This document shows, one piece after another, positions 1 through 64,000 of a DNA stretch of 64,000 nt. The stretch covers positions 5,346,501 to 5,410,500 of the forward strand of contig NZ_CP095413.1 of NCBI RefSeq assembly GCF_023016285.1. The letters run 5' to 3'. The stretch comes from Muricauda sp. SCSIO 64092 (GTDB lineage: Bacteria > Bacteroidota > Bacteroidia > Flavobacteriales > Flavobacteriaceae). The notes beneath the pieces are model-generated. The model was not told the origin of the DNA and searched no databases. It saw nothing but the letters and a program-made list of their open reading frames with translations. Position 1 is the first letter of the stretch. Each line of letters begins with the position of its first letter. The position numbers and the translations under genes are program-made.

Positions 1-2
1 AG

Positions 3-2693
3 TTGGATGCTTTCCGAAAAGGACAGCAAATTGAGCAGGAAATCGATATCAAAGCGGAAAGGGGAGCTTACTTTGTTAATGCGGATATCGTTCTAAAACC
101 CAATGGCCAAAAAGATTGGATGTTGGTTGCCGAGGTAAACCAATCCAAAGCAGCTATTGCGGAAACTGCCCATCTGATCAAAACAAAAAAGAATCTTTTT
201 GATGTTATTCAAGACGATGTTGAAAAAGGATCGGCCCTTTTGCTGCAACTCAATGCAGCTGCTGATGGAATACAATTGACTGCGGATAAGCTCAGAAATA
301 CACGACATTTTTCCAATTCGCTTTTCAATATCATGCGGGGCGGAATTTTTGATGATGCCTATTCCATTGAAAAAGAGGACTTCATCACCTACATTCAAAA
401 AGCGAATACCGAAGTCTATCTGGAGAAATTGGATAAACTCCATGAACTTCCAGTAAACTTCGCCTATAGCGAGCTCAAGGCCATTGCGGATAATGATGAC
501 AATTCGGATTTTAGAAGGCTGGCGATGGAGTATATGCCGTTAAAGTTCAGTCGTAGGCATGGCGATCCCAGTCGCCCCTGGAACAGATTTTCCATCAATA
601 CGGAAAATGAAGACGGCAAAAAGATCCTGGATTACGAAGGTAACTGGCGGGATATCTTCCAAAACTGGGAAGCCTTGGCCCATTCCTACCCTGCTTTTAT
701 CGAAAGCATGATCTTCAAGTTTGTGAACGCCACTACTTTTGATGGATATAATCCCTATCGGGTGACCAAGGATGGTTTTGATTGGGAGATCATAGAACCG
801 GATGACCCATGGTCCTACATTGGCTATTGGGGCGATCACCAAATCATTTACCTGCTCAAATTTCTTGAGTTCATTGAGGATCACTACCCACAGCAACTGG
901 CATCCTATTTTAATGAGGACATTTTTACCTATGCCAATGTCCCCTACAGGATAAAAAATTATCAAGCAATACTTGAAAATCCAAAGGACACCATTGAATT
1001 TAATGAGGAACTGGATGCAAAAATCAATGAAGAACGCCAACAACTGGGTGCGGATGCCGCTTTATTGAAGGATACAAATAATAATATTTATAAGGTAAAC
1101 CTTCTGGAAAAATTATTGGCAACGGTACTCGCCAAAGTATCGAACTTTATTCCGGAAGGCGGTATCTGGATGAATACGCAACGTCCTGAATGGAACGATG
1201 CCAACAATGCTTTGGTGGGCAATGGCGTATCGATGGTTACTCTTTGTTACCTAAGACGATTCCTTCATTTTTTTGAAAAGGTGCTAAAGGATTCCGCTGA
1301 TACCGAATATCAGGTTTCGGAGGAACTCCTTCAATTCTTTAAAGCGAGCTGGGCTGCATTATCAGACAATTCATCCATGCTCTCAGGTGAAATTTCCAAT
1401 ACGGAAAGGAAGACCCTAATGGATGGATTGGGAAATTCCGGTAGTATTTACCGAAATACCATTTATGAAACAGGTTTTGGCGGTGAAAAGGCCGGGCTTA
1501 CCAAAGACCATCTCCTGCAATTTGTTCAAATCACCCTGAACTACCTGGAACATAGCATTGAAGCCAACAAAAGGCCGGATAATCTCTACCATGCCTACAA
1601 TCTGATGACGGTTGAAAACGACCATGAAGTCTCCATTTCCTATCTATCGGAAATGTTGGAGGGTCAAGTTGCCGTTTTGAGTTCGGGCTATATTTCGGGT
1701 AAAGCTTCCCTGGAACTTTTGGACGCATTAAAGCAAAGTGCCCTGTTCAGGCCGGACCAGTATAGCTATATTCTTTATCCGAATAAGGAATTGCCCCGTT
1801 TTTCCAATAAAAACAACATACCGACCAAAAAGATGGAGCAATCGGAGTTGGTACAAAAACTTTTGGAAGATGGAAATACGAAAATTGTTGAACAAACCAT
1901 CAATGGCAGCTATCATTTCAATGGCAATTTCAACAATGCCAATAGCTTAAAAGCGGCATTGAAAAGACTTCCGAAAGCATATGATGAATTGGTGGAGAAG
2001 GATACCCCACTATTGCTGGAGACTTTTGAACAGGTCTTTGACCATAAGGCATTTACCGGTCGTTCGGGAACTTTCTTTGGTTACGAAGGTTTGGGTTCCA
2101 TTTACTGGCATATGGTTTCCAAATTATTGTTGAGTGTCCAGGAAACGTGCCTGGCGGCTATTGAAAACAAGGAAAGTGCGGAGACCATAGGTCGATTATT
2201 GGAACACTATTATGAAATTAATGAGGGTATAGGGGTACACAAATCCCCTGAACTCTATGGCGCCTTTCCAACAGATCCCTATTCCCATACACCGGAGGGA
2301 AAAGGGGCCCAGCAACCAGGTATGACCGGTCAGGTAAAAGAGGACATCTTGAGCCGTTTTGGGGAGTTGGGTGTTTTTGTTCAAGACGGTGAATTGCTAT
2401 TTAAACCCCATTTACTGCGAAAAGAGGAGTTCTTGAAGCATTCCCAAACGTTCCAATACATAAATGTCAACAAGGAACCTAGGGAAATCCAACTGGAAGA
2501 AGGTTCACTTTGTTTTACCTATTGCCAAGTACCCGTTGTATATCAGTTATCCAAAAAAGAAGGGATTAAAATTATGTCCGGTGACCGTGCCATTCAGGAA
2601 AACGATGTACTGAAGCTTGACAAAGAAACAAGTGCTTTGATTTTCAATAGATCTGGCGATATCGATCGAATTATAGTTTCAATCCAAAAATAG
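3..2693 (+). CDS. GH149-type beta-1,3-glucan phosphorylase, 5' end outside window
   Basis: The frame is open to the window edge, so the true start lies upstream and 896 residues are visible. The protein resembles the large inverting phosphorylases of clan GH94/GH149, which split beta-1,3-glucan oligosaccharides with phosphate into glucose-1-phosphate. An aromatic-rich (alpha/alpha)6 barrel is evident. The stretch PEWNDANN holds Asp399, which fits the catalytic acid of the WND motif in GH94 phosphorylases. No signal peptide can be judged because the N-terminus is missing; GH149 enzymes are cytoplasmic and about 1,100 residues long, so roughly 200 residues should lie upstream. The next gene, a GH17 lipoprotein, starts 7 bases after the stop, and the whole downstream operon is beta-glucan specific, which supports GH149 over cellobiose phosphorylase. 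GH161 is the main alternative. Confidence 0.72.
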   Translation: MDAFRKGQQIEQEIDIKAERGAYFVNADIVLKPNGQKDWMLVAEVNQSKAAIAETAHLIKTKKNLFDVIQDDVEKGSALLLQLNAAADGIQLTADKLRNTRHFSNSLFNIMRGGIFDDAYSIEKEDFITYIQKANTEVYLEKLDKLHELPVNFAYSELKAIADNDDNSDFRRLAMEYMPLKFSRRHGDPSRPWNRFSINTENEDGKKILDYEGNWRDIFQNWEALAHSYPAFIESMIFKFVNATTFDGYNPYRVTKDGFDWEIIEPDDPWSYIGYWGDHQIIYLLKFLEFIEDHYPQQLASYFNEDIFTYANVPYRIKNYQAILENPKDTIEFNEELDAKINEERQQLGADAALLKDTNNNIYKVNLLEKLLATVLAKVSNFIPEGGIWMNTQRPEWNDANNALVGNGVSMVTLCYLRRFLHFFEKVLKDSADTEYQVSEELLQFFKASWAALSDNSSMLSGEISNTERKTLMDGLGNSGSIYRNTIYETGFGGEKAGLTKDHLLQFVQITLNYLEHSIEANKRPDNLYHAYNLMTVENDHEVSISYLSEMLEGQVAVLSSGYISGKASLELLDALKQSALFRPDQYSYILYPNKELPRFSNKNNIPTKKMEQSELVQKLLEDGNTKIVEQTINGSYHFNGNFNNANSLKAALKRLPKAYDELVEKDTPLLLETFEQVFDHKAFTGRSGTFFGYEGLGSIYWHMVSKLLLSVQETCLAAIENKESAETIGRLLEHYYEINEGIGVHKSPELYGAFPTDPYSHTPEGKGAQQPGMTGQVKEDILSRFGELGVFVQDGELLFKPHLLRKEEFLKHSQTFQYINVNKEPREIQLEEGSLCFTYCQVPVVYQLSKKEGIKIMSGDRAIQENDVLKLDKETSALIFNRSGDIDRIIVSIQK

Positions 2694-2700
2694 AATTCAG

Positions 2701-4005
2701 ATGAAGAACATTAAAATTAACATTGTACCCATTGTTTGCCTATTGTTTATTTTAACAATGTTCTCCTGTAAAAACAAGACCAACAACGAAAGCAAAACAG
2801 CTACTGTGAAAGAAGAACCGGTATTGAGTGCAAAGGATATTTTAGGAAACCCAAACTATTTGGCCATGTCCTACGGGGGATACAGACATGTGGACCATGG
2901 TATTGAGCCCACCCTGGATGAATTAAAAGAGGACATGAAAATTTTGGCCGCCATGGGAGTCGGGATCTTACGTACCTATAAAGTCCATTTACCCCATGCT
3001 TCCAATGTGTTAAAGGCAATCAGTGCACTAAAACAAGAAGATCCCAGCTTTGAAATGTATGTGATGCTCGGTGCTTGGATCGATTGTAAAAATGCTTGGA
3101 CCGACCAGGAGCCCGACCACTATCAAGAAAGCGAAAGAAACGCCATCGAAATTGCCGAAGCCGTCAGATTGGCCAATGCCTATCCCGATATCGTAAAAAT
3201 CGTGGCGGTAGGCAATGAGGCCATGGTAAAATGGGCCACAAGCTACTATGTGCAACCCGGGGTGATTTTAAAGTGGGTCAATCATTTACAGGACTTGAAA
3301 AAATCGGGAAAGCTATCCAAGGATTTATGGATTACGAGCTCTGACAATTTTGCATCCTGGGGCGGTGGCGATGCCGAATATCATGTTGAGGATTTGAATA
3401 AATTGATTAAGGCAGTGGACTTTCTTTCCGTACACACCTACCCCATGCACGATACCCACTACAACCCAGATTTCTGGGGAGTGCGTGAATCCGAAAAGGA
3501 ACTATCGGACCTTGAAAAGATTCATTCGGCTATGCTAAGATCCAAGGAATATGCGATGACACAATACCAAAGTGTGCATGATTATATGAAAAGCTTAGGT
3601 GTTGACAAACCTATACATATAGGTGAAACGGGCTGGGCCACTATTTCCAATGGGCATTACGGACCCAATGGCTCAAGGGCCACCGACGAGTATAAAGAAG
3701 CGGTGTTCCATGAGCACATAAGGGACTGGACCAATGCCGAAGGGATTTCGTGTTTTTATTTTGAAGGATTTGATGAACCCTGGAAGGACGCGAGGAATCC
3801 CAAGGGGTCCGAAAACCATTTTGGACTGTTCACCGTTGATGGGCAGGCAAAATACGCGCTCTGGAGTATGGTGGACCAGGGAACTTTCGAAGGGCTGAAA
3901 CGCAACGGTAACCCAATAATCAAAACATACGATGGCGATAAGGAAGCATTGTTGCAGGACGTATTGGTACCGCCCATGGCCAGTGAAACCAAAGTTCAAC
4001 AGTAA
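2701..4005 (+). CDS. GH17 beta-1,3-glucanase lipoprotein
   Basis: A 434-residue glycoside hydrolase family 17 protein. A lipoprotein signal ends at Cys23 (motif TMFSC), so it should be anchored to the outer or inner membrane facing the periplasm or outside. The barrel shows both GH17 glutamates: Glu173 in AVGNEA is the acid/base and Glu309 in IGETGW is the nucleophile. GH17 enzymes cut or transglycosylate beta-1,3-glucans such as laminarin. It follows the phosphorylase by 7 bases and precedes the GH30 lipoprotein by 24 bases, so the three are probably co-transcribed. It is about 130 residues longer than the two cytoplasmic GH17 domains downstream and lacks their shared N-terminal pattern, so it is a distinct subgroup rather than a recent copy. 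Confidence 0.88.
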   Translation: MKNIKINIVPIVCLLFILTMFSCKNKTNNESKTATVKEEPVLSAKDILGNPNYLAMSYGGYRHVDHGIEPTLDELKEDMKILAAMGVGILRTYKVHLPHASNVLKAISALKQEDPSFEMYVMLGAWIDCKNAWTDQEPDHYQESERNAIEIAEAVRLANAYPDIVKIVAVGNEAMVKWATSYYVQPGVILKWVNHLQDLKKSGKLSKDLWITSSDNFASWGGGDAEYHVEDLNKLIKAVDFLSVHTYPMHDTHYNPDFWGVRESEKELSDLEKIHSAMLRSKEYAMTQYQSVHDYMKSLGVDKPIHIGETGWATISNGHYGPNGSRATDEYKEAVFHEHIRDWTNAEGISCFYFEGFDEPWKDARNPKGSENHFGLFTVDGQAKYALWSMVDQGTFEGLKRNGNPIIKTYDGDKEALLQDVLVPPMASETKVQQ

Positions 4006-4029
4006 GAATGTATTGTAAAACATCGAAGA

Positions 4030-5526
4030 ATGAGAACATTGAACCATTGCATTTTTATCGCATTGACTATCGCTATGTTAGGGTGTAAGCAAAAACAGGA
4101 ATCCTTGGATGTAACCGTGTACGAAACCTCCGCCGCTGGAAATAAGCTGCAAAAAGTGGAAACGACCACTGTGGCTGGGAATGTAACATCCATACAACTT
4201 TTGCCCGATCAGGAGTATCAGACGATTACAGGGTTTGGGGGTTCGTTTACCGAGTCGTCTGCACATTTGTTGAACCAACTGGGCAAACAAAACCGAAACA
4301 AGGTTTTGGAAGCCTATTTTGGTGAAAACGGAGCAAGGTATTCGTTGACACGAACCCATATGAATTCCTGTGATTTCTCCTTAACCAATTACTCCTATGC
4401 CTCCGTAGATGGTGATATGGAGTTGGAACACTTTTCGATTGAGGAGGACAAAAATGATATCATTCCAATGATTAAGGAGGCCATGGCACTGTCCAAGGAT
4501 GGATTTAAAATCGTAAGCTCACCATGGACGGCACCCCCCTGGATGAAAGACAACAACGATTGGCGTGGAGGCAAACTGCTGCCCAAATATTACGATACTT
4601 GGGCCTTGTTCTTCTCCAAATACGTCGATGCCTATAAAGCTGAAGGGATTGATATTTGGGGTTTTACCGTAGAGAACGAACCTTTGGGCAATGACAATAA
4701 CTGGGAGAGCATGCACTTTACGCCCCAGGAAATGACACAGTTTGTGCAAAACCATTTGGGCCCGAAACTCGAAGCGGACGGTAAAGGTCATATTAAGGTT
4801 TTGGGGTACGATCAAAACCGGGAGCATTTGAAGGAATGGGTAGATGTCATGTATGTGGATGAAGCAGCCTCAAAATACTACGATGGTACAGCAATCCATT
4901 GGTATGCGAGTACCTATGAGGTTTTTCCGGAAGCACTTCAGTATGCCCATCAAAAAGCACCGAACAAGCATTTGATACAAACGGAAGCCTGTGTGGATGC
5001 CGAAATCCCAAAATGGAAGGATGATGCGTGGTACTGGTCCAAAGAAGCCACGGATTGGGGATGGGACTGGGCTCCGGAAGCAGATAAAAAATACCATCCT
5101 AAATATGTGCCCGTATATCGTTATGCCAGGGACATTATAGGTTGTTTAAATAACTGGGTAGACGGTTGGATAGATTGGAATATGGTCCTTGACCGCCAGG
5201 GAGGTCCCAATTGGTTCAAGAATTGGTGTGTTGCGCCGGTCATTGTAGATCCCGAAAAGGATGAAATCTATTTTACGCCCTTATACCATACCCTGGCGCA
5301 TTTTAGCAAATACATAAGGCCCGGGGCCAAAAGGATTGGGTTCAATACTACGGATGGTTCCCTATTGGTCACGGCAGCAAAAAATCCCGACGGGACAATA
5401 GCAGTAGTGCTTTTGAATATGGATACCGACCCGAAAAACGTGGAGTTATCCATGGATGGCCGTTCACAGCAGGTGGAAATCAGTTCGCAAGCTATTCAGA
5501 CCCTGTTGGTCAAACAACTAAATTAA
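4030..5526 (+). CDS. GH30 beta-glucanase/beta-glucosidase lipoprotein
   Basis: A 498-residue GH30 protein with a lipobox cysteine at residue 19 (IAMLGC). Family marks are GFGGSFTESSA near the N-terminus of the barrel, Glu217 in TVENEP (acid/base) and Glu319 in IQTEAC (nucleophile). A C-terminal beta-domain follows, typical of GH30 (clan GH-A with side beta-sandwich). In marine Flavobacteriia GH30 proteins beside GH17 remove beta-1,6-linked glucose branches from laminarin, which leaves a linear beta-1,3 chain for GH17. Context here fits that role, but glucosylceramidase-like or other beta-glucosidase activity cannot be excluded from sequence alone. The stop lies 16 bases before the transporter fusion. 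Confidence 0.87.
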   Translation: MRTLNHCIFIALTIAMLGCKQKQESLDVTVYETSAAGNKLQKVETTTVAGNVTSIQLLPDQEYQTITGFGGSFTESSAHLLNQLGKQNRNKVLEAYFGENGARYSLTRTHMNSCDFSLTNYSYASVDGDMELEHFSIEEDKNDIIPMIKEAMALSKDGFKIVSSPWTAPPWMKDNNDWRGGKLLPKYYDTWALFFSKYVDAYKAEGIDIWGFTVENEPLGNDNNWESMHFTPQEMTQFVQNHLGPKLEADGKGHIKVLGYDQNREHLKEWVDVMYVDEAASKYYDGTAIHWYASTYEVFPEALQYAHQKAPNKHLIQTEACVDAEIPKWKDDAWYWSKEATDWGWDWAPEADKKYHPKYVPVYRYARDIIGCLNNWVDGWIDWNMVLDRQGGPNWFKNWCVAPVIVDPEKDEIYFTPLYHTLAHFSKYIRPGAKRIGFNTTDGSLLVTAAKNPDGTIAVVLLNMDTDPKNVELSMDGRSQQVEISSQAIQTLLVKQLN

Positions 5527-5541
5527 TCAAACCGAAAAATT

Positions 5542-7896
5542 ATGAGTGAAGCCATGAGTACCACAGCAAAAGTGCCCTTTGGGCAAAAAGTAGCTTTTGG
5601 AGTTGGAATGTTTGCCAACCAAATGTTCCCTGCCATTCTTGGAATTTTTATGGTGGTCCTTGTACAATCATTTGGATTTAATGGGTGGTTGTGGTCCTTG
5701 GTCTATTTTTTCCCTAGGATTTTTGATTCCATAACCGATCCCATTATGGGATTCATATCGGACAATACGAAATCCAAATGGGGTAGACGTAAGCAGTACG
5801 TGCTAATTGGTGGACTTCTTATGGGGATAGCGTTTACCTTGATGTGGCAATTGTATTCGGACAATACCTTGCAATATAATTTTTGGTATTTCTTTTTATG
5901 GTCCATTGTATTTTATCTGGGGCTCACTTTTTTTAGTGTACCCTATGTGGCCATGGGTTATGAAATGAGCGATGATTTTCATGAACGGACCAACATTATG
6001 GCCGTGGCTCAATGGATTGGCCAATGGGCTTGGGTCATTGCCCCCTGGTTTTGGGTAATCATGGATGACCCGGATTGGTTTCCAAACCAAGAAATAGCTG
6101 TTCGTGAATTGGCCGTTTGGGTGGCCATTCCTTGTGCGATTGCGGCGATGGTACCAGCCATATTCATTAAAAGTAAATCGACCCTTGATGAAGATTATGA
6201 GCCATTGAACGTGGCCAATATTGGGGGTAGTCTCAAGAAAATTATAAGTAGTTTCAAAGATGCCTTTAAACTAGCGGAATTTAGAAGGATCTGTGGTGCC
6301 ACGTTTTTGATTTTCAATGCCTTTAACACCGTGGCCGCCCTAACTTATTTTGTCATTGTTTATAGATTGTTCAATGGTGATGCGGTTGCCACTGGTATTT
6401 GGGTTGCCCTTTTCGGATGCATAGGAGCGTTGGGCACAACGTTTATCGTAATTCCTTTGGTTACCTGGATGTCAAAAATAATGGGTAAAAAGAAGGCGTT
6501 TATGTGGGCCCAAGCCATTTCAATTGTTGGTTATGTCATGATGTATTTCCTCTTTATACCCGGAAAACCGTGGTTGTACATCATTGCACTGCCCTTTTTC
6601 TCTTTTGGGATAGGGAGTTTGTTTACCATTATGATGTCCATGACAGCCGATGTCATCGATATAGATGAGCTCAATTCAGGTAAACGTAGGGAAGGTATCT
6701 TTGGTGCCATTTACTGGTGGATGGTCAAAGTGGGCTTTGCCATAGCCGGTGCGCTTAGTGGGGTAATTATTGGTATTGTTGGCTTTAACCCGGATTTGGT
6801 CACCACCGAACAACAGGGGGCAGTTGATGGGCTTCATGCATTTTTCTGCTTCTTTCCTATGGTAGGTACCCTATTTGCCATGTTGATTATGAAGAATTAC
6901 GATGTTTCCGAGGAGCGCGCAAATGAAATACGTGCGAAATTGGAAAAGCGTAAGAACAAGCCAGCCGAAAAACTGACTTCGTACTACCAAACGGACAAGC
7001 TACATTCGCTAGCTACCATGGACCTAAATGTCCAGTCAAAGACGGATATCGACTTCCTGGGAAAAACGGATGCCGAAATCAGAAAGATATTTTCAAAATC
7101 GCTGACCACCGGACTTCATGGACTTTGCTTCAGTCCGTATTTGGAAGGTCAGGATATTGGTGATTCCCTGTCGGAAGCACAGATACGGCAACGGATGGAG
7201 GTCATTTTCCCCTACACCAAATGGGTCCGCTCTTTTTCCTGTACGGAAGGAAATGAGTTTATTCCCCACATCGCCCATGAAAAAGGCTTAAAAACAATGG
7301 TTGGGGCTTGGATCGGAAGTGATAAAAAAGAAAATGAAAAGGAAATCAAGGCCCTTATTGACCTGGCCACAAAGGGACAGGTTGATATCGCCGTAGTAGG
7401 CAATGAAGCCTTAATGCGGAATGAGGTCACAAAGCAGGAGATTCTGGATTATATCCGCCATGTCAAAAAAGCACTGCCGAACGTTCCGGTCGGTTATGTG
7501 GACGCTTATTATCAATTTCTTGAAAACCCGGAATTGATAGATGCCTGCGATGTGGTTTTGGTCAATTGTTATCCATTCTGGGAAGGATGCGATATTCAGT
7601 ATGCGGCGACTTATTTAAAACAAATGTACACGGTAACCAAAAATGCCGCAGCAGAAAAACCTGTGATCATTACGGAAACGGGCTGGCCCGATCAGGGTAC
7701 AAATACCGGGGCAGCGGAACCTTCCTCCACAAATGCGATGAAATACTTCATTAACAGTGGTAATTGGGCCACTCAAGAGGGAATCCCCATGTTTTATTTC
7801 TCATCCTTTGATGAGTCCTGGAAAGTGCACCATGAGGGGGATGTTGGGGAACGTTGGGGAATTTGGAATAAAAATGAACAACTAAAATATCAATAG
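5542..7896 (+). CDS. MFS/GPH sugar symporter fused to a C-terminal GH17 domain
   Basis: One uninterrupted 784-residue frame holds two proteins. Residues about 1-450 form a 12-helix GPH-type sugar:cation symporter of the MFS, with the family's DSITDPIMGFISD motif after helix 2. A charged linker of about 50 residues (rich in Lys/Glu, near 455-500) leads into a full GH17 domain, about residues 505-784. Glu622 in VVGNEA and Glu712 in IITETGW are the two catalytic glutamates. The even helix count puts the C-terminus in the cytoplasm, so the domain should meet incoming beta-1,3-oligosaccharides as they leave the carrier. The following gene is a free GH17 very similar to this domain (shared TKWVRSFSC and FYFSSFDESWK), with only 2 bases between. 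A paired duplication and fusion is likely; no frameshift or stop is seen at the joint. Confidence 0.9.
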   Translation: MSEAMSTTAKVPFGQKVAFGVGMFANQMFPAILGIFMVVLVQSFGFNGWLWSLVYFFPRIFDSITDPIMGFISDNTKSKWGRRKQYVLIGGLLMGIAFTLMWQLYSDNTLQYNFWYFFLWSIVFYLGLTFFSVPYVAMGYEMSDDFHERTNIMAVAQWIGQWAWVIAPWFWVIMDDPDWFPNQEIAVRELAVWVAIPCAIAAMVPAIFIKSKSTLDEDYEPLNVANIGGSLKKIISSFKDAFKLAEFRRICGATFLIFNAFNTVAALTYFVIVYRLFNGDAVATGIWVALFGCIGALGTTFIVIPLVTWMSKIMGKKKAFMWAQAISIVGYVMMYFLFIPGKPWLYIIALPFFSFGIGSLFTIMMSMTADVIDIDELNSGKRREGIFGAIYWWMVKVGFAIAGALSGVIIGIVGFNPDLVTTEQQGAVDGLHAFFCFFPMVGTLFAMLIMKNYDVSEERANEIRAKLEKRKNKPAEKLTSYYQTDKLHSLATMDLNVQSKTDIDFLGKTDAEIRKIFSKSLTTGLHGLCFSPYLEGQDIGDSLSEAQIRQRMEVIFPYTKWVRSFSCTEGNEFIPHIAHEKGLKTMVGAWIGSDKKENEKEIKALIDLATKGQVDIAVVGNEALMRNEVTKQEILDYIRHVKKALPNVPVGYVDAYYQFLENPELIDACDVVLVNCYPFWEGCDIQYAATYLKQMYTVTKNAAAEKPVIITETGWPDQGTNTGAAEPSSTNAMKYFINSGNWATQEGIPMFYFSSFDESWKVHHEGDVGERWGIWNKNEQLKYQ

Positions 7897-7898
7897 AA

Positions 7899-8807
7899 AT
7901 GTCATACAGGGAAGGCCATCAGTTTTCACGGGCAAAGCATAATTTCACCGAATACGCTGGGGTTGATTTCAGCAAAATTTCCGACGAGGAATTACGGGCA
8001 TTGTGGTTGGAAACACTTCAAAACGGAATGCATGGTATTTGCTTTAGCATGTATGAAGATGGGCAAAAACCGGGCGATATCATTACCGAAGAACAAGTGG
8101 AACGACGAATCCAAATCCTTAAACCCTTTACCAAATGGGTACGTTCGTTTTCCTGCATTGAGGGAAACGAGCATGTACCTCGCATTGCCCATAAAAATGG
8201 ACTCCAAACTTTGGTAGGTGCCTGGTTAAGTGACGATTTGGAAGCCAATGAAAAGGAAATAAATGCATTGATCCAATTGGCCAGCGAAGGTTGTGTTACC
8301 ATAGCGGCAGTGGGCAATGAGGTGCTCTACAGGAATGAACTTAATGAAGAACAACTACTGGGCTATCTCAACAGGGTAAAAGAAGCCATACCGGGTATTC
8401 CCGTAGGCTATGTTGATGCCTACTACGAGTTTACGAACCATCCAAAGATTACGGAAACCTGTGATGTTATCCTCTCCAATTGCTATCCGTATTGGGAAGG
8501 TTGCCCCATAGAGTATTCCCTGAACCATATGCAACAAATGTATGGGCAGGCCGTTGATGCCGCAAATGGGAAAAAAGTAATCATCACGGAAACCGGATGG
8601 CCAAGTGAAGGGAGCAGCCTAAGGGGAGCTGTTTCCTCAGCAGAAAATGCAATGAAATACTTCACCAATACCCAGGTATGGTCGGCCAAGGCCAACATTG
8701 AGGTGTTCTATTTCTCATCATTTGACGAATCTTGGAAAACCGGGGATGAGGGGGATGTTGGTGCCTATTGGGGACTTTGGGACAAACATGAAAAACTAAA
8801 GTTTTAG
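7899..8807 (+). CDS. Cytoplasmic GH17 beta-1,3-glucan hydrolase
   Basis: A 302-residue GH17 protein without signal peptide, so presumably cytoplasmic. Catalytic residues are Glu141 in AVGNEV and Glu231 in ITETGWP. It is closely related along its whole length to the C-terminal domain of the preceding transporter fusion, including the segments TKWVRSFSC, PVGYVDAYY and FYFSSFDESWK. The start is 2 bases after the fusion's stop, so translation is probably coupled. Expected role: shorten imported laminari-oligosaccharides, or transglycosylate them, before phosphorolysis by the GH149-type enzyme at the head of the operon. It is the last gene of the glucan cluster within the window; 302 bases without a gene follow. 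Confidence 0.88.
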   Translation: MSYREGHQFSRAKHNFTEYAGVDFSKISDEELRALWLETLQNGMHGICFSMYEDGQKPGDIITEEQVERRIQILKPFTKWVRSFSCIEGNEHVPRIAHKNGLQTLVGAWLSDDLEANEKEINALIQLASEGCVTIAAVGNEVLYRNELNEEQLLGYLNRVKEAIPGIPVGYVDAYYEFTNHPKITETCDVILSNCYPYWEGCPIEYSLNHMQQMYGQAVDAANGKKVIITETGWPSEGSSLRGAVSSAENAMKYFTNTQVWSAKANIEVFYFSSFDESWKTGDEGDVGAYWGLWDKHEKLKF

Positions 8808-9109
8808 AAGGGATGGATTAAACCTACCCTCCCTACCCTACTTTTTTGATCACCAAGCCCGTAGCACTTTGGTTTTATGGGCTATCGTCCTGCTAAAGTC
8901 TTAGTAAGACCTGGTGGGGAAGACCACTATGGTTGATTTTATGCTGATATTTTTTGGTTCTACGTGATATCGGTAACATAGGGACCAACCTTCAAAAATG
9001 ACGGGATAATGGTTTCATAAAGTGTTAAATCGAATTGGGTGCGCACAAAATTCCCGAAATACACACTATTGGTCCGGTTTTTGCGTTTGATGGGAAGAAC
9101 CAGAACATT
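8808..9109. other. Intergenic region after the glucan operon
   Basis: No gene was found in these 302 bases. A short imperfect hairpin (GTCTTAGTAAGAC, near 8898-8910) is not followed by a T-run, so a terminator is not supported. No clear TAnnTTTG element precedes the next gene. Confidence 0.4.
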
Positions 9110-10213
9110 ATGAATATGAAATCATCAATCAAATTTCTATCCCTTTTTCTATTTGCAGTTGTTTTGTTACAATCATGTGGTAATGCCGATGATGACGTTA
9201 ATTTCAATATAAATCAAGGTGAACTTGGACAAGGTGAGGAACCTGATGACTGTCTAAACTTTGAGGAAAACGAACTGCTGTTGTCCATTCAGGATCAATT
9301 TACAACCCTTCCGGGCAAGGTGTCCATCCTGTTCAAGGTATCCGATAAAGAAGGAAATCCTATTTCGGACCTAACGGCAAATCAATTTACCATTTACGAA
9401 CAAGGTAGGAATGATGACTGTTTCAGGACCATTTCCGTTTCAGAATCCTTGGCACGTATATCCCCAAACTCACAGGTGTTCACCAATAATACGTTACTGG
9501 TACTGGACTTAAGTAATTCGGTACTTCAGGGAAGCTTGGAAGAATTGAAAACAGCCTCTACAAGTTTCGTGAACAATGTGATGCCCGATATTGAAACCGA
9601 GTCCTTCAAAATGGCCATTTATTGGTTTGATGGTGAGGACGAACTTCATTTACTCAATCCTTTGACTTCTTCGGTGACCGAATTGACCGCTGCCATTGAT
9701 GGGATTACCGATGATATCAGTAACGATCCTTCCACCGATTTATACGGTGCGGTAATAAAATCAACAAACAGGGCTGAAGAATTGATAGATGAAGCAAACA
9801 GTATTCAAGGCGCGCCCATTGTGGCGGCTTCGGTGGTCCTATTTACGGACGGTACCGATCAGGCCTCACGCTTCACCGAGGAAAGTGCCCTAAATACCGT
9901 GAATAACGCCAATCCCAATATTTCCTTTTTTACCATAGGTCTGGGAGCTGAAATTGATCAGGAAATCCTGCAGGAAATTGGGAAAACGTCCAGTGTGGTG
10001 GCCAGCAATGCAGCGGAACTGGAAACGACCTTCAATCAAATCTCTGCCCGGGTTTCCGAACAGGCCAACAGTTTTTACCTATTTGAGTACTGCACGCCAA
10101 AACGTGACGGCAGTGGGGAAAATAACCTTGTGATCCAATTGACCAATGGTGCACGGCAAGGCGCGGTACAAACCCAATTTGATGCTGATGGCTTTACCGG
10201 AGGTTGTGAATAG
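9110..10213 (+). CDS. von Willebrand factor A domain lipoprotein
   Basis: A 367-residue protein starting at ATG 9110 (a second ATG lies at 9116). An upstream in-frame TTG/GTG would add 25 non-signal residues, so the later start is preferred. The signal peptide ends in LLQSC, a lipobox. The VWA domain occupies about residues 95-310: the MIDAS motif is DLSNS in LLVLDLSNSV, and TDGTD carries a further metal-site residue. A segment before it reads as a short Ig-like sheet (TIYEQGRND). VWA lipoproteins bind metal-dependent protein ligands at the cell surface or periplasm; the partner is not identifiable. The gene is set off from the glucan operon and followed by a DUF1080 gene 56 bases later. Confidence 0.8.
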   Translation: MNMKSSIKFLSLFLFAVVLLQSCGNADDDVNFNINQGELGQGEEPDDCLNFEENELLLSIQDQFTTLPGKVSILFKVSDKEGNPISDLTANQFTIYEQGRNDDCFRTISVSESLARISPNSQVFTNNTLLVLDLSNSVLQGSLEELKTASTSFVNNVMPDIETESFKMAIYWFDGEDELHLLNPLTSSVTELTAAIDGITDDISNDPSTDLYGAVIKSTNRAEELIDEANSIQGAPIVAASVVLFTDGTDQASRFTEESALNTVNNANPNISFFTIGLGAEIDQEILQEIGKTSSVVASNAAELETTFNQISARVSEQANSFYLFEYCTPKRDGSGENNLVIQLTNGARQGAVQTQFDADGFTGGCE

Positions 10214-10269
10214 GATGTATTAGTGTTTTCGTGGGATTTGAGTATCTTCATGCACTTAAATCCAATACG

Positions 10270-11205
10270 ATGAAAATAGCCTTCTCCCCATTCACACTTG
10301 CATTGTTCCTGTTGTTGTTTACACTCCCCCTTTGTGCGCAAAAACAGCATCCCTTGGAAGGGCGATGGGACCTGGAGATACAGTTCATGGAAAAAACCGC
10401 TCCCTCCTGGTTGGAGGTTAGGCATTCCGGTCATGAAACTTTGGTAGGTCGATTTGTTTTTGCGTTTGGCAGTGCCAGACCGATAGCCGAAATAGAGACC
10501 TTTGGGGACAAGTTCACCTTCACGATCCCCAGACAATGGGAACCGGAAGGAAGTGATATGATCCTTCATGGTGAGTTAAAGGATGGCATCATCGAGGGAA
10601 CCCTTATCTATACCGACGGCAGTATTATTCCCTGGACGGGGAAACCCGTTCCAAAACTGGCCTATGTGGAAAATCCGGATTGGGGAAAACCCATTGCCCT
10701 CTTCAATGGTAAGGATTTGGACGGCTGGTATCTGGATTCCGACCAAAATGAATGGTCCGTAGTCAACGGTATCCTTACGAATTCCAAAAGTGGGGCCAAC
10801 CTTATTAGTAACCAAAAGTTTACCGATTTTAAATTGGTAACGGAATTTAGGTATCCGGAAGGTAGTAATAGTGGTATTTACCTAAGGGGGCGCTATGAGG
10901 TCCAAATAGCGGACAACCATGGGCTGGAAGCTTCCGACATTTATTTTGGTGGCATCTACGGCTTTCTGGAACCCAATGAGAACGTTGCTAAACCGGCCGG
11001 TGAATGGCAACGCTATGAAATTGAGTTTATTGGTAGCCGTGTAACGATCAAAGCCAATGGTAAGGTCATTATTCACAATCAAACCATTCCTGGGATTACG
11101 GGGGGTGCATTGGACAGTAAGGAAGGGGAACCGGGACCGATCATGATTCAAGGGGATCATGGTCCGGTTGAGTTCAGAAAGTTTGAGGTGACCGCGGTAA
11201 AATGA
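10270..11205 (+). CDS. DUF1080 (3-keto-disaccharide hydrolase-like) secreted protein
   Basis: A 311-residue exported protein; ATG 10270 gives a standard signal peptide ending LPLCAQ, while the longer frame adds 13 residues with no signal character. The C-terminal half, from about residue 148 (ALFNGKDLDGWY), is a DUF1080 concanavalin-like sandwich, now named 3-keto-disaccharide hydrolase for some members. The N-terminal 110 residues form a separate small beta-rich domain beginning LEGRWDLEIQF, which is seen before some DUF1080 domains. It is convergent with another DUF1080 gene, whose stop lies 24 bases away. Enzymatic activity or simple sugar binding cannot be told apart here. Confidence 0.82.
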   Translation: MKIAFSPFTLALFLLLFTLPLCAQKQHPLEGRWDLEIQFMEKTAPSWLEVRHSGHETLVGRFVFAFGSARPIAEIETFGDKFTFTIPRQWEPEGSDMILHGELKDGIIEGTLIYTDGSIIPWTGKPVPKLAYVENPDWGKPIALFNGKDLDGWYLDSDQNEWSVVNGILTNSKSGANLISNQKFTDFKLVTEFRYPEGSNSGIYLRGRYEVQIADNHGLEASDIYFGGIYGFLEPNENVAKPAGEWQRYEIEFIGSRVTIKANGKVIIHNQTIPGITGGALDSKEGEPGPIMIQGDHGPVEFRKFEVTAVK

Positions 11206-11229
11206 TACCAACAACCTCAAGTTTGTTTT

Positions 11230-11832
11230 TTAATCGTTTGTAATAGGGAGCAATTTAATGTCCTTCCAACGGACTTTGATGCCTCCACCATCATGAATCT
11301 GTAAGGCTATGGCCCCTTTTCCCTGGCCTATTTTTTTGTCTTCCAAGCGTACCATTTCCACACCGTTTAACCAAGTTGTTACCGTATTGCCAGTGGCCTT
11401 AATTCTCATGGTATTCCATTGCCCCATTTTTAGGGCGGAATCCTTTTCATCTTCCGGTTTTATGAGCCAGCCCCTACCGTAGGACTCATAGATGCCTCCC
11501 GTATGTTTTTTGGGTGGGGCAACTTCAACCTGCCAGCCCGTGACCTTGGTACCCTCAAAAGTGGAACGGAAAAAGACACCACTGTTTCCATCGGCCTCTT
11601 GTTTAAAGCTTAGGGTAAGTTCAAAATCGTCATAATGGGTATTGGTCGACAAATAGCCGTATTCCCCTTTGGGGCCACTTTCACAAATCAATTCCCCATT
11701 TTCCACATACCATTGCTCACTGCCATGATTGGTCCACCCGTCTAAATTTTTACCATTAAAAAGGTTGATCTCCTGTGCGGGAACGGTATACACCGAACCA
11801 ACAACAATGACGATATACAGTAATTTTTTCAT
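11230..11832 (-). CDS. Secreted single-domain DUF1080 protein
   Basis: A 200-residue protein with a signal peptide ending near VPAQE and one DUF1080 domain starting NLFNGKNLDGW. Family signatures are visible: NSGVFFR, GWQVEV, and the closing IALQIHDGGGIKVRWKDI. Many Bacteroidota carry several of these in sugar-degradation clusters, and some act as lyases or hydrolases on 3-keto-glycosides. It faces the two-domain DUF1080 protein at 10270-11205 tail to tail. The two are related in fold but not close copies. No cofactor motif is present. Confidence 0.85.
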   Translation of the reverse strand: MKKLLYIVIVVGSVYTVPAQEINLFNGKNLDGWTNHGSEQWYVENGELICESGPKGEYGYLSTNTHYDDFELTLSFKQEADGNSGVFFRSTFEGTKVTGWQVEVAPPKKHTGGIYESYGRGWLIKPEDEKDSALKMGQWNTMRIKATGNTVTTWLNGVEMVRLEDKKIGQGKGAIALQIHDGGGIKVRWKDIKLLPITND

Positions 11833-12017
11833 GATACGATTTAGTTTAGGGTTTGTTGTGGCAAATTACGCTTTTTAGGGAAATCCACTTTAACGATGAA
11901 TACGGTCATTTGAACGTTTTAAGGGTACTTCTGGTGGCAAGCAGTAGGGTTTTTGGCATTGTACTTGTTATTATTTCAACAACAACTGGCTACATCCTTT
12001 GTTAAAACGATACGGTT

Positions 12018-12185
12018 ATGGATGTATTTAAGGAAATAATGAACAACGGACCTTTGGGGCTATTGCCCTTTTGGAGTAAAAGTATGGTATTGCTATTGTT
12101 TTCGGCAATAGTCTCCACTCTATTCACCATGCTTATTATATTGTTGGTTTACGGTTCCCAAGTATCCATTCAGTTTGGATATTGA
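12018..12185 (+). CDS. Candidate 55-residue membrane protein
   Basis: An ATG-initiated frame of 55 codons ends TGA at 12183-12185, three bases before the convergent carboxypeptidase gene. The product has a soluble N-terminus of about 20 residues (MDVFKEIMNNGPLGLLPF) and one strong hydrophobic helix of about 25 residues (VLLLFSAIVSTLFTMLIILL), then a short polar tail. No family is recognised. The frame is too short for coding statistics by eye; its clean helix and compact fit between flanking genes are the only support. Confidence 0.4.
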   Translation: MDVFKEIMNNGPLGLLPFWSKSMVLLLFSAIVSTLFTMLIILLVYGSQVSIQFGY

Positions 12186-12187
12186 TG

Positions 12188-13660
12188 CTATCGATAAATG
12201 AGTGCATTCCCAAAATCCTGATTGTCCAACGGCTGGGAGAGATCCAAGGGAAATCCATTGATAATGGCATGGGTAAGCTTCCCTCCTTTCTCGAGGAAAA
12301 AGGTTGGGTTTTTTCCTACCACAAGCTTGAAATCAGGTAGTTGAAAGCCTTCCGATGCCAAGTTTATTTTAGAGGGCAATTGTACTTTATCCCCAGGGAT
12401 ATTCAGCATGCGTAAATAGCCAAAACCGGCACGCACCCATTTTTCGTAATCCATTAAACGATCAAAGTTGGACAAACTGGGAACAGCTTGGTCCGTAATC
12501 CTGGGAGGGACTACCGTATAACCGGTTGCATCAAAAGTTTTGTAACCGTAATAAGTGGAAAGATCCCCTTGGTCCACAATAACACTTTTATAGTGAAAAC
12601 CATCATGATGCGCATCGTCAATTTCCTGTCTCTGTATCCCCAAATCCAAAATGTACTCTTCACCATTGAGGACATATGTCAGGTTTTCAATCTTTAAGTC
12701 GAACAGCTTTCTATCGTTTCTCGGAATCTCCTCATACCGTTCTATGGGAATGTCCTTGTATGCTCCGGTGGCAATGCCGTACAGTGCGGAAAGTATGGAA
12801 ACATAGTTCAACTTCCGGATTTCCTGTTTTTCCCGATCATTCACATATCCGCCAGATTCAATAAGGATAAGGCTTGTTCCCCATTTTGCAATATTGTCAC
12901 CAAAAGCCCTGGGTTCAAAGTCATCACTGTAGCGACCTACCTGTCCCGGAGCATATTTTTGGATAACATCGTTCATATATACAATGGCTTTCATGGCGCG
13001 TTCCCTTACCTCATTGATGTCCTTTTCATAATTGTACGCCGTGGCCAGGTAGGATATGGTGGCGGGTTTTGGGGTCCGTTCGGCATTGTAATATCGACTC
13101 TGATCATGTAGGTTGAAACCAAAGGTAGCGTCCAAGCTATCCCGAATCCTTTTCAATACCCTACCCTCTGGTGATTGTAGTCGAAGCGCATCCCTATTGA
13201 TATCTATCCCCAAAGCGTTTCTACGTTGAAACACTTCCGCACCGTCCGGATTTACCATGGGCAAAAAGTGCAATTGGGTATTTGCAAGGATGATCTTACG
13301 TTCTTTTTTGAAATCATTCGAATCAAAGAAGTTTAGGATATCAAAAATAGCCTGTGTGGCCGTGGGTTCATCCCCATGCATCTGGGACCATAGAAAAATG
13401 GGGGTACCTCCCTTTCCCAAACTGATCAAATTTAAATCCCTACCTTCAATGGATTCCCCAACTTTTTTGACCGTAAACTTGGAATTGGTCCTCAACCGAT
13501 CAATGAGGGGAGTAAGCTGTGCGTACTTTATTCTCCGCTTGTCCAAAGAGGGTTCTTTATAGTTCCCATAGGTGCTGTAGAGACTTTCGGTAAAATCCTG
13601 TGCGCTCAATGATAGGGAATGGACAAGGGACAAAATAAGGACAAAAACTATCTTTTTCAA
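12188..13660 (-). CDS. M14 family zinc carboxypeptidase, secreted
   Basis: A 490-residue exported protein, signal peptide ending SLSAQ. The M14 zinc site starts with His95 and Glu98 in QMHGDEP; NPDGAEVF and GIDINRDA follow, which match substrate-site segments of the family. Later, NLHDQSRYY gives the likely third ligand region. About 190 C-terminal residues lie beyond the peptidase domain. Members remove C-terminal residues from peptides, some from peptidoglycan stem peptides. The start overlaps the stop of the upstream amidase by 4 bases (ATGA-type), so the two are translationally coupled and may both act on cell-wall fragments in the periplasm or outside. Confidence 0.88.
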   Translation of the reverse strand: MKKIVFVLILSLVHSLSLSAQDFTESLYSTYGNYKEPSLDKRRIKYAQLTPLIDRLRTNSKFTVKKVGESIEGRDLNLISLGKGGTPIFLWSQMHGDEPTATQAIFDILNFFDSNDFKKERKIILANTQLHFLPMVNPDGAEVFQRRNALGIDINRDALRLQSPEGRVLKRIRDSLDATFGFNLHDQSRYYNAERTPKPATISYLATAYNYEKDINEVRERAMKAIVYMNDVIQKYAPGQVGRYSDDFEPRAFGDNIAKWGTSLILIESGGYVNDREKQEIRKLNYVSILSALYGIATGAYKDIPIERYEEIPRNDRKLFDLKIENLTYVLNGEEYILDLGIQRQEIDDAHHDGFHYKSVIVDQGDLSTYYGYKTFDATGYTVVPPRITDQAVPSLSNFDRLMDYEKWVRAGFGYLRMLNIPGDKVQLPSKINLASEGFQLPDFKLVVGKNPTFFLEKGGKLTHAIINGFPLDLSQPLDNQDFGNALIYR

Positions 13661-14319
13661 TGGGGTTTTATTTCTGGTACCGGTTTAAAATTAAGTCTTT
13701 TGGTGGCTTTTCGTACCTTTTGCATGAAATTATCCCCTGGATCGTTTTTTTTTGTCCGATACCCTTCGTCCACTTCCAGCCATAATTCATGCCCCTCAAA
13801 TGCCGTGTACTCGTGGTGACCGATCAAATAGTCAATATCATATTTCTTCGCCAGATAATGCACCAGTTTTATGTTGGCTTTTACCTGCGCTTTTGTTAGG
13901 GGGAATTCCGGGGTTCCCCCAACGTTTTCCACACCAATGGCACAATGGTTTAAACCGATGACATGCCTGGCCATATAGGTTTCCGGCATTAAGCGATATA
14001 TGGTACCGTCGCGGTCTACAACAAATTGTGAAGAAACATTTAGGCCACTGACATTTTCAATGTCCGGGCGCCAATTCGGTAAGGTAGGGGCATTAAATGC
14101 TTCAAAGGTTTTGTCCAATGTGGGAATAACGGTGTGGTGCAATACAATCATCCTAGGAACAATGGTAATGGAGTCCCTTTCCAACTGATAACGGTCTTTA
14201 AGGTATTCCTTTGTCAATTTCACCCGTTGCGCATCAAAAATGATGGGTCTCTCCACAAATGTCATTTCCGTTGAACAGGAGATCAACAGAAATACCAAAA
14301 TGAAGCCCAAGCGATGCAT
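13657..14319 (-). CDS. N-acetylmuramoyl-L-alanine amidase (Amidase_2) lipoprotein
   Basis: A 220-residue amidase of the AmpD/PGRP fold. A short lipoprotein signal ends at LLISC. Zinc-site and active-site segments are visible: His61-His62 in VLHHT, VDRDGTIYRL, the NHCAIGVENVGG strand and LIGHHEY; a late DPGDNF supplies the distal acidic ligand region. Such enzymes cut the bond between MurNAc and L-Ala of peptidoglycan. It sits 4 bases downstream of the haem/FG-GAP lipoprotein and overlaps the M14 carboxypeptidase by 4 bases, so the three form an operon. Periplasmic recycling or predation-type wall digestion are both possible. Confidence 0.87.
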   Translation of the reverse strand: MHRLGFILVFLLISCSTEMTFVERPIIFDAQRVKLTKEYLKDRYQLERDSITIVPRMIVLHHTVIPTLDKTFEAFNAPTLPNWRPDIENVSGLNVSSQFVVDRDGTIYRLMPETYMARHVIGLNHCAIGVENVGGTPEFPLTKAQVKANIKLVHYLAKKYDIDYLIGHHEYTAFEGHELWLEVDEGYRTKKNDPGDNFMQKVRKATKRLNFKPVPEIKPH

Positions 14320-14323
14320 GGCC

Positions 14324-15808
14324 CTAATTTAAGAGATTTTCCAACACCAGGACATCCACATTGGTTTCAGCCCATTGTTTTGAAAGATTGTCCGGTACGG
14401 GAGTAAAAACATAAGTAAAGGAACTCAATAGAATATCCATGTCCCCATCAGCGTCCACATCTCCTTTATCCATCAAAAACCACCTTCCCTGGTTGGGATG
14501 CTCCAAAATTTTTGTGCGAAACCGATAGGCATCCGCTTCCTCATTTTCCAAATAGACAAATGTGAGCTGAGGAGCCCTATCATAATTTGGAAACGTACTG
14601 ATCAGTCCGAAGTCAATATCACCATCGGCATCAAAATCATCGGCAATCAAACGTGTAGCGCCATTTAAAGGATAAAAGAACACTTCGGAAAAATTGTTTT
14701 GGCCATCATTGAGGTGGATGCGCATTCCATGGTACGGTTTATGTACATAGGACTTATCGGCATTGTCCCCATTTACGGTAACGATATCATCAAAACCATC
14801 GTTATTGTAATCCACCAACTCAAACCAACTGCTTCCATACACCGAGCTAAATTCAAGAACCTTTTCCGCCTCAAATACCAGATCTTCTTTTTGGTATAAA
14901 ATGGTAATGCTTTCCCAAGCCTGGGACGTAATGGTGACCAAATCCAACTTCCCGTCCCGATCCATGTCCTTCGCAATGGTCCTGATGCATCCGGGCAGAT
15001 TTAACAGTACTTTCTTGTCATACACACCCGTATCTTTTTGAACCAACAGGGACAATCGACCTGTTTCATTTCCAAATTCGGAGACAACCATTTCCAAAGT
15101 TCCGTCCCCATTTAAATCCTCGACCAAATTATGGACCGGTCTATGGAAGGCATGGTTCAAGGCAAGGGTGTCTTTTCCTTGCTTGAGGATAATCTTTCCC
15201 CTTTCCAGTTCTGAAGGGTCAAGGATGCCCACCTCGGAAATAAACTCTGTGTCCTTGTTTTTGTTATACCAAGTAACGGGAGTTTCCCCTTGAAAAAGCT
15301 TTGCAACGCTTTCGGACTGGAAATCATACCGTTTTACACTGCCACTAATATCTCCCAGCACCATGGTATTATCCTCTTCCTCATATTCCAGAAAGGTAAA
15401 GAATGCCCCATTTTGGTCGTCCAGTTCCAATATTTTGGGCCTAAAACCGGAGAGCAGTTCCTGTTTTGGCAATGGTGTTTCGGGAAGTTGCTCCGGTGCC
15501 AGTGAAATCACATAATTTTGTAACGCGATCCAGTCATTAAGTTTTATCTCAGGTCGAAAACCTGTTTTTGCCTGATCGGGAGCTTCATAGAGTTCTTTGA
15601 TCTTCATTCGGGACTCCATATCGGGTAAAACGTAATTCTCCCAAATGTCCTTGGGCAAGTTTCCGATCTCAGGGGCCAGATGACAACTGGCACAATAGTT
15701 TTCGTACAGGACAACTTCCCGTTTTTCAGGTTCTGGGGCACAGGAAAACAATATTGTAACCAGCAAAAGGGAAACGACCATTCTTAGGGCCAAGGTATTA
15801 TTGCACAT
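14324..15808 (-). CDS. Lipoprotein with one c-type haem motif and FG-GAP/VCBS propeller
   Basis: About 494 residues. The start at 15808 (or 15781, MVVSLLLV) is preferred because the longer frame would run into the pirin gene. The lipobox is LFSC. Soon after comes CASCH, a CxxCH covalent haem site as in small cytochromes c, in the context YCASCHLAPEIGNLP. The remainder is a beta-propeller of FG-GAP/VCBS blades with repeated calcium-type loops such as DMDRDGKLD, DYNNDGFDD, DFDADGDID and DVDADGDMD. The architecture suggests a periplasmic or surface redox-linked protein, but the partner is unknown. The next gene, an amidase, begins 4 bases after the stop. Confidence 0.8.
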   Translation of the reverse strand: MCNNTLALRMVVSLLLVTILFSCAPEPEKREVVLYENYCASCHLAPEIGNLPKDIWENYVLPDMESRMKIKELYEAPDQAKTGFRPEIKLNDWIALQNYVISLAPEQLPETPLPKQELLSGFRPKILELDDQNGAFFTFLEYEEEDNTMVLGDISGSVKRYDFQSESVAKLFQGETPVTWYNKNKDTEFISEVGILDPSELERGKIILKQGKDTLALNHAFHRPVHNLVEDLNGDGTLEMVVSEFGNETGRLSLLVQKDTGVYDKKVLLNLPGCIRTIAKDMDRDGKLDLVTITSQAWESITILYQKEDLVFEAEKVLEFSSVYGSSWFELVDYNNDGFDDIVTVNGDNADKSYVHKPYHGMRIHLNDGQNNFSEVFFYPLNGATRLIADDFDADGDIDFGLISTFPNYDRAPQLTFVYLENEEADAYRFRTKILEHPNQGRWFLMDKGDVDADGDMDILLSSFTYVFTPVPDNLSKQWAETNVDVLVLENLLN

Positions 15809-15833
15809 AAGGTATGTTTTGATTTTTTGGGTA

Positions 15834-16703
15834 TTAAGGTAATGGGACATAGGTCGCATCATTTGGCATCATGGGAAATTCCTTTCTCCTCCAAGCTTCT
15901 TTGGCACTGGCTATTTTTTCTTTTGATGAAGCCACAAAATTCCAGAATATGTGCCGTTCCTCGGGGAAGGGAATTCCACCAAAAAGGAGGATATGGGAAT
16001 TGGGCCATAAGGAAATGGAACAGGTATCTTCCACTTTGGAAACCAAAATATGCCCTTTTTCAATCTGTTCCCCGCATGCTTGTATTCCACCTTCCACAAT
16101 ACAGATGCCGATTTCCCCCTTCAGTTCATCCTTTACTTGGAAATCATAGGAGTCAATGTTTTTTATTTCCACCATAAATAGTTCCGAATGTACGGGTACC
16201 GGGGACTTTCTGCCATAGCCCTCCCCTGCTACCAGCGTAAATTTTGCGGAACCATCATGCCAACTGGGCAACTCATGACCTGGGATATGGTGGAACTCCG
16301 GTTCCATCTCCTCCAAGTGCTTGGGTAAGGCTACCCAAATCTGATAGCCATGGGCCGTAAAGCTCCTACCATTCCGAAGATGTTCCGGAGTACGTTCGGT
16401 ATGGGAGACACCCTTTCCGGCGGTCATCCAGTTCACGGACCCTGGTTGAATCAACTGTTTGGAGCCCATACTGTCCTCGTGCATTAGCGCTCCTTCCAGC
16501 ATATACGTCAAAGTAGAAAGTCCAATATGTGGATGTTGGTCCACATCCATATAAGTTGTTGGGCCCAATTTTGTAGGTCCCATATGATCAATAAAAATAA
16601 AGGGGCCTATCATTCGTTTTTTGCGAAAAGGAATCAATCGACCTACCAGAAAATCGCCAATATCACGACTTCGTTCTTCAATGATCAAACCTAAGTTGGA
16701 CAT
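15834..16703 (-). CDS. Pirin family protein
   Basis: A 289-residue bicupin of the pirin family, without signal peptide and presumably cytoplasmic. The N-terminal cupin has the metal-binding set HPHIGLSTLTYMLEG and GKGVSHTER, which provide three His and one Glu as in quercetinase-active pirins. The C-terminal cupin is also present (SLWPNSHILLFGGIPF). Pirins are iron-dependent oxidases or redox sensors of uncertain native substrate. The gene ends 25 bases upstream of the haem/FG-GAP lipoprotein, so it may head the same minus-strand transcript. It is divergent from a serine hydrolase. Confidence 0.9.
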   Translation of the reverse strand: MSNLGLIIEERSRDIGDFLVGRLIPFRKKRMIGPFIFIDHMGPTKLGPTTYMDVDQHPHIGLSTLTYMLEGALMHEDSMGSKQLIQPGSVNWMTAGKGVSHTERTPEHLRNGRSFTAHGYQIWVALPKHLEEMEPEFHHIPGHELPSWHDGSAKFTLVAGEGYGRKSPVPVHSELFMVEIKNIDSYDFQVKDELKGEIGICIVEGGIQACGEQIEKGHILVSKVEDTCSISLWPNSHILLFGGIPFPEERHIFWNFVASSKEKIASAKEAWRRKEFPMMPNDATYVPLP

Positions 16704-16759
16704 GATTTTAATAGTTATATTTAGGTTCTGAAAAATACAACAAATACCGCTCCTTGTCC

Positions 16760-18094
16760 ATGAAATGGTTTAAAAGAATCCTGTTTTTACTCGCTATCAT
16801 TATCGTTCTGGTAATTGTCGAAAATTATCCCAAGCTCACCATTATTTCTGGCTATGCTTCTAAGTATATGGCCTCCAGTGTTTTGGTTGGAGATAGAATG
16901 CCTGCTTCCATCAATACCGTGGATTTGGACATTCCTTTGGTGAATTTGGCCACTACGGAGTTTGTAGACGATAGTGGATTTGCCATGTCGAATGTGTACG
17001 GCCTACAGGAACGGAAAGCTATAGACCGAAAGGGTCTTGGGGCCGTACTGGTCAATAAGGACTATGAGGACGGTGAACCTTATTTGCAACCCAACAGACA
17101 ACAAAGATTTGATTCCCTACCCTACCCCCTTGGCCACTTGGCCCCCAAAGATTCCATATTTCCCGAAATTGACTATGATAAACTGAACCAGGCCGTGGCA
17201 TTACCTTTTGGAAATCCGGAAGTCCAAAAAACACGAACCCTATTGGTACTGTACAAAGGACAGCTTTTACATGAACGCTATGTGGAAGGTTTTGACGCCA
17301 CTACCCCAATTTTGGGTTGGTCCATGACCAAAAGTGTTTTAGCAACCTTATATGGTGTTTTGGAACATCAGGGAAAACTGCAAATGGATTTGCCCGCCCC
17401 CGTTGCCGAGTGGGAAAATGATGAACGCAAAAACATTACGCTAAACCATCTGTTGCGGATGCAGAGCGGATTAAAGTGGGAAGAAGACTATGGCAAAATC
17501 TCCGATGTTACCAAAATGTTGTTCCTGGAAAGTGATATGACAGCGGCACAAAAAGCGAAGGAGGCCATTGCGGCACCCACGGAAATCTGGAATTATTCTT
17601 CCGGGACAAGCAATCTGTTGTCCGGAATCCTTAGAGAACAGTTCGCAACCCATCAAGCGTATCTCAATTTTCCGTATGCTTCCTTAATTGATAAAATTGG
17701 TGCCCATTCCATGCTCATTGAAGCCGATTTGGAAGGCAATTATGTGGGCTCCTCATATGGATGGGCCAGTACAAGGGACTGGGGCCGCTTGGGACAACTT
17801 TACCTAAATAAGGGACAATGGAAGGATGAACAACTCTTTGCTCCGGAATGGGTCGATTATATCACTGAGCCCACGGCGCATTCCGATGGAACCTACGGAG
17901 CACATTTTTGGTTGAATTCCGGTGGAATTTACCCTGATGTTCCCAAAGACCTGTATTCCATGAATGGGTATCAAGGTCAATACGTCTTTATGATTCCTTC
18001 AAAGCATTTGGTGGTAGTACGGACAGGACTGGCAGAATTTCCGGAATTCGATATCAATGGCTTTCTTTCCACCCTGGTCAGTGCCATAGAATAA
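16760..18094 (+). CDS. Serine hydrolase, beta-lactamase/class C family
   Basis: A 444-residue protein. ATG 16760 is chosen over a TTG six bases upstream. An N-terminal hydrophobic helix (residues about 6-22) serves as signal or anchor, so the domain is periplasmic. The SxxK motif is Ser188-Met-Thr-Lys191, the second motif is Tyr279-Ser-Ser, and HFWLNSGG near the end fits the third active-site strand. This class includes beta-lactamases, DD-peptidases and esterases; the actual substrate cannot be told. It is divergent from pirin and followed, after about 156 bases, by a strong terminator. Confidence 0.86.
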   Translation: MKWFKRILFLLAIIIVLVIVENYPKLTIISGYASKYMASSVLVGDRMPASINTVDLDIPLVNLATTEFVDDSGFAMSNVYGLQERKAIDRKGLGAVLVNKDYEDGEPYLQPNRQQRFDSLPYPLGHLAPKDSIFPEIDYDKLNQAVALPFGNPEVQKTRTLLVLYKGQLLHERYVEGFDATTPILGWSMTKSVLATLYGVLEHQGKLQMDLPAPVAEWENDERKNITLNHLLRMQSGLKWEEDYGKISDVTKMLFLESDMTAAQKAKEAIAAPTEIWNYSSGTSNLLSGILREQFATHQAYLNFPYASLIDKIGAHSMLIEADLEGNYVGSSYGWASTRDWGRLGQLYLNKGQWKDEQLFAPEWVDYITEPTAHSDGTYGAHFWLNSGGIYPDVPKDLYSMNGYQGQYVFMIPSKHLVVVRTGLAEFPEFDINGFLSTLVSAIE

Positions 18095-18250
18095 AGGGGG
18101 AAATTTAACCCTGATTTCATTTTTGCCTTGCCACACCACAAAACAAGGGGCGTTCACAACAATAATTTCCGTAAGGAAGGCTCTAGTGGTACATTTACAT
18201 CATAATATTAAAGCAAGTAAATTTTTTCATTTTCATATAGTGTTCTCGTT

Positions 18251-18286
18251 AAAAGGGCCTTAGTTTAAACGCTAGGGTCCTTTTTA
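18251..18286 (+). terminator. Intrinsic terminator between convergent genes
   Basis: A 13-base-pair stem (AAAAGGGCCTTAG against CTAGGGTCCTTTT, two G-T wobbles) with an 8-base loop, ending in five T. The A-run on the left arm lets it serve the minus strand as well, so it probably separates the serine hydrolase from menB. Confidence 0.8.
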
Positions 18287-18358
18287 GTTGGTAGCACTAT
18301 AGTTTACATTTCAGGCAAAAAAACCTGTTGTACCGATTCCCCATTTTAGCAGAACCAC

Positions 18359-19204
18359 CTAAGGAATCCATTTGTCCTTGCCAAAATTTGGTTTTCGTTT
18401 TTCTAAAAAAGCATTTCTTCCTTCTATGGCCTCATCGGTCATATACGCCAAACGTGTGGCCTCTCCCGCGAATACCTGTTGTCCTACCATACCATCATCC
18501 GTGAGGTTCATGGCAAACTTCAACATTTTAATGGAAGTTGGCGATTTCGCCAGAACCTCCTGTGCCCATTGGTAGGCCGTAGCTTCCAACTCCCCATGTG
18601 GGACAACGGCATTGACCATCCCCATTTCATAGGCTTCCTGGGCCGAATAATTACGCCCCAAAAAAAAGATTTCCCTTGCTTTTTTCTGTCCCACCATTTT
18701 AGCCAAATAGGCAGATCCATATCCCCCATCAAAACTGGTCACATCGGCATCGGTCTGTTTAAATATGGCATGCTCCTTACTGGCCAAGGTCATATCACAG
18801 ACCACGTGTAGGCTATGTCCTCCACCTACGGCCCAGCCCGGGACTACGGCAATGACCACCTTGGGCATAAAGCGAATTAACCGTTGTACTTCCAAAATGT
18901 TCAGACGATGGTATCCATCTTCCCCTACGTAGCCTTGATGTCCCCTGGCCTTTTGATCACCACCACTGCAAAACGCCCAACCCCCGTCCTTGGGTGAGGG
19001 CCCCTCCCCAGAAAGGAGAACAACCCCTATTGAGGTATCCTCCTGGGCATCATAAAATGCGCGGTACAACTCGCTTGTGGTTTTGGGACGAAAGGCATTG
19101 CGGACCTCTGGTCGATTAAAGGCGATACGGGCGACACCCTCACATTTTTTATACGTAATATCTTCAAATTCGATGGCGGTTTGCCAGTTAGGTGCGTCTT
19201 TCAT
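18359..19204 (-). CDS. menB: 1,4-dihydroxy-2-naphthoyl-CoA synthase
   Basis: A 281-residue crotonase-fold protein that matches MenB over its full length. MenB closes the second ring of the menaquinone precursor from o-succinylbenzoyl-CoA in the cytoplasm. Diagnostic stretches are FCSGGDQKARGHQGYV, VVPGWAVGGGHSLHV, TDADVTSFDGGYGSAY and the ending FGKDKWIP. It is the last gene of a minus-strand trio, 5 bases after a small membrane protein which itself overlaps satD. Menaquinone synthesis is normal for this phylum, but other men genes are not within the window. Confidence 0.95.
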   Translation of the reverse strand: MKDAPNWQTAIEFEDITYKKCEGVARIAFNRPEVRNAFRPKTTSELYRAFYDAQEDTSIGVVLLSGEGPSPKDGGWAFCSGGDQKARGHQGYVGEDGYHRLNILEVQRLIRFMPKVVIAVVPGWAVGGGHSLHVVCDMTLASKEHAIFKQTDADVTSFDGGYGSAYLAKMVGQKKAREIFFLGRNYSAQEAYEMGMVNAVVPHGELEATAYQWAQEVLAKSPTSIKMLKFAMNLTDDGMVGQQVFAGEATRLAYMTDEAIEGRNAFLEKRKPNFGKDKWIP

Positions 19205-19209
19205 TTATT

Positions 19210-19566
19210 TCAATTGAATTTTAATACTTCCTTGAACAACAAATAGGTGACCACCGCTCCTGCGATTGATAGAAAGTTTCCAACAACAAAGTAGTCATTA
19301 CTCACTTTTCTTTCTTTATCGCTATCCAATCGTGTCCCTAGTTTTATGGCACCAAATAATACCAAAGCACCTCCCTGCAGGTTTGATAACAACAAAAATG
19401 CGAGAAACAACCTTTCCAAAAACCCCTTGAGCCATGAAGTGAACTTTTCCGTATTGTTCGTAATGGGGTTTTTGGGATTCAACCATTTTGAAACGGCATA
19501 GAATATAATGATCAAAAATACTTCGACCATGATCCAATAAAGGATTTGATATTTTATATCACTCAT
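19210..19566 (-). CDS. Small membrane protein linked to SatD
   Basis: A 118-residue protein with three to four hydrophobic segments (about 8-26, 52-75, 92-112) and no recognised enzymatic motif. The charged loop (KLGTRLDSDKERKVSNDYF) lies between helices. Its start overlaps the end of the SatD-family gene by 8 bases, and menB follows after 5 bases, so all three are probably on one transcript. Small membrane partners adjoin SatD genes in other Bacteroidota, to my recollection, which would make it the membrane half of a two-gene unit. The function is unknown. Confidence 0.7.
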   Translation of the reverse strand: MSDIKYQILYWIMVEVFLIIIFYAVSKWLNPKNPITNNTEKFTSWLKGFLERLFLAFLLLSNLQGGALVLFGAIKLGTRLDSDKERKVSNDYFVVGNFLSIAGAVVTYLLFKEVLKFN

Positions 19567-20197
19567 TACCTATAATTTGAAAAACAAGCTGTTTTACGAT
19601 ATTGTATTCATCGATTCGCAATGATTTCCCTTTTTTCCATGCACCTGAGCGCGTTTTATAAAGTCCTATTCTTTTAAGATCCTTGTAATCCTTATGCTTT
19701 AGAAAGGCCGATACGATCTCAAATTCCGACAGTTTCCATTCAGACTTTATGGATTGATAGAGTTTCATGCACAATCGTAGCTGATCATCCAGGTGTTCGT
19801 TTATAGCAATGAAATAGTTATCCCCGGCTTCTTTTGCCGTTGTGAGGGCCTCCCTGGCCCTGGTCAGTCCGGGACCATACATTTCATAAGCAATCTCTTT
19901 GTTGATTTCAGTTTCTATTTCCCCAAAGACCAAGGAATATCTAAGCCCATAGGGATAGTGCGCTTCTATGATCTGCTCCTCCAAAAAAAATAGCAGATCA
20001 AAAAGGGTTTTGGTGCTATTGACAATACCTTGAAATTCATCACCCAGGGTAATGGTCAATGGTGAAATGATGTGATGGGTAAACTCGGTATTTGCTAATT
20101 TTACCAATGCTTTGAATTGGTGCATGAAATCATCATTTTTATTGATGTGACGACTTGAGATAATATCCGCCATTATGATATGATGACTTGCTGCCAT
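19559..20197 (-). CDS. SatD family protein
   Basis: A 212-residue protein whose N-terminus (IIMADIISSR) and central LGDEFQGIV match the SatD family, named after a streptococcal acid-tolerance locus; the fold resembles nucleotide-cyclase-like sheets in some predictions. The C-terminal part (EFEIVSAFLKHKDYKDLKRIGLYKTRSGAWKKGKSLRI) looks like a winged or HTH-type DNA-binding end, consistent with regulation. No signal peptide. The gene heads the transcript with the membrane protein and menB. Three copies of a 29-base repeat lie directly upstream and may be its own operator. Confidence 0.8.
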   Translation of the reverse strand: MAASHHIIMADIISSRHINKNDDFMHQFKALVKLANTEFTHHIISPLTITLGDEFQGIVNSTKTLFDLLFFLEEQIIEAHYPYGLRYSLVFGEIETEINKEIAYEMYGPGLTRAREALTTAKEAGDNYFIAINEHLDDQLRLCMKLYQSIKSEWKLSEFEIVSAFLKHKDYKDLKRIGLYKTRSGAWKKGKSLRIDEYNIVKQLVFQIIGNE

Positions 20198-20207
20198 TCT
20201 TGTTTCT

Positions 20208-20290
20208 TGTTTTTGGAAATATATGAATTTATTTCCTTTTTATGGAAACAATAAGAGAAATTTCCGCTTTATGGAAATATAGAAACAGGC
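20208..20290. repeat. 29-bp tandem repeats with GGAAA/TTTCC half sites, candidate operator
   Basis: GGAAA occurs at 20215, 20244 and 20273, an exact 29-base period. TTTCC follows at 20232 and 20261, again 29 bases apart, so two full inverted-repeat units plus a half unit are present. On the minus strand TATATTTC, one base off the phylum's -7 element, overlaps the first unit 18 bases from the satD start. A regulator bound here would block that promoter. Confidence 0.6.
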
Positions 20291-20383
20291 TTTGGGGCCG
20301 TTTACCCCTCTCACCAAAAAGAAGTACGACGGACAGCCATTTAAAGCAACCATCTTGGAAGATTGCCATCAATCTAAAAAGGA

Positions 20384-21190
20384 ATGGCAATGAAAAGGTT
20401 TATAGTATTCGTCCTATCGTTCATAATATTTAGCTGTAGTACTGATGATCAAATCAACGCTGAATACTCGGAATATATCACAGGGAACTCAATAGATACG
20501 GACATCAATTTTATGCCCGAAGAGATATACAACACCAACGAAACACAAGAACCATCGTTAACACTAAAATTAATTACTGCCGAAGATTTCCCCTGTATTA
20601 CGTATATTTTATCCACAACGGAATTTACTCGTGGCAATGAAATTATCATACGATTTGATGATATCATCAAACCGGAATGGTGTTTTACTGCCATTGGACC
20701 TGCAGTTTCCTATCTTGATTTACCGGAAAACACCAAGAAAGTTACTTTTATCAATGGAAATGTAGTCGATCAATACGCTGTGGAAATCAATCAGGAAAAA
20801 GTTTCAATCACACGTATCGAAAAGAACTTTACAACTTCTTTGTACCCCACCACTTTTAGAATTCCAAAAAACTCATTTGCTTACGTTTGTGGCACAAACA
20901 CGGATAACACCAATATTTACAATGATTTTCTAGCACTATTGGAACAGAATCCGGACTTTGTGGAGTTTGAGTTTGAAGGGGAAGGAAGAATACCCTATCC
21001 TGAAAGTTCTGATGGAAATTGGGTCAACCATCCTTCTAGATTCTTCCTATATTCAGATGTTGGGGAATTTGCCAATTTGGCCAATATCCTTACTGACTTT
21101 TCATCAGAAAACATTGAAGAAAATTCCGGAGTGACCATTTTAATCCAGGGTTGGAACAATATCATATATGGCAGTTGGATACAAAACTAA
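20384..21190 (+). CDS. Lipoprotein of unknown function
   Basis: A 268-residue protein (or 266 from ATG 20390) with a lipobox signal ending IIFSC. The rest is soluble and acidic with many Asn/Thr, typical of surface or periplasmic lipoproteins of this phylum. A TTEFTRGNEIIIRFDDI segment and later beta-rich stretches suggest an immunoglobulin-like sandwich, but no family is recognised. It stands alone: divergent from satD and 224 bases ahead of the YCII gene. No regulatory site could be assigned. Confidence 0.7.
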   Translation: MAMKRFIVFVLSFIIFSCSTDDQINAEYSEYITGNSIDTDINFMPEEIYNTNETQEPSLTLKLITAEDFPCITYILSTTEFTRGNEIIIRFDDIIKPEWCFTAIGPAVSYLDLPENTKKVTFINGNVVDQYAVEINQEKVSITRIEKNFTTSLYPTTFRIPKNSFAYVCGTNTDNTNIYNDFLALLEQNPDFVEFEFEGEGRIPYPESSDGNWVNHPSRFFLYSDVGEFANLANILTDFSSENIEENSGVTILIQGWNNIIYGSWIQN

Positions 21191-21414
21191 AAGCTGTGCA
21201 AATACCATATTCCCATTTCCTTTGTTTCCCTTAAAATTTGTTGACCATTACCATTGGAAGGCTAACTTTATATAGCTTTATGTAGGCAACGAGGCATGGT
21301 AGCCACTAAATCCTAAGCAGAAAAAACCGGACTATTGTCCAGTTTCCAAGTTTTCAATCATTATGGATATAAACCTTTAGTAGTTATTCATTGAACTCAT
21401 TTAAAACAAAAAAC

Positions 21415-21765
21415 ATGAAAGATTTTATGATGCTGTTCCACAGCGAGCCCGATCCTGATTTTAACCCAACTCCAGCGCAAATAGAAGAAGAGGTCAAAGC
21501 CTGGCAAGATTGGATGGACGGAATTGGCGCACAAGGCAAACTCAAAAATCCGGGTGAGGCCCTGGGATTTGAAGGAAAGACCATGCATGCGGATGGAACC
21601 ATTACCGATGGCCCCTATGCAGAAGTAAAAGAGATTGTGGGAGGTTTTATGATCGTATCGGCAGTTTCCATTGAAGAAACCATCCAACTTAGTAAGGGAT
21701 GTCCCGTACTGAGTAGCGGCGGCAAAGTGGAAATTAGGGATATTATGGTCCTGGACGGTATGTAA
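21415..21765 (+). CDS. YCII-related (DGPF) domain protein
   Basis: A 116-residue ferredoxin-like-fold protein of the YCII family. ATG 21415 is used; the frame could extend to a TTG at 21391. Family marks are MLFHSEPD at the N-terminus and ITDGPYAEVKEIVGGFMIV, the DGPF-type signature. It lies 26 bases upstream of an ECF42-type sigma factor gene. The two are a known conserved pair in many bacteria: the sigma factor controls the YCII gene. The biochemical role of YCII proteins is unclear. A short inverted repeat (GGAC-TATT-GTCC, about 21329-21340) lies upstream and may belong to its control. Confidence 0.85.
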   Translation: MKDFMMLFHSEPDPDFNPTPAQIEEEVKAWQDWMDGIGAQGKLKNPGEALGFEGKTMHADGTITDGPYAEVKEIVGGFMIVSAVSIEETIQLSKGCPVLSSGGKVEIRDIMVLDGM

Positions 21766-21791
21766 TACATCGTGTAACGGTAAGCAATCCT

Positions 21792-23012
21792 ATGGACAAC
21801 GAACAACTGTCCGAGATATTTAAGTCTGAGTACAGCAACTTGATTGCTGTACTCTGCAATTATTATGGGCTGGCCGATCTGCAATTGGCGGAGGATATTG
21901 TATCCGAAACCTTTCTTAGGGCCACAAAGGCCTGGTCCCATAAGGGCATTCCCAACTTTCCAAAAGCATGGCTTCGGAAAGTTGCCCAGAATCTGCTGTA
22001 CGAACACTACAGAAGAAAAAAAATCTACACGGAAAAAATCATCCCTCAACTGGATGCGGGAAACGGACAAACCAACCCTATCGAGATTACGGACAAAATA
22101 ATTGAAGACAGTCAGCTTCAGATGCTGTTTGTGCTCTGTGATCCCAAACTCAATAACGAATCCCAGCTTTGTATTGCCCTGCGAATTTTATGTGGTTTCA
22201 GTATTGATGAGATTGCCAAGGCGCTTTTATCAAACAGAGAAACCATTACCAAAAGAATATACCGGGCCAAAAAAGCCATTAAAGAACGTAATCGAATTGA
22301 AACGAATCTTGCGGCAGACCAATATGTTTCAAGGCTTGACAATGTATTGCGGGTCATTTATCTACTGTTTAACGAAGGGTATTACAGCAGTGTCAATGAA
22401 GAAAGTATCCGTCACGAAATATGCTGGGAAGCCCTACGATTGAGTCTTTTCCTGTCTCGGCAAAAAATCTTTCCAAAACCAAAAATATACGCCCTTATCG
22501 CCCTAATGTGTTTCCATGCCTCCAGATTGGATGCCAGGACATTCGGGGAACACGGTGATCTTTTGTACCATGAACAAGATAAAGGAAAATGGGACAAGGA
22601 TTTAATTCAAAAAGGCAGAAAATACCTAAAGCGCTCTGCGGCCGGCAATGAGGTAACCAAGTACCATCTGGAGGCTGCGATCGCTTATTGGCACACCGAG
22701 GAAACCAAGGAAAAATGGAATAGCATATTGGCGTTGTACGACCAATTGCTCGCTATAGCATATTCGCCTATCATAGCCATGAATCGGACGTATGCCATGG
22801 CCAAAGCAAATTCCGTGGATGAGGCCATTCAAGAAGCCCATAAATTGGAGCTAAAGGAGAACCACCACTATTTCTGTTTGTTGGCCGAACTTTATCGTAT
22901 GAAGAACAATACGGATATGGAAATGGACTGTTTACACAAAGCCATGGCATTCGCCAACAAGAAAAATGAAAAGGAATTGATCCAGGACAGATTGGAAAAA
23001 GCAAGGGGATGA
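21792..23012 (+). CDS. ECF42-type RNA polymerase sigma factor
   Basis: A 406-residue extracytoplasmic-function sigma factor. Region 2 is seen in the first 90 residues (SNLIAVLCNYYGLADLQLAEDIVSE, split here by description only), region 4 at about 110-165 with SIDEIAKALLSNRETITKRIYRAKK-like HTH character. A long C-terminal extension of about 220 residues follows with LLFNEGYYSS and TPR-like helices, the DUF6596 extension that defines ECF41/42-style factors without a classical anti-sigma. In ECF42 this extension is needed for activity. Its partner YCII gene is 26 bases upstream, as expected for the group. Confidence 0.9.
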   Translation: MDNEQLSEIFKSEYSNLIAVLCNYYGLADLQLAEDIVSETFLRATKAWSHKGIPNFPKAWLRKVAQNLLYEHYRRKKIYTEKIIPQLDAGNGQTNPIEITDKIIEDSQLQMLFVLCDPKLNNESQLCIALRILCGFSIDEIAKALLSNRETITKRIYRAKKAIKERNRIETNLAADQYVSRLDNVLRVIYLLFNEGYYSSVNEESIRHEICWEALRLSLFLSRQKIFPKPKIYALIALMCFHASRLDARTFGEHGDLLYHEQDKGKWDKDLIQKGRKYLKRSAAGNEVTKYHLEAAIAYWHTEETKEKWNSILALYDQLLAIAYSPIIAMNRTYAMAKANSVDEAIQEAHKLELKENHHYFCLLAELYRMKNNTDMEMDCLHKAMAFANKKNEKELIQDRLEKARG

Positions 23013-23109
23013 CCAGGGGTTTCCTTTGCCGTCCAGTGGGCTTGTCAACGGAAACCATTTTTTGTATCCTGTTACGGAAAATTTAAAATGTCTTCCCTTG
23101 TTGAATCAT

Positions 23110-23117
23110 TATCTTTG
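23110..23117 (+). promoter_or_regulatory. Promoter -7 element of mutS2
   Basis: TATCTTTG matches the Bacteroidota consensus TAnnTTTG and ends 18 bases before the mutS2 ATG. No clear -33 TTTG could be assigned. Confidence 0.55.
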
Positions 23118-23135
23118 CCCCGCTAGAAGAGGAAC

Positions 23136-25307
23136 ATGGAACCCATTCATTCAAAAACCCTACAGGACTTAGAATTTCCCGCCGTTTTGGAACAACTTGC
23201 TGCCCGTTGTACCACGGAATTGGGCAAGGAATCTGCAATGGAACTTGAACCGCTGACCCACCAGGAAACCCTGATGCAACAATTGGGGCAAACCTCGGAA
23301 TATTTGGCTTCCTTTTCCAATGAAAACCGTATTCCCAACCATGGTTTTGATGCAATCACCAAGGAATTGAAATTACTTCAAATAGAAAATACTGTTTTGG
23401 AGGTTTCCGGATTTCGGCGGATTGCCCATTTATGTACTACCATATCCCTGCACAAGAAGTTTTTTAAAGAGTTCAAGGAATACTATCCGCTATTGTTTGC
23501 ATTCACGGAGGGAATCCAGGAAAACACCTTTATCCCCAACGAGATTGGAGCGGTCATTGACAAATTCGGAGAGATTCGCGATAACGCCTCGGTCGAGTTA
23601 AAACGGATTCGTTTGGATATCAATACGGTGCGCGGTAAGATCAATCAAAGTTTTGGCGCTGCCCTTTCCCGTTATCTGTCGGCCGATTTTTTGGACGACA
23701 TTAAGGAATCCATTGTGGAAAACAGGAGGGTTTTGGCCGTTAAGGCCATGCACCGCCGTAAAGTGAAGGGTACGGTCATGGGAAATTCAAAAACGGGAAG
23801 TATCGTATATATTGTTCCCGAAACCACTTTACAGTATAGCACGGAACTTAGCAATCTGGAGTTTGAGGAAAAAGAGGAAATTCGACGCATCCTGTTGGAA
23901 CTCACCAATGCCATTCGCCCAGAGGCTTCGGCATTGGAAACCTTCCAGTACTTTTTGACCCATATGGATATGACCGCGGCCAAGGCCAAATACGCATCGG
24001 AAATGAACGCGCTGTTGCCTGAAATCAGTGCGGAACGAAAACTGATCCTGCGAGACGCCTACCACCCACTGCTGTATTTGACCAACAAACAAAAAAAGGA
24101 AAGAACCTGGCCACAGACCATAGAACTACAACAAAACAATCGGATTATCGTGATTTCCGGTCCCAATGCAGGAGGAAAAAGTATTACGTTGAAGACCATT
24201 GGGTTACTTCAGGTAATGCTCCAATCCGGACTGTTAATCCCTGTTCATGAAAGGAGCACAGTATGTTTTTTTGATAAGGTCTTGACGGATATTGGTGATA
24301 ACCAATCCATAGAAAACCATTTGAGCACTTATAGTTATCGCTTAAAGAACATGAACCAGTTTTTAAAGCGATGCAATAACCGTACGCTATTCTTGATCGA
24401 TGAATTCGGAACGGGCTCAGATCCGGAACTTGGAGGTGCCCTGGCGGAAGCCTTTTTGGAAGTGTTTTATGAGCACGAAGCATTTGGTGTGATTACTACC
24501 CATTATGCCAATTTAAAATTGTTGGCCAATGAAATGCCCCATATGACCAATGCCAATATGCAATTTGACAACAGAACCCTGGAACCAACTTTTCAACTGG
24601 TTTTAGGGGAGGCAGGGAGTTCCTTTACGTTTGAGGTGGCCCAAAAGAATGGTATCCCCTACTCCTTGATCAACAAAGCGAAAAAGAAGATAGACCGTGG
24701 CAAGGTGCGTTTTGACGCCACCATTTCCAAATTGCAAAAAGAACGCTCCAAAATGTCCAAAACGGAATCGCGTTTACAGGACGAAGAGACCAAAGCCAAA
24801 GAGGAAGCCGCACGTTTGGAGAAGTTAAACGCCAAGATAAAGTCGAAACTCGAGAATTACCAGGAACTCTATGATCACAACCAACGTATGATCCATTTGG
24901 GCAATAAGGTGAATGATATTGCCGAACGCTATTTTCATGATCAGAAAAAACGACCATTGATTTCTGAGCTGTTACGCATTGTGGAAACCGAAAACAGCAA
25001 ACGCAAAAAATCCTCTGTCAAAGAAGCTAAGGCCAAAAAGGCCCTTAAAAAGCAAACCGCCAATGAATTGGAGCAGAAGTTGGTAAAAGTGCGGAAGGAA
25101 AAAGTGGTAAAAAAGAAAAAAGCCCTCCAAGCCGAAAAAGCCAAACCCAGACCTGTCTTCAAGATTGGGGACCGGGTTCGCATGCATGATGGCAAAGCAA
25201 TCGGCAGTATCGATACCTTGGAAAAAGGAAAAGCCATAGTGAACTATGGTCTTTTTACCACCAACGTAAGTGTGGATTTGTTGGAGTTGGTGGAGGCCAA
25301 GAAATGA
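23136..25307 (+). CDS. mutS2: MutS2 family ATPase without Smr domain
   Basis: A 723-residue MutS2-type protein. The core and lever domains occupy about 1-300; Walker A is GPNAGGKS (342-349), Walker B has Asp422-Glu423 in LIDEFGTGSDPE, and IGDNQSIENHLSTYS is the conserved ABC loop. A long Lys/Glu coiled coil follows (about 515-650), then a KOW-like beta segment (FKIGDRVRMHDGKAIG). The protein ends 50 residues later without the roughly 80-residue Smr nuclease domain of Bacillus or Helicobacter MutS2. Those proteins act in collided-ribosome rescue or recombination suppression. The lack of Smr suggests ribosome-binding or DNA-clamp ATPase function only. It is a single gene with its own promoter. 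Confidence 0.9.
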   Translation: MEPIHSKTLQDLEFPAVLEQLAARCTTELGKESAMELEPLTHQETLMQQLGQTSEYLASFSNENRIPNHGFDAITKELKLLQIENTVLEVSGFRRIAHLCTTISLHKKFFKEFKEYYPLLFAFTEGIQENTFIPNEIGAVIDKFGEIRDNASVELKRIRLDINTVRGKINQSFGAALSRYLSADFLDDIKESIVENRRVLAVKAMHRRKVKGTVMGNSKTGSIVYIVPETTLQYSTELSNLEFEEKEEIRRILLELTNAIRPEASALETFQYFLTHMDMTAAKAKYASEMNALLPEISAERKLILRDAYHPLLYLTNKQKKERTWPQTIELQQNNRIIVISGPNAGGKSITLKTIGLLQVMLQSGLLIPVHERSTVCFFDKVLTDIGDNQSIENHLSTYSYRLKNMNQFLKRCNNRTLFLIDEFGTGSDPELGGALAEAFLEVFYEHEAFGVITTHYANLKLLANEMPHMTNANMQFDNRTLEPTFQLVLGEAGSSFTFEVAQKNGIPYSLINKAKKKIDRGKVRFDATISKLQKERSKMSKTESRLQDEETKAKEEAARLEKLNAKIKSKLENYQELYDHNQRMIHLGNKVNDIAERYFHDQKKRPLISELLRIVETENSKRKKSSVKEAKAKKALKKQTANELEQKLVKVRKEKVVKKKKALQAEKAKPRPVFKIGDRVRMHDGKAIGSIDTLEKGKAIVNYGLFTTNVSVDLLELVEAKK

Positions 25308-25435
25308 CGATGTACTTTTTTAAAGAAATTCCCATCTTAAATTATAACCCAACACAGCAAAGAATACAGGTTTTTTGGGTAAAATTGTAAGAAACCTAAT
25401 TTCATAGTACTTTTTATTCATTAAATCATTTTCCA

Positions 25436-26443
25436 ATGAAACAAAGAATCCTCATTGTCGTAGTCAGTTTATTTTTTGTCGTCTCTTGTCGTACAAAATC
25501 AGAATCCAGTGCTACCACCGAAGCAGCGCAAGAAATTGAAGCGCCAACACCAGACTTTCAAATCTCATTGGCCCAATGGTCATTTCACAACGCATTTTTA
25601 GGGCCTAAGAAAGAAGGCTATTGGCAGTGGTTCGTAAAAACGTTACAAGAATCACCTGATGACATCTTATTGGGTGACGCAGATCCTAAAGACTTTCCAA
25701 AAATGGCTGCCGAATTTGGAGTCAAGTCCATTGAACTGGTGAACACCTTCTACTATGGAAAAGTTGATGATCAAGCCTTTTGGGACGATTTTAAACGGCG
25801 GTGTGAAGAAGCGGGAGTTTCTGTTGGATTGATTATGTGTGATGCATTGGGGAATCTTGGGGATGCCGATGCGGAAGCCAGAAAAAAAGCCGTGGAAAAT
25901 CATTACAAATGGGTGGATATTGCAAAGTTTTTGGGAGCACACTCCATTCGGGTCAATGCCGCCGGAGAAGGAAGTGCTAAAGAGGTGGCGTCCAATGCTG
26001 TTGACGGTCTTACGCAATTGGGCGAATATGGGGCTACCCAGGGCATCGACATTCTTGTGGAAAATCACGGCGGTTATTCCTCAAATGGGACTTGGCTGGC
26101 GGGAGTTATGGCCCAAGTGAATATGGACAATGTGGGCACACTTCCGGATTACGGCAACTTCTGTATTGAGCGTGGCCCTGATGGTTGCGTCAATGAATAC
26201 GATCGTTATAAAGGAATGTCCGAATTAATGCCATATGCAAAAGGGGTGAGTGCAAAATCACACGATTTTGACGAGAGCGGCAATGAAACCCAAACCGATT
26301 TCTATAAAATGTTGAAAATTGTAAAGGATTCCGGTTTCAAAGGGTTTATCGGTATAGAATATGAAGGCAGTACGCTTTCCGAAGAAGAGGGAATTGCCGC
26401 AACACTGGCCCTTTTAAATAAGGCGATTGATAGCATACAGTAA
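25436..26443 (+). CDS. Xylose-isomerase-like TIM barrel (sugar phosphate isomerase/epimerase) lipoprotein
   Basis: A 335-residue exported protein with lipobox FVVSC. The AP_endonuc_2 TIM barrel shows the usual metal-site segments: KSIELVNTF, ILVENHGGYSSN, LPDYGNFC, SAKSHDFDESG and FIGIEYEG, which carry Glu, His, Asp and Glu ligands. Members of this family that are secreted by Bacteroidota often take part in handling 3-keto-sugars or rare sugars together with DUF1080 proteins; such proteins are 14 kb away here, so the link is weak. The gene stands alone and is followed by hairpins. Confidence 0.85.
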   Translation: MKQRILIVVVSLFFVVSCRTKSESSATTEAAQEIEAPTPDFQISLAQWSFHNAFLGPKKEGYWQWFVKTLQESPDDILLGDADPKDFPKMAAEFGVKSIELVNTFYYGKVDDQAFWDDFKRRCEEAGVSVGLIMCDALGNLGDADAEARKKAVENHYKWVDIAKFLGAHSIRVNAAGEGSAKEVASNAVDGLTQLGEYGATQGIDILVENHGGYSSNGTWLAGVMAQVNMDNVGTLPDYGNFCIERGPDGCVNEYDRYKGMSELMPYAKGVSAKSHDFDESGNETQTDFYKMLKIVKDSGFKGFIGIEYEGSTLSEEEGIAATLALLNKAIDSIQ

Positions 26444-26510
26444 GAAATCCGGAATAAAATCCGAGGGAAAGTGGACTTTTGAATCCACTTCATTACCACT
26501 AAATTCATAA

Positions 26511-26568
26511 CAGCCGGCATCAGATTGTTGAATGCACAACCTGAGTGGCCGGCTGCTACTCATTTTTT
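26511..26568 (+). terminator. Candidate terminator after the isomerase gene
   Basis: An 8-bp GC stem (CAGCCGGC with GCCGGCTG) closes a 29-base loop that contains TTGT/ACAA, and ATTTTTTTG follows six bases later. The long loop makes the call tentative; it could also be a repeat hairpin. Confidence 0.4.
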
Positions 26569-26739
26569 TGGGTTTGAATTCTTATATAATACGTTCTACG
26601 GTAAAGTTTGTCCAGAACTTGTAGGGCCCACTTCATCAAAAATCAGTCGATAATTCTTTGCTTCTCCCGATAGTTACACATCATCCATATCATGCTCAGG
26701 TTTGAACAATTCGATGTCCCTATTTTCATTAATTAGAGG

Positions 26740-26790
26740 TGAGCGCGACGAAGGGAAATCCGTATTTCCCGCATACGTTCGAAACGACAG
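26740..26790. repeat. Palindromic intergenic repeat, copy 1
   Basis: GAGCGCGACGAAG is followed by GGAAATCCGTATTTCC, a near-perfect inverted repeat, and then GTTCGAAACGAC. The order and core match the reverse complement of the better preserved element at 28821-28894, so both belong to one dispersed family. Confidence 0.5.
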
Positions 26791-26915
26791 CATCATTGGA
26801 AATTTCATTTTTCATGGGAATACACTAACGGCCCAACACATCAAAATCCATAAACTGCTTCGTGTTTGTCCATTCCATAGTAGATAAATTGACCAAAGGC
26901 CTCTATGCCTGAGGT

Positions 26916-27452
26916 ATGACCTCTGCCCTAGCCTTATCCGGACTTTTGGTGTTTGGGTTTCGTCAACGGATGAAAAGAAACCGTATAGCACGTGAAAAAC
27001 AGGAGGAAATCTATAGACGGGAGATAGAACATAAAAAGAAGGAACTCACCAGCCAAACCCTTCATCTGGTGCAAAAGAACACCTTTATCCAGGAGTTGAT
27101 GGAAAATCTGGAAAGCCTGAAAAGCTCTCCCGAAAAGTTCAAAACGAAATTCCGTCGCATGGTGATGCTGCTCAAAAGGGAAAATGCCTCCGACAAGGAC
27201 TGGGAGATCTTCAAAACCCATTTTTCGGAGGTCCATAACGACTTTGACCAAAAACTAAAAACGCTCTATGCCGACATTACCGAAAAGGAAATCCGCCTGG
27301 TCGCCTTTTTACGAATGAAACTGACCAACAAAGAGATCGCGGCTACCTTAAATGTGTTACCTGACAGTATTTTGAAATCCAAATATCGTCTAAAGAAGAA
27401 GTTGGGATTAGATAAGGAGACCGATTTGGGAAGTTTCTTGAACACCTTATAA
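26916..27452 (+). pseudogene. 5'-truncated LuxR-like regulator (membrane helix, coiled coil, HTH)
   Basis: A 178-residue frame with one N-terminal helix (ALALSGLLVFGF), a coiled coil at about 28-75 (REKQEEIYRREIEHKKKEL) and a C-terminal helix-turn-helix (TEKEIRLVAFLRMKLTNKEIAATL). In this phylum such ends belong to regulators whose N-terminus carries TPR repeats or a seven-helix sensor, usually 500 residues or more. A TGA stop lies one codon before the ATG and no sensor segment is found upstream, so this is probably the remnant of a larger gene, though a short expressed form is possible. A second copy of its last 49 residues lies at 28619-28774. Confidence 0.65.
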
Positions 27453-27605
27453 GTTTTACGCTACATGGGCAATCTCTTATAAACAAGTTTTTATATCTTT
27501 TTTTGAGCGAAAAAGACTAATTTTGTTATTGACCTATACATATCTTATATTCCTCTCAGCGTTAGCCATAGGCTAAAAAATTAATAAACCGAAAACCATA
27601 ATGGA

Positions 27606-28472
27606 ATGAAGAACATATTGATAACATTAATACTAGGGTTAATAACTTATAATTCTTTTGGGCAATGGAGTAATACTTCAGATAATGTAACTCAAGGAGC
27701 TGTAAACCTAAGAACCTATCTTCTATTTGATGCGGATGGAGATTTTACTGGTGGCAATTATTTCACAATTCAAGATGACCCAACAGATAATTATCTTAGA
27801 ATGGGATACGGCTTTAACAATCATTTAAGTATTAATTCATCGGGCAGAATTGGAATAGGGACGAATAATCCGAGTGCAAGTTTAGATGTCAATGGGAATG
27901 CATTTTTTTCTGGTAGAGCAGATTTGTTTTCAGGGACAATTATTGGCCCAAAACAAAACTTAAATGGAAAGCTTTGGATTGACAGACATGCCACTCAAGG
28001 GAAAACTTTCTTTACACCTTATGATGACGGTGCTTGGCAATGGGAAAGAGAATTTGGTTACGACCATACGCATAACTCTTGGTATGTATCCAGTAGTTTT
28101 GGAATAGGCACAACAAACACTAAAGGTTATAAATTGGGGGTCAAGGGAAAAATAGCGGCTGAAGAAGTAAAAGTTAGCCTATATAACGGTTGGTCTGACT
28201 TTGTATTTGGAAAAGATTATTATTTGCCAACACTTGAAGAAGTTGAAAACCACATTAAAGAAAAAGGCCATTTAAAAGATATCCCAAGCGCAAAAGAAGT
28301 AGCAAAAAATGGAGTTTTATTAGGGGAAATGAATTCAAAGTTGCTTCAAAAGATTGAAGAACTCACGCTTTATCTCATCGAACAGAATAAGCGAAATAAA
28401 GAACAACAAGAGAGAATTGAAAAGCTTGAAAAGCTTAATTCTGAGCTTTTGAAGAAGTTCAGGAATCAATAA
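27606..28472 (+). CDS. Secreted tail-fibre-like protein with coiled-coil C-terminus
   Basis: A 288-residue exported protein, signal ending NSFGQ. The middle holds the SSGRIGIGTNNPSASLDVNG motif, common in Bacteroidota proteins annotated as tail-fibre domain. The end, from YLPTLEEVENHIKEKGHL through GVLLGEMNSKLLQKIEEL, is the conserved C-terminal region of these proteins, followed by a coiled coil (KRNKEQQERIEKLEKL). Its role is unknown; adhesion or trimeric fibre display are common guesses. The gene is visibly richer in A+T than its neighbours and lies between two truncated copies of a regulator, which suggests arrival by transfer. Confidence 0.75.
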   Translation: MKNILITLILGLITYNSFGQWSNTSDNVTQGAVNLRTYLLFDADGDFTGGNYFTIQDDPTDNYLRMGYGFNNHLSINSSGRIGIGTNNPSASLDVNGNAFFSGRADLFSGTIIGPKQNLNGKLWIDRHATQGKTFFTPYDDGAWQWEREFGYDHTHNSWYVSSSFGIGTTNTKGYKLGVKGKIAAEEVKVSLYNGWSDFVFGKDYYLPTLEEVENHIKEKGHLKDIPSAKEVAKNGVLLGEMNSKLLQKIEELTLYLIEQNKRNKEQQERIEKLEKLNSELLKKFRNQ

Positions 28473-28572
28473 TCATAACGGGCATTAGATTCATAGGCTA
28501 ACTAAGACATCTTGAAAAAGGATTTTGGGTAGATACTTTCAGCGCATTTAGATAAACTAACCCAAGAATTAA

Positions 28573-28612
28573 GATTTCTTACCTCTCTACAACGCTCAGG
28601 GTTCGAAATGAC
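28573..28612. repeat. Partial palindromic repeat, copy 2
   Basis: AGATTTCTTACC and, at 28602-28612, TTCGAAATGAC resemble one arm and the terminal box of the element at 28821-28894. The rest of the element is missing; it abuts the truncated HTH copy. Confidence 0.4.
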
Positions 28613-28618
28613 TTCATT

Positions 28619-28774
28619 TTTTGCGCTTTTCTACGAATGAAACTGACCACCAAAGAGATTGCCGCTACCTTAAATGTGTTACCCGACAGTATTTTGAAAT
28701 CCAAATATCGTTTAAAAAAGAAGTTGGGACTGGATAAAGAAACGGATTTGACCACTTTCTTAAATACATTATAA
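28619..28774 (+). pseudogene. Remnant of a second LuxR-like regulator, HTH end only
   Basis: In frame to TAA at 28772-28774, the last 49 residues (AFLRMKLTTKEIAATLNV onward) match the end of the frame at 26916-27452 at 46 of 49 positions. The DNA differs at about 20 of 150 bases, mostly third positions, so the copies diverged while both were still coding. Homology stops at about 28620, where repeat sequence begins. No start or upstream domain remains. Confidence 0.75.
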
Positions 28775-28801
28775 AATCTAGGCATTCAATCCCACCTGCG
28801 G

Positions 28802-28809
28802 TATCTTTG
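28802..28809 (+). promoter_or_regulatory. Promoter -7 element of the DCC gene
   Basis: TATCTTTG fits TAnnTTTG exactly, but lies 96 bases before the ATG because the palindromic element at 28821-28894 sits between them. The RNA would start inside or just before that element. Confidence 0.5.
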
Positions 28810-28820
28810 CAATAGTAATT

Positions 28821-28894
28821 GTCATTTCGAAATGAGATGCGAAGCATCGATTGAGAAATCTGGATTTCTCGTCGCTTCACTCACTCGAAATGAC
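28821..28894. repeat. 74-bp palindromic element with 10-bp perfect terminal inverted repeats
   Basis: The ends GTCATTTCGA and TCGAAATGAC are exact reverse complements. Inside are two more palindromes, GATGC-GAA-GCATC and GAGAAATC-TG-GATTTCTC, so the whole folds into a branched hairpin. It has no gene and looks like a REP- or MITE-type dispersed element of this phylum. Confidence 0.8.
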
Positions 28895-28905
28895 AAATCG
28901 AAACC

Positions 28906-29319
28906 ATGAACGTGGAACAAGGCAAAAAAATAATCCTCTTTGACGGCGTATGCAACCTTTGCAACGGAGCCATTCAATTTGTTATCAAGCGGGACAAAAA
29001 TGATGTCTTCCGCTATGCGGCGCTACAAAGTGAAATTGGCCAGGAAATGATTGCCGAGCGGGGTATTGATACCGCTAAAACGGATTCCATCATATTGGTT
29101 GCGCCAGGGCTTGCCTATTATACCAAATCAGAGGCTGCACTGGAGATTGCCAGGGAGTTTGGCGGTCTATGGAAGGTATTGTTGGTGTTTAAGTGGGTAC
29201 CTTCCTCCTTAAGGGACAGTCTATATGATGTGGTGGCGCGAAACCGATACAAATGGTTCGGTCGCAAGGATCAATGCATGATTCCGACCCCGGAACTGCA
29301 GGCTAAATTTTTGGGTTGA
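28906..29319 (+). CDS. DCC family thiol-disulfide oxidoreductase (DUF393)
   Basis: A 137-residue protein of the DCC family, named after its conserved Asp-Cys-Cys. The motif is visible as FDGVCNLCNGAIQFVI, followed by FRYAALQSEIG and the characteristic KSEAALEIAREFGGLW. These proteins have a thioredoxin-like CxxC and lack a signal peptide, so they are thought to be cytoplasmic thiol oxidoreductases of unknown substrate. The ATG at 28906 comes 11 bases after a palindromic element that separates it from its promoter. The gene stands alone, followed by a 107-base gap. Confidence 0.9.
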   Translation: MNVEQGKKIILFDGVCNLCNGAIQFVIKRDKNDVFRYAALQSEIGQEMIAERGIDTAKTDSIILVAPGLAYYTKSEAALEIAREFGGLWKVLLVFKWVPSSLRDSLYDVVARNRYKWFGRKDQCMIPTPELQAKFLG

Positions 29320-29426
29320 CTCATTCAAACCTCCCCTTCCCTAATCCATTTTCGGCATTGGATCACTTGGTGTTTTTAAACTGTTTTTTTTGATGGAAGT
29401 TTGATTTCAATTTTAAACTGACCGTC

Positions 29427-31460
29427 ATGAAAAATCTCATCGTATTCCTGTTATGGATCCCCAGTATCCTTTTCCCCAATGACCAAAAGGTTCCTTCCAA
29501 AATCAAGGCCGTTACCGTTTATTTAAGCGGAGCCCAAATCACCCGAACCGCAACATGTACCTTAAAGGAAGGCTCCAACGAAGTAGTTTTCACAGGACTT
29601 TCCCACAAGATCGATGAAAGTAGCATACAGGTTTCCGGACTTGATGCCGTTTCCATCCTTTCCATAGCCTATAGCATCAATTATCTGGAGAAATCGGAAA
29701 GTAATCCGCAGGTAAAGGAGTGGGAAGATCGAATCAAAGCGTTGGAACATCAAATCACCTTGTTAAAAAATCGAATCCATGGGTTGGAGGAAGAGGAAAA
29801 GGTAATTACCACCAATCGGATGGTGAGTACGGCAACTCAGGCCTTAAACCTGGAAAAGGTAAAGGAAATCAGTCAATACTATCGTGAGCGCATTACGGCC
29901 ATTAAGAATGAAGTATTCGAAACCAACCTGGAAATCGATGCATTGAAAATGGAGGTCACGATGCTACAAAAACAATTGGCCGAAGCCAATGGCGCCCCTG
30001 AAGAAGAACAAGGGGAAATCACCATTAAATTTGATGTCCCAAAGGCCACCAATCTAATGATGACCCTAAAATATATGGTCAATGACGCTGGCTGGGTGCC
30101 CAATTATGATATTAAGTCCACAGCATTGAATGCTCCCCTTAGCCTTGCCTATAAGGCCAACGTTTATCAAAATACAGGACAGGACTGGAGCAAGGTCAAT
30201 GTAGTGCTTTCCACAGGAAATCCGGACTACAACATTAGCAAACCCAAATTGGACGCCCACTACCTTAATTTTACCACGGCTTATTCCAAAAGGTATTCCC
30301 CTTCCCAAAAGAAAAAAGGTTATGCCTTTAATCCAAGTGTCAAAAAAGTAGCGGGTACAGTAACCGATGCTTCTGGGCTGCCCCTGCCTGGAGTCAATAT
30401 CGTAATCAAGGGAACCAATAAAGGCACCCAAACCGATTTTGATGGCAATTATAGCCTTGAAGTGCCCTATGGCCAGGAACTCAACTTCAGTTATATCGGT
30501 ATGATTGATCAGGACATTCCACTGTATTCCTCAATCATTAATGTAAGCATGGAAGAAGATGCTCAAAGACTGGAGGAAGTGGTGGTCACTGGTTATAGCG
30601 GCCAAAGCCGTAATTTGACCGGGGCGGCTTTAGGAATACGGATACGGGGAGCTGCTTCCATTAAAAATTATGCTGAACCCCTTTATATCATTGATGGTGT
30701 TCCCGTGGATGGTTTTGTAGAAGGCGATTTGGATGCCAGCGAAATTCAAAACGTGGACATCTTAAAGGGAAGTGATGCCACCGCCTTATACGGTAGCCGT
30801 GCCGCAACTGGCGTAATCCTGATCACCACTAAAAAAAGTAATACCAAGGAGGGTGCCACCAAAACGGAATTTGTCATCAAAAAGTCCTATTCCATCCCCT
30901 CCAATAATGACATTACGGCCATTGAGATCAATACCTTTAGGCTTCCAGCGACCTATGAGTATTTTGCGGCTCCGATCATCAATGAAAATGTATTCCTAAC
31001 TGCCAGTTTTACCGATTGGGAAAAGCACCAGCTCTTGCCCGGTGAAGCCAATATATATTTTGAGGGAACCTATGCGGGAAAGACCGTATTGGATCCCTAT
31101 ACCACCAAAAAGGAAATGGTACTTTCCCTGGGAATTGACACCAATATTACCATTACCCGAAAACAGGAACGCAATTTTAAAAGCAAATCGTTTACCGGGA
31201 ACAACCGTATTCTGAACAGGACCTATAACCTGGAAGTTAAGAACAACAAGGGTGTCGCCATTGACTTGAAGTTGGTGGACAGGATTCCCAAATCCCAGGA
31301 CAAGGAAATAAAGGTGGATGATGTGGTCACCAACAACGCGACCTACGAAACAAAAAAGGGCCTGCTGACCTGGACCATGAACCTAAAGCCCTTGGAAAGT
31401 AAAACCGAACATTTTTCCTTTCAAGTAAAATATCCTCGGGGAAAATACATATCGCTTTAA
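29427..31460 (+). CDS. DUF4140/DUF4139 (MuiA-like) protein with inserted CarboxypepD-reg and TonB-plug domains
   Basis: A 677-residue exported protein. After the signal peptide (about 1-17) comes a DUF4140 domain (about 25-125, KAVTVYLSGAQITR), a coiled coil (about 90-190) and the first part of DUF4139 (about 205-290, NLMMTLKYMVNDAGWVPNYDI). From residue 308 a carboxypeptidase regulatory-like domain (VAGTVTDASGLPLPGVNIV) and a plug-like domain (about 378-472: EEVVVTGY, PLYIIDGVPV, LYGSRAATGVILI) are inserted. DUF4139 then resumes to the end. CarboxypepD-reg plus plug normally starts SusC/RagA outer-membrane receptors; here no beta-barrel follows. The frame is intact across both joints. The plug could dock to a TonB-dependent barrel or to periplasmic glycans; this is inference. 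Confidence 0.85.
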   Translation: MKNLIVFLLWIPSILFPNDQKVPSKIKAVTVYLSGAQITRTATCTLKEGSNEVVFTGLSHKIDESSIQVSGLDAVSILSIAYSINYLEKSESNPQVKEWEDRIKALEHQITLLKNRIHGLEEEEKVITTNRMVSTATQALNLEKVKEISQYYRERITAIKNEVFETNLEIDALKMEVTMLQKQLAEANGAPEEEQGEITIKFDVPKATNLMMTLKYMVNDAGWVPNYDIKSTALNAPLSLAYKANVYQNTGQDWSKVNVVLSTGNPDYNISKPKLDAHYLNFTTAYSKRYSPSQKKKGYAFNPSVKKVAGTVTDASGLPLPGVNIVIKGTNKGTQTDFDGNYSLEVPYGQELNFSYIGMIDQDIPLYSSIINVSMEEDAQRLEEVVVTGYSGQSRNLTGAALGIRIRGAASIKNYAEPLYIIDGVPVDGFVEGDLDASEIQNVDILKGSDATALYGSRAATGVILITTKKSNTKEGATKTEFVIKKSYSIPSNNDITAIEINTFRLPATYEYFAAPIINENVFLTASFTDWEKHQLLPGEANIYFEGTYAGKTVLDPYTTKKEMVLSLGIDTNITITRKQERNFKSKSFTGNNRILNRTYNLEVKNNKGVAIDLKLVDRIPKSQDKEIKVDDVVTNNATYETKKGLLTWTMNLKPLESKTEHFSFQVKYPRGKYISL

Positions 31461-31467
31461 AACCTTT

Positions 31468-31495
31468 GGGTGGCAGAAATGTCACCCTTTTTTTG
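31468..31495 (+). terminator. Intrinsic terminator after the DUF4139 gene
   Basis: An 8-bp stem GGGTGGCA/TGTCACCC with one G-T pair and a GAAA tetraloop, followed by seven T. It starts 8 bases after the stop and ends against the convergent gene's stop. Confidence 0.9.
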
Positions 31496-31496
31496 T

Positions 31497-32237
31497 TTAG
31501 TCAAACGAAATTGGATCCGTCAGTAATTTGATGATCTCTTCGTCGCCCTCAAATTGTTTTTGCCAGTTGTAGACCACTTGTTTATAGGGATTATACCCCA
31601 ACAAAACCAGTTTTTGATTCCTGTAATTTTCAACCATACGATAGATTCTGTTCGGACTTTTCCCAGGGTTTGAATCCAGGTATGATTTGAGCTGTTCGCC
31701 TATAGCCTCCCTCCAGGAGAGCGATTCCAGCAAATCTTTTCGTGTAATTTCATCCAAGCCCGGAGCCTCCTTCATTTTTTCCATTTTGGCTTTTGAAAAC
31801 AATTGTCGGTTTAAAAGGGAAACCCATGGTTGCTTTGGGGCGTCTTTAAACTTTTTCTTGACTTCTTCAATGGATTTCCCTTCAATGGATGTTAAAGCAA
31901 CATAAATGGAATCCGGTATAACCACATCACGCTGCAGCAATCCCAACAATGCCCTTCCCGGACGGGCAATGATATAGTTATGATGATCAATCCTTTCTTT
32001 GATCAGAATGGTATCCACCCTAAGGACGTCATTTTCATCATAAAGCTCGCGTTCTTCGGTGATCAAAAACAGGGCCTCCTTCTCATCGTAGCGGTTTAGG
32101 TCCCCATAGCTCCCAAAGACATACAGGGTTTTGGGAATAGCGGAATGTCCGCTTTCCTGTGCATACAACTTTGGGCAAAAAAGGACAGCACTAAGGGTAA
32201 TGATTCCAAACCAACGCCCTATCCGGGACAGTTTCAT
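31497..32237 (-). CDS. Exported protein of unknown function
   Basis: A 246-residue protein when started at ATG 32237, which gives a normal signal peptide (MKLSRIGRWFGIITLSAVLF, ending KLYAQ); the frame extends 13 residues further with no signal character. The mature part is mixed alpha/beta with a helical C-terminal half (NPGKSPNRIYRMVENYRN, NWQKQFEGDEEIIKLL). No family is recognised and no catalytic motif stands out. It is convergent with the DUF4139 gene and divergent from the next exported protein. Confidence 0.7.
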   Translation of the reverse strand: MKLSRIGRWFGIITLSAVLFCPKLYAQESGHSAIPKTLYVFGSYGDLNRYDEKEALFLITEERELYDENDVLRVDTILIKERIDHHNYIIARPGRALLGLLQRDVVIPDSIYVALTSIEGKSIEEVKKKFKDAPKQPWVSLLNRQLFSKAKMEKMKEAPGLDEITRKDLLESLSWREAIGEQLKSYLDSNPGKSPNRIYRMVENYRNQKLVLLGYNPYKQVVYNWQKQFEGDEEIIKLLTDPISFD

Positions 32238-32581
32238 AATAAAGTGTATTAAGTGTCTTAAAGTAGGGCAAAGCACTGAACACTTCGCAAATTCGTGTAT
32301 GGAAGGTGTCCTTTTATTTACATTCGGTTACAAAAGGTTCATATGTAGTGATTTTCCATGCTAAGAAACGGAATCGCAAAAATTTTAAGAAAATAATAGT
32401 CGTACTACCATCTTTTTAACAATAGCTGGCATACAATTTGTTACTTCTTTAGGTAAAGGCCAAAAGGCTTGGGCACGGTTATGGGTGAATTTCAATAGGA
32501 CCACAACGGAGAATTTTCCTTTACGTCGTACCAACGTTTTGGCTCAGAAAACTACTAATATTAATTCAAAATAGTTGTGCT
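32238..32581. other. Divergent intergenic region of 344 bases
   Basis: No gene is supported. The region separates two divergent exported-protein genes and is A+T-rich in its middle (32370-32450). No TAnnTTTG match with correct spacing was found for either gene; the promoters are not resolved by eye. Confidence 0.4.
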
Positions 32582-33412
32582 ATGAAAAATCTAATTACGC
32601 TCTTTCTTGTTATGTGTTCGGTATTGGCCTTTGCGCAAGGGAGCACAAAAAACGACATCATTTTTACCAAAGATGGTCAATTGATTCAAGCTAAAGTCGT
32701 AAAAGTAACCGCTACCACGATCAGTTTCAATTATCCTGGGGAAACGGTTATCAATGAAGTTGAAAAAAGTGCCCTGGAAAAAATTGTATTTGCCAGTGGG
32801 CGTACCCAAACCTTTGGGAAAAGTGCTTCCACACCAACAAAAAAGGGAGAAACCGTTTTCGTCCCTGCGGAAAAACCCGGGCCTATTCCCAAAGAGGAAA
32901 TCTTCCTTAATGAGCGTATTGAGGATATGAGCATTGCAGTTGTTCCTGCATCGTTCAACAAAAATGGAAACTACAGCAAAGAACTCTCCAGTGAACTGAG
33001 CAGTTACATTACGGGGTACCTGGCCAAAAAGTCCGCGGAACACCAATTGAAGATACAGGATATGACCAAGACCATACGCAGTCTTGTGGACAATGGTATT
33101 GGCTATCAGGAATTGAAATCGGCTTCCATAAGCCAGTTGCGAAATGCTTTGGGCACCGAGTTTTTATTAAAGATTGAAGTTGAGGAGAATCAAACCAAAA
33201 CCACCGCCAAGGCTGGAGGTTTCTTTGACGATGCCAAGGAAACCGTAAGTGGGAATACCAAAACCACTGTCCATTTAAAAGTTTACGGCATGGAAAATGA
33301 CAATGAAATCCATATGGCCTCCATGACCTACGAGCAAATGAAGCCAACAAACAATTGGCAAGCCTTGTCCGGATACATGATTGACCAGTTCATTGCTTTA
33401 AAAAGCCTTTAG
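32582..33412 (+). CDS. Exported protein of unknown function
   Basis: A 276-residue protein with a signal peptide ending LAFAQ. The first mature segment (DIIFTKDGQLIQAKVVKVTATTI, described as a short beta-rich unit) is common to many Bacteroidota exported proteins that sense or bind; it ends near residue 75 (LEKIVFASGRTQ). The rest, from about 115, is helical and beta mixed (ELSSELSSYITGYLAKKS, IDQFIALKSL), reminiscent of lipoproteins of the CsgG/LPP20 type, but this is not certain. A clear terminator follows 11 bases after the stop. Confidence 0.7.
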   Translation: MKNLITLFLVMCSVLAFAQGSTKNDIIFTKDGQLIQAKVVKVTATTISFNYPGETVINEVEKSALEKIVFASGRTQTFGKSASTPTKKGETVFVPAEKPGPIPKEEIFLNERIEDMSIAVVPASFNKNGNYSKELSSELSSYITGYLAKKSAEHQLKIQDMTKTIRSLVDNGIGYQELKSASISQLRNALGTEFLLKIEVEENQTKTTAKAGGFFDDAKETVSGNTKTTVHLKVYGMENDNEIHMASMTYEQMKPTNNWQALSGYMIDQFIALKSL

Positions 33413-33422
33413 ATAGTTATAC

Positions 33423-33457
33423 ATCCCCAATCCTCTATGGGTTTGGGGATTTTTTAT
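33423..33457 (+). terminator. Intrinsic terminator
   Basis: An 8-bp stem ATCCCCAA/TTGGGGAT with a loop of about 8-12 bases, followed by six T and an A/T-rich tail. It lies between a plus-strand gene and the convergent QEGLA gene. Confidence 0.85.
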
Positions 33458-33473
33458 TTACGAGGAATACCGG

Positions 33474-34646
33474 CTACTTTAGGTTGTTCAGAATAAAATC
33501 CAAGGTAGTATTGGTATTCAATTTTTGGTCAAAAGAAAGGCTTCGATGGGTTATTTTATGTGCTAGCCCCAATTTGCCAAGGTGTTTGATGTTTTCGAGG
33601 TCGTCCAGGGAGATTTTTCCCATAAACAGCACGTCCATATCCTGTTCTTGCTTGTACCGCTTGTAGATTTTTCTTAGACCACTAAGGTACAACCGGTCTT
33701 TTGTGAAACCTCCACCCCGATGCGCCCGTAAGGTAATGCTAAAGGCTTCCTCCCTATTGAGCTTGTATTTGTTATGGATTAAGTCAAAGGTGTCCGCAAA
33801 ACCGTAGCCCTTGATCAAACTATCCGAAGCCATGACCCGATAGGCCAATTCCTTTAAACGCTTTAACGTCAACGCCCCGCCCATGTATTCGCTCAATACG
33901 GCCAAGCCCTCCTGTGCTTCCACATTCGTGGGCATGCCGTTGGAAAATATTTTTAGTGGTTGCATTAGGCCATTATACGTGGTGACCAAATGCACCCCTA
34001 TTTCATGATGTGCAAGCGTTAGCAATTGGTTCTTACTGAATTTGGCGTTCTTTTTAATAATAAGGGTCTTTGAGCTATTGCTTACCATGGCCTCTGCTGC
34101 GATATGGGTCGAAAACCTGATGTTCAATGGAAAATCGTACTGTTTCGCAAACTCCAAAAAATAGTCCCTAGCCTCCAAAGGGGTATGGACCTTTTGCATA
34201 TCCAGGGATAGGGGCTCATCTTCATAATGAAGTATAAACTGCGCATTCTGCACGTCTTTTTCCGTTGGAGTCCCATAAACACTAAGGGAATTGTAATAAA
34301 AGCTTTTTCCCTTACCAATGGTTTCTATGCACTGGATCATATTGGAGTAGTAGTTGATGATTTCCTCATACATTCTCCGAATGGTATCATCCTCTATACG
34401 CTCCAAGCGTTGTGCAAAGAAGAGACGCTGTAGTTTGTAGGGATTGAACTTTACCTTGGGATAATTAAAATGCGGTTCAATGGTATATTTTGATGCAAAA
34501 AAGCGGTGCTTTTCCTTTTCTACATTAATGGGATTGACATAACTGAGCAACTCGATCTTATGAATCAATCGGTCTAAGTTGCCGTCTATTTCAAAAACAT
34601 GGGGAAACTCTTGCTGCAGTTGCTTTTGGTCTTGGGTAGCTAACAT
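33474..34646 (-). CDS. QEGLA-motif (DUF1704/MATCAP-like) putative zinc metallopeptidase
   Basis: A 390-residue protein of the TIGR02421 / DUF1704 family once called flavohaemoglobin expression-modulating. The name motif is VEAQEGLAVL near residue 243-250. Before it, LAHHEIGVHL gives His214-Glu215-x3-His219, an HExxxH zinc site; Glu246 of QEGLA is a likely third ligand. Eukaryotic relatives (MATCAP) are tubulin tyrosine carboxypeptidases with the same HExxxH. No signal peptide, so cytoplasmic. It is the last gene of a tight minus-strand operon: its start overlaps the amidohydrolase stop by 7 bases. Its peptide substrate is unknown, possibly a product of the ATP-grasp ligase in the same operon. 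Confidence 0.88.
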   Translation of the reverse strand: MLATQDQKQLQQEFPHVFEIDGNLDRLIHKIELLSYVNPINVEKEKHRFFASKYTIEPHFNYPKVKFNPYKLQRLFFAQRLERIEDDTIRRMYEEIINYYSNMIQCIETIGKGKSFYYNSLSVYGTPTEKDVQNAQFILHYEDEPLSLDMQKVHTPLEARDYFLEFAKQYDFPLNIRFSTHIAAEAMVSNSSKTLIIKKNAKFSKNQLLTLAHHEIGVHLVTTYNGLMQPLKIFSNGMPTNVEAQEGLAVLSEYMGGALTLKRLKELAYRVMASDSLIKGYGFADTFDLIHNKYKLNREEAFSITLRAHRGGGFTKDRLYLSGLRKIYKRYKQEQDMDVLFMGKISLDDLENIKHLGKLGLAHKITHRSLSFDQKLNTNTTLDFILNNLK

Positions 34647-35467
34647 GTACTCTTTTCAAACTCAGTGGCCTGCAAAGGTATCAATTCTTGCAATTGTTTC
34701 TCCACCGTGGCCACAACTTCCGGAAAGATAACGCCCGTGAGCTCATCGCAGTATATTTTGGAAATCTCGGTCGCCAATACCAGGGTATTTGCAAAGTGTT
34801 TTGTGATGTATTTTAAAAAATGGCCGTTCCCCTGAAAGGTGTCATTGATTTTTGATGTGGATGCCATACCATAAGGCAGGCTTAACCCACCAAGTTTGGT
34901 ACTCCATGAATCCACGATGGCCCCAAACCGATGGTTATCAATATTGGTCGTTCCCAAATTCCAGACCGGTACTTCCCGCTCCCAACGTTTCCAGTTGTAA
35001 CTGTGCATATCAAAGACAATGATCTTAGGGAACAGTGTTTCCAGTTTGGCCACTAAAGCATGGACCACCTGGTAAAAACCATCGTGTTTTTTAAGGCTTT
35101 TTTGTTTCATTTCGTTGGACAGTGGTACTTTCCAAAGCTGTTTTCCCCAAGCTGTATCAAAAACCGCGCTTTCCGGAGGTCGATTTAAATCATATTCAAA
35201 TCTACTGTCCAGTCCTGCAATAACTATGGGATGGGATTGAACCATCTGTTTGGTACAGGGGTCTTCCTCATACCAACGTTCATATGCCGTGTGCAAACAG
35301 TTTTCCCAAAGTTCTTTGCGGAACTGATGCCCATCATGCACGGCGCCACAGATATAGGGCACATAGCCATCAACCTTTATCGTGAAGGAGTAATCCTCCG
35401 AAACGGCTTCAAAGGGAATCTGCTGGTTGATGTTCGAAATGATCTCAGGAATGGAAAGCCTATGCAT
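34640..35467 (-). CDS. N-formylglutamate amidohydrolase family protein
   Basis: A 275-residue protein of the N-formylglutamate amidohydrolase fold. Visible family segments are GAVHDGHQFRKEL, DRPP-like NRPPESAVFD, and IVFDMHSYNWKR with metal-site His. ATG 35467 is preferred over 35503 because it limits the overlap with the upstream ATP-grasp gene to 8 bases. The classical enzyme removes formyl from N-formyl-L-glutamate in histidine breakdown, but no hut gene is near. Placement between an ATP-grasp ligase and an HExxxH peptidase suggests action on a glutamyl or N-blocked peptide instead. Cytoplasmic by lack of a signal. Confidence 0.85.
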   Translation of the reverse strand: MHRLSIPEIISNINQQIPFEAVSEDYSFTIKVDGYVPYICGAVHDGHQFRKELWENCLHTAYERWYEEDPCTKQMVQSHPIVIAGLDSRFEYDLNRPPESAVFDTAWGKQLWKVPLSNEMKQKSLKKHDGFYQVVHALVAKLETLFPKIIVFDMHSYNWKRWEREVPVWNLGTTNIDNHRFGAIVDSWSTKLGGLSLPYGMASTSKINDTFQGNGHFLKYITKHFANTLVLATEISKIYCDELTGVIFPEVVATVEKQLQELIPLQATEFEKSTC

Positions 35468-36491
35468 CCTCCACCTCTTTTCGCAAACGGGATCGACGGT
35501 CAAAGGCCTGTAGTTTTACGGTGACCTTACTTTCAATGAAATCGATTACCTGACATTGGATTTTGGTTTTGTACACTTTGTTCATATACGTAATCCCACC
35601 CGGGGACATCACATTTACTTCGACCAACTTTCCCCCAATAACATCAATCCCCACAAAAAACAATCCGTCCTTGACCAATTTGGGACCGATCTGTTTGCAC
35701 AGCGCCTTTTCCTCCTTGCTCATGGAATGCTTGGCCACCGATCCCCCTGCGGAGACATTGGAACGATGATCATCACTTCCAGGTACTCTTCGCATGGCCC
35801 CAATGGGTTCCCCATTTAATAGGAGTATGCGGACATCCCCTAAATCCGCACCTTCAATATATTCTTGAAGTATAACATAGTTAGAAGTTCCATCTGAGTT
35901 GGTTACATAAAAATCCAAAAGCGATTTTATATTGCTCATCGCCGATTTTTCAATCAAAATAACCCCTGATCCCCCAAAACCATTTAACGGCTTCAATATC
36001 ATTTTATCCGCAGTTGATTCCTTAATCTGCTGGACCAAGTATTTTTTGTTTTTGGACACATGGGTCACAGGAATAATATTGCTATGGCTGTCCCCAAATG
36101 CCGCTGTATAGAGCTTATTGTTCGCTTCGCGAAGTCCTTGAAGGGAATTCATAATAAAAACATCGTCCTTTACGGAATCCAAAAAATTGAGCATTAAAGG
36201 ATCCAATGGCGGATTGGCACGCATGAAAATCACGTCAAAACCTGCCAAGGGCAGCATTTCTTCCCTGATCTTGGCCTGTTTATAAAATGTTTTTAATGGG
36301 GCGGGAACCTTATCCATACGCCCAATAACGGTACAGAAGGCACTGGTAACGCTATTTCGGATGGTGAGATTTGCCGGGGTACAAATGGCTACACCGTGCT
36401 TACGTTTTACACATTCGTGGATTAGGGCGAGACTGGTATCGTTTTCTGGGTCAATTTCTTCCCAGGGATACATTAAGAAGCAAATATTCAT
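35460..36491 (-). CDS. Glutathione-synthetase-like ATP-grasp ligase
   Basis: A 343-residue ATP-grasp protein of the prokaryotic glutathione synthetase type. Segments: N-terminal NICFLMYPWEEID domain, FMRANPPLDP substrate loop, MILKPLNGFGGSGVIL (ATP-binding glycine-rich strand), and LVEVNVMSPGG (metal-binding Glu-x-Asn). These enzymes join a carboxylate to an amine with ATP via an acyl phosphate. GshB would complete glutathione, but no gshA-type gene is beside it. Instead it leads an operon with an N-formylglutamate amidohydrolase homologue and a QEGLA metallopeptidase, both overlapping. The product may be a modified amino acid or short peptide. Confidence 0.88.
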   Translation of the reverse strand: MNICFLMYPWEEIDPENDTSLALIHECVKRKHGVAICTPANLTIRNSVTSAFCTVIGRMDKVPAPLKTFYKQAKIREEMLPLAGFDVIFMRANPPLDPLMLNFLDSVKDDVFIMNSLQGLREANNKLYTAAFGDSHSNIIPVTHVSKNKKYLVQQIKESTADKMILKPLNGFGGSGVILIEKSAMSNIKSLLDFYVTNSDGTSNYVILQEYIEGADLGDVRILLLNGEPIGAMRRVPGSDDHRSNVSAGGSVAKHSMSKEEKALCKQIGPKLVKDGLFFVGIDVIGGKLVEVNVMSPGGITYMNKVYKTKIQCQVIDFIESKVTVKLQAFDRRSRLRKEVEDA

Positions 36492-36578
36492 CTCATCTAC
36501 AGTTTGTTTGAACCCTTAAAGTAAAGGATGTTTACAAGAAAACAAAGTTCAGACCCCAGAAGCTGTAAGATTTAAGGT

Positions 36579-37904
36579 TTATTTTACCTCATCATAGTGG
36601 TCGTCCCACTCTTTGATATGGGGTTCGCCCAATTTCCCAACGGATTTGGCCACTACCATGGAGACCGTAGCATCTCCCGTTACATTGACCACCGTACGGC
36701 ACATATCCAAGGGGCGGTCCACCGCAAAGATAAGGGCAAGGCCTATGGCCAATTTATCTGCTGGAAATCCTATGGATTCCAGTACAATCACCAACATTAC
36801 CATTCCGGCGCCGGGCACGGCCGCGGAACCAATGGAGGCCAATAAGGCGGTCAACACAATGGTCAACTGGTCGCCAAAAGTCAAGTCAAACCCCAAGGCC
36901 TGTGAAATGAAGACTGCGGCAACACCTTGGTATAAGCTAGTCCCATCCATATTGATGGTTGCGCCTACGGGAAGTACAAAACTGGAAACCTCCTTGTCAA
37001 CTCCAATGTGTTCTTCGACCCGTTCCATGGTTACGGGCAGGGTTGCGGCACTGGAACTTGTGGAAAATGCCAATAATTGTGCAGGGCTTATCTCCTTTAG
37101 GAACCAAAAGGGATTCTTTTTGGTAAACATAGTTACCACAAGGGTATAAAAAACAATCATCAGGAGCAAGCCAACAACAACGACACCGGAATATTTAAGC
37201 AGGGCCAGCAAGAGATCGGGATCACTTGAGGATACCACTACGCCGGCCAAAAGGGCAAATACGGCGTAAGGGGCGGTGAGCATTATCAGATCCACCATCT
37301 TGAGCACCACATCATTCAAGGCGTCAAAAAAGTCCTTGAGCGGTTTCGCCCTTTCTTCCCCAATGAGCAACATGGAAATGCCCAAGAAGATGGTAAAAAA
37401 GATGACCTGCAACATCAACGCATTGTTGCTCATGGCTTTTAAGGCGTTATCCGGGACCATGTCCACCAAAAACTGTAAAGGGCCACTTTCCTTTTGGTTC
37501 ATGGCTTCGTTCATCTTTGATTGCACCCCTTCGGAATTGGCGTAGGTCTCCGTCAATTTGGTTACGGTTTCTTCGGAAATTCCGTTCCCAGGTTTCGTAA
37601 TATTTACCAAAAGCAGACCAATACTGATTGCTACCACGGTTGTCATGATATATATCCCAATAGTGCGCAAGCCTATGTTCCTGAATTTGGAAATATCCTT
37701 TAAATCCGAGATTCCTTTGACCAAGGAAGCTATAATCAAGGGAATGGCAATAAGTTTTAGGAGTTTGACAAAAATGGTACCAAAAGGTTGGATCCAATCA
37801 GAAACGAAGTCCTTACCCCAATCTATACCGGTCATTATAAAACCAAAGACAATACCCAGAACCATCCCAATAAGGATTTTCCAGTGAAGTTCAAGTTTAC
37901 GCAT
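36579..37904 (-). CDS. Dicarboxylate/amino acid:cation symporter
   Basis: A 441-residue transporter of the DAACS family (GltP/DctA). ATG 37904 is used rather than the TTG two codons upstream. Eight or so hydrophobic helices plus two re-entrant loops are visible. Signatures: AFSTSSSAATLPVTMERVEE (serine-rich hairpin 1), ATINMDGTSLYQG (helix 7 NMDGT) and DRPLDMCRTVVNVTGDA (helix 8 with the Asp/Arg substrate residues). The Arg in helix 8 fits glutamate or aspartate as substrate, driven by Na+ or H+. It is a single minus-strand gene between the ATP-grasp operon and aroC. Confidence 0.93.
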   Translation of the reverse strand: MRKLELHWKILIGMVLGIVFGFIMTGIDWGKDFVSDWIQPFGTIFVKLLKLIAIPLIIASLVKGISDLKDISKFRNIGLRTIGIYIMTTVVAISIGLLLVNITKPGNGISEETVTKLTETYANSEGVQSKMNEAMNQKESGPLQFLVDMVPDNALKAMSNNALMLQVIFFTIFLGISMLLIGEERAKPLKDFFDALNDVVLKMVDLIMLTAPYAVFALLAGVVVSSSDPDLLLALLKYSGVVVVGLLLMIVFYTLVVTMFTKKNPFWFLKEISPAQLLAFSTSSSAATLPVTMERVEEHIGVDKEVSSFVLPVGATINMDGTSLYQGVAAVFISQALGFDLTFGDQLTIVLTALLASIGSAAVPGAGMVMLVIVLESIGFPADKLAIGLALIFAVDRPLDMCRTVVNVTGDATVSMVVAKSVGKLGEPHIKEWDDHYDEVK

Positions 37905-37957
37905 AATCAAGATTTGGGAGTCAAGATAAGGTTTTGGGACAAAATGCCCTAAATCTT

Positions 37958-39022
37958 TTAAATTTTGTTGGCCCGGGCCCGTAAAGCAAAATCTGCCAAG
38001 ACCAGGGCGGTCATCGCCTCTACAATAGGTACGGCCCTGGGCACCACACAGGGATCATGCCTTCCTTTCCCTTGGGTGGTAACGGTGTTCCCATCCTTAT
38101 CGATTGTCTCGTAGCCCTGAAGAACAGTGGCGACCGGTTTAAAGGCAACATTGAAATAGATATCCATTCCATTACTGATACCCCCCTGGACACCTCCACT
38201 TTTATTCGTTTTTGTGGTTCCGTCGGAATTAAAGGAGTCGTTATGTTCACTCCCCAGCATCCTTACCCCGTCAAAACCACTTCCATATTCAAAGCCTTTT
38301 ACGGCGTTGATGGAGAGCATGGCCTTGCCCAAATCGGCATGCAGCTTATCGAAGACCGGTTCGCCAAGACCAATCGGTACATTTTGAGCCACACAGCTAA
38401 TAACACCCCCAATGGTGTCCCCTTGTTTTTTGATGGATTTGATGTATTCCTCCATCTTTTTGGCCATTTCGGTATCTGGACAGCGCACCGGGTTGGATTC
38501 GGTCAATGTAAAATCCAGTTCTTGATACGGCTTATTGAGTTTTAGTTCCCCAACCTGTGAAACAAAGGCATTGATTTTTATGTGGGACAACAACTGTTTT
38601 GCCACGGCCCCTGCCACTACCCTACTTGCCGTTTCCCGGGCCGAACTTCTTCCTCCACCCCGATAATCACGAAAACCATATTTCTTATCGTATACATAAT
38701 CTGCATGGGAAGGACGGTAAGAATCCTTAATATGGGAGTAATCCTTGGATTTTTGATTGGTATTGTAGATGGTAAATCCTATGGGGGTTCCTGTGGTCTT
38801 CCCTTCAAAAATTCCCGAAAGGAACTCCACGGTATCGGGTTCCTTTCGTTGGGTCACAATGGCCGATTGGCCGGGCTTGCGGCGATTCAGTTCGTTTTGT
38901 ATCGTCTCTAAATCCAATTCCAATCCTGAAGGACAGCCATCGATTACCCCACCAATGGCCGTACCGTGGGACTCACCAAAGGTCGTTAAACGAAATAGGC
39001 TTCCAAAAGTGTTTCCGGCCAT
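37958..39022 (-). CDS. aroC: Chorismate synthase
   Basis: A 354-residue protein matching AroC throughout. It converts 5-enolpyruvylshikimate-3-phosphate to chorismate, using reduced FMN, in the cytoplasm. ATG 39022 gives the conserved start [19 protein letters not shown]; a longer frame adds 7 residues with no support. Other signature segments are [20 protein letters not shown] and the late [19 protein letters not shown] textbook promoter lies 18 bases upstream. The gene stands alone. Confidence 0.97.
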
Positions 39023-39040
39023 AGTTTCCCTGTTAAGCGC

Positions 39041-39070
39041 CAAAGGTAAATTTTATACCGTTCATACAAA
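39041..39070 (-). promoter_or_regulatory. aroC promoter, TTTG-N18-TACCTTTG
   Basis: Read on the minus strand, TTTG (39070-39067) is followed by 18 bases and TACCTTTG (39048-39041). This is an exact match to the Bacteroidota primary-sigma consensus, 18 bases before the aroC ATG. Confidence 0.8.
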
Positions 39071-39209
39071 AACATACCAATCGGTTAAACTTTACCAAAC
39101 ACTTTAATCTTGTGGTAATCTTTAGTTAACCGTAAACTCACAAACAATTGACATCTTATTCATTTACAGTTTATTCCTACACACTTACTTTGTATGAAAC
39201 TATTCTACA

Positions 39210-40118
39210 TTGAAAAAAAGGAAGATTGAGGTTGCCGTAATTTCCGATGTACATTTAGGCACCTACGGTTGCCATGCCGATGAACTTATTGCCTATCTCA
39301 ATAGCATTCAGCCCAAGAAACTGGTGCTTAATGGGGACATCATTGATATTTGGCAATTCAGTAAACGCTATTTTCCCGCATCACATCTTAAGGTATTGAA
39401 AAAACTGATTGGTATGGCTTCCAAGGGCACCGAAGTATTCTACATTACCGGGAATCATGATGAGATGCTCCGAAAATTTGCCCCTACCAGCATGGGCAAC
39501 GTAAAAATTCTAAATAAACTCGTCCTTAACCTGGATGGTAAGAAAGCGTGGATATTCCATGGGGACGTATTCGATATTTCCATTCAAAAGGCCAAATGGA
39601 TCGCCAGACTTGGGAGTTATGGCTATGATTTCCTTATCCTGCTCAATAGCTTGGTGAACTGGTGCTTGAAAAAACTGGGGCGTGAGAAATATTCCCTTTC
39701 AAAACGCATAAAAAACAGTGTCAAGACTGCGGTGAAATATATTAATGATTTTGAAAGGGTGGCCACTGAACTCGCTATTGAAAACCATTACGATTATGTT
39801 GTTTGCGGACACATCCATCAACCTAAAAAGGAAGTGGTCGAAAACAAGCATGGGAAAACAACATATCTAAATTCAGGGGACTGGGTGGAAAACCTGACCG
39901 CTTTGGAATACTCCTTTAAACGATGGAAAGTCTACCGATACAATCATGATAAGCTTTCCCCATTCTTTGTGGATGAGGATTTAAAGGAAATGGACATGAA
40001 CGAATTGATTGCGTCCATTACCAATACATCCGATATCGAGGACATGGAAGTCCATGAGGAGCAAGAGGAGAAATCACTGGACAAGCAAGGCTTCACGGAG
40101 AATAGTGACGGGATGTAG
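39210..40118 (+). CDS. UDP-2,3-diacylglucosamine diphosphatase-like metallophosphoesterase
   Basis: A 302-residue calcineurin-like phosphoesterase. Metal-site motifs are ISDVHLG, LNGDIIDIW, ITGNHDEM and VCGHIHQP. The size and the helical insert resemble LpxH-type enzymes that hydrolyse UDP-2,3-diacylglucosamine in lipid A synthesis, though this family has paralogues of other function. The start is TTG at 39210: an in-frame TGA lies four codons upstream and no ATG exists before the first catalytic motif. An out-of-frame ATG at 39194 opens an 11-codon frame across the TTG; loss of one A from the A7 tract would join the two. The acidic C-terminus overlaps the convergent FAD gene by 45 bases. Confidence 0.82.
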   Translation: MKKRKIEVAVISDVHLGTYGCHADELIAYLNSIQPKKLVLNGDIIDIWQFSKRYFPASHLKVLKKLIGMASKGTEVFYITGNHDEMLRKFAPTSMGNVKILNKLVLNLDGKKAWIFHGDVFDISIQKAKWIARLGSYGYDFLILLNSLVNWCLKKLGREKYSLSKRIKNSVKTAVKYINDFERVATELAIENHYDYVVCGHIHQPKKEVVENKHGKTTYLNSGDWVENLTALEYSFKRWKVYRYNHDKLSPFFVDEDLKEMDMNELIASITNTSDIEDMEVHEEQEEKSLDKQGFTENSDGM

Positions 40119-42980
40119 CGCCTTTTTTCCCGTACCATCAAAAATCTGATGCCTACAACTGGTGCCATTTGCCGCTATAATGGTTTGGGGTGACGATTTT
40201 CTGACCGCAGGAAACAATTTAAGCTCCCCTATGGACATGCTTACGTCATAATGCTCCTTCTCATAGCCAAAGGAACCTGCCATTCCACAGCATCCGGAAG
40301 GGATAATGGTTACTTTGTAATTTTTGGGAAGGTTCAGGATATCAAAAGTAACTTTTTGGTTGGAAAGCGCTTTTTGATGACAATGTCCGTGAATTTTTAT
40401 TTCTTTCTTTTCCGAAGTAAACATAAGGTCCGAAATATGTCCTTCCTCTATTTCCCTGGCTAAAAATTCTTCTATTAAAAATGAATTTTCACCCAATTCC
40501 CTTAAGTCATTTGATGCGCTGACCAATCGTTTGTATTCGTCCCTAAAAGAGAGTATTGCAGAAGGTTCAATTCCCAAAATTGGAAGCTGCTTTTTTATGT
40601 AGGGCGCAATCTTTTCAAGATTGGTCTCGGCCAATTTTTTGGCTTCCTTTAAAAAACCTTTGGAAAGGTAGGTACGGCCACTTTCGGCATAAAACAGATG
40701 GATTTTATAGCCCAGTTGATGTAACAATCGAATTGCATCCCGTCCCACTTCAACATCCAGATACGTAGTAAATTCATCGAGGTAGAGCACCACTTCCCTT
40801 CCGTTTTCAATTTGGGGAAGTTTATCCAGGAATTTCTGAAAATCAAACCGATATACCTTTGGAAGCGAACGTTCCTTGGCCACGCCCGTAGCTTTTTTCA
40901 GCAGGGTTCCTATTGGTGAACCATAAACGAGATTGGTCATACCGGATATCCTGCTGGCCAAGCTATTGATCTTGGTGTTATGAGCAAAAAGCTTGGAACG
41001 AAGCGAATATCCGTTGGCTTCCTGGTATTGGTATTGGAATTCCGATTTTAAACTGGCCACATCCACATTACTGGGACATTCGCTGGCACAGGCCTTGCAG
41101 CTGATACATAGATCAAAAACGGCCTTTAATTCCTTATGGTCAAAACGGTTGGGTTTTTCCGAGTTGGTTAAAAACTCCCGTAAGGCATTTGCCCTGGCCC
41201 TAGTGGTATCCTTTTCATTTTTAGTGGCATGGTAGCTGGGACACATCCCACCCTTCATTTCATGGGATTTTCTGCAATCCCCACTCCCATTGCACTTTTC
41301 CGTAGCCCTAAGAATACCTTCACTATCCGAAAAATCAAGTAATGTCTTGATTTCAGGTTCTTTCCTATCGATATCATATCGCAATGATTGGTCCATTGGG
41401 AAAGGGTCAACAATTTTTCCGGGATTAAAAATATTGTTGGGATCAAAGTAGGATTTAATGCGTCTGAGGAGTTCGTAGTTCTTGTTGCCGATCATTAAGG
41501 GAATAAACTCCGCCCTGACAATACCGTCGCCATGTTCCCCACTAAAACTTCCATTATACTTTTTGGTTAAATGGGCAACCTCGGTGGTAATCTTGCGGAA
41601 CAGTGCCACATCATCCGATTTCTTAAGATTTAAAATGGGCCTTAAATGGAGTTCTCCGGCACCGGCATGGGCATAGTACACGGCTTGCTGGCGATACCCC
41701 TCCATAATTGCCGTGAACTCCGCGATGAAATCCTTTAGATCGTCCAGGGCCACCGCTGTGTCCTCAATACACGCTACCGCTTTTCTATCCCCTACGATGT
41801 TTCCCAAAAGGCCAAGACCCGCCTTTCGCAATTCTATGGCTTTTTGGATATCGCCGTCATATAAAACCGGACTGGCATAGCTACGTCCCGTTTTATCAGT
41901 GGTTCCCAATAGATCGGTAACCGCTTTCTCCCGCCCTTCAATGGAATCTGCCTTCACTTCCAGCATTAGGATGGCCGCAGGGTCCCCTTCCACAAAAAAG
42001 CGATTTTCCAGTTGTTGTCGGTTGTTTTTGGTGCAATCCAAAATTACCTTGTCCATCATTTCACATAGATGGAGTTGGTGTTGCATTACTGGGGCCACAT
42101 CGGCCAGACAGTCTTCCAAAGTATGGTATTGGGTACATACCATGGCCGCATATTCCGGGGGGAGTGCGTCCAATTGAAGTGTGATTTCAGTGGTAATTGC
42201 CAAAGTGCCCTCACTACCACACAGCAACTTGCAAAAATTAAAGGCCTTTTTTGAGTCCCCAAAAACTTCATTCTTGAGCAATTCATCCACGGCATACCCC
42301 GTATTTCGACGATGTATTTTAGGACTGGGGAACTCTCTTTCGATTTCAGCCACAATTTCTTGATTTGAAAGCTCCGCTTCCAACTTGGCGTACAGTTGTC
42401 CCTCCAAGTCCTTCTGTGCGGCTTTGGTACGGAACCCGGTTTGGGTAACTTCCCCAAAGGACACTTCATTTCCATCGGAAAGCACCGCCTTCAAGGCCAC
42501 TACTTTGTCCCGTGTTACCCCATATTGGATCGATGTGGTCCCGGAACTGTTATTGCCCACCATACCACCTATCATACAACGATTTGAGGTAGAAGTATCC
42601 GGTCCAAAGAACAGACCGTGGGGTTTTAAAAACCGATTTAGTTCATCCCTGACCACGCCAGGTTGTACAACTACTTGTTGTTTTTCCTTGTCCAAATGGA
42701 GAATCTTGGTCAGATATCTGGAGGTATCCACTATGATGCCATCACCAACACATTGACCGGCCAAAGACGTTCCCGCCGACCTTGGAATCAACCCCACTTT
42801 GTTCCCAGTGGCAAAAAGGACCAGTTTTTTTAGATCATCCCCATTTTTTGGGTAGGCGACCGCCAAAGGAATTTTTCGGTACACGGAAGCGTCCGTTGCA
42901 TAGATGGATTTTGTGAGGTCATCATACATTAACTCCCCTTTCAGTTCTTGGGAAAGTGAAAAAAGTGAAGATTTATTCAA
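40074..42980 (-). CDS. FAD-linked oxidase fused to Fe-S/CCG oxidoreductase (D-lactate/glycolate type)
   Basis: About 968 residues in two parts. The N-terminal half is an FAD-binding PCMH domain (VGLIPRSAGTSLAGQCVG) and an FAD-linked oxidase C-terminal domain ending GEHGDGIVRAEF. The second half has two iron-sulphur sets (CNGSGDCRKS and CISCKACASECPSNV) and CCG repeats (HGHCHQKAL, PSGCCGMAGSFGYE). Such membrane-linked enzymes oxidise D-lactate, glycolate or D-2-hydroxyglutarate and pass electrons to quinone. The start is taken as TTG 42980; the longer frame to 43034 would run upstream of the -7 element at 43020-43027. ATG 42929 is an alternative that cuts the N-terminal helix. Confidence 0.88.
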   Translation of the reverse strand: MNKSSLFSLSQELKGELMYDDLTKSIYATDASVYRKIPLAVAYPKNGDDLKKLVLFATGNKVGLIPRSAGTSLAGQCVGDGIIVDTSRYLTKILHLDKEKQQVVVQPGVVRDELNRFLKPHGLFFGPDTSTSNRCMIGGMVGNNSSGTTSIQYGVTRDKVVALKAVLSDGNEVSFGEVTQTGFRTKAAQKDLEGQLYAKLEAELSNQEIVAEIEREFPSPKIHRRNTGYAVDELLKNEVFGDSKKAFNFCKLLCGSEGTLAITTEITLQLDALPPEYAAMVCTQYHTLEDCLADVAPVMQHQLHLCEMMDKVILDCTKNNRQQLENRFFVEGDPAAILMLEVKADSIEGREKAVTDLLGTTDKTGRSYASPVLYDGDIQKAIELRKAGLGLLGNIVGDRKAVACIEDTAVALDDLKDFIAEFTAIMEGYRQQAVYYAHAGAGELHLRPILNLKKSDDVALFRKITTEVAHLTKKYNGSFSGEHGDGIVRAEFIPLMIGNKNYELLRRIKSYFDPNNIFNPGKIVDPFPMDQSLRYDIDRKEPEIKTLLDFSDSEGILRATEKCNGSGDCRKSHEMKGGMCPSYHATKNEKDTTRARANALREFLTNSEKPNRFDHKELKAVFDLCISCKACASECPSNVDVASLKSEFQYQYQEANGYSLRSKLFAHNTKINSLASRISGMTNLVYGSPIGTLLKKATGVAKERSLPKVYRFDFQKFLDKLPQIENGREVVLYLDEFTTYLDVEVGRDAIRLLHQLGYKIHLFYAESGRTYLSKGFLKEAKKLAETNLEKIAPYIKKQLPILGIEPSAILSFRDEYKRLVSASNDLRELGENSFLIEEFLAREIEEGHISDLMFTSEKKEIKIHGHCHQKALSNQKVTFDILNLPKNYKVTIIPSGCCGMAGSFGYEKEHYDVSMSIGELKLFPAVRKSSPQTIIAANGTSCRHQIFDGTGKKALHPVTILREALLVQ

Positions 42981-43019
42981 TGTGGAACAATTTTTGGACG
43001 GTAAAATAAGTTTTGTTTC

Positions 43020-43027
43020 CAAAGTTA
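43020..43027 (-). promoter_or_regulatory. Promoter -7 element of the FAD/Fe-S oxidoreductase
   Basis: On the minus strand TAACTTTG matches TAnnTTTG. A TTG box lies about 24 bases upstream, slightly wide. The RNA should begin near 43012, which argues for a translation start at 42980 rather than 43034. Confidence 0.55.
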
Positions 43028-43069
43028 TGGACAAAACTATTCTTTAATTTTCAACTAAAAACGAACTGT

Positions 43070-43564
43070 ATGAAGATTACCACATTTTTTAGTATTACAT
43101 TTTTATTTGCAACTTCTTTCCTAGGCGCCCAGAGCATTGCCGATCATGCCCTCGGACTGCGTTTGGGGGACAGCGATGGTCTTGGCGCGGAGATTTCATA
43201 TCAAAAATCCATTGGCCGGTACAATCGAGCCGAATTCAATTTAGGTTGGCGGGACAGTCGGGAGTTTGATGCTTTTAAACTTACTGGACTGTACCAATGG
43301 GTGCATAATTTGGACGGCGGATTCAATTGGTATTACGGTTTTGGTGGCGGTATTGGTAATGTGGATTTTGAAGCCGTACCCAACGGCGATGATGATGATG
43401 GGTTCTTTGTATTTGGTGCCGGAAACATTGGACTGGAATACGATTTTGACATCCCCTTGTTGATTTCATTGGACTTTAGACCGGAATTGGGCCTCATTGG
43501 CTATGATGGGTTTGATGACAACTTTGACTTTGATATTGCACTGGGTATCCGTTACCAATTTTAG
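43070..43564 (+). CDS. Small outer-membrane beta-barrel-like exported protein
   Basis: A 164-residue exported protein; ATG 43070 gives a signal ending FLGAQS, whereas the open frame runs 19 residues further upstream without signal. The mature part alternates polar and aromatic residues (YNRAEFNLGWRDSREF, WYYGFGGGIG, IGLEYDFDIP) and ends in Phe (LGIRYQF), which is the outer-membrane barrel sorting signal. It may be a small eight-stranded barrel. A run of Asp (GDDDDGF) lies in one loop. No close family is recognised. Divergent from the FAD oxidoreductase and followed by a terminator. Confidence 0.78.
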   Translation: MKITTFFSITFLFATSFLGAQSIADHALGLRLGDSDGLGAEISYQKSIGRYNRAEFNLGWRDSREFDAFKLTGLYQWVHNLDGGFNWYYGFGGGIGNVDFEAVPNGDDDDGFFVFGAGNIGLEYDFDIPLLISLDFRPELGLIGYDGFDDNFDFDIALGIRYQF

Positions 43565-43587
43565 CCTTTTTGATCCCATTATATATG

Positions 43588-43612
43588 AAGTGCTCCCAGG
43601 AGCACTTTTTTT
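43588..43612 (+). terminator. Intrinsic terminator
   Basis: An 8-bp stem AAGTGCTC/GAGCACTT with a CCAG loop and a T-run of seven or more, 23 bases after the barrel-like gene. Confidence 0.9.
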
Positions 43613-43629
43613 ATGCCTTGCAATATCAT

Positions 43630-43637
43630 TACCTTTG
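43630..43637 (+). promoter_or_regulatory. Promoter -7 element of the redoxin lipoprotein gene
   Basis: TACCTTTG, an exact TAnnTTTG match, ends 20 bases before ATG 43658. A -33 box was not clearly seen, since the upstream bases are the T-run of the terminator. Confidence 0.6.
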
Positions 43638-43657
43638 GACCAAATTTTAAATCAGTC

Positions 43658-44770
43658 ATGAAAAAATTTGTTGTAGGTCTTCTGGTTACCGTTCTTTTTG
43701 CGGCTTGTAATTCCACTCCCGAAGGATATGTGCTCAATGGCGAATTGCGGGGGGATGTAGAGAATGGCACAAAGGTCTTTTTAAAAACTGCCGATTCCCT
43801 AAGAAGGGCATTGGTAGACATTGATACCGCCACCGTGGAAAATGGGCAATTTACCTTTTTGGGTAATTCGGATGTTCCCCAAATGTATTATCTGTTTGTT
43901 GATGGAATTAGGGGCAATTCCCCAGTGATTATGGAAAATGGGGAAATTACCTTTAAAGCACAAGTGGACAGTCTCATCTTTGCTGAAGTAAAAGGTACCC
44001 CCCAAAACAATTTGTTCATGGATTATCTGGAAGAATCCAGAAGATTGGGTTCCATGTCCAAAACAATGAACGATGATTTTAGGAAAGCCAGCCTTGCCAA
44101 GGATACGGCTACGGTTGAGGCACTACGGGCCGAGTATTTTGAACTGCAGGAGAGAGCAAAGGATTTTGAACTGGATTTTGTTAAGGCGCATCCGGATGCA
44201 CTGATATCTGCCTTGATTTTGGAAAAAATAATGGCATCGAAGGTGTTGCCCTTTGATGAGGTTCAAAGCCTTTATGAAGCCCTTACCCCAGAAGTTAAAG
44301 ACTCCAAACCTGGGAAGCGCATGGAAAAAGAACTGGAAAAGGCAAAAACTACGGCCATAGGCACCAAAGCTCCCGAGTTTTCGGGACCTACACCCAACGG
44401 GGAACAATTGGCCCTGAACGATGTTAAGGGAAAATTGACCTTAATCGATTTTTGGGCCGCATGGTGCAAGCCGTGCCGGATGGAAAACCCCAATATTGTC
44501 TCCGTCTATGAAAAATACAAGGATAAAGGACTTAATGTGGTTGGTGTTTCCCTAGATCGAAAAAAGGAAGACTGGATAAATGCCATAGAAAGTGACGGAT
44601 TGTCCTGGAACCATGTATCCCATCTTCAATATTTTAACGATCCCATTGCACAGATGTACCAGGTAAATGCCATACCGGCTGCTTTTTTATTGGATGAAAA
44701 TGGGGTCATTGTTGCCAAAAACCTGCGCGGGCCGGCCCTGGAGCAGAAAGTTGCGGAGCTTTTGAATTAA
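43658..44770 (+). CDS. Thioredoxin-like lipoprotein with DUF4369 domain
   Basis: A 370-residue exported protein; ATG 43658 gives a lipobox (LFAAC) and the longer frame adds 15 residues without signal. The first domain (about 25-125, GYVLNGELRGDVENGTKVFL) is DUF4369. The last 140 residues are an AhpC/TSA-redoxin domain with WAAWCKPC, so Cys270 and Cys273 form the CxxC pair, followed by VVGVSLDRKKEDW and a cis-Pro near NAIPAAFLL. These proteins reduce or rearrange disulfides in the periplasm and are frequent in this phylum. Single gene with its own promoter. Confidence 0.9.
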   Translation: MKKFVVGLLVTVLFAACNSTPEGYVLNGELRGDVENGTKVFLKTADSLRRALVDIDTATVENGQFTFLGNSDVPQMYYLFVDGIRGNSPVIMENGEITFKAQVDSLIFAEVKGTPQNNLFMDYLEESRRLGSMSKTMNDDFRKASLAKDTATVEALRAEYFELQERAKDFELDFVKAHPDALISALILEKIMASKVLPFDEVQSLYEALTPEVKDSKPGKRMEKELEKAKTTAIGTKAPEFSGPTPNGEQLALNDVKGKLTLIDFWAAWCKPCRMENPNIVSVYEKYKDKGLNVVGVSLDRKKEDWINAIESDGLSWNHVSHLQYFNDPIAQMYQVNAIPAAFLLDENGVIVAKNLRGPALEQKVAELLN

Positions 44771-44799
44771 AATAACGTAAGTTCCATAGAAGAAAATTA

Positions 44800-44950
44800 C
44801 GTCATTTTGAGTGTTTTTGCGATAGTAAAAATGTATCGAAAAACCTGCCTGGCCGGCAAGGCAGGCAAGTAATTTTCTTGCAAAATCCTGTTCGATACAA
44901 TTTTTCTTCATTTCATGACGAAAAACCACTCAGTTTGACGGATTTTGGTT
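44800..44950. repeat. 151-bp inverted-repeat element
   Basis: Ends CGTCATTTTGAGTG and CACTCAGTTTGACG pair at 11 of 14 positions. Inside, ATGTATCGAA and TTCGATACAA pair at 9 of 10, and the centre has a perfect CCTGCCT/AGGCAGG stem. The whole fills the gap between convergent genes and has no coding frame. It resembles dispersed elements of Flavobacteriaceae; a related degenerate copy may lie at about 63715-63850. Confidence 0.7.
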
Positions 44951-44975
44951 GATAAAAAATGATATCGAACTCACT

Positions 44976-46610
44976 TCAGAATTTATCTTGAACGTCATCA
45001 AAGTCTCCCGTTACCGTTGCTCCCTCTGCAATCCGGACGTCCCCAAAAATATTGATACGGGAATTGTCGCCCAAAAATTCCAACCTGGCATTTTCCCCAA
45101 GGATGAGGTCCCCATAAACCGTAAGATCTCCCTCTATCCTGACCGTTGCATTTTCGGCCAAAGAGAAGTTTCTCCTTCTATTGTTTCGTGCGGTAACCAG
45201 TGTTCCACGCAATTCAAACAAGGCATTGGCGCTTATATCCACGGCATTTCTGACCGTCCAAGTACCACATAAGAGCAATGCACCGTCAACACTCATGTTC
45301 GATAGGCGTCGGGAACCACTGTAGGCCAGTTCGTCCTGTGCCCCAACCCTAAGGTTTGCACTCCCCGAATATCTGGGGGTGTCCGCACATCTCGCCGCCA
45401 AATCGTCCGAAGGCTTGTTCATTTTGATAATTTGCAGGCCCCTTTTTCCCGAAGCCGCGAAAATGTAATCCCCTCTGGAAGCTACATAATTGATGGAACC
45501 TTGGAGTTCAATGATCCCAACGATGTCCACCCCCTCGTTATCTTCGGAAAGGCAGAGTCCCGCCCCACCATTTGCCATCAGCAATACGTCTTCATTTAGG
45601 GCCGTGGCATTGGTCACAATATTAGTTTGGGCAACTTCTGAAGGATTGATTGGAATGGGAACATGTTCGATTAATGCCCCCGTTGCAGTATTATAGATTC
45701 CCGCTCCTTTTGAACCTTCCGCAACCACAACTTTCTCATCGGAGAAATCAAGTGTCCGTTTGTCCGCCAATCTAAAGTCGGAATCAATGGGAATCTGTCG
45801 GGTCTCAGCGAAATTGGCATCCAGGAAGCGTACCCCAAAACTGGCATCCAAGACCGCAATTTGGCCGTTGTTCATGGCCAGGGAACGCAAATCCGGATAA
45901 GGGGTTTCATTAATAATCTCCAAACTGTTCTTATCAAATTCCGTGACATAGCCATCCCGGCCACTGGTCATAATAACCGAGCTTGGGGTAATGATAATAT
46001 CATTGGCCACAAATCCTTCCTGAAACCCATAAAATATGCCACTGGAAAGATTGAACCTTCCGTTGGAAACAGCAATTTTGGCCACAAAGGAGTTCGCCGA
46101 AGCGGTAACCGATTTTTCAGCATCCACACCACCGGCCGCATATACAAATCCATTATCAAACTTTAAGGAATTGATATCCGCGTTCAAATAGTACAAACGT
46201 GAGGTAACCCTTGGTTGCAAGGGATCGCCAACATAAATAATATCGATACCACCCACATAATCGGAATCAATGGTGTTATAGGAGACATACGCATAGTCAC
46301 CCACAATATGGACATGGGAAGCCGTTAAGTTTTCCCCACCGTTAAAAGAAGGGGGATTGACCTGTGCGGCAAGGGTCAATGGATAATCACCGGCTTGCTC
46401 GTCATTGGATTTGGACTGGACCCCAATATTTTGGTCTTCTTCATAAATATCCAAAACCCCACTGTCATCGTAATTGATGCTGTTGTCCAATACCGCTGGA
46501 TTGGTTTCCATTTGAATATCATCTTCCCCGTTCACAAAAACAGTGGTGGAATCGGAACAGGAAATTGAGAAAATAAGGGTGAAAAGACTAGGTAGTAGTA
46601 TTCTTTTCAT
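44976..46610 (-). CDS. LVIVD-type beta-propeller lipoprotein
   Basis: A 544-residue lipoprotein (lipobox SISC). From about residue 80 to 410 it has repeated beta-propeller blades with segments such as HVHIVGDYAYVSYN, GGIDIIYVGDPLQPRVTS, NYVASRGDYIFAASGKRGLQIIKM, which are typical of LVIVD-repeat surface proteins. The last 120 residues form a different beta-helical region, with parallel rungs such as NMSVDGALLLCGTWTV, ISANALFELRGTL and LILGENARLEFLG, as in carbohydrate-binding or DUF-type right-handed helices. It probably sits on the outer surface. Partners are not evident. Single gene. Confidence 0.78.
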   Translation of the reverse strand: MKRILLPSLFTLIFSISCSDSTTVFVNGEDDIQMETNPAVLDNSINYDDSGVLDIYEEDQNIGVQSKSNDEQAGDYPLTLAAQVNPPSFNGGENLTASHVHIVGDYAYVSYNTIDSDYVGGIDIIYVGDPLQPRVTSRLYYLNADINSLKFDNGFVYAAGGVDAEKSVTASANSFVAKIAVSNGRFNLSSGIFYGFQEGFVANDIIITPSSVIMTSGRDGYVTEFDKNSLEIINETPYPDLRSLAMNNGQIAVLDASFGVRFLDANFAETRQIPIDSDFRLADKRTLDFSDEKVVVAEGSKGAGIYNTATGALIEHVPIPINPSEVAQTNIVTNATALNEDVLLMANGGAGLCLSEDNEGVDIVGIIELQGSINYVASRGDYIFAASGKRGLQIIKMNKPSDDLAARCADTPRYSGSANLRVGAQDELAYSGSRRLSNMSVDGALLLCGTWTVRNAVDISANALFELRGTLVTARNNRRRNFSLAENATVRIEGDLTVYGDLILGENARLEFLGDNSRINIFGDVRIAEGATVTGDFDDVQDKF

Positions 46611-46759
46611 AACATGTAGGCTTTAAAAAGTTTAGGTGCTACTGTAACGAAGCCATGTCCTGTATGTTATGTGAATTGTAGTACTTTTTCGATAAAATGC
46701 AGGTTTTTATTGAATTATTCTCAATAAATAAGAATATTCTTACAAAGAAATGCAACAAT

Positions 46760-47410
46760 TTATAATTTTCCCGCTTTCTCCAAAACGAAAAGAATAATAA
46801 TGGGTACTGCCAATAAGATGACCATTAATGTATCCGTTGCCAATAACGAAGGCTTAAAGATCAATGTGGTCACGTACCCCCCTATTGCCCCACCAAAATG
46901 GGCGCTATGACCAATATTGCCAATCCTGCTTTTCATTCCATAAATGGAATACAACAAATAGCCGATACCCAACACATAGGCCGGTAATGGAATGGGTATG
47001 AACATAATGCCCAAACGCATATCCGGTTGCAATAAAATAGCAGCGTACAGAATACCCGTAACGGCGCCACTGGCGCCTACCGCACTGTAGTAGGGTTCGT
47101 CCTTATGAAAAAACAAGGCCAAAAGGCTGCCCGCAAGCAGACTGATGAAATACATGATCACAAACTTGGAAGGGCCAAACCAGGTGATGACCACATTGGC
47201 GAAAAAAAATAAGGTAATCATGTTGAACAACAAATGGGAAAAATCCACGTGTAAAAAACCGGAAGTGACCGTGCGTTCGCGTTGTCCACCATTTACGGCA
47301 CCAATACTGAACTTGTAGCGTTCAAAAAAAGCACGATCGTTAAACCCTTTTACAGATACGAGAAAATTGGCGGCAATAATGGCTATCGTAGCCATATGCA
47401 AGTTGTACAT
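46760..47410 (-). CDS. Rhomboid family intramembrane serine protease
   Basis: A 216-residue membrane protein with six hydrophobic helices. The catalytic serine is in GASGAVTGIL (GxSG) and the histidine in HSAHFGGAIGG, which together make the rhomboid dyad. An early loop (NGGQRERTVTSGFLHVDFSHLLFNM) holds the conserved WR-like loop and HxxxN. Rhomboids cut single-pass membrane proteins inside the bilayer; the substrate is unknown. The gene is divergent from a lipid A acyltransferase, with 51 bases between starts, so the two share a promoter region. Confidence 0.92.
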   Translation of the reverse strand: MYNLHMATIAIIAANFLVSVKGFNDRAFFERYKFSIGAVNGGQRERTVTSGFLHVDFSHLLFNMITLFFFANVVITWFGPSKFVIMYFISLLAGSLLALFFHKDEPYYSAVGASGAVTGILYAAILLQPDMRLGIMFIPIPLPAYVLGIGYLLYSIYGMKSRIGNIGHSAHFGGAIGGYVTTLIFKPSLLATDTLMVILLAVPIIILFVLEKAGKL

Positions 47411-47437
47411 GATTGACGGTTTGGCCGTAAATATAGC

Positions 47438-47445
47438 TATATTTG
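47438..47445 (+). promoter_or_regulatory. Promoter -7 element of the acyltransferase operon
   Basis: TATATTTG fits TAnnTTTG and ends 16 bases before ATG 47462. A TTG box 23 bases upstream (47412-47414) could be the -33 part. Confidence 0.6.
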
Positions 47446-47461
47446 ACCATTCAAATTACGT

Positions 47462-48370
47462 ATGCAATTACTGGTTTATCTCTTGGCCTATCCCCTGCTG
47501 TGGTTGGTTTCAAGACTTCCATTCGGCTTATTGCACTTCATCTCGGACGCGTTGTACCCCTTGATTTACAATGTCATCGGTTATCGTAAAAAAGTGGTGC
47601 GTGAAAACCTATCCCTGGTCTTTCCCGATAAGACTGAGTCCGAACGCCTTTCCATTGAAAAGGGCTTCTTTAAACATATGTGCGATATGTTTCTCGAAAT
47701 GGTAAAAACCATTGGCATATCCAATAAACAATTACAGAAAAGATTTGTTTTTACCAATTTGGAAGTTTTGCACCAACTTGAGAAAAAGGGTAAAAGTGTT
47801 ATGCTGATGTTTCCCCATTATGCAAGTTGGGAATGGGTCATTGCACTCGATGCCCATATCAAATCCAAAGGTTATGCCATTTATTTGCCCATTCAAAACA
47901 AGTACTTTGACAAATTGGTAAGGGATATTCGGGAAAAATTTGGTACTACCTTGATCACTACAAAAACGACGAGGGCCATTGTCTCCAAAAACAGAAAAGA
48001 AGGGCAATTAAGCATGTACGGTATTTTAAGCGATCAATCCCCTATGATCAGTAAGGCACAACATTTTACGGATTTTATGGGAATAACCGTTCCCGTGCAT
48101 GTTGGTGCGGAGGACTTGTGCAAAAATCTGGATTTACCGGCCGTATACTTGAAAGTAACCAAAAGGAAAAGGGGTCATTACGAGGGTAGTTTTAAGCTGC
48201 TGGCGGAACATCCCAGGGATTATACCGATTTTGCAATTACGGATATGTTTTTAAACGAGGTGGAAAAATCCATACAGGAAAAACCTGAATTTTACTTTTG
48301 GACACATAAAAGATGGAAGCATCGGAATAAAGTTCCGACAAAATACCTGGACATTTCCAAAAACCAGTGA
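47462..48370 (+). CDS. Lipid A biosynthesis acyltransferase (LpxL/HtrB family)
   Basis: A 302-residue lysophospholipid-acyltransferase-type protein. An N-terminal hydrophobic anchor (LLVYLLAYPLLWLVSRL) precedes the catalytic domain. The HxxxxD/E-like motif is FPHYASWEW (His with downstream acidic residue), and SDQSPMISKAQHFTDFMG is the block seen in LpxL/LpxM that follows it. The enzyme adds a secondary acyl chain to lipid A at the inner membrane. The next gene, an alpha/beta hydrolase, starts one base after its stop. Confidence 0.88.
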   Translation: MQLLVYLLAYPLLWLVSRLPFGLLHFISDALYPLIYNVIGYRKKVVRENLSLVFPDKTESERLSIEKGFFKHMCDMFLEMVKTIGISNKQLQKRFVFTNLEVLHQLEKKGKSVMLMFPHYASWEWVIALDAHIKSKGYAIYLPIQNKYFDKLVRDIREKFGTTLITTKTTRAIVSKNRKEGQLSMYGILSDQSPMISKAQHFTDFMGITVPVHVGAEDLCKNLDLPAVYLKVTKRKRGHYEGSFKLLAEHPRDYTDFAITDMFLNEVEKSIQEKPEFYFWTHKRWKHRNKVPTKYLDISKNQ

Positions 48371-48371
48371 A

Positions 48372-49226
48372 TTGAAAATTCAAATCCAAGAAAACCTTTT
48401 TTTGAGGCTACTGTTGCTGGGATGTATTTTGCTTTTAAACTCCTGCTTTACCATGCGAACTTCCCCAAGAAAGACCAAACTATTTTTTGCTGAAAAGAAT
48501 ATCGCCTTTGTCGATTCCGCGGTACGGATTAAAAATCGCACCATACGTTATATACAGACCGGGAGTACGGACAAACAGACCCTCGTTTTCGTTCATGGCT
48601 CACCGGGAAGCTGGGATGCCTGGAAATCATACCTTAGTGATACCGTCCTGCTTAAACACTTTAGGATGATTGCCCCCGATCGTCCCGGTTTTGGGTTCAG
48701 CAATTTCCGAAAAAGCTCAAATTTGGATGAACAGGCCCTATTGTTAAATGCGCTTGTCAGCCAACTTAAGAATGGGGAAGTCACCACTTTGGTGGGGCAT
48801 TCCTATGGAGGGCCTTTAATTGTAAAAATGGCCCTTCAAAACCCCAGTCTGTTCCATAACCTATATATTCTTGCGGGCGCTGTGGATCCAGAAGCCGAAA
48901 AACCTGAAAAATGGCGAAAGCCCTTGACCTGGGTGCCTTTGAAGTATTTGGTCCCGGGGGCCCTAAAACCTTCCAATGATGAGATTTGGATGCTAAAAAA
49001 AGATTTGTGGAACATGAAACCGGGATTGGCCGCCTTATACCAAAACACCGTTATTATCCACGGTACCAAGGACAAATTGGTTCCCTACAGCAATGTGGAT
49101 TTTATGCAAAAGGAATTTGTGAACGTCTCCAACCTGGAAGTCATCCGAATTGAAGATGAAAACCATTTTATCGTATGGAACCGTGAAGGGTTGATTAAAG
49201 AAAAACTATTGGATTTGGTCAAATAG
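48372..49226 (+). CDS. Alpha/beta hydrolase lipoprotein
   Basis: A 284-residue alpha/beta hydrolase. The start must be TTG 48372, since the first ATG (residue 28) would remove the lipobox (LLLNSC). Nucleophile elbow GHSYGG, oxyanion segment HGSPGSWDAW, an Asp in GTKDKLVPY and a late His in EDENHFIVW form the expected triad. It is probably a periplasmic esterase or lipase of unknown substrate. Its start one base after the acyltransferase stop implies co-translation. The pair could act on the same lipid class, but this is inference. Confidence 0.85.
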   Translation: MKIQIQENLFLRLLLLGCILLLNSCFTMRTSPRKTKLFFAEKNIAFVDSAVRIKNRTIRYIQTGSTDKQTLVFVHGSPGSWDAWKSYLSDTVLLKHFRMIAPDRPGFGFSNFRKSSNLDEQALLLNALVSQLKNGEVTTLVGHSYGGPLIVKMALQNPSLFHNLYILAGAVDPEAEKPEKWRKPLTWVPLKYLVPGALKPSNDEIWMLKKDLWNMKPGLAALYQNTVIIHGTKDKLVPYSNVDFMQKEFVNVSNLEVIRIEDENHFIVWNREGLIKEKLLDLVK

Positions 49227-49287
49227 TGTCGTTTTTATCCCGTAAGCTATTACAACGTAGTTACGACTCAACAAAAAAATAGATGCT

Positions 49288-49749
49288 ATGAAAAGAGTAT
49301 TCGTATCCCTCGTAATGACTTTGACCTTATCCACTGGCCTTTTTTCGCAGACATTCAACTCCATACCCATGAACAGGGAAATCTCCCAATTGTCAAACGG
49401 TTGGTATAAATTTAAGCTTGATGGTGCAGTCTTTGACGTGGAAGTTGAGTTCGGAAAATACAAAAAGGGAAATATTAGCTGGTTTGATGGCAGTACCTAT
49501 TCCGGAGATCTGAACGGTGTTCATATCTCTGGAAAAGGAAGCTACACTTGGCCGGACGGTTCCCAATACCAAGGCAGCTTTAGAAGGCATCAACGTCATG
49601 GCAAAGGTTCCCAAATCGCCAAGGATGGTTCCAAATGGAGCGGTAAATGGAAGAACGACCAAAAAAATGGCAAGGGTACAACCTTTGATACTAATGGAGC
49701 CATTTTACAATATGGTGTTTGGGGAGCTGGTCAACTTCTGGAGAAATAA
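49288..49749 (+). CDS. Exported MORN-repeat protein
   Basis: A 153-residue protein with a signal peptide ending LFSQ. From residue about 55 it has three MORN-like repeats: GKYKKGNISWFDGSTYSGDL, GKGSYTWPDGSQYQGSF and GKGSQIAKDGSKWSGKW, each with the YxG and GxG pattern. MORN repeats bind lipids or mediate contacts; in bacteria their role is not well defined. The gene is single, 61 bases after the alpha/beta hydrolase and 118 bases ahead of fhs. Confidence 0.85.
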   Translation: MKRVFVSLVMTLTLSTGLFSQTFNSIPMNREISQLSNGWYKFKLDGAVFDVEVEFGKYKKGNISWFDGSTYSGDLNGVHISGKGSYTWPDGSQYQGSFRRHQRHGKGSQIAKDGSKWSGKWKNDQKNGKGTTFDTNGAILQYGVWGAGQLLEK

Positions 49750-49867
49750 GGGTTGGTAATGATCAACAGCACGGTGTTGGCAGTTGCATACGTTATGGAA
49801 GTGATATATGATATTTCTGGGAACAGTTCAAGTGACATTCCGTATCTTGATGACCTAATCCGTTTCA

Positions 49868-51535
49868 ATGAAAGATATCGATATTGCCCGCCAAGTGGAT
49901 TTAAAACCCATTACGGCCATTGCGGAAAAGTTAGGTGTTCCTGTTGCGCAAATTGAACCTTATGGTAAGGATAAGGCCAAGATTCCGGTAGAGCTGATAG
50001 ACCATGACAAAGTGGGACAATCCAACTTGATCCTGGTTTCTGCCATTTCCCCTACCCCTGCAGGTGAAGGAAAGACGACCATGTCCATTGGTCTTACCGA
50101 AGGCCTGAACCGGTTGGGGAAAAAAGCGACCGTAGTACTTCGGGAACCTTCATTGGGACCGGTGTTTGGAATCAAAGGAGGGGCTACCGGCGGAGGCTAC
50201 TCCCAAGTATTGCCCATGGAGGACATCAACCTTCATTTTACCGGGGATTTTGCGGCAATTGAAAAAGCCCACAATCTCCTATCTGCATTGATTGACAACA
50301 ATATCCAAAGTAAAACGGCTTCCTTAAACCTGGATCCCAGGACCATTTCGTGGAAACGGGTAGTGGATATGAACGACCGATCCTTACGCCACGTAATCGT
50401 TGGTCTGGGAGGAACAGCTTCGGGAATTCCAAGGGAAACCGGATTTGATATCACGGCAGCTTCTGAAATCATGGCCATCCTTTGCCTGGCCAACGATTTG
50501 AAGGATCTTAAAAAGCGTCTCGGTTCCATTTTTGTTGGCTACACCTTTGAGGGACAGCCCCTTTATGCCAGGGATTTGAAAGCCGAAGGGGCCATGACCG
50601 TACTTCTTAAAGACGCCATAAAGCCCAATTTGGTTCAAACCATTGAAGGAAATCCGGCCATTATCCATGGCGGGCCCTTTGCGAACATCGCCCAAGGTAC
50701 CAACTCGGTCATTGCCACCAGAATGGGAATGACTTTTTCGGAGTATACGGTGACCGAAGCCGGTTTCGGATTCGATTTGGGTGCCGAAAAGTTCTTTGAC
50801 ATTAAATGTCAAAGTGCGGGACTCTCCCCAAAGGCAGTGGTGTTGACCACCACCATCCGCGCATTAAAATATCATGGTGGGCAGGCCTTGACCGATTTAA
50901 AGGAACCCAACACGGAAGCACTTCAAAAAGGGATTTCCAATTTGGAAAAGCATGTGGAGAACATTAAACAGTTCAACGTGGAGCCCATTATTGCCATTAA
51001 TCGTTTTGTCACCGATAGTGATGATGAAATCGCCCTTATTCAATCAACGGCAAAAGCGTTGGGGGTCCGCGTAGCCTTGGCCGAGGTCTGGGCAAAAGGT
51101 GGCGAAGGCGCATTGGATTTGGCCAAACATGTGGTGGAGGTGTGCCAAGGGGCGAATACTACGTTTACGCCCATGTATGATTGGAAGGATTCCATTATGG
51201 CCAAAATTGAAAAAATTGCCACCTCCATTTATGGCGCAGAACATGTGGATTATAGCGTACAGGCAAAAAAGGACCTAAGAAAAATCAAGAATTTGGAATT
51301 GGAGCATTTGCCCGTTTGTATCGCAAAGACCCAAAAATCGCTCTCGGACAATCCCAAACTATTGGGAAGGCCCAAAGATTTTATTATTACCGTTCGTGAA
51401 ATTGAGATTGCCGCCGGTGCTGGATTTGTAATCCCCATTACCGGAAATATCATGCGGATGCCCGGATTGCCCGCTAAACCGGCATCAGAACATATTGACA
51501 TTGATAATGAAGGAAATGTTTCAGGCCTATTTTAG
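49868..51535 (+). CDS. fhs: Formate--tetrahydrofolate ligase
   Basis: A 555-residue enzyme matching formyltetrahydrofolate synthetase throughout. It makes 10-formyl-THF from formate, THF and ATP in the cytoplasm. Signature blocks are PTPAGEGKTTMSIGL (ATP loop), REPSLGPVFGIKGGATGGG, and the late EIEIAAGAGFVIPITGNIM. The length agrees with the monofunctional bacterial enzyme. ATG 49868 starts MKDIDIARQ, the usual N-terminus. The gene stands alone between a MORN-repeat protein and a DUF4440-like exported protein. Confidence 0.97.
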   Translation: MKDIDIARQVDLKPITAIAEKLGVPVAQIEPYGKDKAKIPVELIDHDKVGQSNLILVSAISPTPAGEGKTTMSIGLTEGLNRLGKKATVVLREPSLGPVFGIKGGATGGGYSQVLPMEDINLHFTGDFAAIEKAHNLLSALIDNNIQSKTASLNLDPRTISWKRVVDMNDRSLRHVIVGLGGTASGIPRETGFDITAASEIMAILCLANDLKDLKKRLGSIFVGYTFEGQPLYARDLKAEGAMTVLLKDAIKPNLVQTIEGNPAIIHGGPFANIAQGTNSVIATRMGMTFSEYTVTEAGFGFDLGAEKFFDIKCQSAGLSPKAVVLTTTIRALKYHGGQALTDLKEPNTEALQKGISNLEKHVENIKQFNVEPIIAINRFVTDSDDEIALIQSTAKALGVRVALAEVWAKGGEGALDLAKHVVEVCQGANTTFTPMYDWKDSIMAKIEKIATSIYGAEHVDYSVQAKKDLRKIKNLELEHLPVCIAKTQKSLSDNPKLLGRPKDFIITVREIEIAAGAGFVIPITGNIMRMPGLPAKPASEHIDIDNEGNVSGLF

Positions 51536-51617
51536 GATAAATTACGTCAAAGTTAGGCCATGGCATTTTGGTCAATTTCCTATTCGTAACTTTCGAAATC
51601 ATCCCTAAATGACACTC

Positions 51618-52148
51618 ATGAAAAATATCGTATCCCTATTTCTAGTACTACCCTTCTTCTTTCTACACTCCCAGGAAACACAGGTATCAGAAGAAATCAT
51701 GGAATCCATAAAAAAACAGGTTTGGACCCCTTTTATGGAAGCTTATGCGGAACTGGACGCGAAAAAACTAAAATCAATACATGCCACGGATATCTTTCGT
51801 GTCACCATCGATCAAAATGCAGTACGGACGGGTGAGGCTTATCTGGATGAATTTGGGGGCTTTTTGGAACAAGTGAAGGATCGTAATGGTCAATTGGGAA
51901 TTGCCTTTGCCATCTTGACCACTGCCATTGACAGTTCTGGTGATTTGGCCTATCAAACCGGATACTATGAATTTAGTTCACGAGGTGAAAACGACCCGAA
52001 CTTAGTAGTTAGGGGCTATGGCCATTTTAACGTTGGATTGCGAAAGACCAATGGGGTTTGGAAACTTTTTCTGGATTCGGATAAAAGAATCGATATTACC
52101 AAAGCTGAATTTGAAGGGCAGGAAATCGTATATCGGTTAAAGCCGTAA
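51618..52148 (+). CDS. Exported NTF2-like (DUF4440/SnoaL) protein
   Basis: A 176-residue exported protein; ATG 51618 is preferred over 51609 and gives a signal ending LHSQ. The mature part (VWTPFMEAYAELDAKKLKSIHATDIFRV onward) is a cone-shaped NTF2-like fold of the DUF4440/SnoaL group, with a last strand YGHFNVGLRKTNGVWKLFLDSD. Such domains bind small ligands or hydrolyse them; no catalytic residue can be named. It is convergent with glmM, with a single base between the stops. TAACTTTC upstream (about 51587-51594) is one base off the -7 consensus. Confidence 0.82.
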   Translation: MKNIVSLFLVLPFFFLHSQETQVSEEIMESIKKQVWTPFMEAYAELDAKKLKSIHATDIFRVTIDQNAVRTGEAYLDEFGGFLEQVKDRNGQLGIAFAILTTAIDSSGDLAYQTGYYEFSSRGENDPNLVVRGYGHFNVGLRKTNGVWKLFLDSDKRIDITKAEFEGQEIVYRLKP

Positions 52149-52149
52149 C

Positions 52150-53538
52150 TCAAATACCCGCTATCCCCTTAATTTCCTCAATAATCCGGTCGGCCAACCC
52201 ATCAGCTTCGGCCTGACTTTTTGCTTCGGTATAAATACGGATAATGGGTTCGGTGTTTGATTTTCTAAGGTGCACCCAATTTTCCGGGAAATCAATCTTC
52301 ACCCCGTCAACCGTACTGATATCCTCATGCTTGTACTTATTGTACATGGCCTCCAATAACGCATCAACATCCAAATCCGGTGTCAATTGAATTTTCTTTT
52401 TACTCATAAAGTAAGCAGGATAACTCGCCCGCAACTCGGCAACGGTACCTTCCCGTTCGGAAAGCAACATTAGGAACAAAGCTGTTCCCACCAAAGCGTC
52501 ACGACCATAATGACTTTCCGGATATATGATACCGCCATTACCTTCTCCTCCGATTACCGCATTGGTGGCCTTCATTTTTGCAACTACATTGACCTCGCCC
52601 ACGGCAGCGGCCTCATAACTTCCGCCATGTTTCTCGGTCACATCCCGTAAGGCACGGGAAGAAGAAAGGTTGGACACGGTATTGCCTTTGGTCTTACCCA
52701 GCACGTAATCTGCACACGCCACCAAAGTATATTCCTCACCGAACATCTCGCCATCATTGCTTATAAAAGCAAGACGATCCACATCGGGATCCACAACGAT
52801 GCCAAAATCAGCTTTTTCCTCTACCACTTTTTTACAGATATCCCCCAAATGTTCCTTTAAGGGTTCTGGATTATGGGGAAAATGCCCGGTGGGTTCGCAA
52901 TAGAGTTCCACAACCTCCACGCCAAGATGTTTTAAAAGTCTGGGGATGGCAATACCTCCAGTAGAGTTTACACCATCAACAACCACCTTAAATCCGCCTT
53001 TGCGAATGGTTTCCGCATCAACCAGACGCAGGTCCAGAACTTCTTCAATATGCTTCTCAATAAAGGTGTCATTTTTGGTAATGGTTCCCAAGTCATCCAC
53101 CTCCGCAAAATAGAAATCCTCCTTTTCCGCCAGGTCCAGGATTTTGGCACCCTCGGTTGCATCCAAAAACTCACCCTTTTCGTTTAAAAGTTTTAGGGCA
53201 TTCCATTGTTTGGGATTATGGCTGGCGGTTAGGATAATCCCACCATCGGCCTTTTTCAGGGGAACAGCAATTTCTACCGTAGGTGTTGTGGACAATCCCA
53301 GATCCACAACATCAATTCCGAGACCAATCAAAGTTGATATGACCAAATTTTGAATCATTTCACCGGAAAGTCGGGCATCACGGCCAATCACCACCTTAAG
53401 ATTTTCCCTTTGGGTATGATCCTTCAACCATGCGCCATAGGCGGCAGCAAACTTTACAGTATCGATTGGGGTCAGATTATCCCCGGTATTCCCACCAATG
53501 GTTCCCCGAATTCCTGAAATGGATTTGATCAGTGTCAT
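52150..53538 (-). CDS. glmM: Phosphoglucosamine mutase (or close phosphohexomutase)
   Basis: A 462-residue alpha-D-phosphohexomutase. The phosphoserine is Ser106 in TASHNPKQWN; the Mg-binding loop is DPDVDRLAF; GGEGNGGIIYP is the substrate loop and KSNTEPIIRIY the phosphate loop. GlmM interconverts glucosamine-6- and -1-phosphate for UDP-GlcNAc. In Bacteroidota the DPDVDR variant is normal, to my recollection. ATG 53538 gives the conserved start SISGIRGTIGG; the longer frame adds 12 residues that overlap the promoter. Phosphomannomutase function cannot be excluded. Confidence 0.88.
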   Translation of the reverse strand: MTLIKSISGIRGTIGGNTGDNLTPIDTVKFAAAYGAWLKDHTQRENLKVVIGRDARLSGEMIQNLVISTLIGLGIDVVDLGLSTTPTVEIAVPLKKADGGIILTASHNPKQWNALKLLNEKGEFLDATEGAKILDLAEKEDFYFAEVDDLGTITKNDTFIEKHIEEVLDLRLVDAETIRKGGFKVVVDGVNSTGGIAIPRLLKHLGVEVVELYCEPTGHFPHNPEPLKEHLGDICKKVVEEKADFGIVVDPDVDRLAFISNDGEMFGEEYTLVACADYVLGKTKGNTVSNLSSSRALRDVTEKHGGSYEAAAVGEVNVVAKMKATNAVIGGEGNGGIIYPESHYGRDALVGTALFLMLLSEREGTVAELRASYPAYFMSKKKIQLTPDLDVDALLEAMYNKYKHEDISTVDGVKIDFPENWVHLRKSNTEPIIRIYTEAKSQAEADGLADRIIEEIKGIAGI

Positions 53539-53556
53539 ATTGTTAAAAAGTTTTTG

Positions 53557-53564
53557 CAAATATA
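53557..53564 (-). promoter_or_regulatory. Promoter -7 element of glmM
   Basis: On the minus strand TATATTTG matches TAnnTTTG, 18 bases before ATG 53538. The -33 element is not clear. Confidence 0.6.
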
Positions 53565-53606
53565 TGCGGACCATGGTTACCGAATGTTGCCAATTTGTAA
53601 ATTCGA

Positions 53607-54203
53607 ATGGTGAATTTTTTAGCCCATATCTATCTTTCCTTTGAAGACCCCGAAATTACCTTGGGCAACTTTTTTGCCGATCATATCCGTGGCAACAAAT
53701 ACAAGCACCTTCCCCATAAACTTCAGAAAGGGGTTTTATTGCATAGGGCCATTGATTCCTTTACGGATGCCCACCCCATTCCAAGAATAAGCAGTAAACG
53801 ATTACACAAAAACTACAGTCACTATAGCAGGGTTATTGTGGACATTTACTACGATCATTTTTTGGCCAAAAACTGGATGGATTATTCGGACACCCCCTTA
53901 CTGGAATTTGTAGCGGGATTCTATGATCTTTTGGAAAGCAATTATGATATATTGCCATTGGGCACGCAACGTATGATGCCCTATATGATTGCGGATAACT
54001 GGCTCTATAACTATTCCAACCTTGAAGGTATTTCCCGCGTATTGAACGGGATGAACCAACGCACACAGAATAAATCCAAAATGAATTTGGCCATTTTGGA
54101 TTTAAAGGCGCACTATTCAGACTTTGAGAATGAGTTCAAATCTTTTTTTGCAGAATTGATTACCTTTTCCCAACAAAAATTCAACGAATTATGCGCAAGC
54201 TAA
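53607..54203 (+). CDS. Acyl carrier protein phosphodiesterase (AcpH, DUF479)
   Basis: A 198-residue HD-like protein of the AcpH/DUF479 family. Segments: NFLAHIYLSFEDPE, GNFFADHIRG, LLHRAIDSFTDAHP and SRVIVDIYYDHFLAKNW, with the His/Asp metal residues of the family. It removes phosphopantetheine from holo-ACP in the cytoplasm. It is the first gene of a plus-strand operon: ggt begins 13 bases before its stop. No link between ACP recycling and gamma-glutamyl transfer is evident, so the operon may be only a transcriptional group. Confidence 0.88.
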   Translation: MVNFLAHIYLSFEDPEITLGNFFADHIRGNKYKHLPHKLQKGVLLHRAIDSFTDAHPIPRISSKRLHKNYSHYSRVIVDIYYDHFLAKNWMDYSDTPLLEFVAGFYDLLESNYDILPLGTQRMMPYMIADNWLYNYSNLEGISRVLNGMNQRTQNKSKMNLAILDLKAHYSDFENEFKSFFAELITFSQQKFNELCAS

Positions 54204-55873
54204 CAGTACTGCTTTCCTTACTCCTTTTCGTTCATTGCAAACAGGCTCCCATAATCCCCACCGGCTTGGTCACCGAGAAAGCCATGGTGGTCTCCGCTCG
54301 CGAAGAAGCATCCAAAATTGGAGTCGCTATTATGGAGAAAGGCGGAAATGCCTTTGATGCCATGGTCGCTACGGAATTGGCTTTGGCGGTTGCCTACCCT
54401 TTTGCTGGAAATCTTGGCGGTGGTGGGTTTATGGTATATCGGAAAAAAAATGGTGAAGTAGGTGGTTTGGATTACAGGGAGAAAGCACCATTGGCCGCCC
54501 ATAGGGATATGTATCTGGATTCTTTGGGCAATGTAATTCCGAATATGAGTACGGTTGGCGCAACCGCGGTGGGTGTTCCGGGAACAGTGGCCGGTGTTTT
54601 TGAAGTACATGAAAAATTTGGTTCCCTACCCATCGCAACTATACTAAAACCTATCATTGCCCTTGCAAAAAAAGGGGTTGTGGTCACGGAAAAACAGGCA
54701 AAACGGCTGGAAGGATACCGAGAGCGTTTTATTGAAGTCAATGGGGATAGCACCAAATTCGCACATCCCTTTAAAGCTGGGGACACCATTAAATATCCTG
54801 CCCTGGCCGCCACATTGACCAAATTGTCGGTTGAAGGAAAAGACGGGTTCTATACCGGTGAAATTGCAAAAAAATTAGCTGATTTTATCCAAGGGAGAGG
54901 CGGTTTTATCACCACCGAGGATTTGGAAAAATATGAAGCCGTATGGAGACAGCCGATTATTTTTGAATATAAGGACCTGAAAATCATAAGTATGAGTCCG
55001 CCCAGTAGCGGTGGCGTTACCATGAACCAAATGTTCAAAATGATGGAGCCCTATGCCATTGGTGACTATGGACACAACTCCACCAAGGCCATTCAGCTGT
55101 TTACCGAAGCGGCTCGAAGGGCCTATGCCGACCGAAACTACTTCCTGGGCGACCCGGATTTTGTTGATATCCCAATAGATCTTTTGGTTGGCCAAAACTA
55201 TCTGGCGGAGCGGTTTTCCGACTTTTCCTTTGAAGCAGCAACCCCCTCAGAACGTGTTTCCCATGGTGTCGTGGAGGTTGTGGAAAGTATGGAAACCACC
55301 CACTACTCCATTGTTGATGATGAAGGAAATGCCATATCGGCCACCACCACTTTGAATGGGGGCTATGGCTCCAAGCTTTACCATCCCGAATTGGGCTTCT
55401 TTTTGAACAATGAAATGGACGATTTCAGTTCTAAGATCGGGGTGCCAAATATGTTTGGCCTTATTGGAGCGGAGGCCAATAGCATTGCACCGGAAAAACG
55501 GATGTTAAGTAGTATGACACCCACTATTGTAGAAAAGGACGGAGCACTCTATATGGTAGTTGGCACACCTGGTGGTTCCACCATCATTACCGCTGTTGCC
55601 CAGACCATCCTAAATGTATATGAATTCAATCTGAGTATGCAAGAGGCGGTTAACGCACCTCGTTTTCACCACCAGTGGTTACCGGATATGATCATGTTTG
55701 AAGAGGAAGGCTTTTCCACGGAGCTAAAGGAGGAACTCAAATCCAAAGGGTATCCCATTTTGGAAGGGAGGACCCGTATTATTGGTAAGGTGGATGCCAT
55801 TCGCATATTGCCCGATGGCCAATTGGAAGGAGGAGCCGATAAACGTGGGGATGATAAAGCAATGGGGTTTTAA
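54191..55873 (+). CDS. ggt: Gamma-glutamyltransferase
   Basis: A 560-residue Ntn-hydrolase. The signal peptide looks like a lipoprotein signal (LLFVHC). Self-cleavage should occur before Thr369 in METTHYSIVDD, making a large subunit of about 350 and a small one of 190 residues. Further marks are GGGGFMVYR, PPSSGGVTMNQM and GTPGGSTIITAV (the small-subunit oxyanion region). It transfers or hydrolyses gamma-glutamyl groups of glutathione and similar peptides in the periplasm. The start overlaps acpH, and the stop shares a base with an ATP-grasp gene, so translation is coupled. Confidence 0.93.
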   Translation: MRKLTVLLSLLLFVHCKQAPIIPTGLVTEKAMVVSAREEASKIGVAIMEKGGNAFDAMVATELALAVAYPFAGNLGGGGFMVYRKKNGEVGGLDYREKAPLAAHRDMYLDSLGNVIPNMSTVGATAVGVPGTVAGVFEVHEKFGSLPIATILKPIIALAKKGVVVTEKQAKRLEGYRERFIEVNGDSTKFAHPFKAGDTIKYPALAATLTKLSVEGKDGFYTGEIAKKLADFIQGRGGFITTEDLEKYEAVWRQPIIFEYKDLKIISMSPPSSGGVTMNQMFKMMEPYAIGDYGHNSTKAIQLFTEAARRAYADRNYFLGDPDFVDIPIDLLVGQNYLAERFSDFSFEAATPSERVSHGVVEVVESMETTHYSIVDDEGNAISATTTLNGGYGSKLYHPELGFFLNNEMDDFSSKIGVPNMFGLIGAEANSIAPEKRMLSSMTPTIVEKDGALYMVVGTPGGSTIITAVAQTILNVYEFNLSMQEAVNAPRFHHQWLPDMIMFEEEGFSTELKEELKSKGYPILEGRTRIIGKVDAIRILPDGQLEGGADKRGDDKAMGF

Positions 55874-56793
55874 TGGCTGGGTTGGATGTCGTATTACTTA
55901 CTGCCGATGCGTATTTGGATACGGAAACCCAAAATCCATTGGCGCGCAACGTGGTTTTGGAGGACGGCTTGGTTGCCGAGGCCTTAAAAAACGAAGGGTT
56001 GAATTTGGACATAAAATCGTGGTCCGATCCCCTATTTGATTGGAACAGCACGGATTATGTACTGATTCGTACGCCCTGGGACTATTTTGAACGCTTTGAA
56101 GATTTTATGCTATGGTTCCAAACCACTTCAAAACAAACCAAGTTCATCAATAGCGCGGCCCTTATCCATTGGAATATTGACAAGAATTATTTGAAGGAAC
56201 TTCAGGAAAGAGGTATCCGTTTGCCCAATACGTACTTTATTCCCTCGGCTTCAAACAGTTCACTGGAAGAAGCCATGGCCCTCGCCGAACAACAGTTCGG
56301 ACACAAATGTAATACCTGGGTATTGAAACCCTGTATTGCAGCGGGCGCGTTCAATACGTATAAATTTAGTACGGAACAAGCAAAAGGATATCAAGAGCGG
56401 TACAAAAAGCTGATTCAAAAGCAAGACTTTATGCTTCAGGAATTTCAACAAAGTGTTGTGCGCAAAGGGGAAATTTCCTTGATGTTGTTCAATGGCGAGT
56501 ATTCCCATGCCGTTCTTAAGAAAGCCAAACCCGGTGATTTTCGTGTACAGGATGATTATGGGGGTACGGTGGAATTGTACGAAGCTTCGAACAAAGAAAT
56601 TGCCTTTGCCCAAGAGGTAGTTCAGGTATGCAAGGAAATGCCATTGTATGCCCGGGTAGATATTTTGGAAGACAATAGGGGAAAACTCGCTTTGGCCGAA
56701 TTGGAAATTTTTGAGCCTGAACTTTGGTTCCGGTTTAAACCCAATTCCGCAAAAGCACTGGCCCATTCGATAAAAGAAACTTTTTTTACATGA
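55873..56793 (+). CDS. ATP-grasp fold protein of unknown substrate
   Basis: A 306-residue protein with the prokaryotic glutathione-synthetase-like ATP-grasp fold. The N-terminal domain (MAGLDVVLLTADAYLD) is followed by RTPWDYFERFEDFMLWF, a block seen in this clade. ATP-binding segments are WVLKPCIAAGAFNTYKF and LQEFQQSVVRKGEISLM; ARVDILEDNRGKLALAELEIFEPELW carries the metal-binding acidic residues. Its substrate is unknown, but position one base after ggt suggests a gamma-glutamyl or amino acid ligase. Cytoplasmic by lack of a signal. The next gene overlaps by 4 bases. Confidence 0.85.
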   Translation: MAGLDVVLLTADAYLDTETQNPLARNVVLEDGLVAEALKNEGLNLDIKSWSDPLFDWNSTDYVLIRTPWDYFERFEDFMLWFQTTSKQTKFINSAALIHWNIDKNYLKELQERGIRLPNTYFIPSASNSSLEEAMALAEQQFGHKCNTWVLKPCIAAGAFNTYKFSTEQAKGYQERYKKLIQKQDFMLQEFQQSVVRKGEISLMLFNGEYSHAVLKKAKPGDFRVQDDYGGTVELYEASNKEIAFAQEVVQVCKEMPLYARVDILEDNRGKLALAELEIFEPELWFRFKPNSAKALAHSIKETFFT

Positions 56794-57491
56794 AACGAAT
56801 TCTAAAGATTTTAGGAATTGGATTGGGATCGGTGATTCTTATCGGATTGATTTTTGGCATTATCGCCCATGAAGCCTTACCAGAAGGACGTACGGGTCCG
56901 GAGGCGGACAGACTCGCCCAAAAAATGTTGGACGCTTTGAACCATGAAAAATATAGCCAGACCCGCTATCTGGAATGGTCCTATCAAGGGGGGCGTAATC
57001 AGTATAAATGGGATAAGGAGCTGGGGCTATGCCAGGTAAAATGGGACGACCATGAAGTTGATTTAAACCTATCAAAACCTAATGAAAGTAAGGTCATAAA
57101 AAAGGGTGAGCCACTTCCAAAAGATGAAGGAAAGGCGATTGTGGAAAAAGCCTTGACCTATTTTAACAACGATTCCTTTTGGCTGGTAGCGCCATACAAG
57201 GTGTTCGATGCGGGAACCACACGCAGTATCGTGGTTTTGGAAGACGGCACGGAAGGTTTATTGATTACGTATAACAGTGGTGGGACCACACCAGGGGACA
57301 GTTATTTATGGGAGCTCAATCCCAATGGATTTCCCAATAGCTATAAAATGTGGGTGAAAATCATCCCCATAGGAGGATTGGAAGCCTCATGGGACGATTG
57401 GATGGAAGTGGAAAGCGGTGCTTTTTTACCCAAAAGTCATAAGTTGGGGCCTATTACCTTAAGTATGGGTGATGTAAAGGGGTACAACTAA
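56790..57491 (+). CDS. Single-pass membrane protein of unknown function
   Basis: A 233-residue protein with one N-terminal transmembrane helix (ILGIGLGSVILIGLIFGII) and a periplasmic domain of about 200 residues. Mature segments such as GPEADRLAQKMLDALNHEKY and WVKIIPIGGLEASWDDWM do not match a family I can name; a conserved pattern of Trp and Gly gives the look of a lipocalin- or DUF-type sensor domain. It overlaps the ATP-grasp gene by 4 bases, so it belongs to the ggt operon. Function unknown. Confidence 0.75.
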   Translation: MKRILKILGIGLGSVILIGLIFGIIAHEALPEGRTGPEADRLAQKMLDALNHEKYSQTRYLEWSYQGGRNQYKWDKELGLCQVKWDDHEVDLNLSKPNESKVIKKGEPLPKDEGKAIVEKALTYFNNDSFWLVAPYKVFDAGTTRSIVVLEDGTEGLLITYNSGGTTPGDSYLWELNPNGFPNSYKMWVKIIPIGGLEASWDDWMEVESGAFLPKSHKLGPITLSMGDVKGYN

Positions 57492-57526
57492 TTGCACAAA
57501 TCTTCTGAAACCGTTAACTTCATCCT

Positions 57527-58045
57527 ATGCTAAAAGGTCATGGAATTGTTTTTGCACTTGGGATGCTTTCGCTATGTTTTTTAGGGGCGTGCAATCCTAA
57601 AAATGAACCGCCCAAAGGGGTTGATCTTTCAAAGCACGCTGCAAAAATCAATTCCGAAGCTTCCCTTGAAAAAGGCAGCAGTTATCTTTCCGTATACTCC
57701 GATGTATACAGTTATTCCGAGCAATTAAAACACAGCTTAACGGCAACGATCAGTTTAAGGAACCTGGATGAATCCAATCCAATATACATTTACAGGGCAG
57801 AATATTTTGATACCAGTGGAAAAAAGATCCTGGACTACGTACCACAGCCCATTGCATTAAAACCTTTGGAGACCATAAACATCATCATTGAAGAGACTGA
57901 TGAAAGTGGTGGCACCGGAGCTAATTTTGTTTTCGATTGGGCAATTCCCAAGGGCGGTATTGAACCGTTGTTTGAAGCCATAATGATTTCTACCAAAGGG
58001 CAACAAGGGCTTTCCTTTGCCACTACGGGACATCGTATTAGATGA
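57527..58045 (+). CDS. DUF3124 lipoprotein
   Basis: A 172-residue lipoprotein (lipobox FLGAC) of the DUF3124 family. The domain runs over about 48-165 with YLSVYSDVYSYSEQLKHSLTATISLRN at its start, and GATISLR-like plus YVPQPIALKPLETINIIIEE as further marks. The function of DUF3124 is unknown; it is periplasmic. It follows the ggt operon after 35 bases and is convergent with the split potassium-channel gene, with only 15 bases between stops. Confidence 0.88.
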   Translation: MLKGHGIVFALGMLSLCFLGACNPKNEPPKGVDLSKHAAKINSEASLEKGSSYLSVYSDVYSYSEQLKHSLTATISLRNLDESNPIYIYRAEYFDTSGKKILDYVPQPIALKPLETINIIIEETDESGGTGANFVFDWAIPKGGIEPLFEAIMISTKGQQGLSFATTGHRIR

Positions 58046-58060
58046 GTCTTTGGAGGTGGA

Positions 58061-58287
58061 TCATAGTTCAGTCAGTCCAAACTCGGATAGGATGATCTCC
58101 CATTCCTGGGTCTCCGCAATTTCCAATATCCGTTGTGAAATGGCCTGTTCCAATACTACGGCGTCCTTTTTGATTCCAAAGGCATAAAACTGCACATCAA
58201 ACTTCAGGGGTAATAGTTCCAATTGCTTTAAGTCGGCATCTTTCTTAATTCGATATTGCAGGATGGGTTCGTCATAAATAAAGGCAT
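58061..58287 (-). pseudogene. 3' fragment of GluR-type potassium channel gene
   Basis: On the minus strand, codons from GCC (58286-58284) to TGA (58063-58061) encode AFIYDEPILQYRIKKDAD and on to SEFGLTEL, a perfect C-terminal lobe of a bacterial glutamate-receptor-like channel. The 5' part lies 2.3 kb away at 60580-61446. Joined at the GCAT repeated at 58284-58287 and 60605-60608 the protein reads NHQLDAFIYDEP without a break, about 354 residues, the usual length of the family. The fragment has no start of its own and continues in frame into inserted DNA. Confidence 0.9.
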
Positions 58288-58301
58288 GAATAAAAACAAT
58301 T

Positions 58302-59399
58302 CTATTCCGGAAAGAATGAACTATCTTTAAAATTGGTTAGTTTCCTTCTTAGTTTTTCTTCATTCACAAAAATCCTACTTGCAGCGTAATTCCTTTTTAT
58401 GAATTCTTGAGATACCTTTTCCGGATCGCCCTCTAGGTCCTTTCGTTTAAAAAGGTGAACTCTATTGCATCTATTAGAGTTGAATAACTCAGCCAGTAAT
58501 GTTTTATCTGTAGTGCCCAAAGAATGCCCCAACACTAATATTTGGTAGACATTAAAACTTTCCAAAGCGGATTCATAAATTTGGTTGTAATTCGAGTCTC
58601 TTTGATATTCAAAGGTCTTGAAATAGGTAAGAAATTCGTCGATTTCCAATTCCTTAATTTCTTCATAGTCTGAATTCTTGTCATTCCCATATCCGAAAAT
58701 AATATCATCATCCGCTAATGAACCATGCATATAGTTTAATTTATATTTCAAACCATTTCCAAAACTTTCCAAATAAGGTTCAATGGTATTGGTATAGTTG
58801 AAATTAACGATGTAAACGTTTTTTACATTGACCAAATGTTTTTCGAAAAAAGACTGGACATTGGGGGATTTGGTTATTTCTATAGAGTTAAGGTATTTGG
58901 ACAATAGAGTTTTTATCTCAGCAAACTCCTCGTTTAGCTTTTTCAAATTGGTTGTATCAAACTTAATTCCCTTCTTTATTGCCTCATTTTTAAAACTAAC
59001 TAGCTCAGAGAAATAGGCGTTTTCAATATCGAACCAGTTTAGATATTGGCTATCATATAGTTTTCCAAGTAAGGAATTGCTTATAAACTGTTGGATTTCT
59101 GATGGTTTTTCTTTTAGATATTGTACTACTTTTTCAGGTCTATTCTGTAAAATCTCCCACCAAATCACATCCATATAATTGTCGAGGTCAACCTCACTAA
59201 CAGTTTTTTTTAAAATTTGATCTATGAAATCTCGTTTGAATAAACCATTACTTTTCTCTGCATTCCTAACAATATTTTCAAGACCAAGTACAATTTCATT
59301 TTCTATTAAGTGATCTGCAAAATCTGAAAAACGGGTTTTTAAATCGTGGGCAAGGTCAAAACCATTGCCAATAATCATGATGATGTTTTGGGTATACAT
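58302..59399 (-). CDS. AbiH family abortive-infection protein
   Basis: A 365-residue protein of the AbiH family (first described in Lactococcus phage resistance, about 346 residues). Characteristic blocks are IIMIIGNGFDLAHDLKTRF at the N-terminus, VNFNYTNTIEP, MHGSLADDDIIFGYGN and VLGHSLGTTDK. No signal peptide; cytoplasmic. The mechanism of AbiH is not known; some predictions group it with SIR2-like NAD hydrolases, but the sequence alone does not prove this. It lies divergently beside a RhuM-Fic gene, with 217 bases between, and the two make up the whole insert in the channel gene. Confidence 0.88.
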   Translation of the reverse strand: MYTQNIIMIIGNGFDLAHDLKTRFSDFADHLIENEIVLGLENIVRNAEKSNGLFKRDFIDQILKKTVSEVDLDNYMDVIWWEILQNRPEKVVQYLKEKPSEIQQFISNSLLGKLYDSQYLNWFDIENAYFSELVSFKNEAIKKGIKFDTTNLKKLNEEFAEIKTLLSKYLNSIEITKSPNVQSFFEKHLVNVKNVYIVNFNYTNTIEPYLESFGNGLKYKLNYMHGSLADDDIIFGYGNDKNSDYEEIKELEIDEFLTYFKTFEYQRDSNYNQIYESALESFNVYQILVLGHSLGTTDKTLLAELFNSNRCNRVHLFKRKDLEGDPEKVSQEFIKRNYAASRIFVNEEKLRRKLTNFKDSSFFPE

Positions 59400-59616
59400 A
59401 TTTTTTTACTTGTAATAAATATCTCACTTTAATTATGTTTGGACAACCTCAGATTTTACGAACCTAAGCCTATTTTTTACGAAACTTAAAGTTTACGTGG
59501 CCCCAGTTATGGCAATATCACTCACTATTTGTTCAACTGTTTAAAAAAAGGATTTCTTTTGAGCCAAAAATTTCAGTAGTTTTTATTTTTAATAGTAGTT
59601 ATTAATTTAAGCCTTA

Positions 59617-60579
59617 ATGAACAAGGGAGAGATTATATTATATGATGACAAGCCAAGTATAGAAATTCGACTGTATGATGATACCATTTGGTTAAATCAA
59701 AAACAAATGGCTGAGTTGTTTGATAGGGATAGTGATACCATAGGTCTGCATTTAAAGAATATTTTTTCTTCTAAAGAATTGGATAAAAAAGCAACTACCG
59801 AGAAATACTCGGTGGTTCAAAAAGAGGGAAACAGACAAGTAAGGCGTAACGTACTATTTTATAATCTTGATGCAATAATATCCGTTGGTTACCGTGTAAA
59901 CTCAAAACGAGGTACTCAATTCAGAATTTGGGCCAATAGTGTTTTAAAGGAATATTTGGTCAAGGGCTACGTTATAAATGAAAAACGGTTGGCTCAAAAA
60001 GAAGAAGAAATTCAAATACTTAAAAACGGGATTTCAATACTAGGAAGAGCAATAGAAGAAAAGTCAAATGATAACAATGAGTGGTTAAGACAATTTGCCA
60101 AAGGCTTAGAACTACTTGATGATTATGATCATGAGAGTTTAGACAAGAAAGGACTGACGAAAAAGAAGACCACTTACCCGAGCTTGGGAGAATATCAAAA
60201 GCTCGTGGAGCAAATGCGTAAGGAGTTTGATTCAGATGTATTCGGGAAGGAAAAGGACAAAAATTTTCAAAGCTCATTAGCGCAGATTGAAAAAGGTTTT
60301 GGAACAAAGGATTTCTATCCTACAATAGAGGGAAAAGCTGCAACCTTACTCTATCTGATTACCAAAAACCATTCTTTTATAGATGGTAATAAGCGTATTG
60401 CTGCAGCCTGCTTCCTCAAGTTTCTTAGTGCAAACAATATGCTTGTTTCCCGAAAAGGAAAACCCATAATAAGTAATGATACACTGGCAAGCTTAACTCT
60501 TTTTATTGCCTCGAGCAAGCCAGAGGAAATGGAAACGGTAAAACAATTGGTAATTAGTGTTTTAAATCGAAATAGATGA
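59617..60579 (+). CDS. RhuM N-domain fused to a Doc-like Fic domain
   Basis: A 320-residue protein. Residues about 1-140 form the virulence RhuM domain (IWLNQKQMAELFDRDSDTIG, NVLFYNLDAIISVGYRVNS), a probable DNA-binding or KilA-like region. The C-terminal 130 residues are a Fic/Doc domain with HSFIDGNKRIAA. Canonical Fic is HPFxxGNGRxxR; here Lys replaces the second Gly and the final Arg is missing, as in the Doc toxin, so kinase-like activity or loss of AMPylation is possible. A coiled coil (KRLAQKEEEIQILK) joins the parts. No antitoxin gene is next to it; the RhuM part may self-regulate. Confidence 0.85.
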   Translation: MNKGEIILYDDKPSIEIRLYDDTIWLNQKQMAELFDRDSDTIGLHLKNIFSSKELDKKATTEKYSVVQKEGNRQVRRNVLFYNLDAIISVGYRVNSKRGTQFRIWANSVLKEYLVKGYVINEKRLAQKEEEIQILKNGISILGRAIEEKSNDNNEWLRQFAKGLELLDDYDHESLDKKGLTKKKTTYPSLGEYQKLVEQMRKEFDSDVFGKEKDKNFQSSLAQIEKGFGTKDFYPTIEGKAATLLYLITKNHSFIDGNKRIAAACFLKFLSANNMLVSRKGKPIISNDTLASLTLFIASSKPEEMETVKQLVISVLNRNR

Positions 60580-61446
60580 TTAAGGCTTAGAAAGCTCAAA
60601 AAAAGCATCCAATTGATGGTTCTTTAAGGCTTTTAGACCGGGGACAACCCCTTCAAACTCTTCAACATCCTTAAAAAAATGGACTTTTAAAAAATCCCTG
60701 GCCTCGGAACCTTTTATAGTGCCTACCTTTCGTTCTTTAAATGCATTAAAACTATCATTGCTGTTCGCAAGTTGATCGACCGTGAGACTGGAGGCAATAC
60801 TTGCCGTTAACCCGGAAACAAAGAGCAATCCACTGAGCATTAGCCCCATTGCTGCAATTTTGCCCCCTCTGGTCCTTGGGGATTTATCGCCATACCCTAC
60901 AGTGGTCAGGGTTACGGCGGACCACCATAGTCCGTCCCAAACCCCTTTATGGTTTTTACGGAACTCTGGATTTCCCCTGCGTTCAAAAAACCATGCAACC
61001 GTACCAAAGAAAAGTAGAATAACGAGCAGTAGCAAAAACCCTTTTAGGAAATTCAACTTAAAGAACGAAGCAATAAACTGTCGCAGTTTTTGAAAAGAGG
61101 ATTCTTGTGCCACGGCAACCGAAGAATGTGAGGCAAAAAACGAATGCGTAAATTCCATATCCTTACTTCTATGGCCCGTAATGGTCAAGGGATTGATGGA
61201 CACATCCACATCGCCGCGTTTTAGGGCATCCAACATGTCGGAGAAATTCATTTGCTTCAGCTTGTATTCCAGTTCCAGGTCGTTCGCCACCTGCCTCCAA
61301 AGCCAAACATTTATTCCCTCCAACAAGCCATCTTCCTGAATGATAAATGGCGCTGCGGGTGCGTAGGCCACCACTAAGGTATCCTTGGAGGCCTGTCCCA
61401 TTAAAAACTGAATGGTCATAAAGAACAGAAGTAATGGTTTGGTCAT
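60580..61446 (-). pseudogene. 5' part of GluR-type potassium channel gene, disrupted
   Basis: A 288-residue open frame with a signal peptide (ending MGQAS), the first lobe of an extracellular solute-binding domain (LVVAYAPAAPFIIQ), a transmembrane helix, the K+ filter TVGYGD at 182-187 and the next helix, then half of the second binding lobe. Homology ends at Ala281; the last residues (FFELSKP) come from inserted DNA. Families of this kind (GluR0-like) are K+ channels gated by an amino acid. Without the last 73 residues the ligand lobe is incomplete, so the channel is probably non-functional or constitutively altered. Confidence 0.9.
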
Positions 61447-61588
61447 ACGCTTGACTGGTATTTCAATTTAAATACATCGATTCGTCGTCACCCATAAAAA
61501 TTTTGAACAATTTGGGGTACAATGACCTATATCATTGTTAATAAAAGAAGTTCCCCATAGTTTCGTACCCGATTTAAATATAATCAAT

Positions 61589-62032
61589 ATGGTAGCTAGA
61601 ACTAAATCACTGATTGCAATTGCCTTACTGACTTGCTGTATTATGTATGCACAAAAGGGTTTTGAAAAGGAAATAGGGTTTGATGATGATCCAATTCCAA
61701 TAGAATTGATCGAATTGAACGGTGTAGTGAGTAGTGTTTATGAAGCTTCTTGTGATTTTACCTATGGAAAATCCGAAACGGAACTTCATCTTTTGGTCTT
61801 AACCGATGAAGAACAAGAAGTACATGTCCATTTAGGACCGGTTTGGGCCACCTCCATCTGGACTGATGGTGTAGAAGGACATGTCGTTAGCCTTATTGTT
61901 TTCTCCATAGAGCATCTTCCCCATAACCATTACGTTGCCAAAGAACTACATTGGGACGGCCATAATGCGGAATTTAGGGATGAATATTTAAAACCATTTT
62001 GGGTCAACGGCTATAACCAAGGAATTTGGTAA
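61589..62032 (+). CDS. Exported protein of unknown function
   Basis: A 147-residue exported protein; ATG 61589 gives a signal peptide ending MYAQ, whereas the open frame begins 18 residues earlier. The mature part has a short beta-sandwich look (ELNGVVSSVYEASCDFTYGKSETELHLLVL) followed by His-rich segments (HVHLGPVW, HLPHNHYVAKELHWDGHN). The seven or so His residues might bind a metal, but no family is known to me. It is divergent from the channel fragment. Confidence 0.7.
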   Translation: MVARTKSLIAIALLTCCIMYAQKGFEKEIGFDDDPIPIELIELNGVVSSVYEASCDFTYGKSETELHLLVLTDEEQEVHVHLGPVWATSIWTDGVEGHVVSLIVFSIEHLPHNHYVAKELHWDGHNAEFRDEYLKPFWVNGYNQGIW

Positions 62033-62713
62033 AATCCAGGCAGGTAGTACAGGAACGTTAGGACTTTCGGTTAAAATCATTTTTACCTGTATTACCTGCT
62101 TTTTCCATACCACCATCCGTGATACGTTTTAAATGGAAGCAGGTAAAAACCGTCCATTCGAATTTTTCCCATAAGAAAGGCCTGCCTACCGGATACAGAC
62201 AGGTCTAAGCGGTGTGCTGCGCACGGGCTGTTTCCCATTTGTCCTATAATTAGCCGTGGCGCCTGTGCTGGGCGTAGTCGAAGCATCAAAACCCATCCGT
62301 ATCGAACAGCACCTGCCCAAAAGGCAAGATAGGCGTTCGGGCGTGTTGCCGCGCGCCAACGCTTATGGCCTTCATAAAGGCAAATGCCTTTGCATTTTCT
62401 TTTATACACCATTCCCAGCCGCTTGGCCCAGACCAAAAAAGGCTAGCCTTTCGTCCTTTTTCGTAATTCTCGTAAACTGGAAAATCCAGGAAAGATTTTT
62501 TCTGGAAATTCCTTGCCCGCGGCAGTCAGGCCCGCAAGTTTGCCTCAAAAGCTTAGGACGATTTTTTGGAAAGTCTAGTAGACTTTTCAAAAAACGGGCC
62601 AGATGGTAGCGTTGGCAAAAGAGCATAAATTTCTAAGCACTTGCTTACCCCAATATATTGAGCTTATCAATGAACCCATTTAGCCATTTGAAAAAGTCTA
62701 AATGAGTTCAACA
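62033..62713. other. Structured, G+C-richer intergenic region of 681 bases
   Basis: No gene is supported; open frames on both strands lack a start context and family look. Hairpins are frequent: GCCTGCC/GACAGGT-like near 62184-62206, GGCAAATGCC near 62383-62392, and AAAGTCTAGTAGACTTT near 62568-62584. The 9-base word GCCAACGCT at about 62356 recurs inverted (AGCGTTGGC) at about 62605, bounding some 260 bases. This could be a non-coding RNA, a cassette recombination site or decayed mobile DNA. Confidence 0.4.
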
Positions 62714-63211
62714 TTAAAACAGTTGTTGAATAGTTTTCATTGATAAAAACATTTTACCGCTATCTGGAAGTTTTATAAAACCATATTTTGTGTAAAAGCT
62801 GTCCGCATCTTCATCAATTGGGTCCACAATTACCGCAAATGAGCCAATCTCTTTTGAAACCAAATAACTTCTTTTTAATGCTTCTATTAGAAGTTTCTTT
62901 CCAAGACCTTTTCCTTTGAATTTGGTGTCAACAGCTAATCTGCCAAGTAAACTTGTTGGAATTGAAGTATATGATTTGGGAAGTTTTTTCTTAAAGCTTT
63001 CGGGGACCTGTTCAAGAGGGATACTATTATTGGATAGGGTGAAATATCCTTGCACTATTTTGTCTTCCTCAACAAAAACAAAGCAAGCCGATAATTTTCT
63101 CTTAACATCTTGACCTGCTTGTTTTTGAATATAATTGTCGAGCATCTCTTTTCCACAAGAAAACTCTTTTTTGATATGGGAACTATCTAAACTCTCTGTT
63201 AGAAAAATCAT
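62714..63211 (-). CDS. GNAT-family toxin of a type II toxin-antitoxin pair
   Basis: A 165-residue Gcn5-type acetyltransferase. The acetyl-CoA loop is KFKGKGLGKKLLIEAL; VDPIDEDADSFYTKYGF holds the conserved Tyr near the C-terminus. The size and the overlap of its start by 4 bases with a DUF1778 antitoxin gene fit TacT/AtaT-type toxins, which acetylate aminoacyl-tRNA and stop translation. Which tRNA would be hit cannot be told. The two genes form one minus-strand operon with CGTAC operator repeats upstream of the antitoxin. Confidence 0.9.
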   Translation of the reverse strand: MIFLTESLDSSHIKKEFSCGKEMLDNYIQKQAGQDVKRKLSACFVFVEEDKIVQGYFTLSNNSIPLEQVPESFKKKLPKSYTSIPTSLLGRLAVDTKFKGKGLGKKLLIEALKRSYLVSKEIGSFAVIVDPIDEDADSFYTKYGFIKLPDSGKMFLSMKTIQQLF

Positions 63212-63498
63212 TCAGAAACCGCTTCATTGTATTGTTTAGCAGCTTCAATCAAACTTTTATTGGGCTTTTCTGCATTTACAATGGCATCAAAGAAAATTTC
63301 GCTGTCCCTTTGACTTTCAAGGACTCTTTCCCAATCACTAACAATTGACTTTGCTTTTTCCTGGGTAGCGGATATAACAAAATCGGTTAAACTGCGAAAG
63401 CCTCCTAACCTAGCAGCCCTTTCAAAAAAGATTTTCTGCTTCTTAGGTAGTCTGGTATCAAATCTGGCTTTCTCTTCGTTAATCGCTTCTGTTCCCAT
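63208..63498 (-). CDS. DUF1778 ribbon-helix-helix antitoxin
   Basis: A 96-residue antitoxin. ATG 63498 is chosen because the longer frame would start from a TTG within the operator. The N-terminal ribbon-helix-helix region is KARFDTRLPKKQKIFFERAARLGGFRSLTDFVI; the C-terminal half (SQRDSEIFFDAIVNAEKPNKS) matches the toxin-wrapping tail of TacA-type antitoxins. It overlaps the GNAT toxin by 4 bases. It should both neutralise the toxin and repress its own promoter through the CGTAC sites upstream. Confidence 0.9.
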   Translation of the reverse strand: MGTEAINEEKARFDTRLPKKQKIFFERAARLGGFRSLTDFVISATQEKAKSIVSDWERVLESQRDSEIFFDAIVNAEKPNKSLIEAAKQYNEAVSE

Positions 63499-63514
63499 GA
63501 TTATTTTTTTCAAA

Positions 63515-63567
63515 TGTACGTACAGTTTCCGTACCAAGCAACATTTTGTACGCTTTTTTTCCGTACA
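63515..63567 (-). promoter_or_regulatory. CGTAC-repeat operator of the toxin-antitoxin operon
   Basis: TGTACGTACA, a perfect 10-base palindrome, is at 63515-63524. CGTAC follows at 63530-63534, TGTACG at 63547-63552 and CGTACA at 63562-63567; the last two pair around nine T-rich bases. The sites lie 17-70 bases upstream of the antitoxin ATG, where autoregulation is expected. Confidence 0.65.
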
Positions 63568-63714
63568 AATTTATATCTCCCTTTCTTCCAATCAATTGTA
63601 TGTACCAGAATTATTTATAACCGAAGCGTTAAGAAGTAAGTTACTTTTCTTTTTTTCTTGATGCTTCAACGTTGCACAGCAGAGCTAAAAAAGAAACAAC
63701 CTATCCTAACGCCC

Positions 63715-63850
63715 ACCTTGCCTTTCGGACAGGTGCCGTTCGGTACGGGCAAGTATCGGGAACAAGCTTATGATGGTAAAAGTGCTATTTCTCGATACCG
63801 TTTTTATGGGCCCGCCTCAAGAACCGCTCAAATTGAGAAGCCTTTAGCAA
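63715..63850. repeat. Degenerate inverted-repeat element
   Basis: CTTGCC and GGCAAG pair over 63718-63754, and GTATCGGGA/TCTCGATAC over about 63753-63802. Read on the minus strand, CAATTTGAGCGGTT and ACGGTATCGAGAAA appear in the same order as similar words in the element at 44800-44950, so it may be a related copy. A 78-codon frame across it is not credible. Confidence 0.4.
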
Positions 63851-63870
63851 AGCCATTTCGGATACTTCCA

Positions 63871-63999
63871 CTAGTTTTTAAGTTGTCTCTTTAATTCTTC
63901 CATCGATTCCTGCAATTGTTTGAGCAGGCCATGGTTGCTTGTGGGATTCAAATCAAAGGTGAGTTTACTACTGACTTCCCAAATCTCTTGGATTTGAAA
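63871..63999 (-). CDS. C-terminal end of an unidentified gene, 5' end outside window
   Basis: On the minus strand 42 codons run from the window edge to TAG at 63873-63871. The peptide is polar and helical, with FQIQEIWEVSSKLTFDL followed by LLKQLQESMEELKRQLK, a short amphipathic or coiled-coil helix. This looks like a real protein terminus, but is too short to assign a family. Confidence 0.5.
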   Translation of the reverse strand, partial: FQIQEIWEVSSKLTFDLNPTSNHGLLKQLQESMEELKRQLKN

Positions 64000-64000
64000 G

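Follow-up and report, generated by a model that had tools for sequence, protein, structure and literature searches.

We think that a gene of Muricauda sp. SCSIO 64092 encodes an inner-membrane importer of β-1,3-gluco-oligosaccharides, probably coupled to a cation, with a GH17 hydrolase tethered to it on the cytoplasmic side, and that the gene belongs to a laminarin cluster. We put the probability of this reading at roughly 70%. Algae use laminarin as a major carbon store, and the fusion protein would stand where laminarin fragments enter the cell. The gene is a further case of a published architecture, and both the fusion and the idea that it couples hydrolysis to uptake had been published. 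What we add are two lineages of GH17 paralogues, repeated joints, and the conservation of aspartates at the cation site of the carrier. We use "the window" for the whole stretch of 64,000 nucleotides that was analyzed (Table 1). An earlier, sequence-only reading of the window had reached an interpretation that was largely in print already and that our results support in part.

Table 1. The fusion gene, its functional sites, and its neighbors in the window.
Feature	Position	Strand	Evidence
GH149-type β-1,3-oligosaccharide phosphorylase (cut by window edge)	3..2693	+	phmmer to 6HQ6, 1218 bits
GH17A, laminarinase-like, lipobox-like MFSC by eye	2701..4005	+	phmmer to 6FCG (FbGH17A), E = 9.4e-198
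GH30, β-1,6-glucanase-like, lipobox-like MLGC by eye	4030..5526	+	Pfam GH30, E = 9.8e-77
Transporter half (residues 1-470): GPH/MFS_2 symporter, 12 TM, predicted N-in/C-in	5542..6951	+	Pfam, MelB alignments, Foldseek
Linker (residues 471-487), follows the carrier's C-terminal helix	6952..7002	+	pLDDT < 50 at 473-481
Fused GH17 domain (residues 488-784)	7003..7893	+	Pfam, phmmer, alignment, tree, fold
Glu622, catalytic acid/base (GNE)	7405..7407	+	Kept in 100/100 fused, 132/132 free
Met625, site of MlGH17B Tyr136	7414..7416	+	Alignment column
Glu712, catalytic nucleophile (ETGWP)	7675..7677	+	Kept in 100/100 fused, 132/132 free
Free GH17 (302 aa), MlGH17B-like, Tyr at transglycosylation site (8328-8330)	7899..8807	+	ORF, alignment, tree

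A carrier and a complete GH17 domain in one frame

The fusion gene (positions 5542-7896) is a single ATG-initiated frame of 784 codons without an internal stop. Pfam finds both MFS_2 and GH17 in it, as the sequence-only reading had proposed. The genome is a single contig of 5.69 Mb. Among the top 120 database matches listed for the protein, 118 have both Pfam domains, and the other two are labelled partial. The single contig and these relatives rule out an assembly accident, a frameshift, or chance as the origin of the fusion.

The MFS_2 match (PF13347) spans residues 19-456 (E = 3.5e-61, 207.5 bits against a cut-off of 27) and covers the profile in full (positions 2-426 of 427). The sequence-only reading had called the carrier a GPH symporter. 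The MFS_2 match and the cation-site aspartates favor this, but the NCBIfam model for gph (TIGR00792), although it matched at full length, scored 175.2 bits, which is below its cut-off of 231.35. We therefore prefer to call the carrier MelB-like or MFS_2, rather than a certified member of gph; judging from these profile scores, it is a divergent GPH-like branch. The MelB melibiose:cation symporter (PDB 7L16 and 4M64) is alike in fold (7L16 was ranked first by Foldseek, with a target TM of 0.80) and has both cation-site aspartates, but it is just 17% identical to the carrier half in the structural alignment and it has no enzyme domain. Asp62 and Asp66 of the carrier align with Asp55 and Asp59 of MelB, including in alignments to the D55C and D59C chains, and both are invariant across 61 aligned sequences, so the carrier is probably a cation symporter.

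For the enzyme half, Pfam's GH17 match is limited to residues 696-784 (E = 5.4e-12, 46.4 bits against a cut-off of 28.2) and to the last third of the profile (positions 213-303 of 306). However, phmmer aligns residues 549-766 with a solved GH17 enzyme (4WTP; E = 4.2e-28), and the enzyme part of the AlphaFold model, a TIM barrel, matches 4WTP and 4WTR over 266 residues with a target TM of 0.86. Because these matches extend well beyond Pfam's, we consider the domain to be complete, as had been claimed. The closest solved structures are MelB for the carrier and a β-1,3-glucanosyltransferase from Rhizomucor miehei for the enzyme. Both catalytic glutamates are at the residues that had been claimed for them; Glu712 aligns with the glutamate of ISETGWP in 4WTP, and the active-site mutant 4WTR has alanine at that site.

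Predicted topology

An AlphaFold2 model built from 61 sequences has twelve membrane-type helices, the number given by the sequence-only reading. (A hydropathy plot with a cut-off of 1.2 has ten peaks; helices 2 and 5 do not show up in it.) Even-numbered loops, which would be inside, contain 25 lysines and arginines, as compared to 1 in the odd-numbered loops; for this count, loop boundaries were placed by hand and the even loops were taken to residue 475. The hydropathy plot has no hydrophobic stretch at residues 455-505. Given the twelve helices, the charge bias, and the lack of a hydrophobic stretch ahead of the GH17 domain, we expect an N-in/C-in topology with the GH17 domain in the cytoplasm, which agrees with the earlier prediction.

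Alternatively, the GH17 domain might lie in the periplasm and feed monosaccharide to the carrier. Unfried et al. 2018 (PMC6246565) describe two enzymes, not named in the passage available, as likely residents of the periplasm. The helix count, the charge bias, the absence of a further hydrophobic stretch, and the MelB fold all argue against this arrangement for the window's protein, and we consider it highly improbable. By eye, neither the fusion nor the free GH17 has an evident signal peptide.

We also considered whether the enzyme is docked at the exit of the carrier. In the AlphaFold2 model, both domains are good, but the packing of the carrier against the enzyme is not confident (overall pTM of 0.62) and the linker is of low confidence, so we dropped docking as a candidate. 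As a prediction, the model is neutral on this question and speaks neither for docking nor against it.

The laminarin cluster

The fusion gene lies in one laminarin cluster with GH17A and GH30, which is the setting of an FbGH17b-type fusion. This is a cluster of the type described in the available text of PMC6246565 and PMC13188888. GH17A and GH30 are probably lipoproteins outside the cytoplasm. The NCBIfam model for endo-1,6-beta-glucanase scored 265 bits for GH30, which is below the cut-off of 700. The phosphorylase that the sequence-only reading invoked is present, as a GH149-type protein, and its frame begins upstream of the window (at 17229 of locus L004).

The cluster extends farther upstream (5749-17134 of L004), where we found a PKD protein, a GH16, a GH2, and a Y_Y_Y/GerE regulator, as well as a protein of 460 amino acids without a match in Pfam or PHROGs. 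Among the 7 of 9 upstream frames of at least 200 amino acids that were scanned, we did not recognize SusC or SusD. In many loci (L016, L057, L066, L083, L109, and others), the GH17 pair has a further GH17-like neighbor, which encodes about 316 amino acids and is 28-34% identical to GH17A.

The free GH17 gene starts 2 bases after the stop codon of the fusion (TAG at 7894-7896), as had been noted, and its product is 51% identical to the fused domain over 296 amino acids.

Fused and free GH17 domains tend to differ at residue 625

With duplicates removed, our collection had 100 fused GH17 sequences and 132 free ones. (Six of the 154 GH17 frames that lack a carrier were dropped, being cut at a locus edge or longer than 420 amino acids.) A quick tree of 141 representatives placed 71 of the 72 fused sequences, and none of the 69 free ones, on one side. 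To judge from this tree, the fused domains and the free proteins belong to two ancient lineages of paralogues.

The two lineages tend to differ at the site of Tyr136 of MlGH17B, a transglycosylase in which this tyrosine is said to matter for transglycosylation (PMC11005184, available text). At this position (residue 625), the fused domains have L in 61 cases, M in 19, Y in 9, H in 6, Q in 3, and F in 2, and the free proteins have Y in 120 and L in 12; because of kinship on the GH17 tree, these counts are not independent. A strict rule, with Met or Leu in fused proteins and Tyr in free ones, fails in both directions (9 of 100 fused domains have Tyr, and 12 of 132 free proteins have Leu). On the quick tree, a subclade of 61 fused sequences lacks Tyr, while its sister group of 10 fused sequences retains Tyr or Phe, so the change at residue 625 lies within the fused side.

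In the window, the fused domain has Met625, as does FbGH17B according to PMC11005184, and the free protein has equivalents of Tyr136, Trp191, and Glu192 of MlGH17B (in GNEVLYR and YWEG; columns 625, 680, and 681). The free GH17 thus looks like a transglycosylase by its sequence, instead of a redundant copy. MlGH17B, from Muricauda lutaonensis, is itself a free GH17 that is predicted to be cytoplasmic, and its gene follows those for GH17A, GH30, and an MFS protein (PMC11005184 and PMC13188888, available text). It shares the tyrosine with the window's free protein, and it was characterized as a glucanosyltransglycosylase. Because the fused copy has Met and the free copy has Tyr at a site that is tied in print to transglycosylation, the two probably do different jobs.

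Could the fused GH17 also be mainly a transglycosylase, which lengthens the imported chains, traps them, and feeds them to the GH149 phosphorylase? Its closest solved relatives are β-1,3-glucanosyltransferases (4WTP), and the tryptophan and glutamate of the aglycone site (W680 and E681) are kept in all 100 fused domains, as is Tyr or Phe at 625 in the subclade of 10. The available text of PMC11005184 leaves open whether FbGH17B has a transglycosylase activity that went undetected. But Met occupies the tyrosine site of the window's copy, as it does in FbGH17B, which is reported to yield glucose, and we find this alternative improbable. We continue to favor hydrolysis by the fused domain.

Is the fused type of GH17 ever found without a carrier? 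Among 120 short database matches listed, 56 had no detected carrier part, and we placed the 54 of these with at least 250 amino acids on the tree: 20 were on the fused side and 34 were on the free side. These 20 proteins rule out the idea that the fused type is never free. Many of them look like fragments from contig edges, but P0185 (303 amino acids, from a 38 kb contig, and not labelled partial) is apparently a complete free-standing GH17. Overall, GH17 proteins of the fused side are rarely free-standing.

How common are fused and split genes?

Among 299 genomes of Flavobacteriaceae, at least 23 have an intact fusion. This includes 20 of the 29 full-length read-through matches listed, along with G147, G060, and G295 (divergent carrier); it leaves out G108 (partial, at a contig edge) and G008, G110, and G269 (frames with internal stops). 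The carrier and the GH17 are therefore not always separate genes, although in the other 9 of the 29 matches listed, they are two genes. The sample has two other genomes from the window's genus: in one (G289), the genes are split (L017/L049), and the other (G139) has no match.

In a sample of 392 genomes from the phylum, 16 have intact fusions (G000, G134, G147, and G295 also belong to the Flavobacteriaceae sample). We also sampled 299 genomes from the family of a Hydrogenophaga genome, which we take to be Burkholderiaceae, and found 5 fusions of the window's type and 3 of a second type, with a different carrier. Across 370 genomes of the class around the same Hydrogenophaga genome, the window's type of fusion was found in the center genome only; this search shows the second type merely as a GH17 match, so it is uninformative about that type. 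Among named loci, the best 80 of 553 include 69 with a fused frame, but they were selected by alignment to the fused query. The named loci include Algoriphagus, Winogradskyella, Flavobacterium, Phaeodactylibacter, Balneolaceae, Rubrivivax, and Hydrogenophaga.

Two kinds of apparent fusions were discarded. Frames of 1025-1045 amino acids, which suggested three-domain fusions, were separate genes by ORF calling in five loci (L035-L039), and a frame of 755 amino acids in L186 was noise upstream of a free GH17.

The joint may have been made by stop loss, and apparently more than once

Ser480 of the fusion protein aligns with the start methionine of the free GH17 proteins (60 of 100 fused sequences have S here, and 118 of 132 free ones have M). 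We inspected 8 unfused carriers, and their tails mostly end near this point. Both observations fit a joint that was made by loss of the stop codon between two abutting genes. The abutting arrangement persists in the split relatives.

On a careful tree of 64 GH17 sequences, at least 3 changes are required to explain the fused state, and a single change is enough in 0% of 200 bootstrap trees. Fused GH17 domains occur on three transporter lineages. In genome G337 (L157, 541-3003), a GH17 of the free type is fused to the carrier by the longest linker of the set, the MSFREE start of the free gene can still be read inside the fused frame, and the domain is within the free clade on the careful tree (support of 100/100). 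An AU test with a subset of 41 sequences did not reject a single origin of all fused GH17 domains, including this one (p = 0.074).

In genome G879, the GH17 groups with free genes from Burkholderiales (98/95), but it is on a different carrier. The best database match to this protein, P0245 from Paucibacter sp. KBW04, is 100% identical. Its carrier is 71% identical to the carrier of G891, and the latter shares about 20% identity with the window's. This second carrier is also found in G815, and in both G891 and G815 the GH17 attached to it is more distant (43%); the two are on a long branch (1.55), so their placement is unsure. The second lineage is large: all of the 120 best matches listed have both Pfam domains, and a motif search found Leu at the tyrosine site along with ETGWP in all 120. 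This second GPH-GH17 family of proteobacteria (L176, 4777-7266; L177, 7137-9557; L178, 4509-6917; proteins P0245-P0364) includes members from Paucibacter and from MAGs labelled Halothiobacillus and Steroidobacteraceae. A third branch of carriers, 39-48% identical to the window's, is mostly unfused but has a fused GH17 in L042, L044, and L152.

We propose that GPH-like carriers acquired a GH17 domain at their cytoplasmic C-terminus on at least three occasions: in the window's carrier family, in L157 (a Balneolaceae-like genome with a GH17 of the free type), and in the large proteobacterial lineage, with a carrier that shares about 20% identity with the window's. Such a recurrent design would imply a real gain, and we give this proposal even odds. 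If it is true, the gain might be a low level of imported sugar at the exit of the carrier, or the tether might decide between hydrolysis and the cytosolic route by transglycosylase and phosphorylase. Of our results, the one worth following is that the joint recurs on distant carriers.

Or, the tether might have no kinetic role. Neutral read-through of abutting genes could have fixed their expression at 1:1, with the carrier and the enzyme working independently. Stop loss would leave just what we see at Ser480, with the free gene's start preceded by the carrier's tail, and many relatives have split genes in the same place. The linker is of low confidence in the model and varies in length (offsets of 12-27 in 99 of 100 fusions, and 45 in L157). 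Also, a tree of 80 carriers shows 16 changes of the fused label (of which at least 9 are forced by starred branches), so the joint is dispensable and is gained and lost readily. However, carrier and enzyme were joined, or joined again, on at least three occasions, each time in the same order, and the carriers involved are distant; the GH17 of the fused side is seldom free; and all 100 fused domains keep the catalytic residues. Because the fused state requires at least three changes, on three transporter lineages, and its GH17 is seldom free, we argue that the joint was selected for, and we consider neutral read-through to be rather unlikely.

How the fusion might work

We favor a tethered hydrolase that acts as the sugar arrives. 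Outside the cytoplasm, GH30 and GH17A would debranch and cut laminarin. The carrier half would import the β-1,3-gluco-oligosaccharides, probably with a cation, and the GH17 on its short flexible tether would trim them on entry, probably to glucose as FbGH17b does. The free GH17, which retains the tyrosine, probably disproportionates oligosaccharides in the cytosol, and the GH149 phosphorylase would act on those that remain. We infer the substrate, the exo-activity, and the activity of the free enzyme from homologues, and release of glucose by the fused domain from a homologue together with Met625. The sequence-only reading suggested that the fused enzyme hands short chains to the phosphorylase. 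We do not favor this part of it, as the characterized fused homologue released glucose, which would compete with phosphorolysis. A high local concentration of enzyme at the carrier, which keeps imported sugar low, seems more likely than strict channelling.

In the use of maltodextrins by E. coli, imported chains are acted on by a transferase that disproportionates them, by a phosphorylase, and by a glucosidase. By analogy, the window's set of enzymes would resemble this system, with the glucosidase tied to the carrier.

The relatives that we found form natural sets (fused, split, and fused to another carrier) in which one could directly measure whether a secondary transporter benefits kinetically from an enzyme tethered to it. 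Similarly, the fused and free pair offers a contrast between a putative hydrolase and a putative transglycosylase at one residue of the aglycone site.

Related fusions

The MFS-GH17 architecture was described by Unfried et al. 2018 (PMC6246565) in Formosa sp. Hel1_33_131 (FORMB_24740, or FbGH17b). As published, FbGH17b converts oligosaccharides to glucose and is joined to an MFS transporter with 12 TM. By this description, it resembles the window's protein in having an N-terminal carrier and a C-terminal GH17, and it is encoded in the same type of laminarin cluster. The authors called the fusion common among marine Flavobacteriia and suggested that hydrolysis and uptake are coupled. In the available text of this and other papers, we found no published test of the coupling or of a benefit from the tether. 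Among our own sequences, one relative (L015) is 69% identical to the window's protein in the MFS part and 68% in the GH17 part, and has Met at residue 625.

GH17-MFS fusions were also reported in most of the expressed variant-1 laminarin PULs of MAGs from blooms, including gammaproteobacterial MAGs; SAR92, Luminiphilus, and SAR86 are named (PMC10108472). These fusions are from marine MAGs, and in the available text of that paper, we did not find subfamilies of carriers, the free paralogue, or repeated origins. We found no mention of a fusion in the available text of PMC11345257, PMC8371827, PMC12175321, or PMC6298971. Nor did we find a mention of the second carrier lineage or of repeated origins in the literature within reach, which mostly excluded subscription papers.

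In Gammaproteobacteria, GH17 is also joined to another membrane protein that handles sugars, as we checked in two frames (L192 and L194). In these proteins, the GH17 is N-terminal and its partner is a GT2 synthase, so the direction is biosynthetic. These GH17 domains are distant from those described here, with scores of 197-199 bits against the alignment of fused domains.
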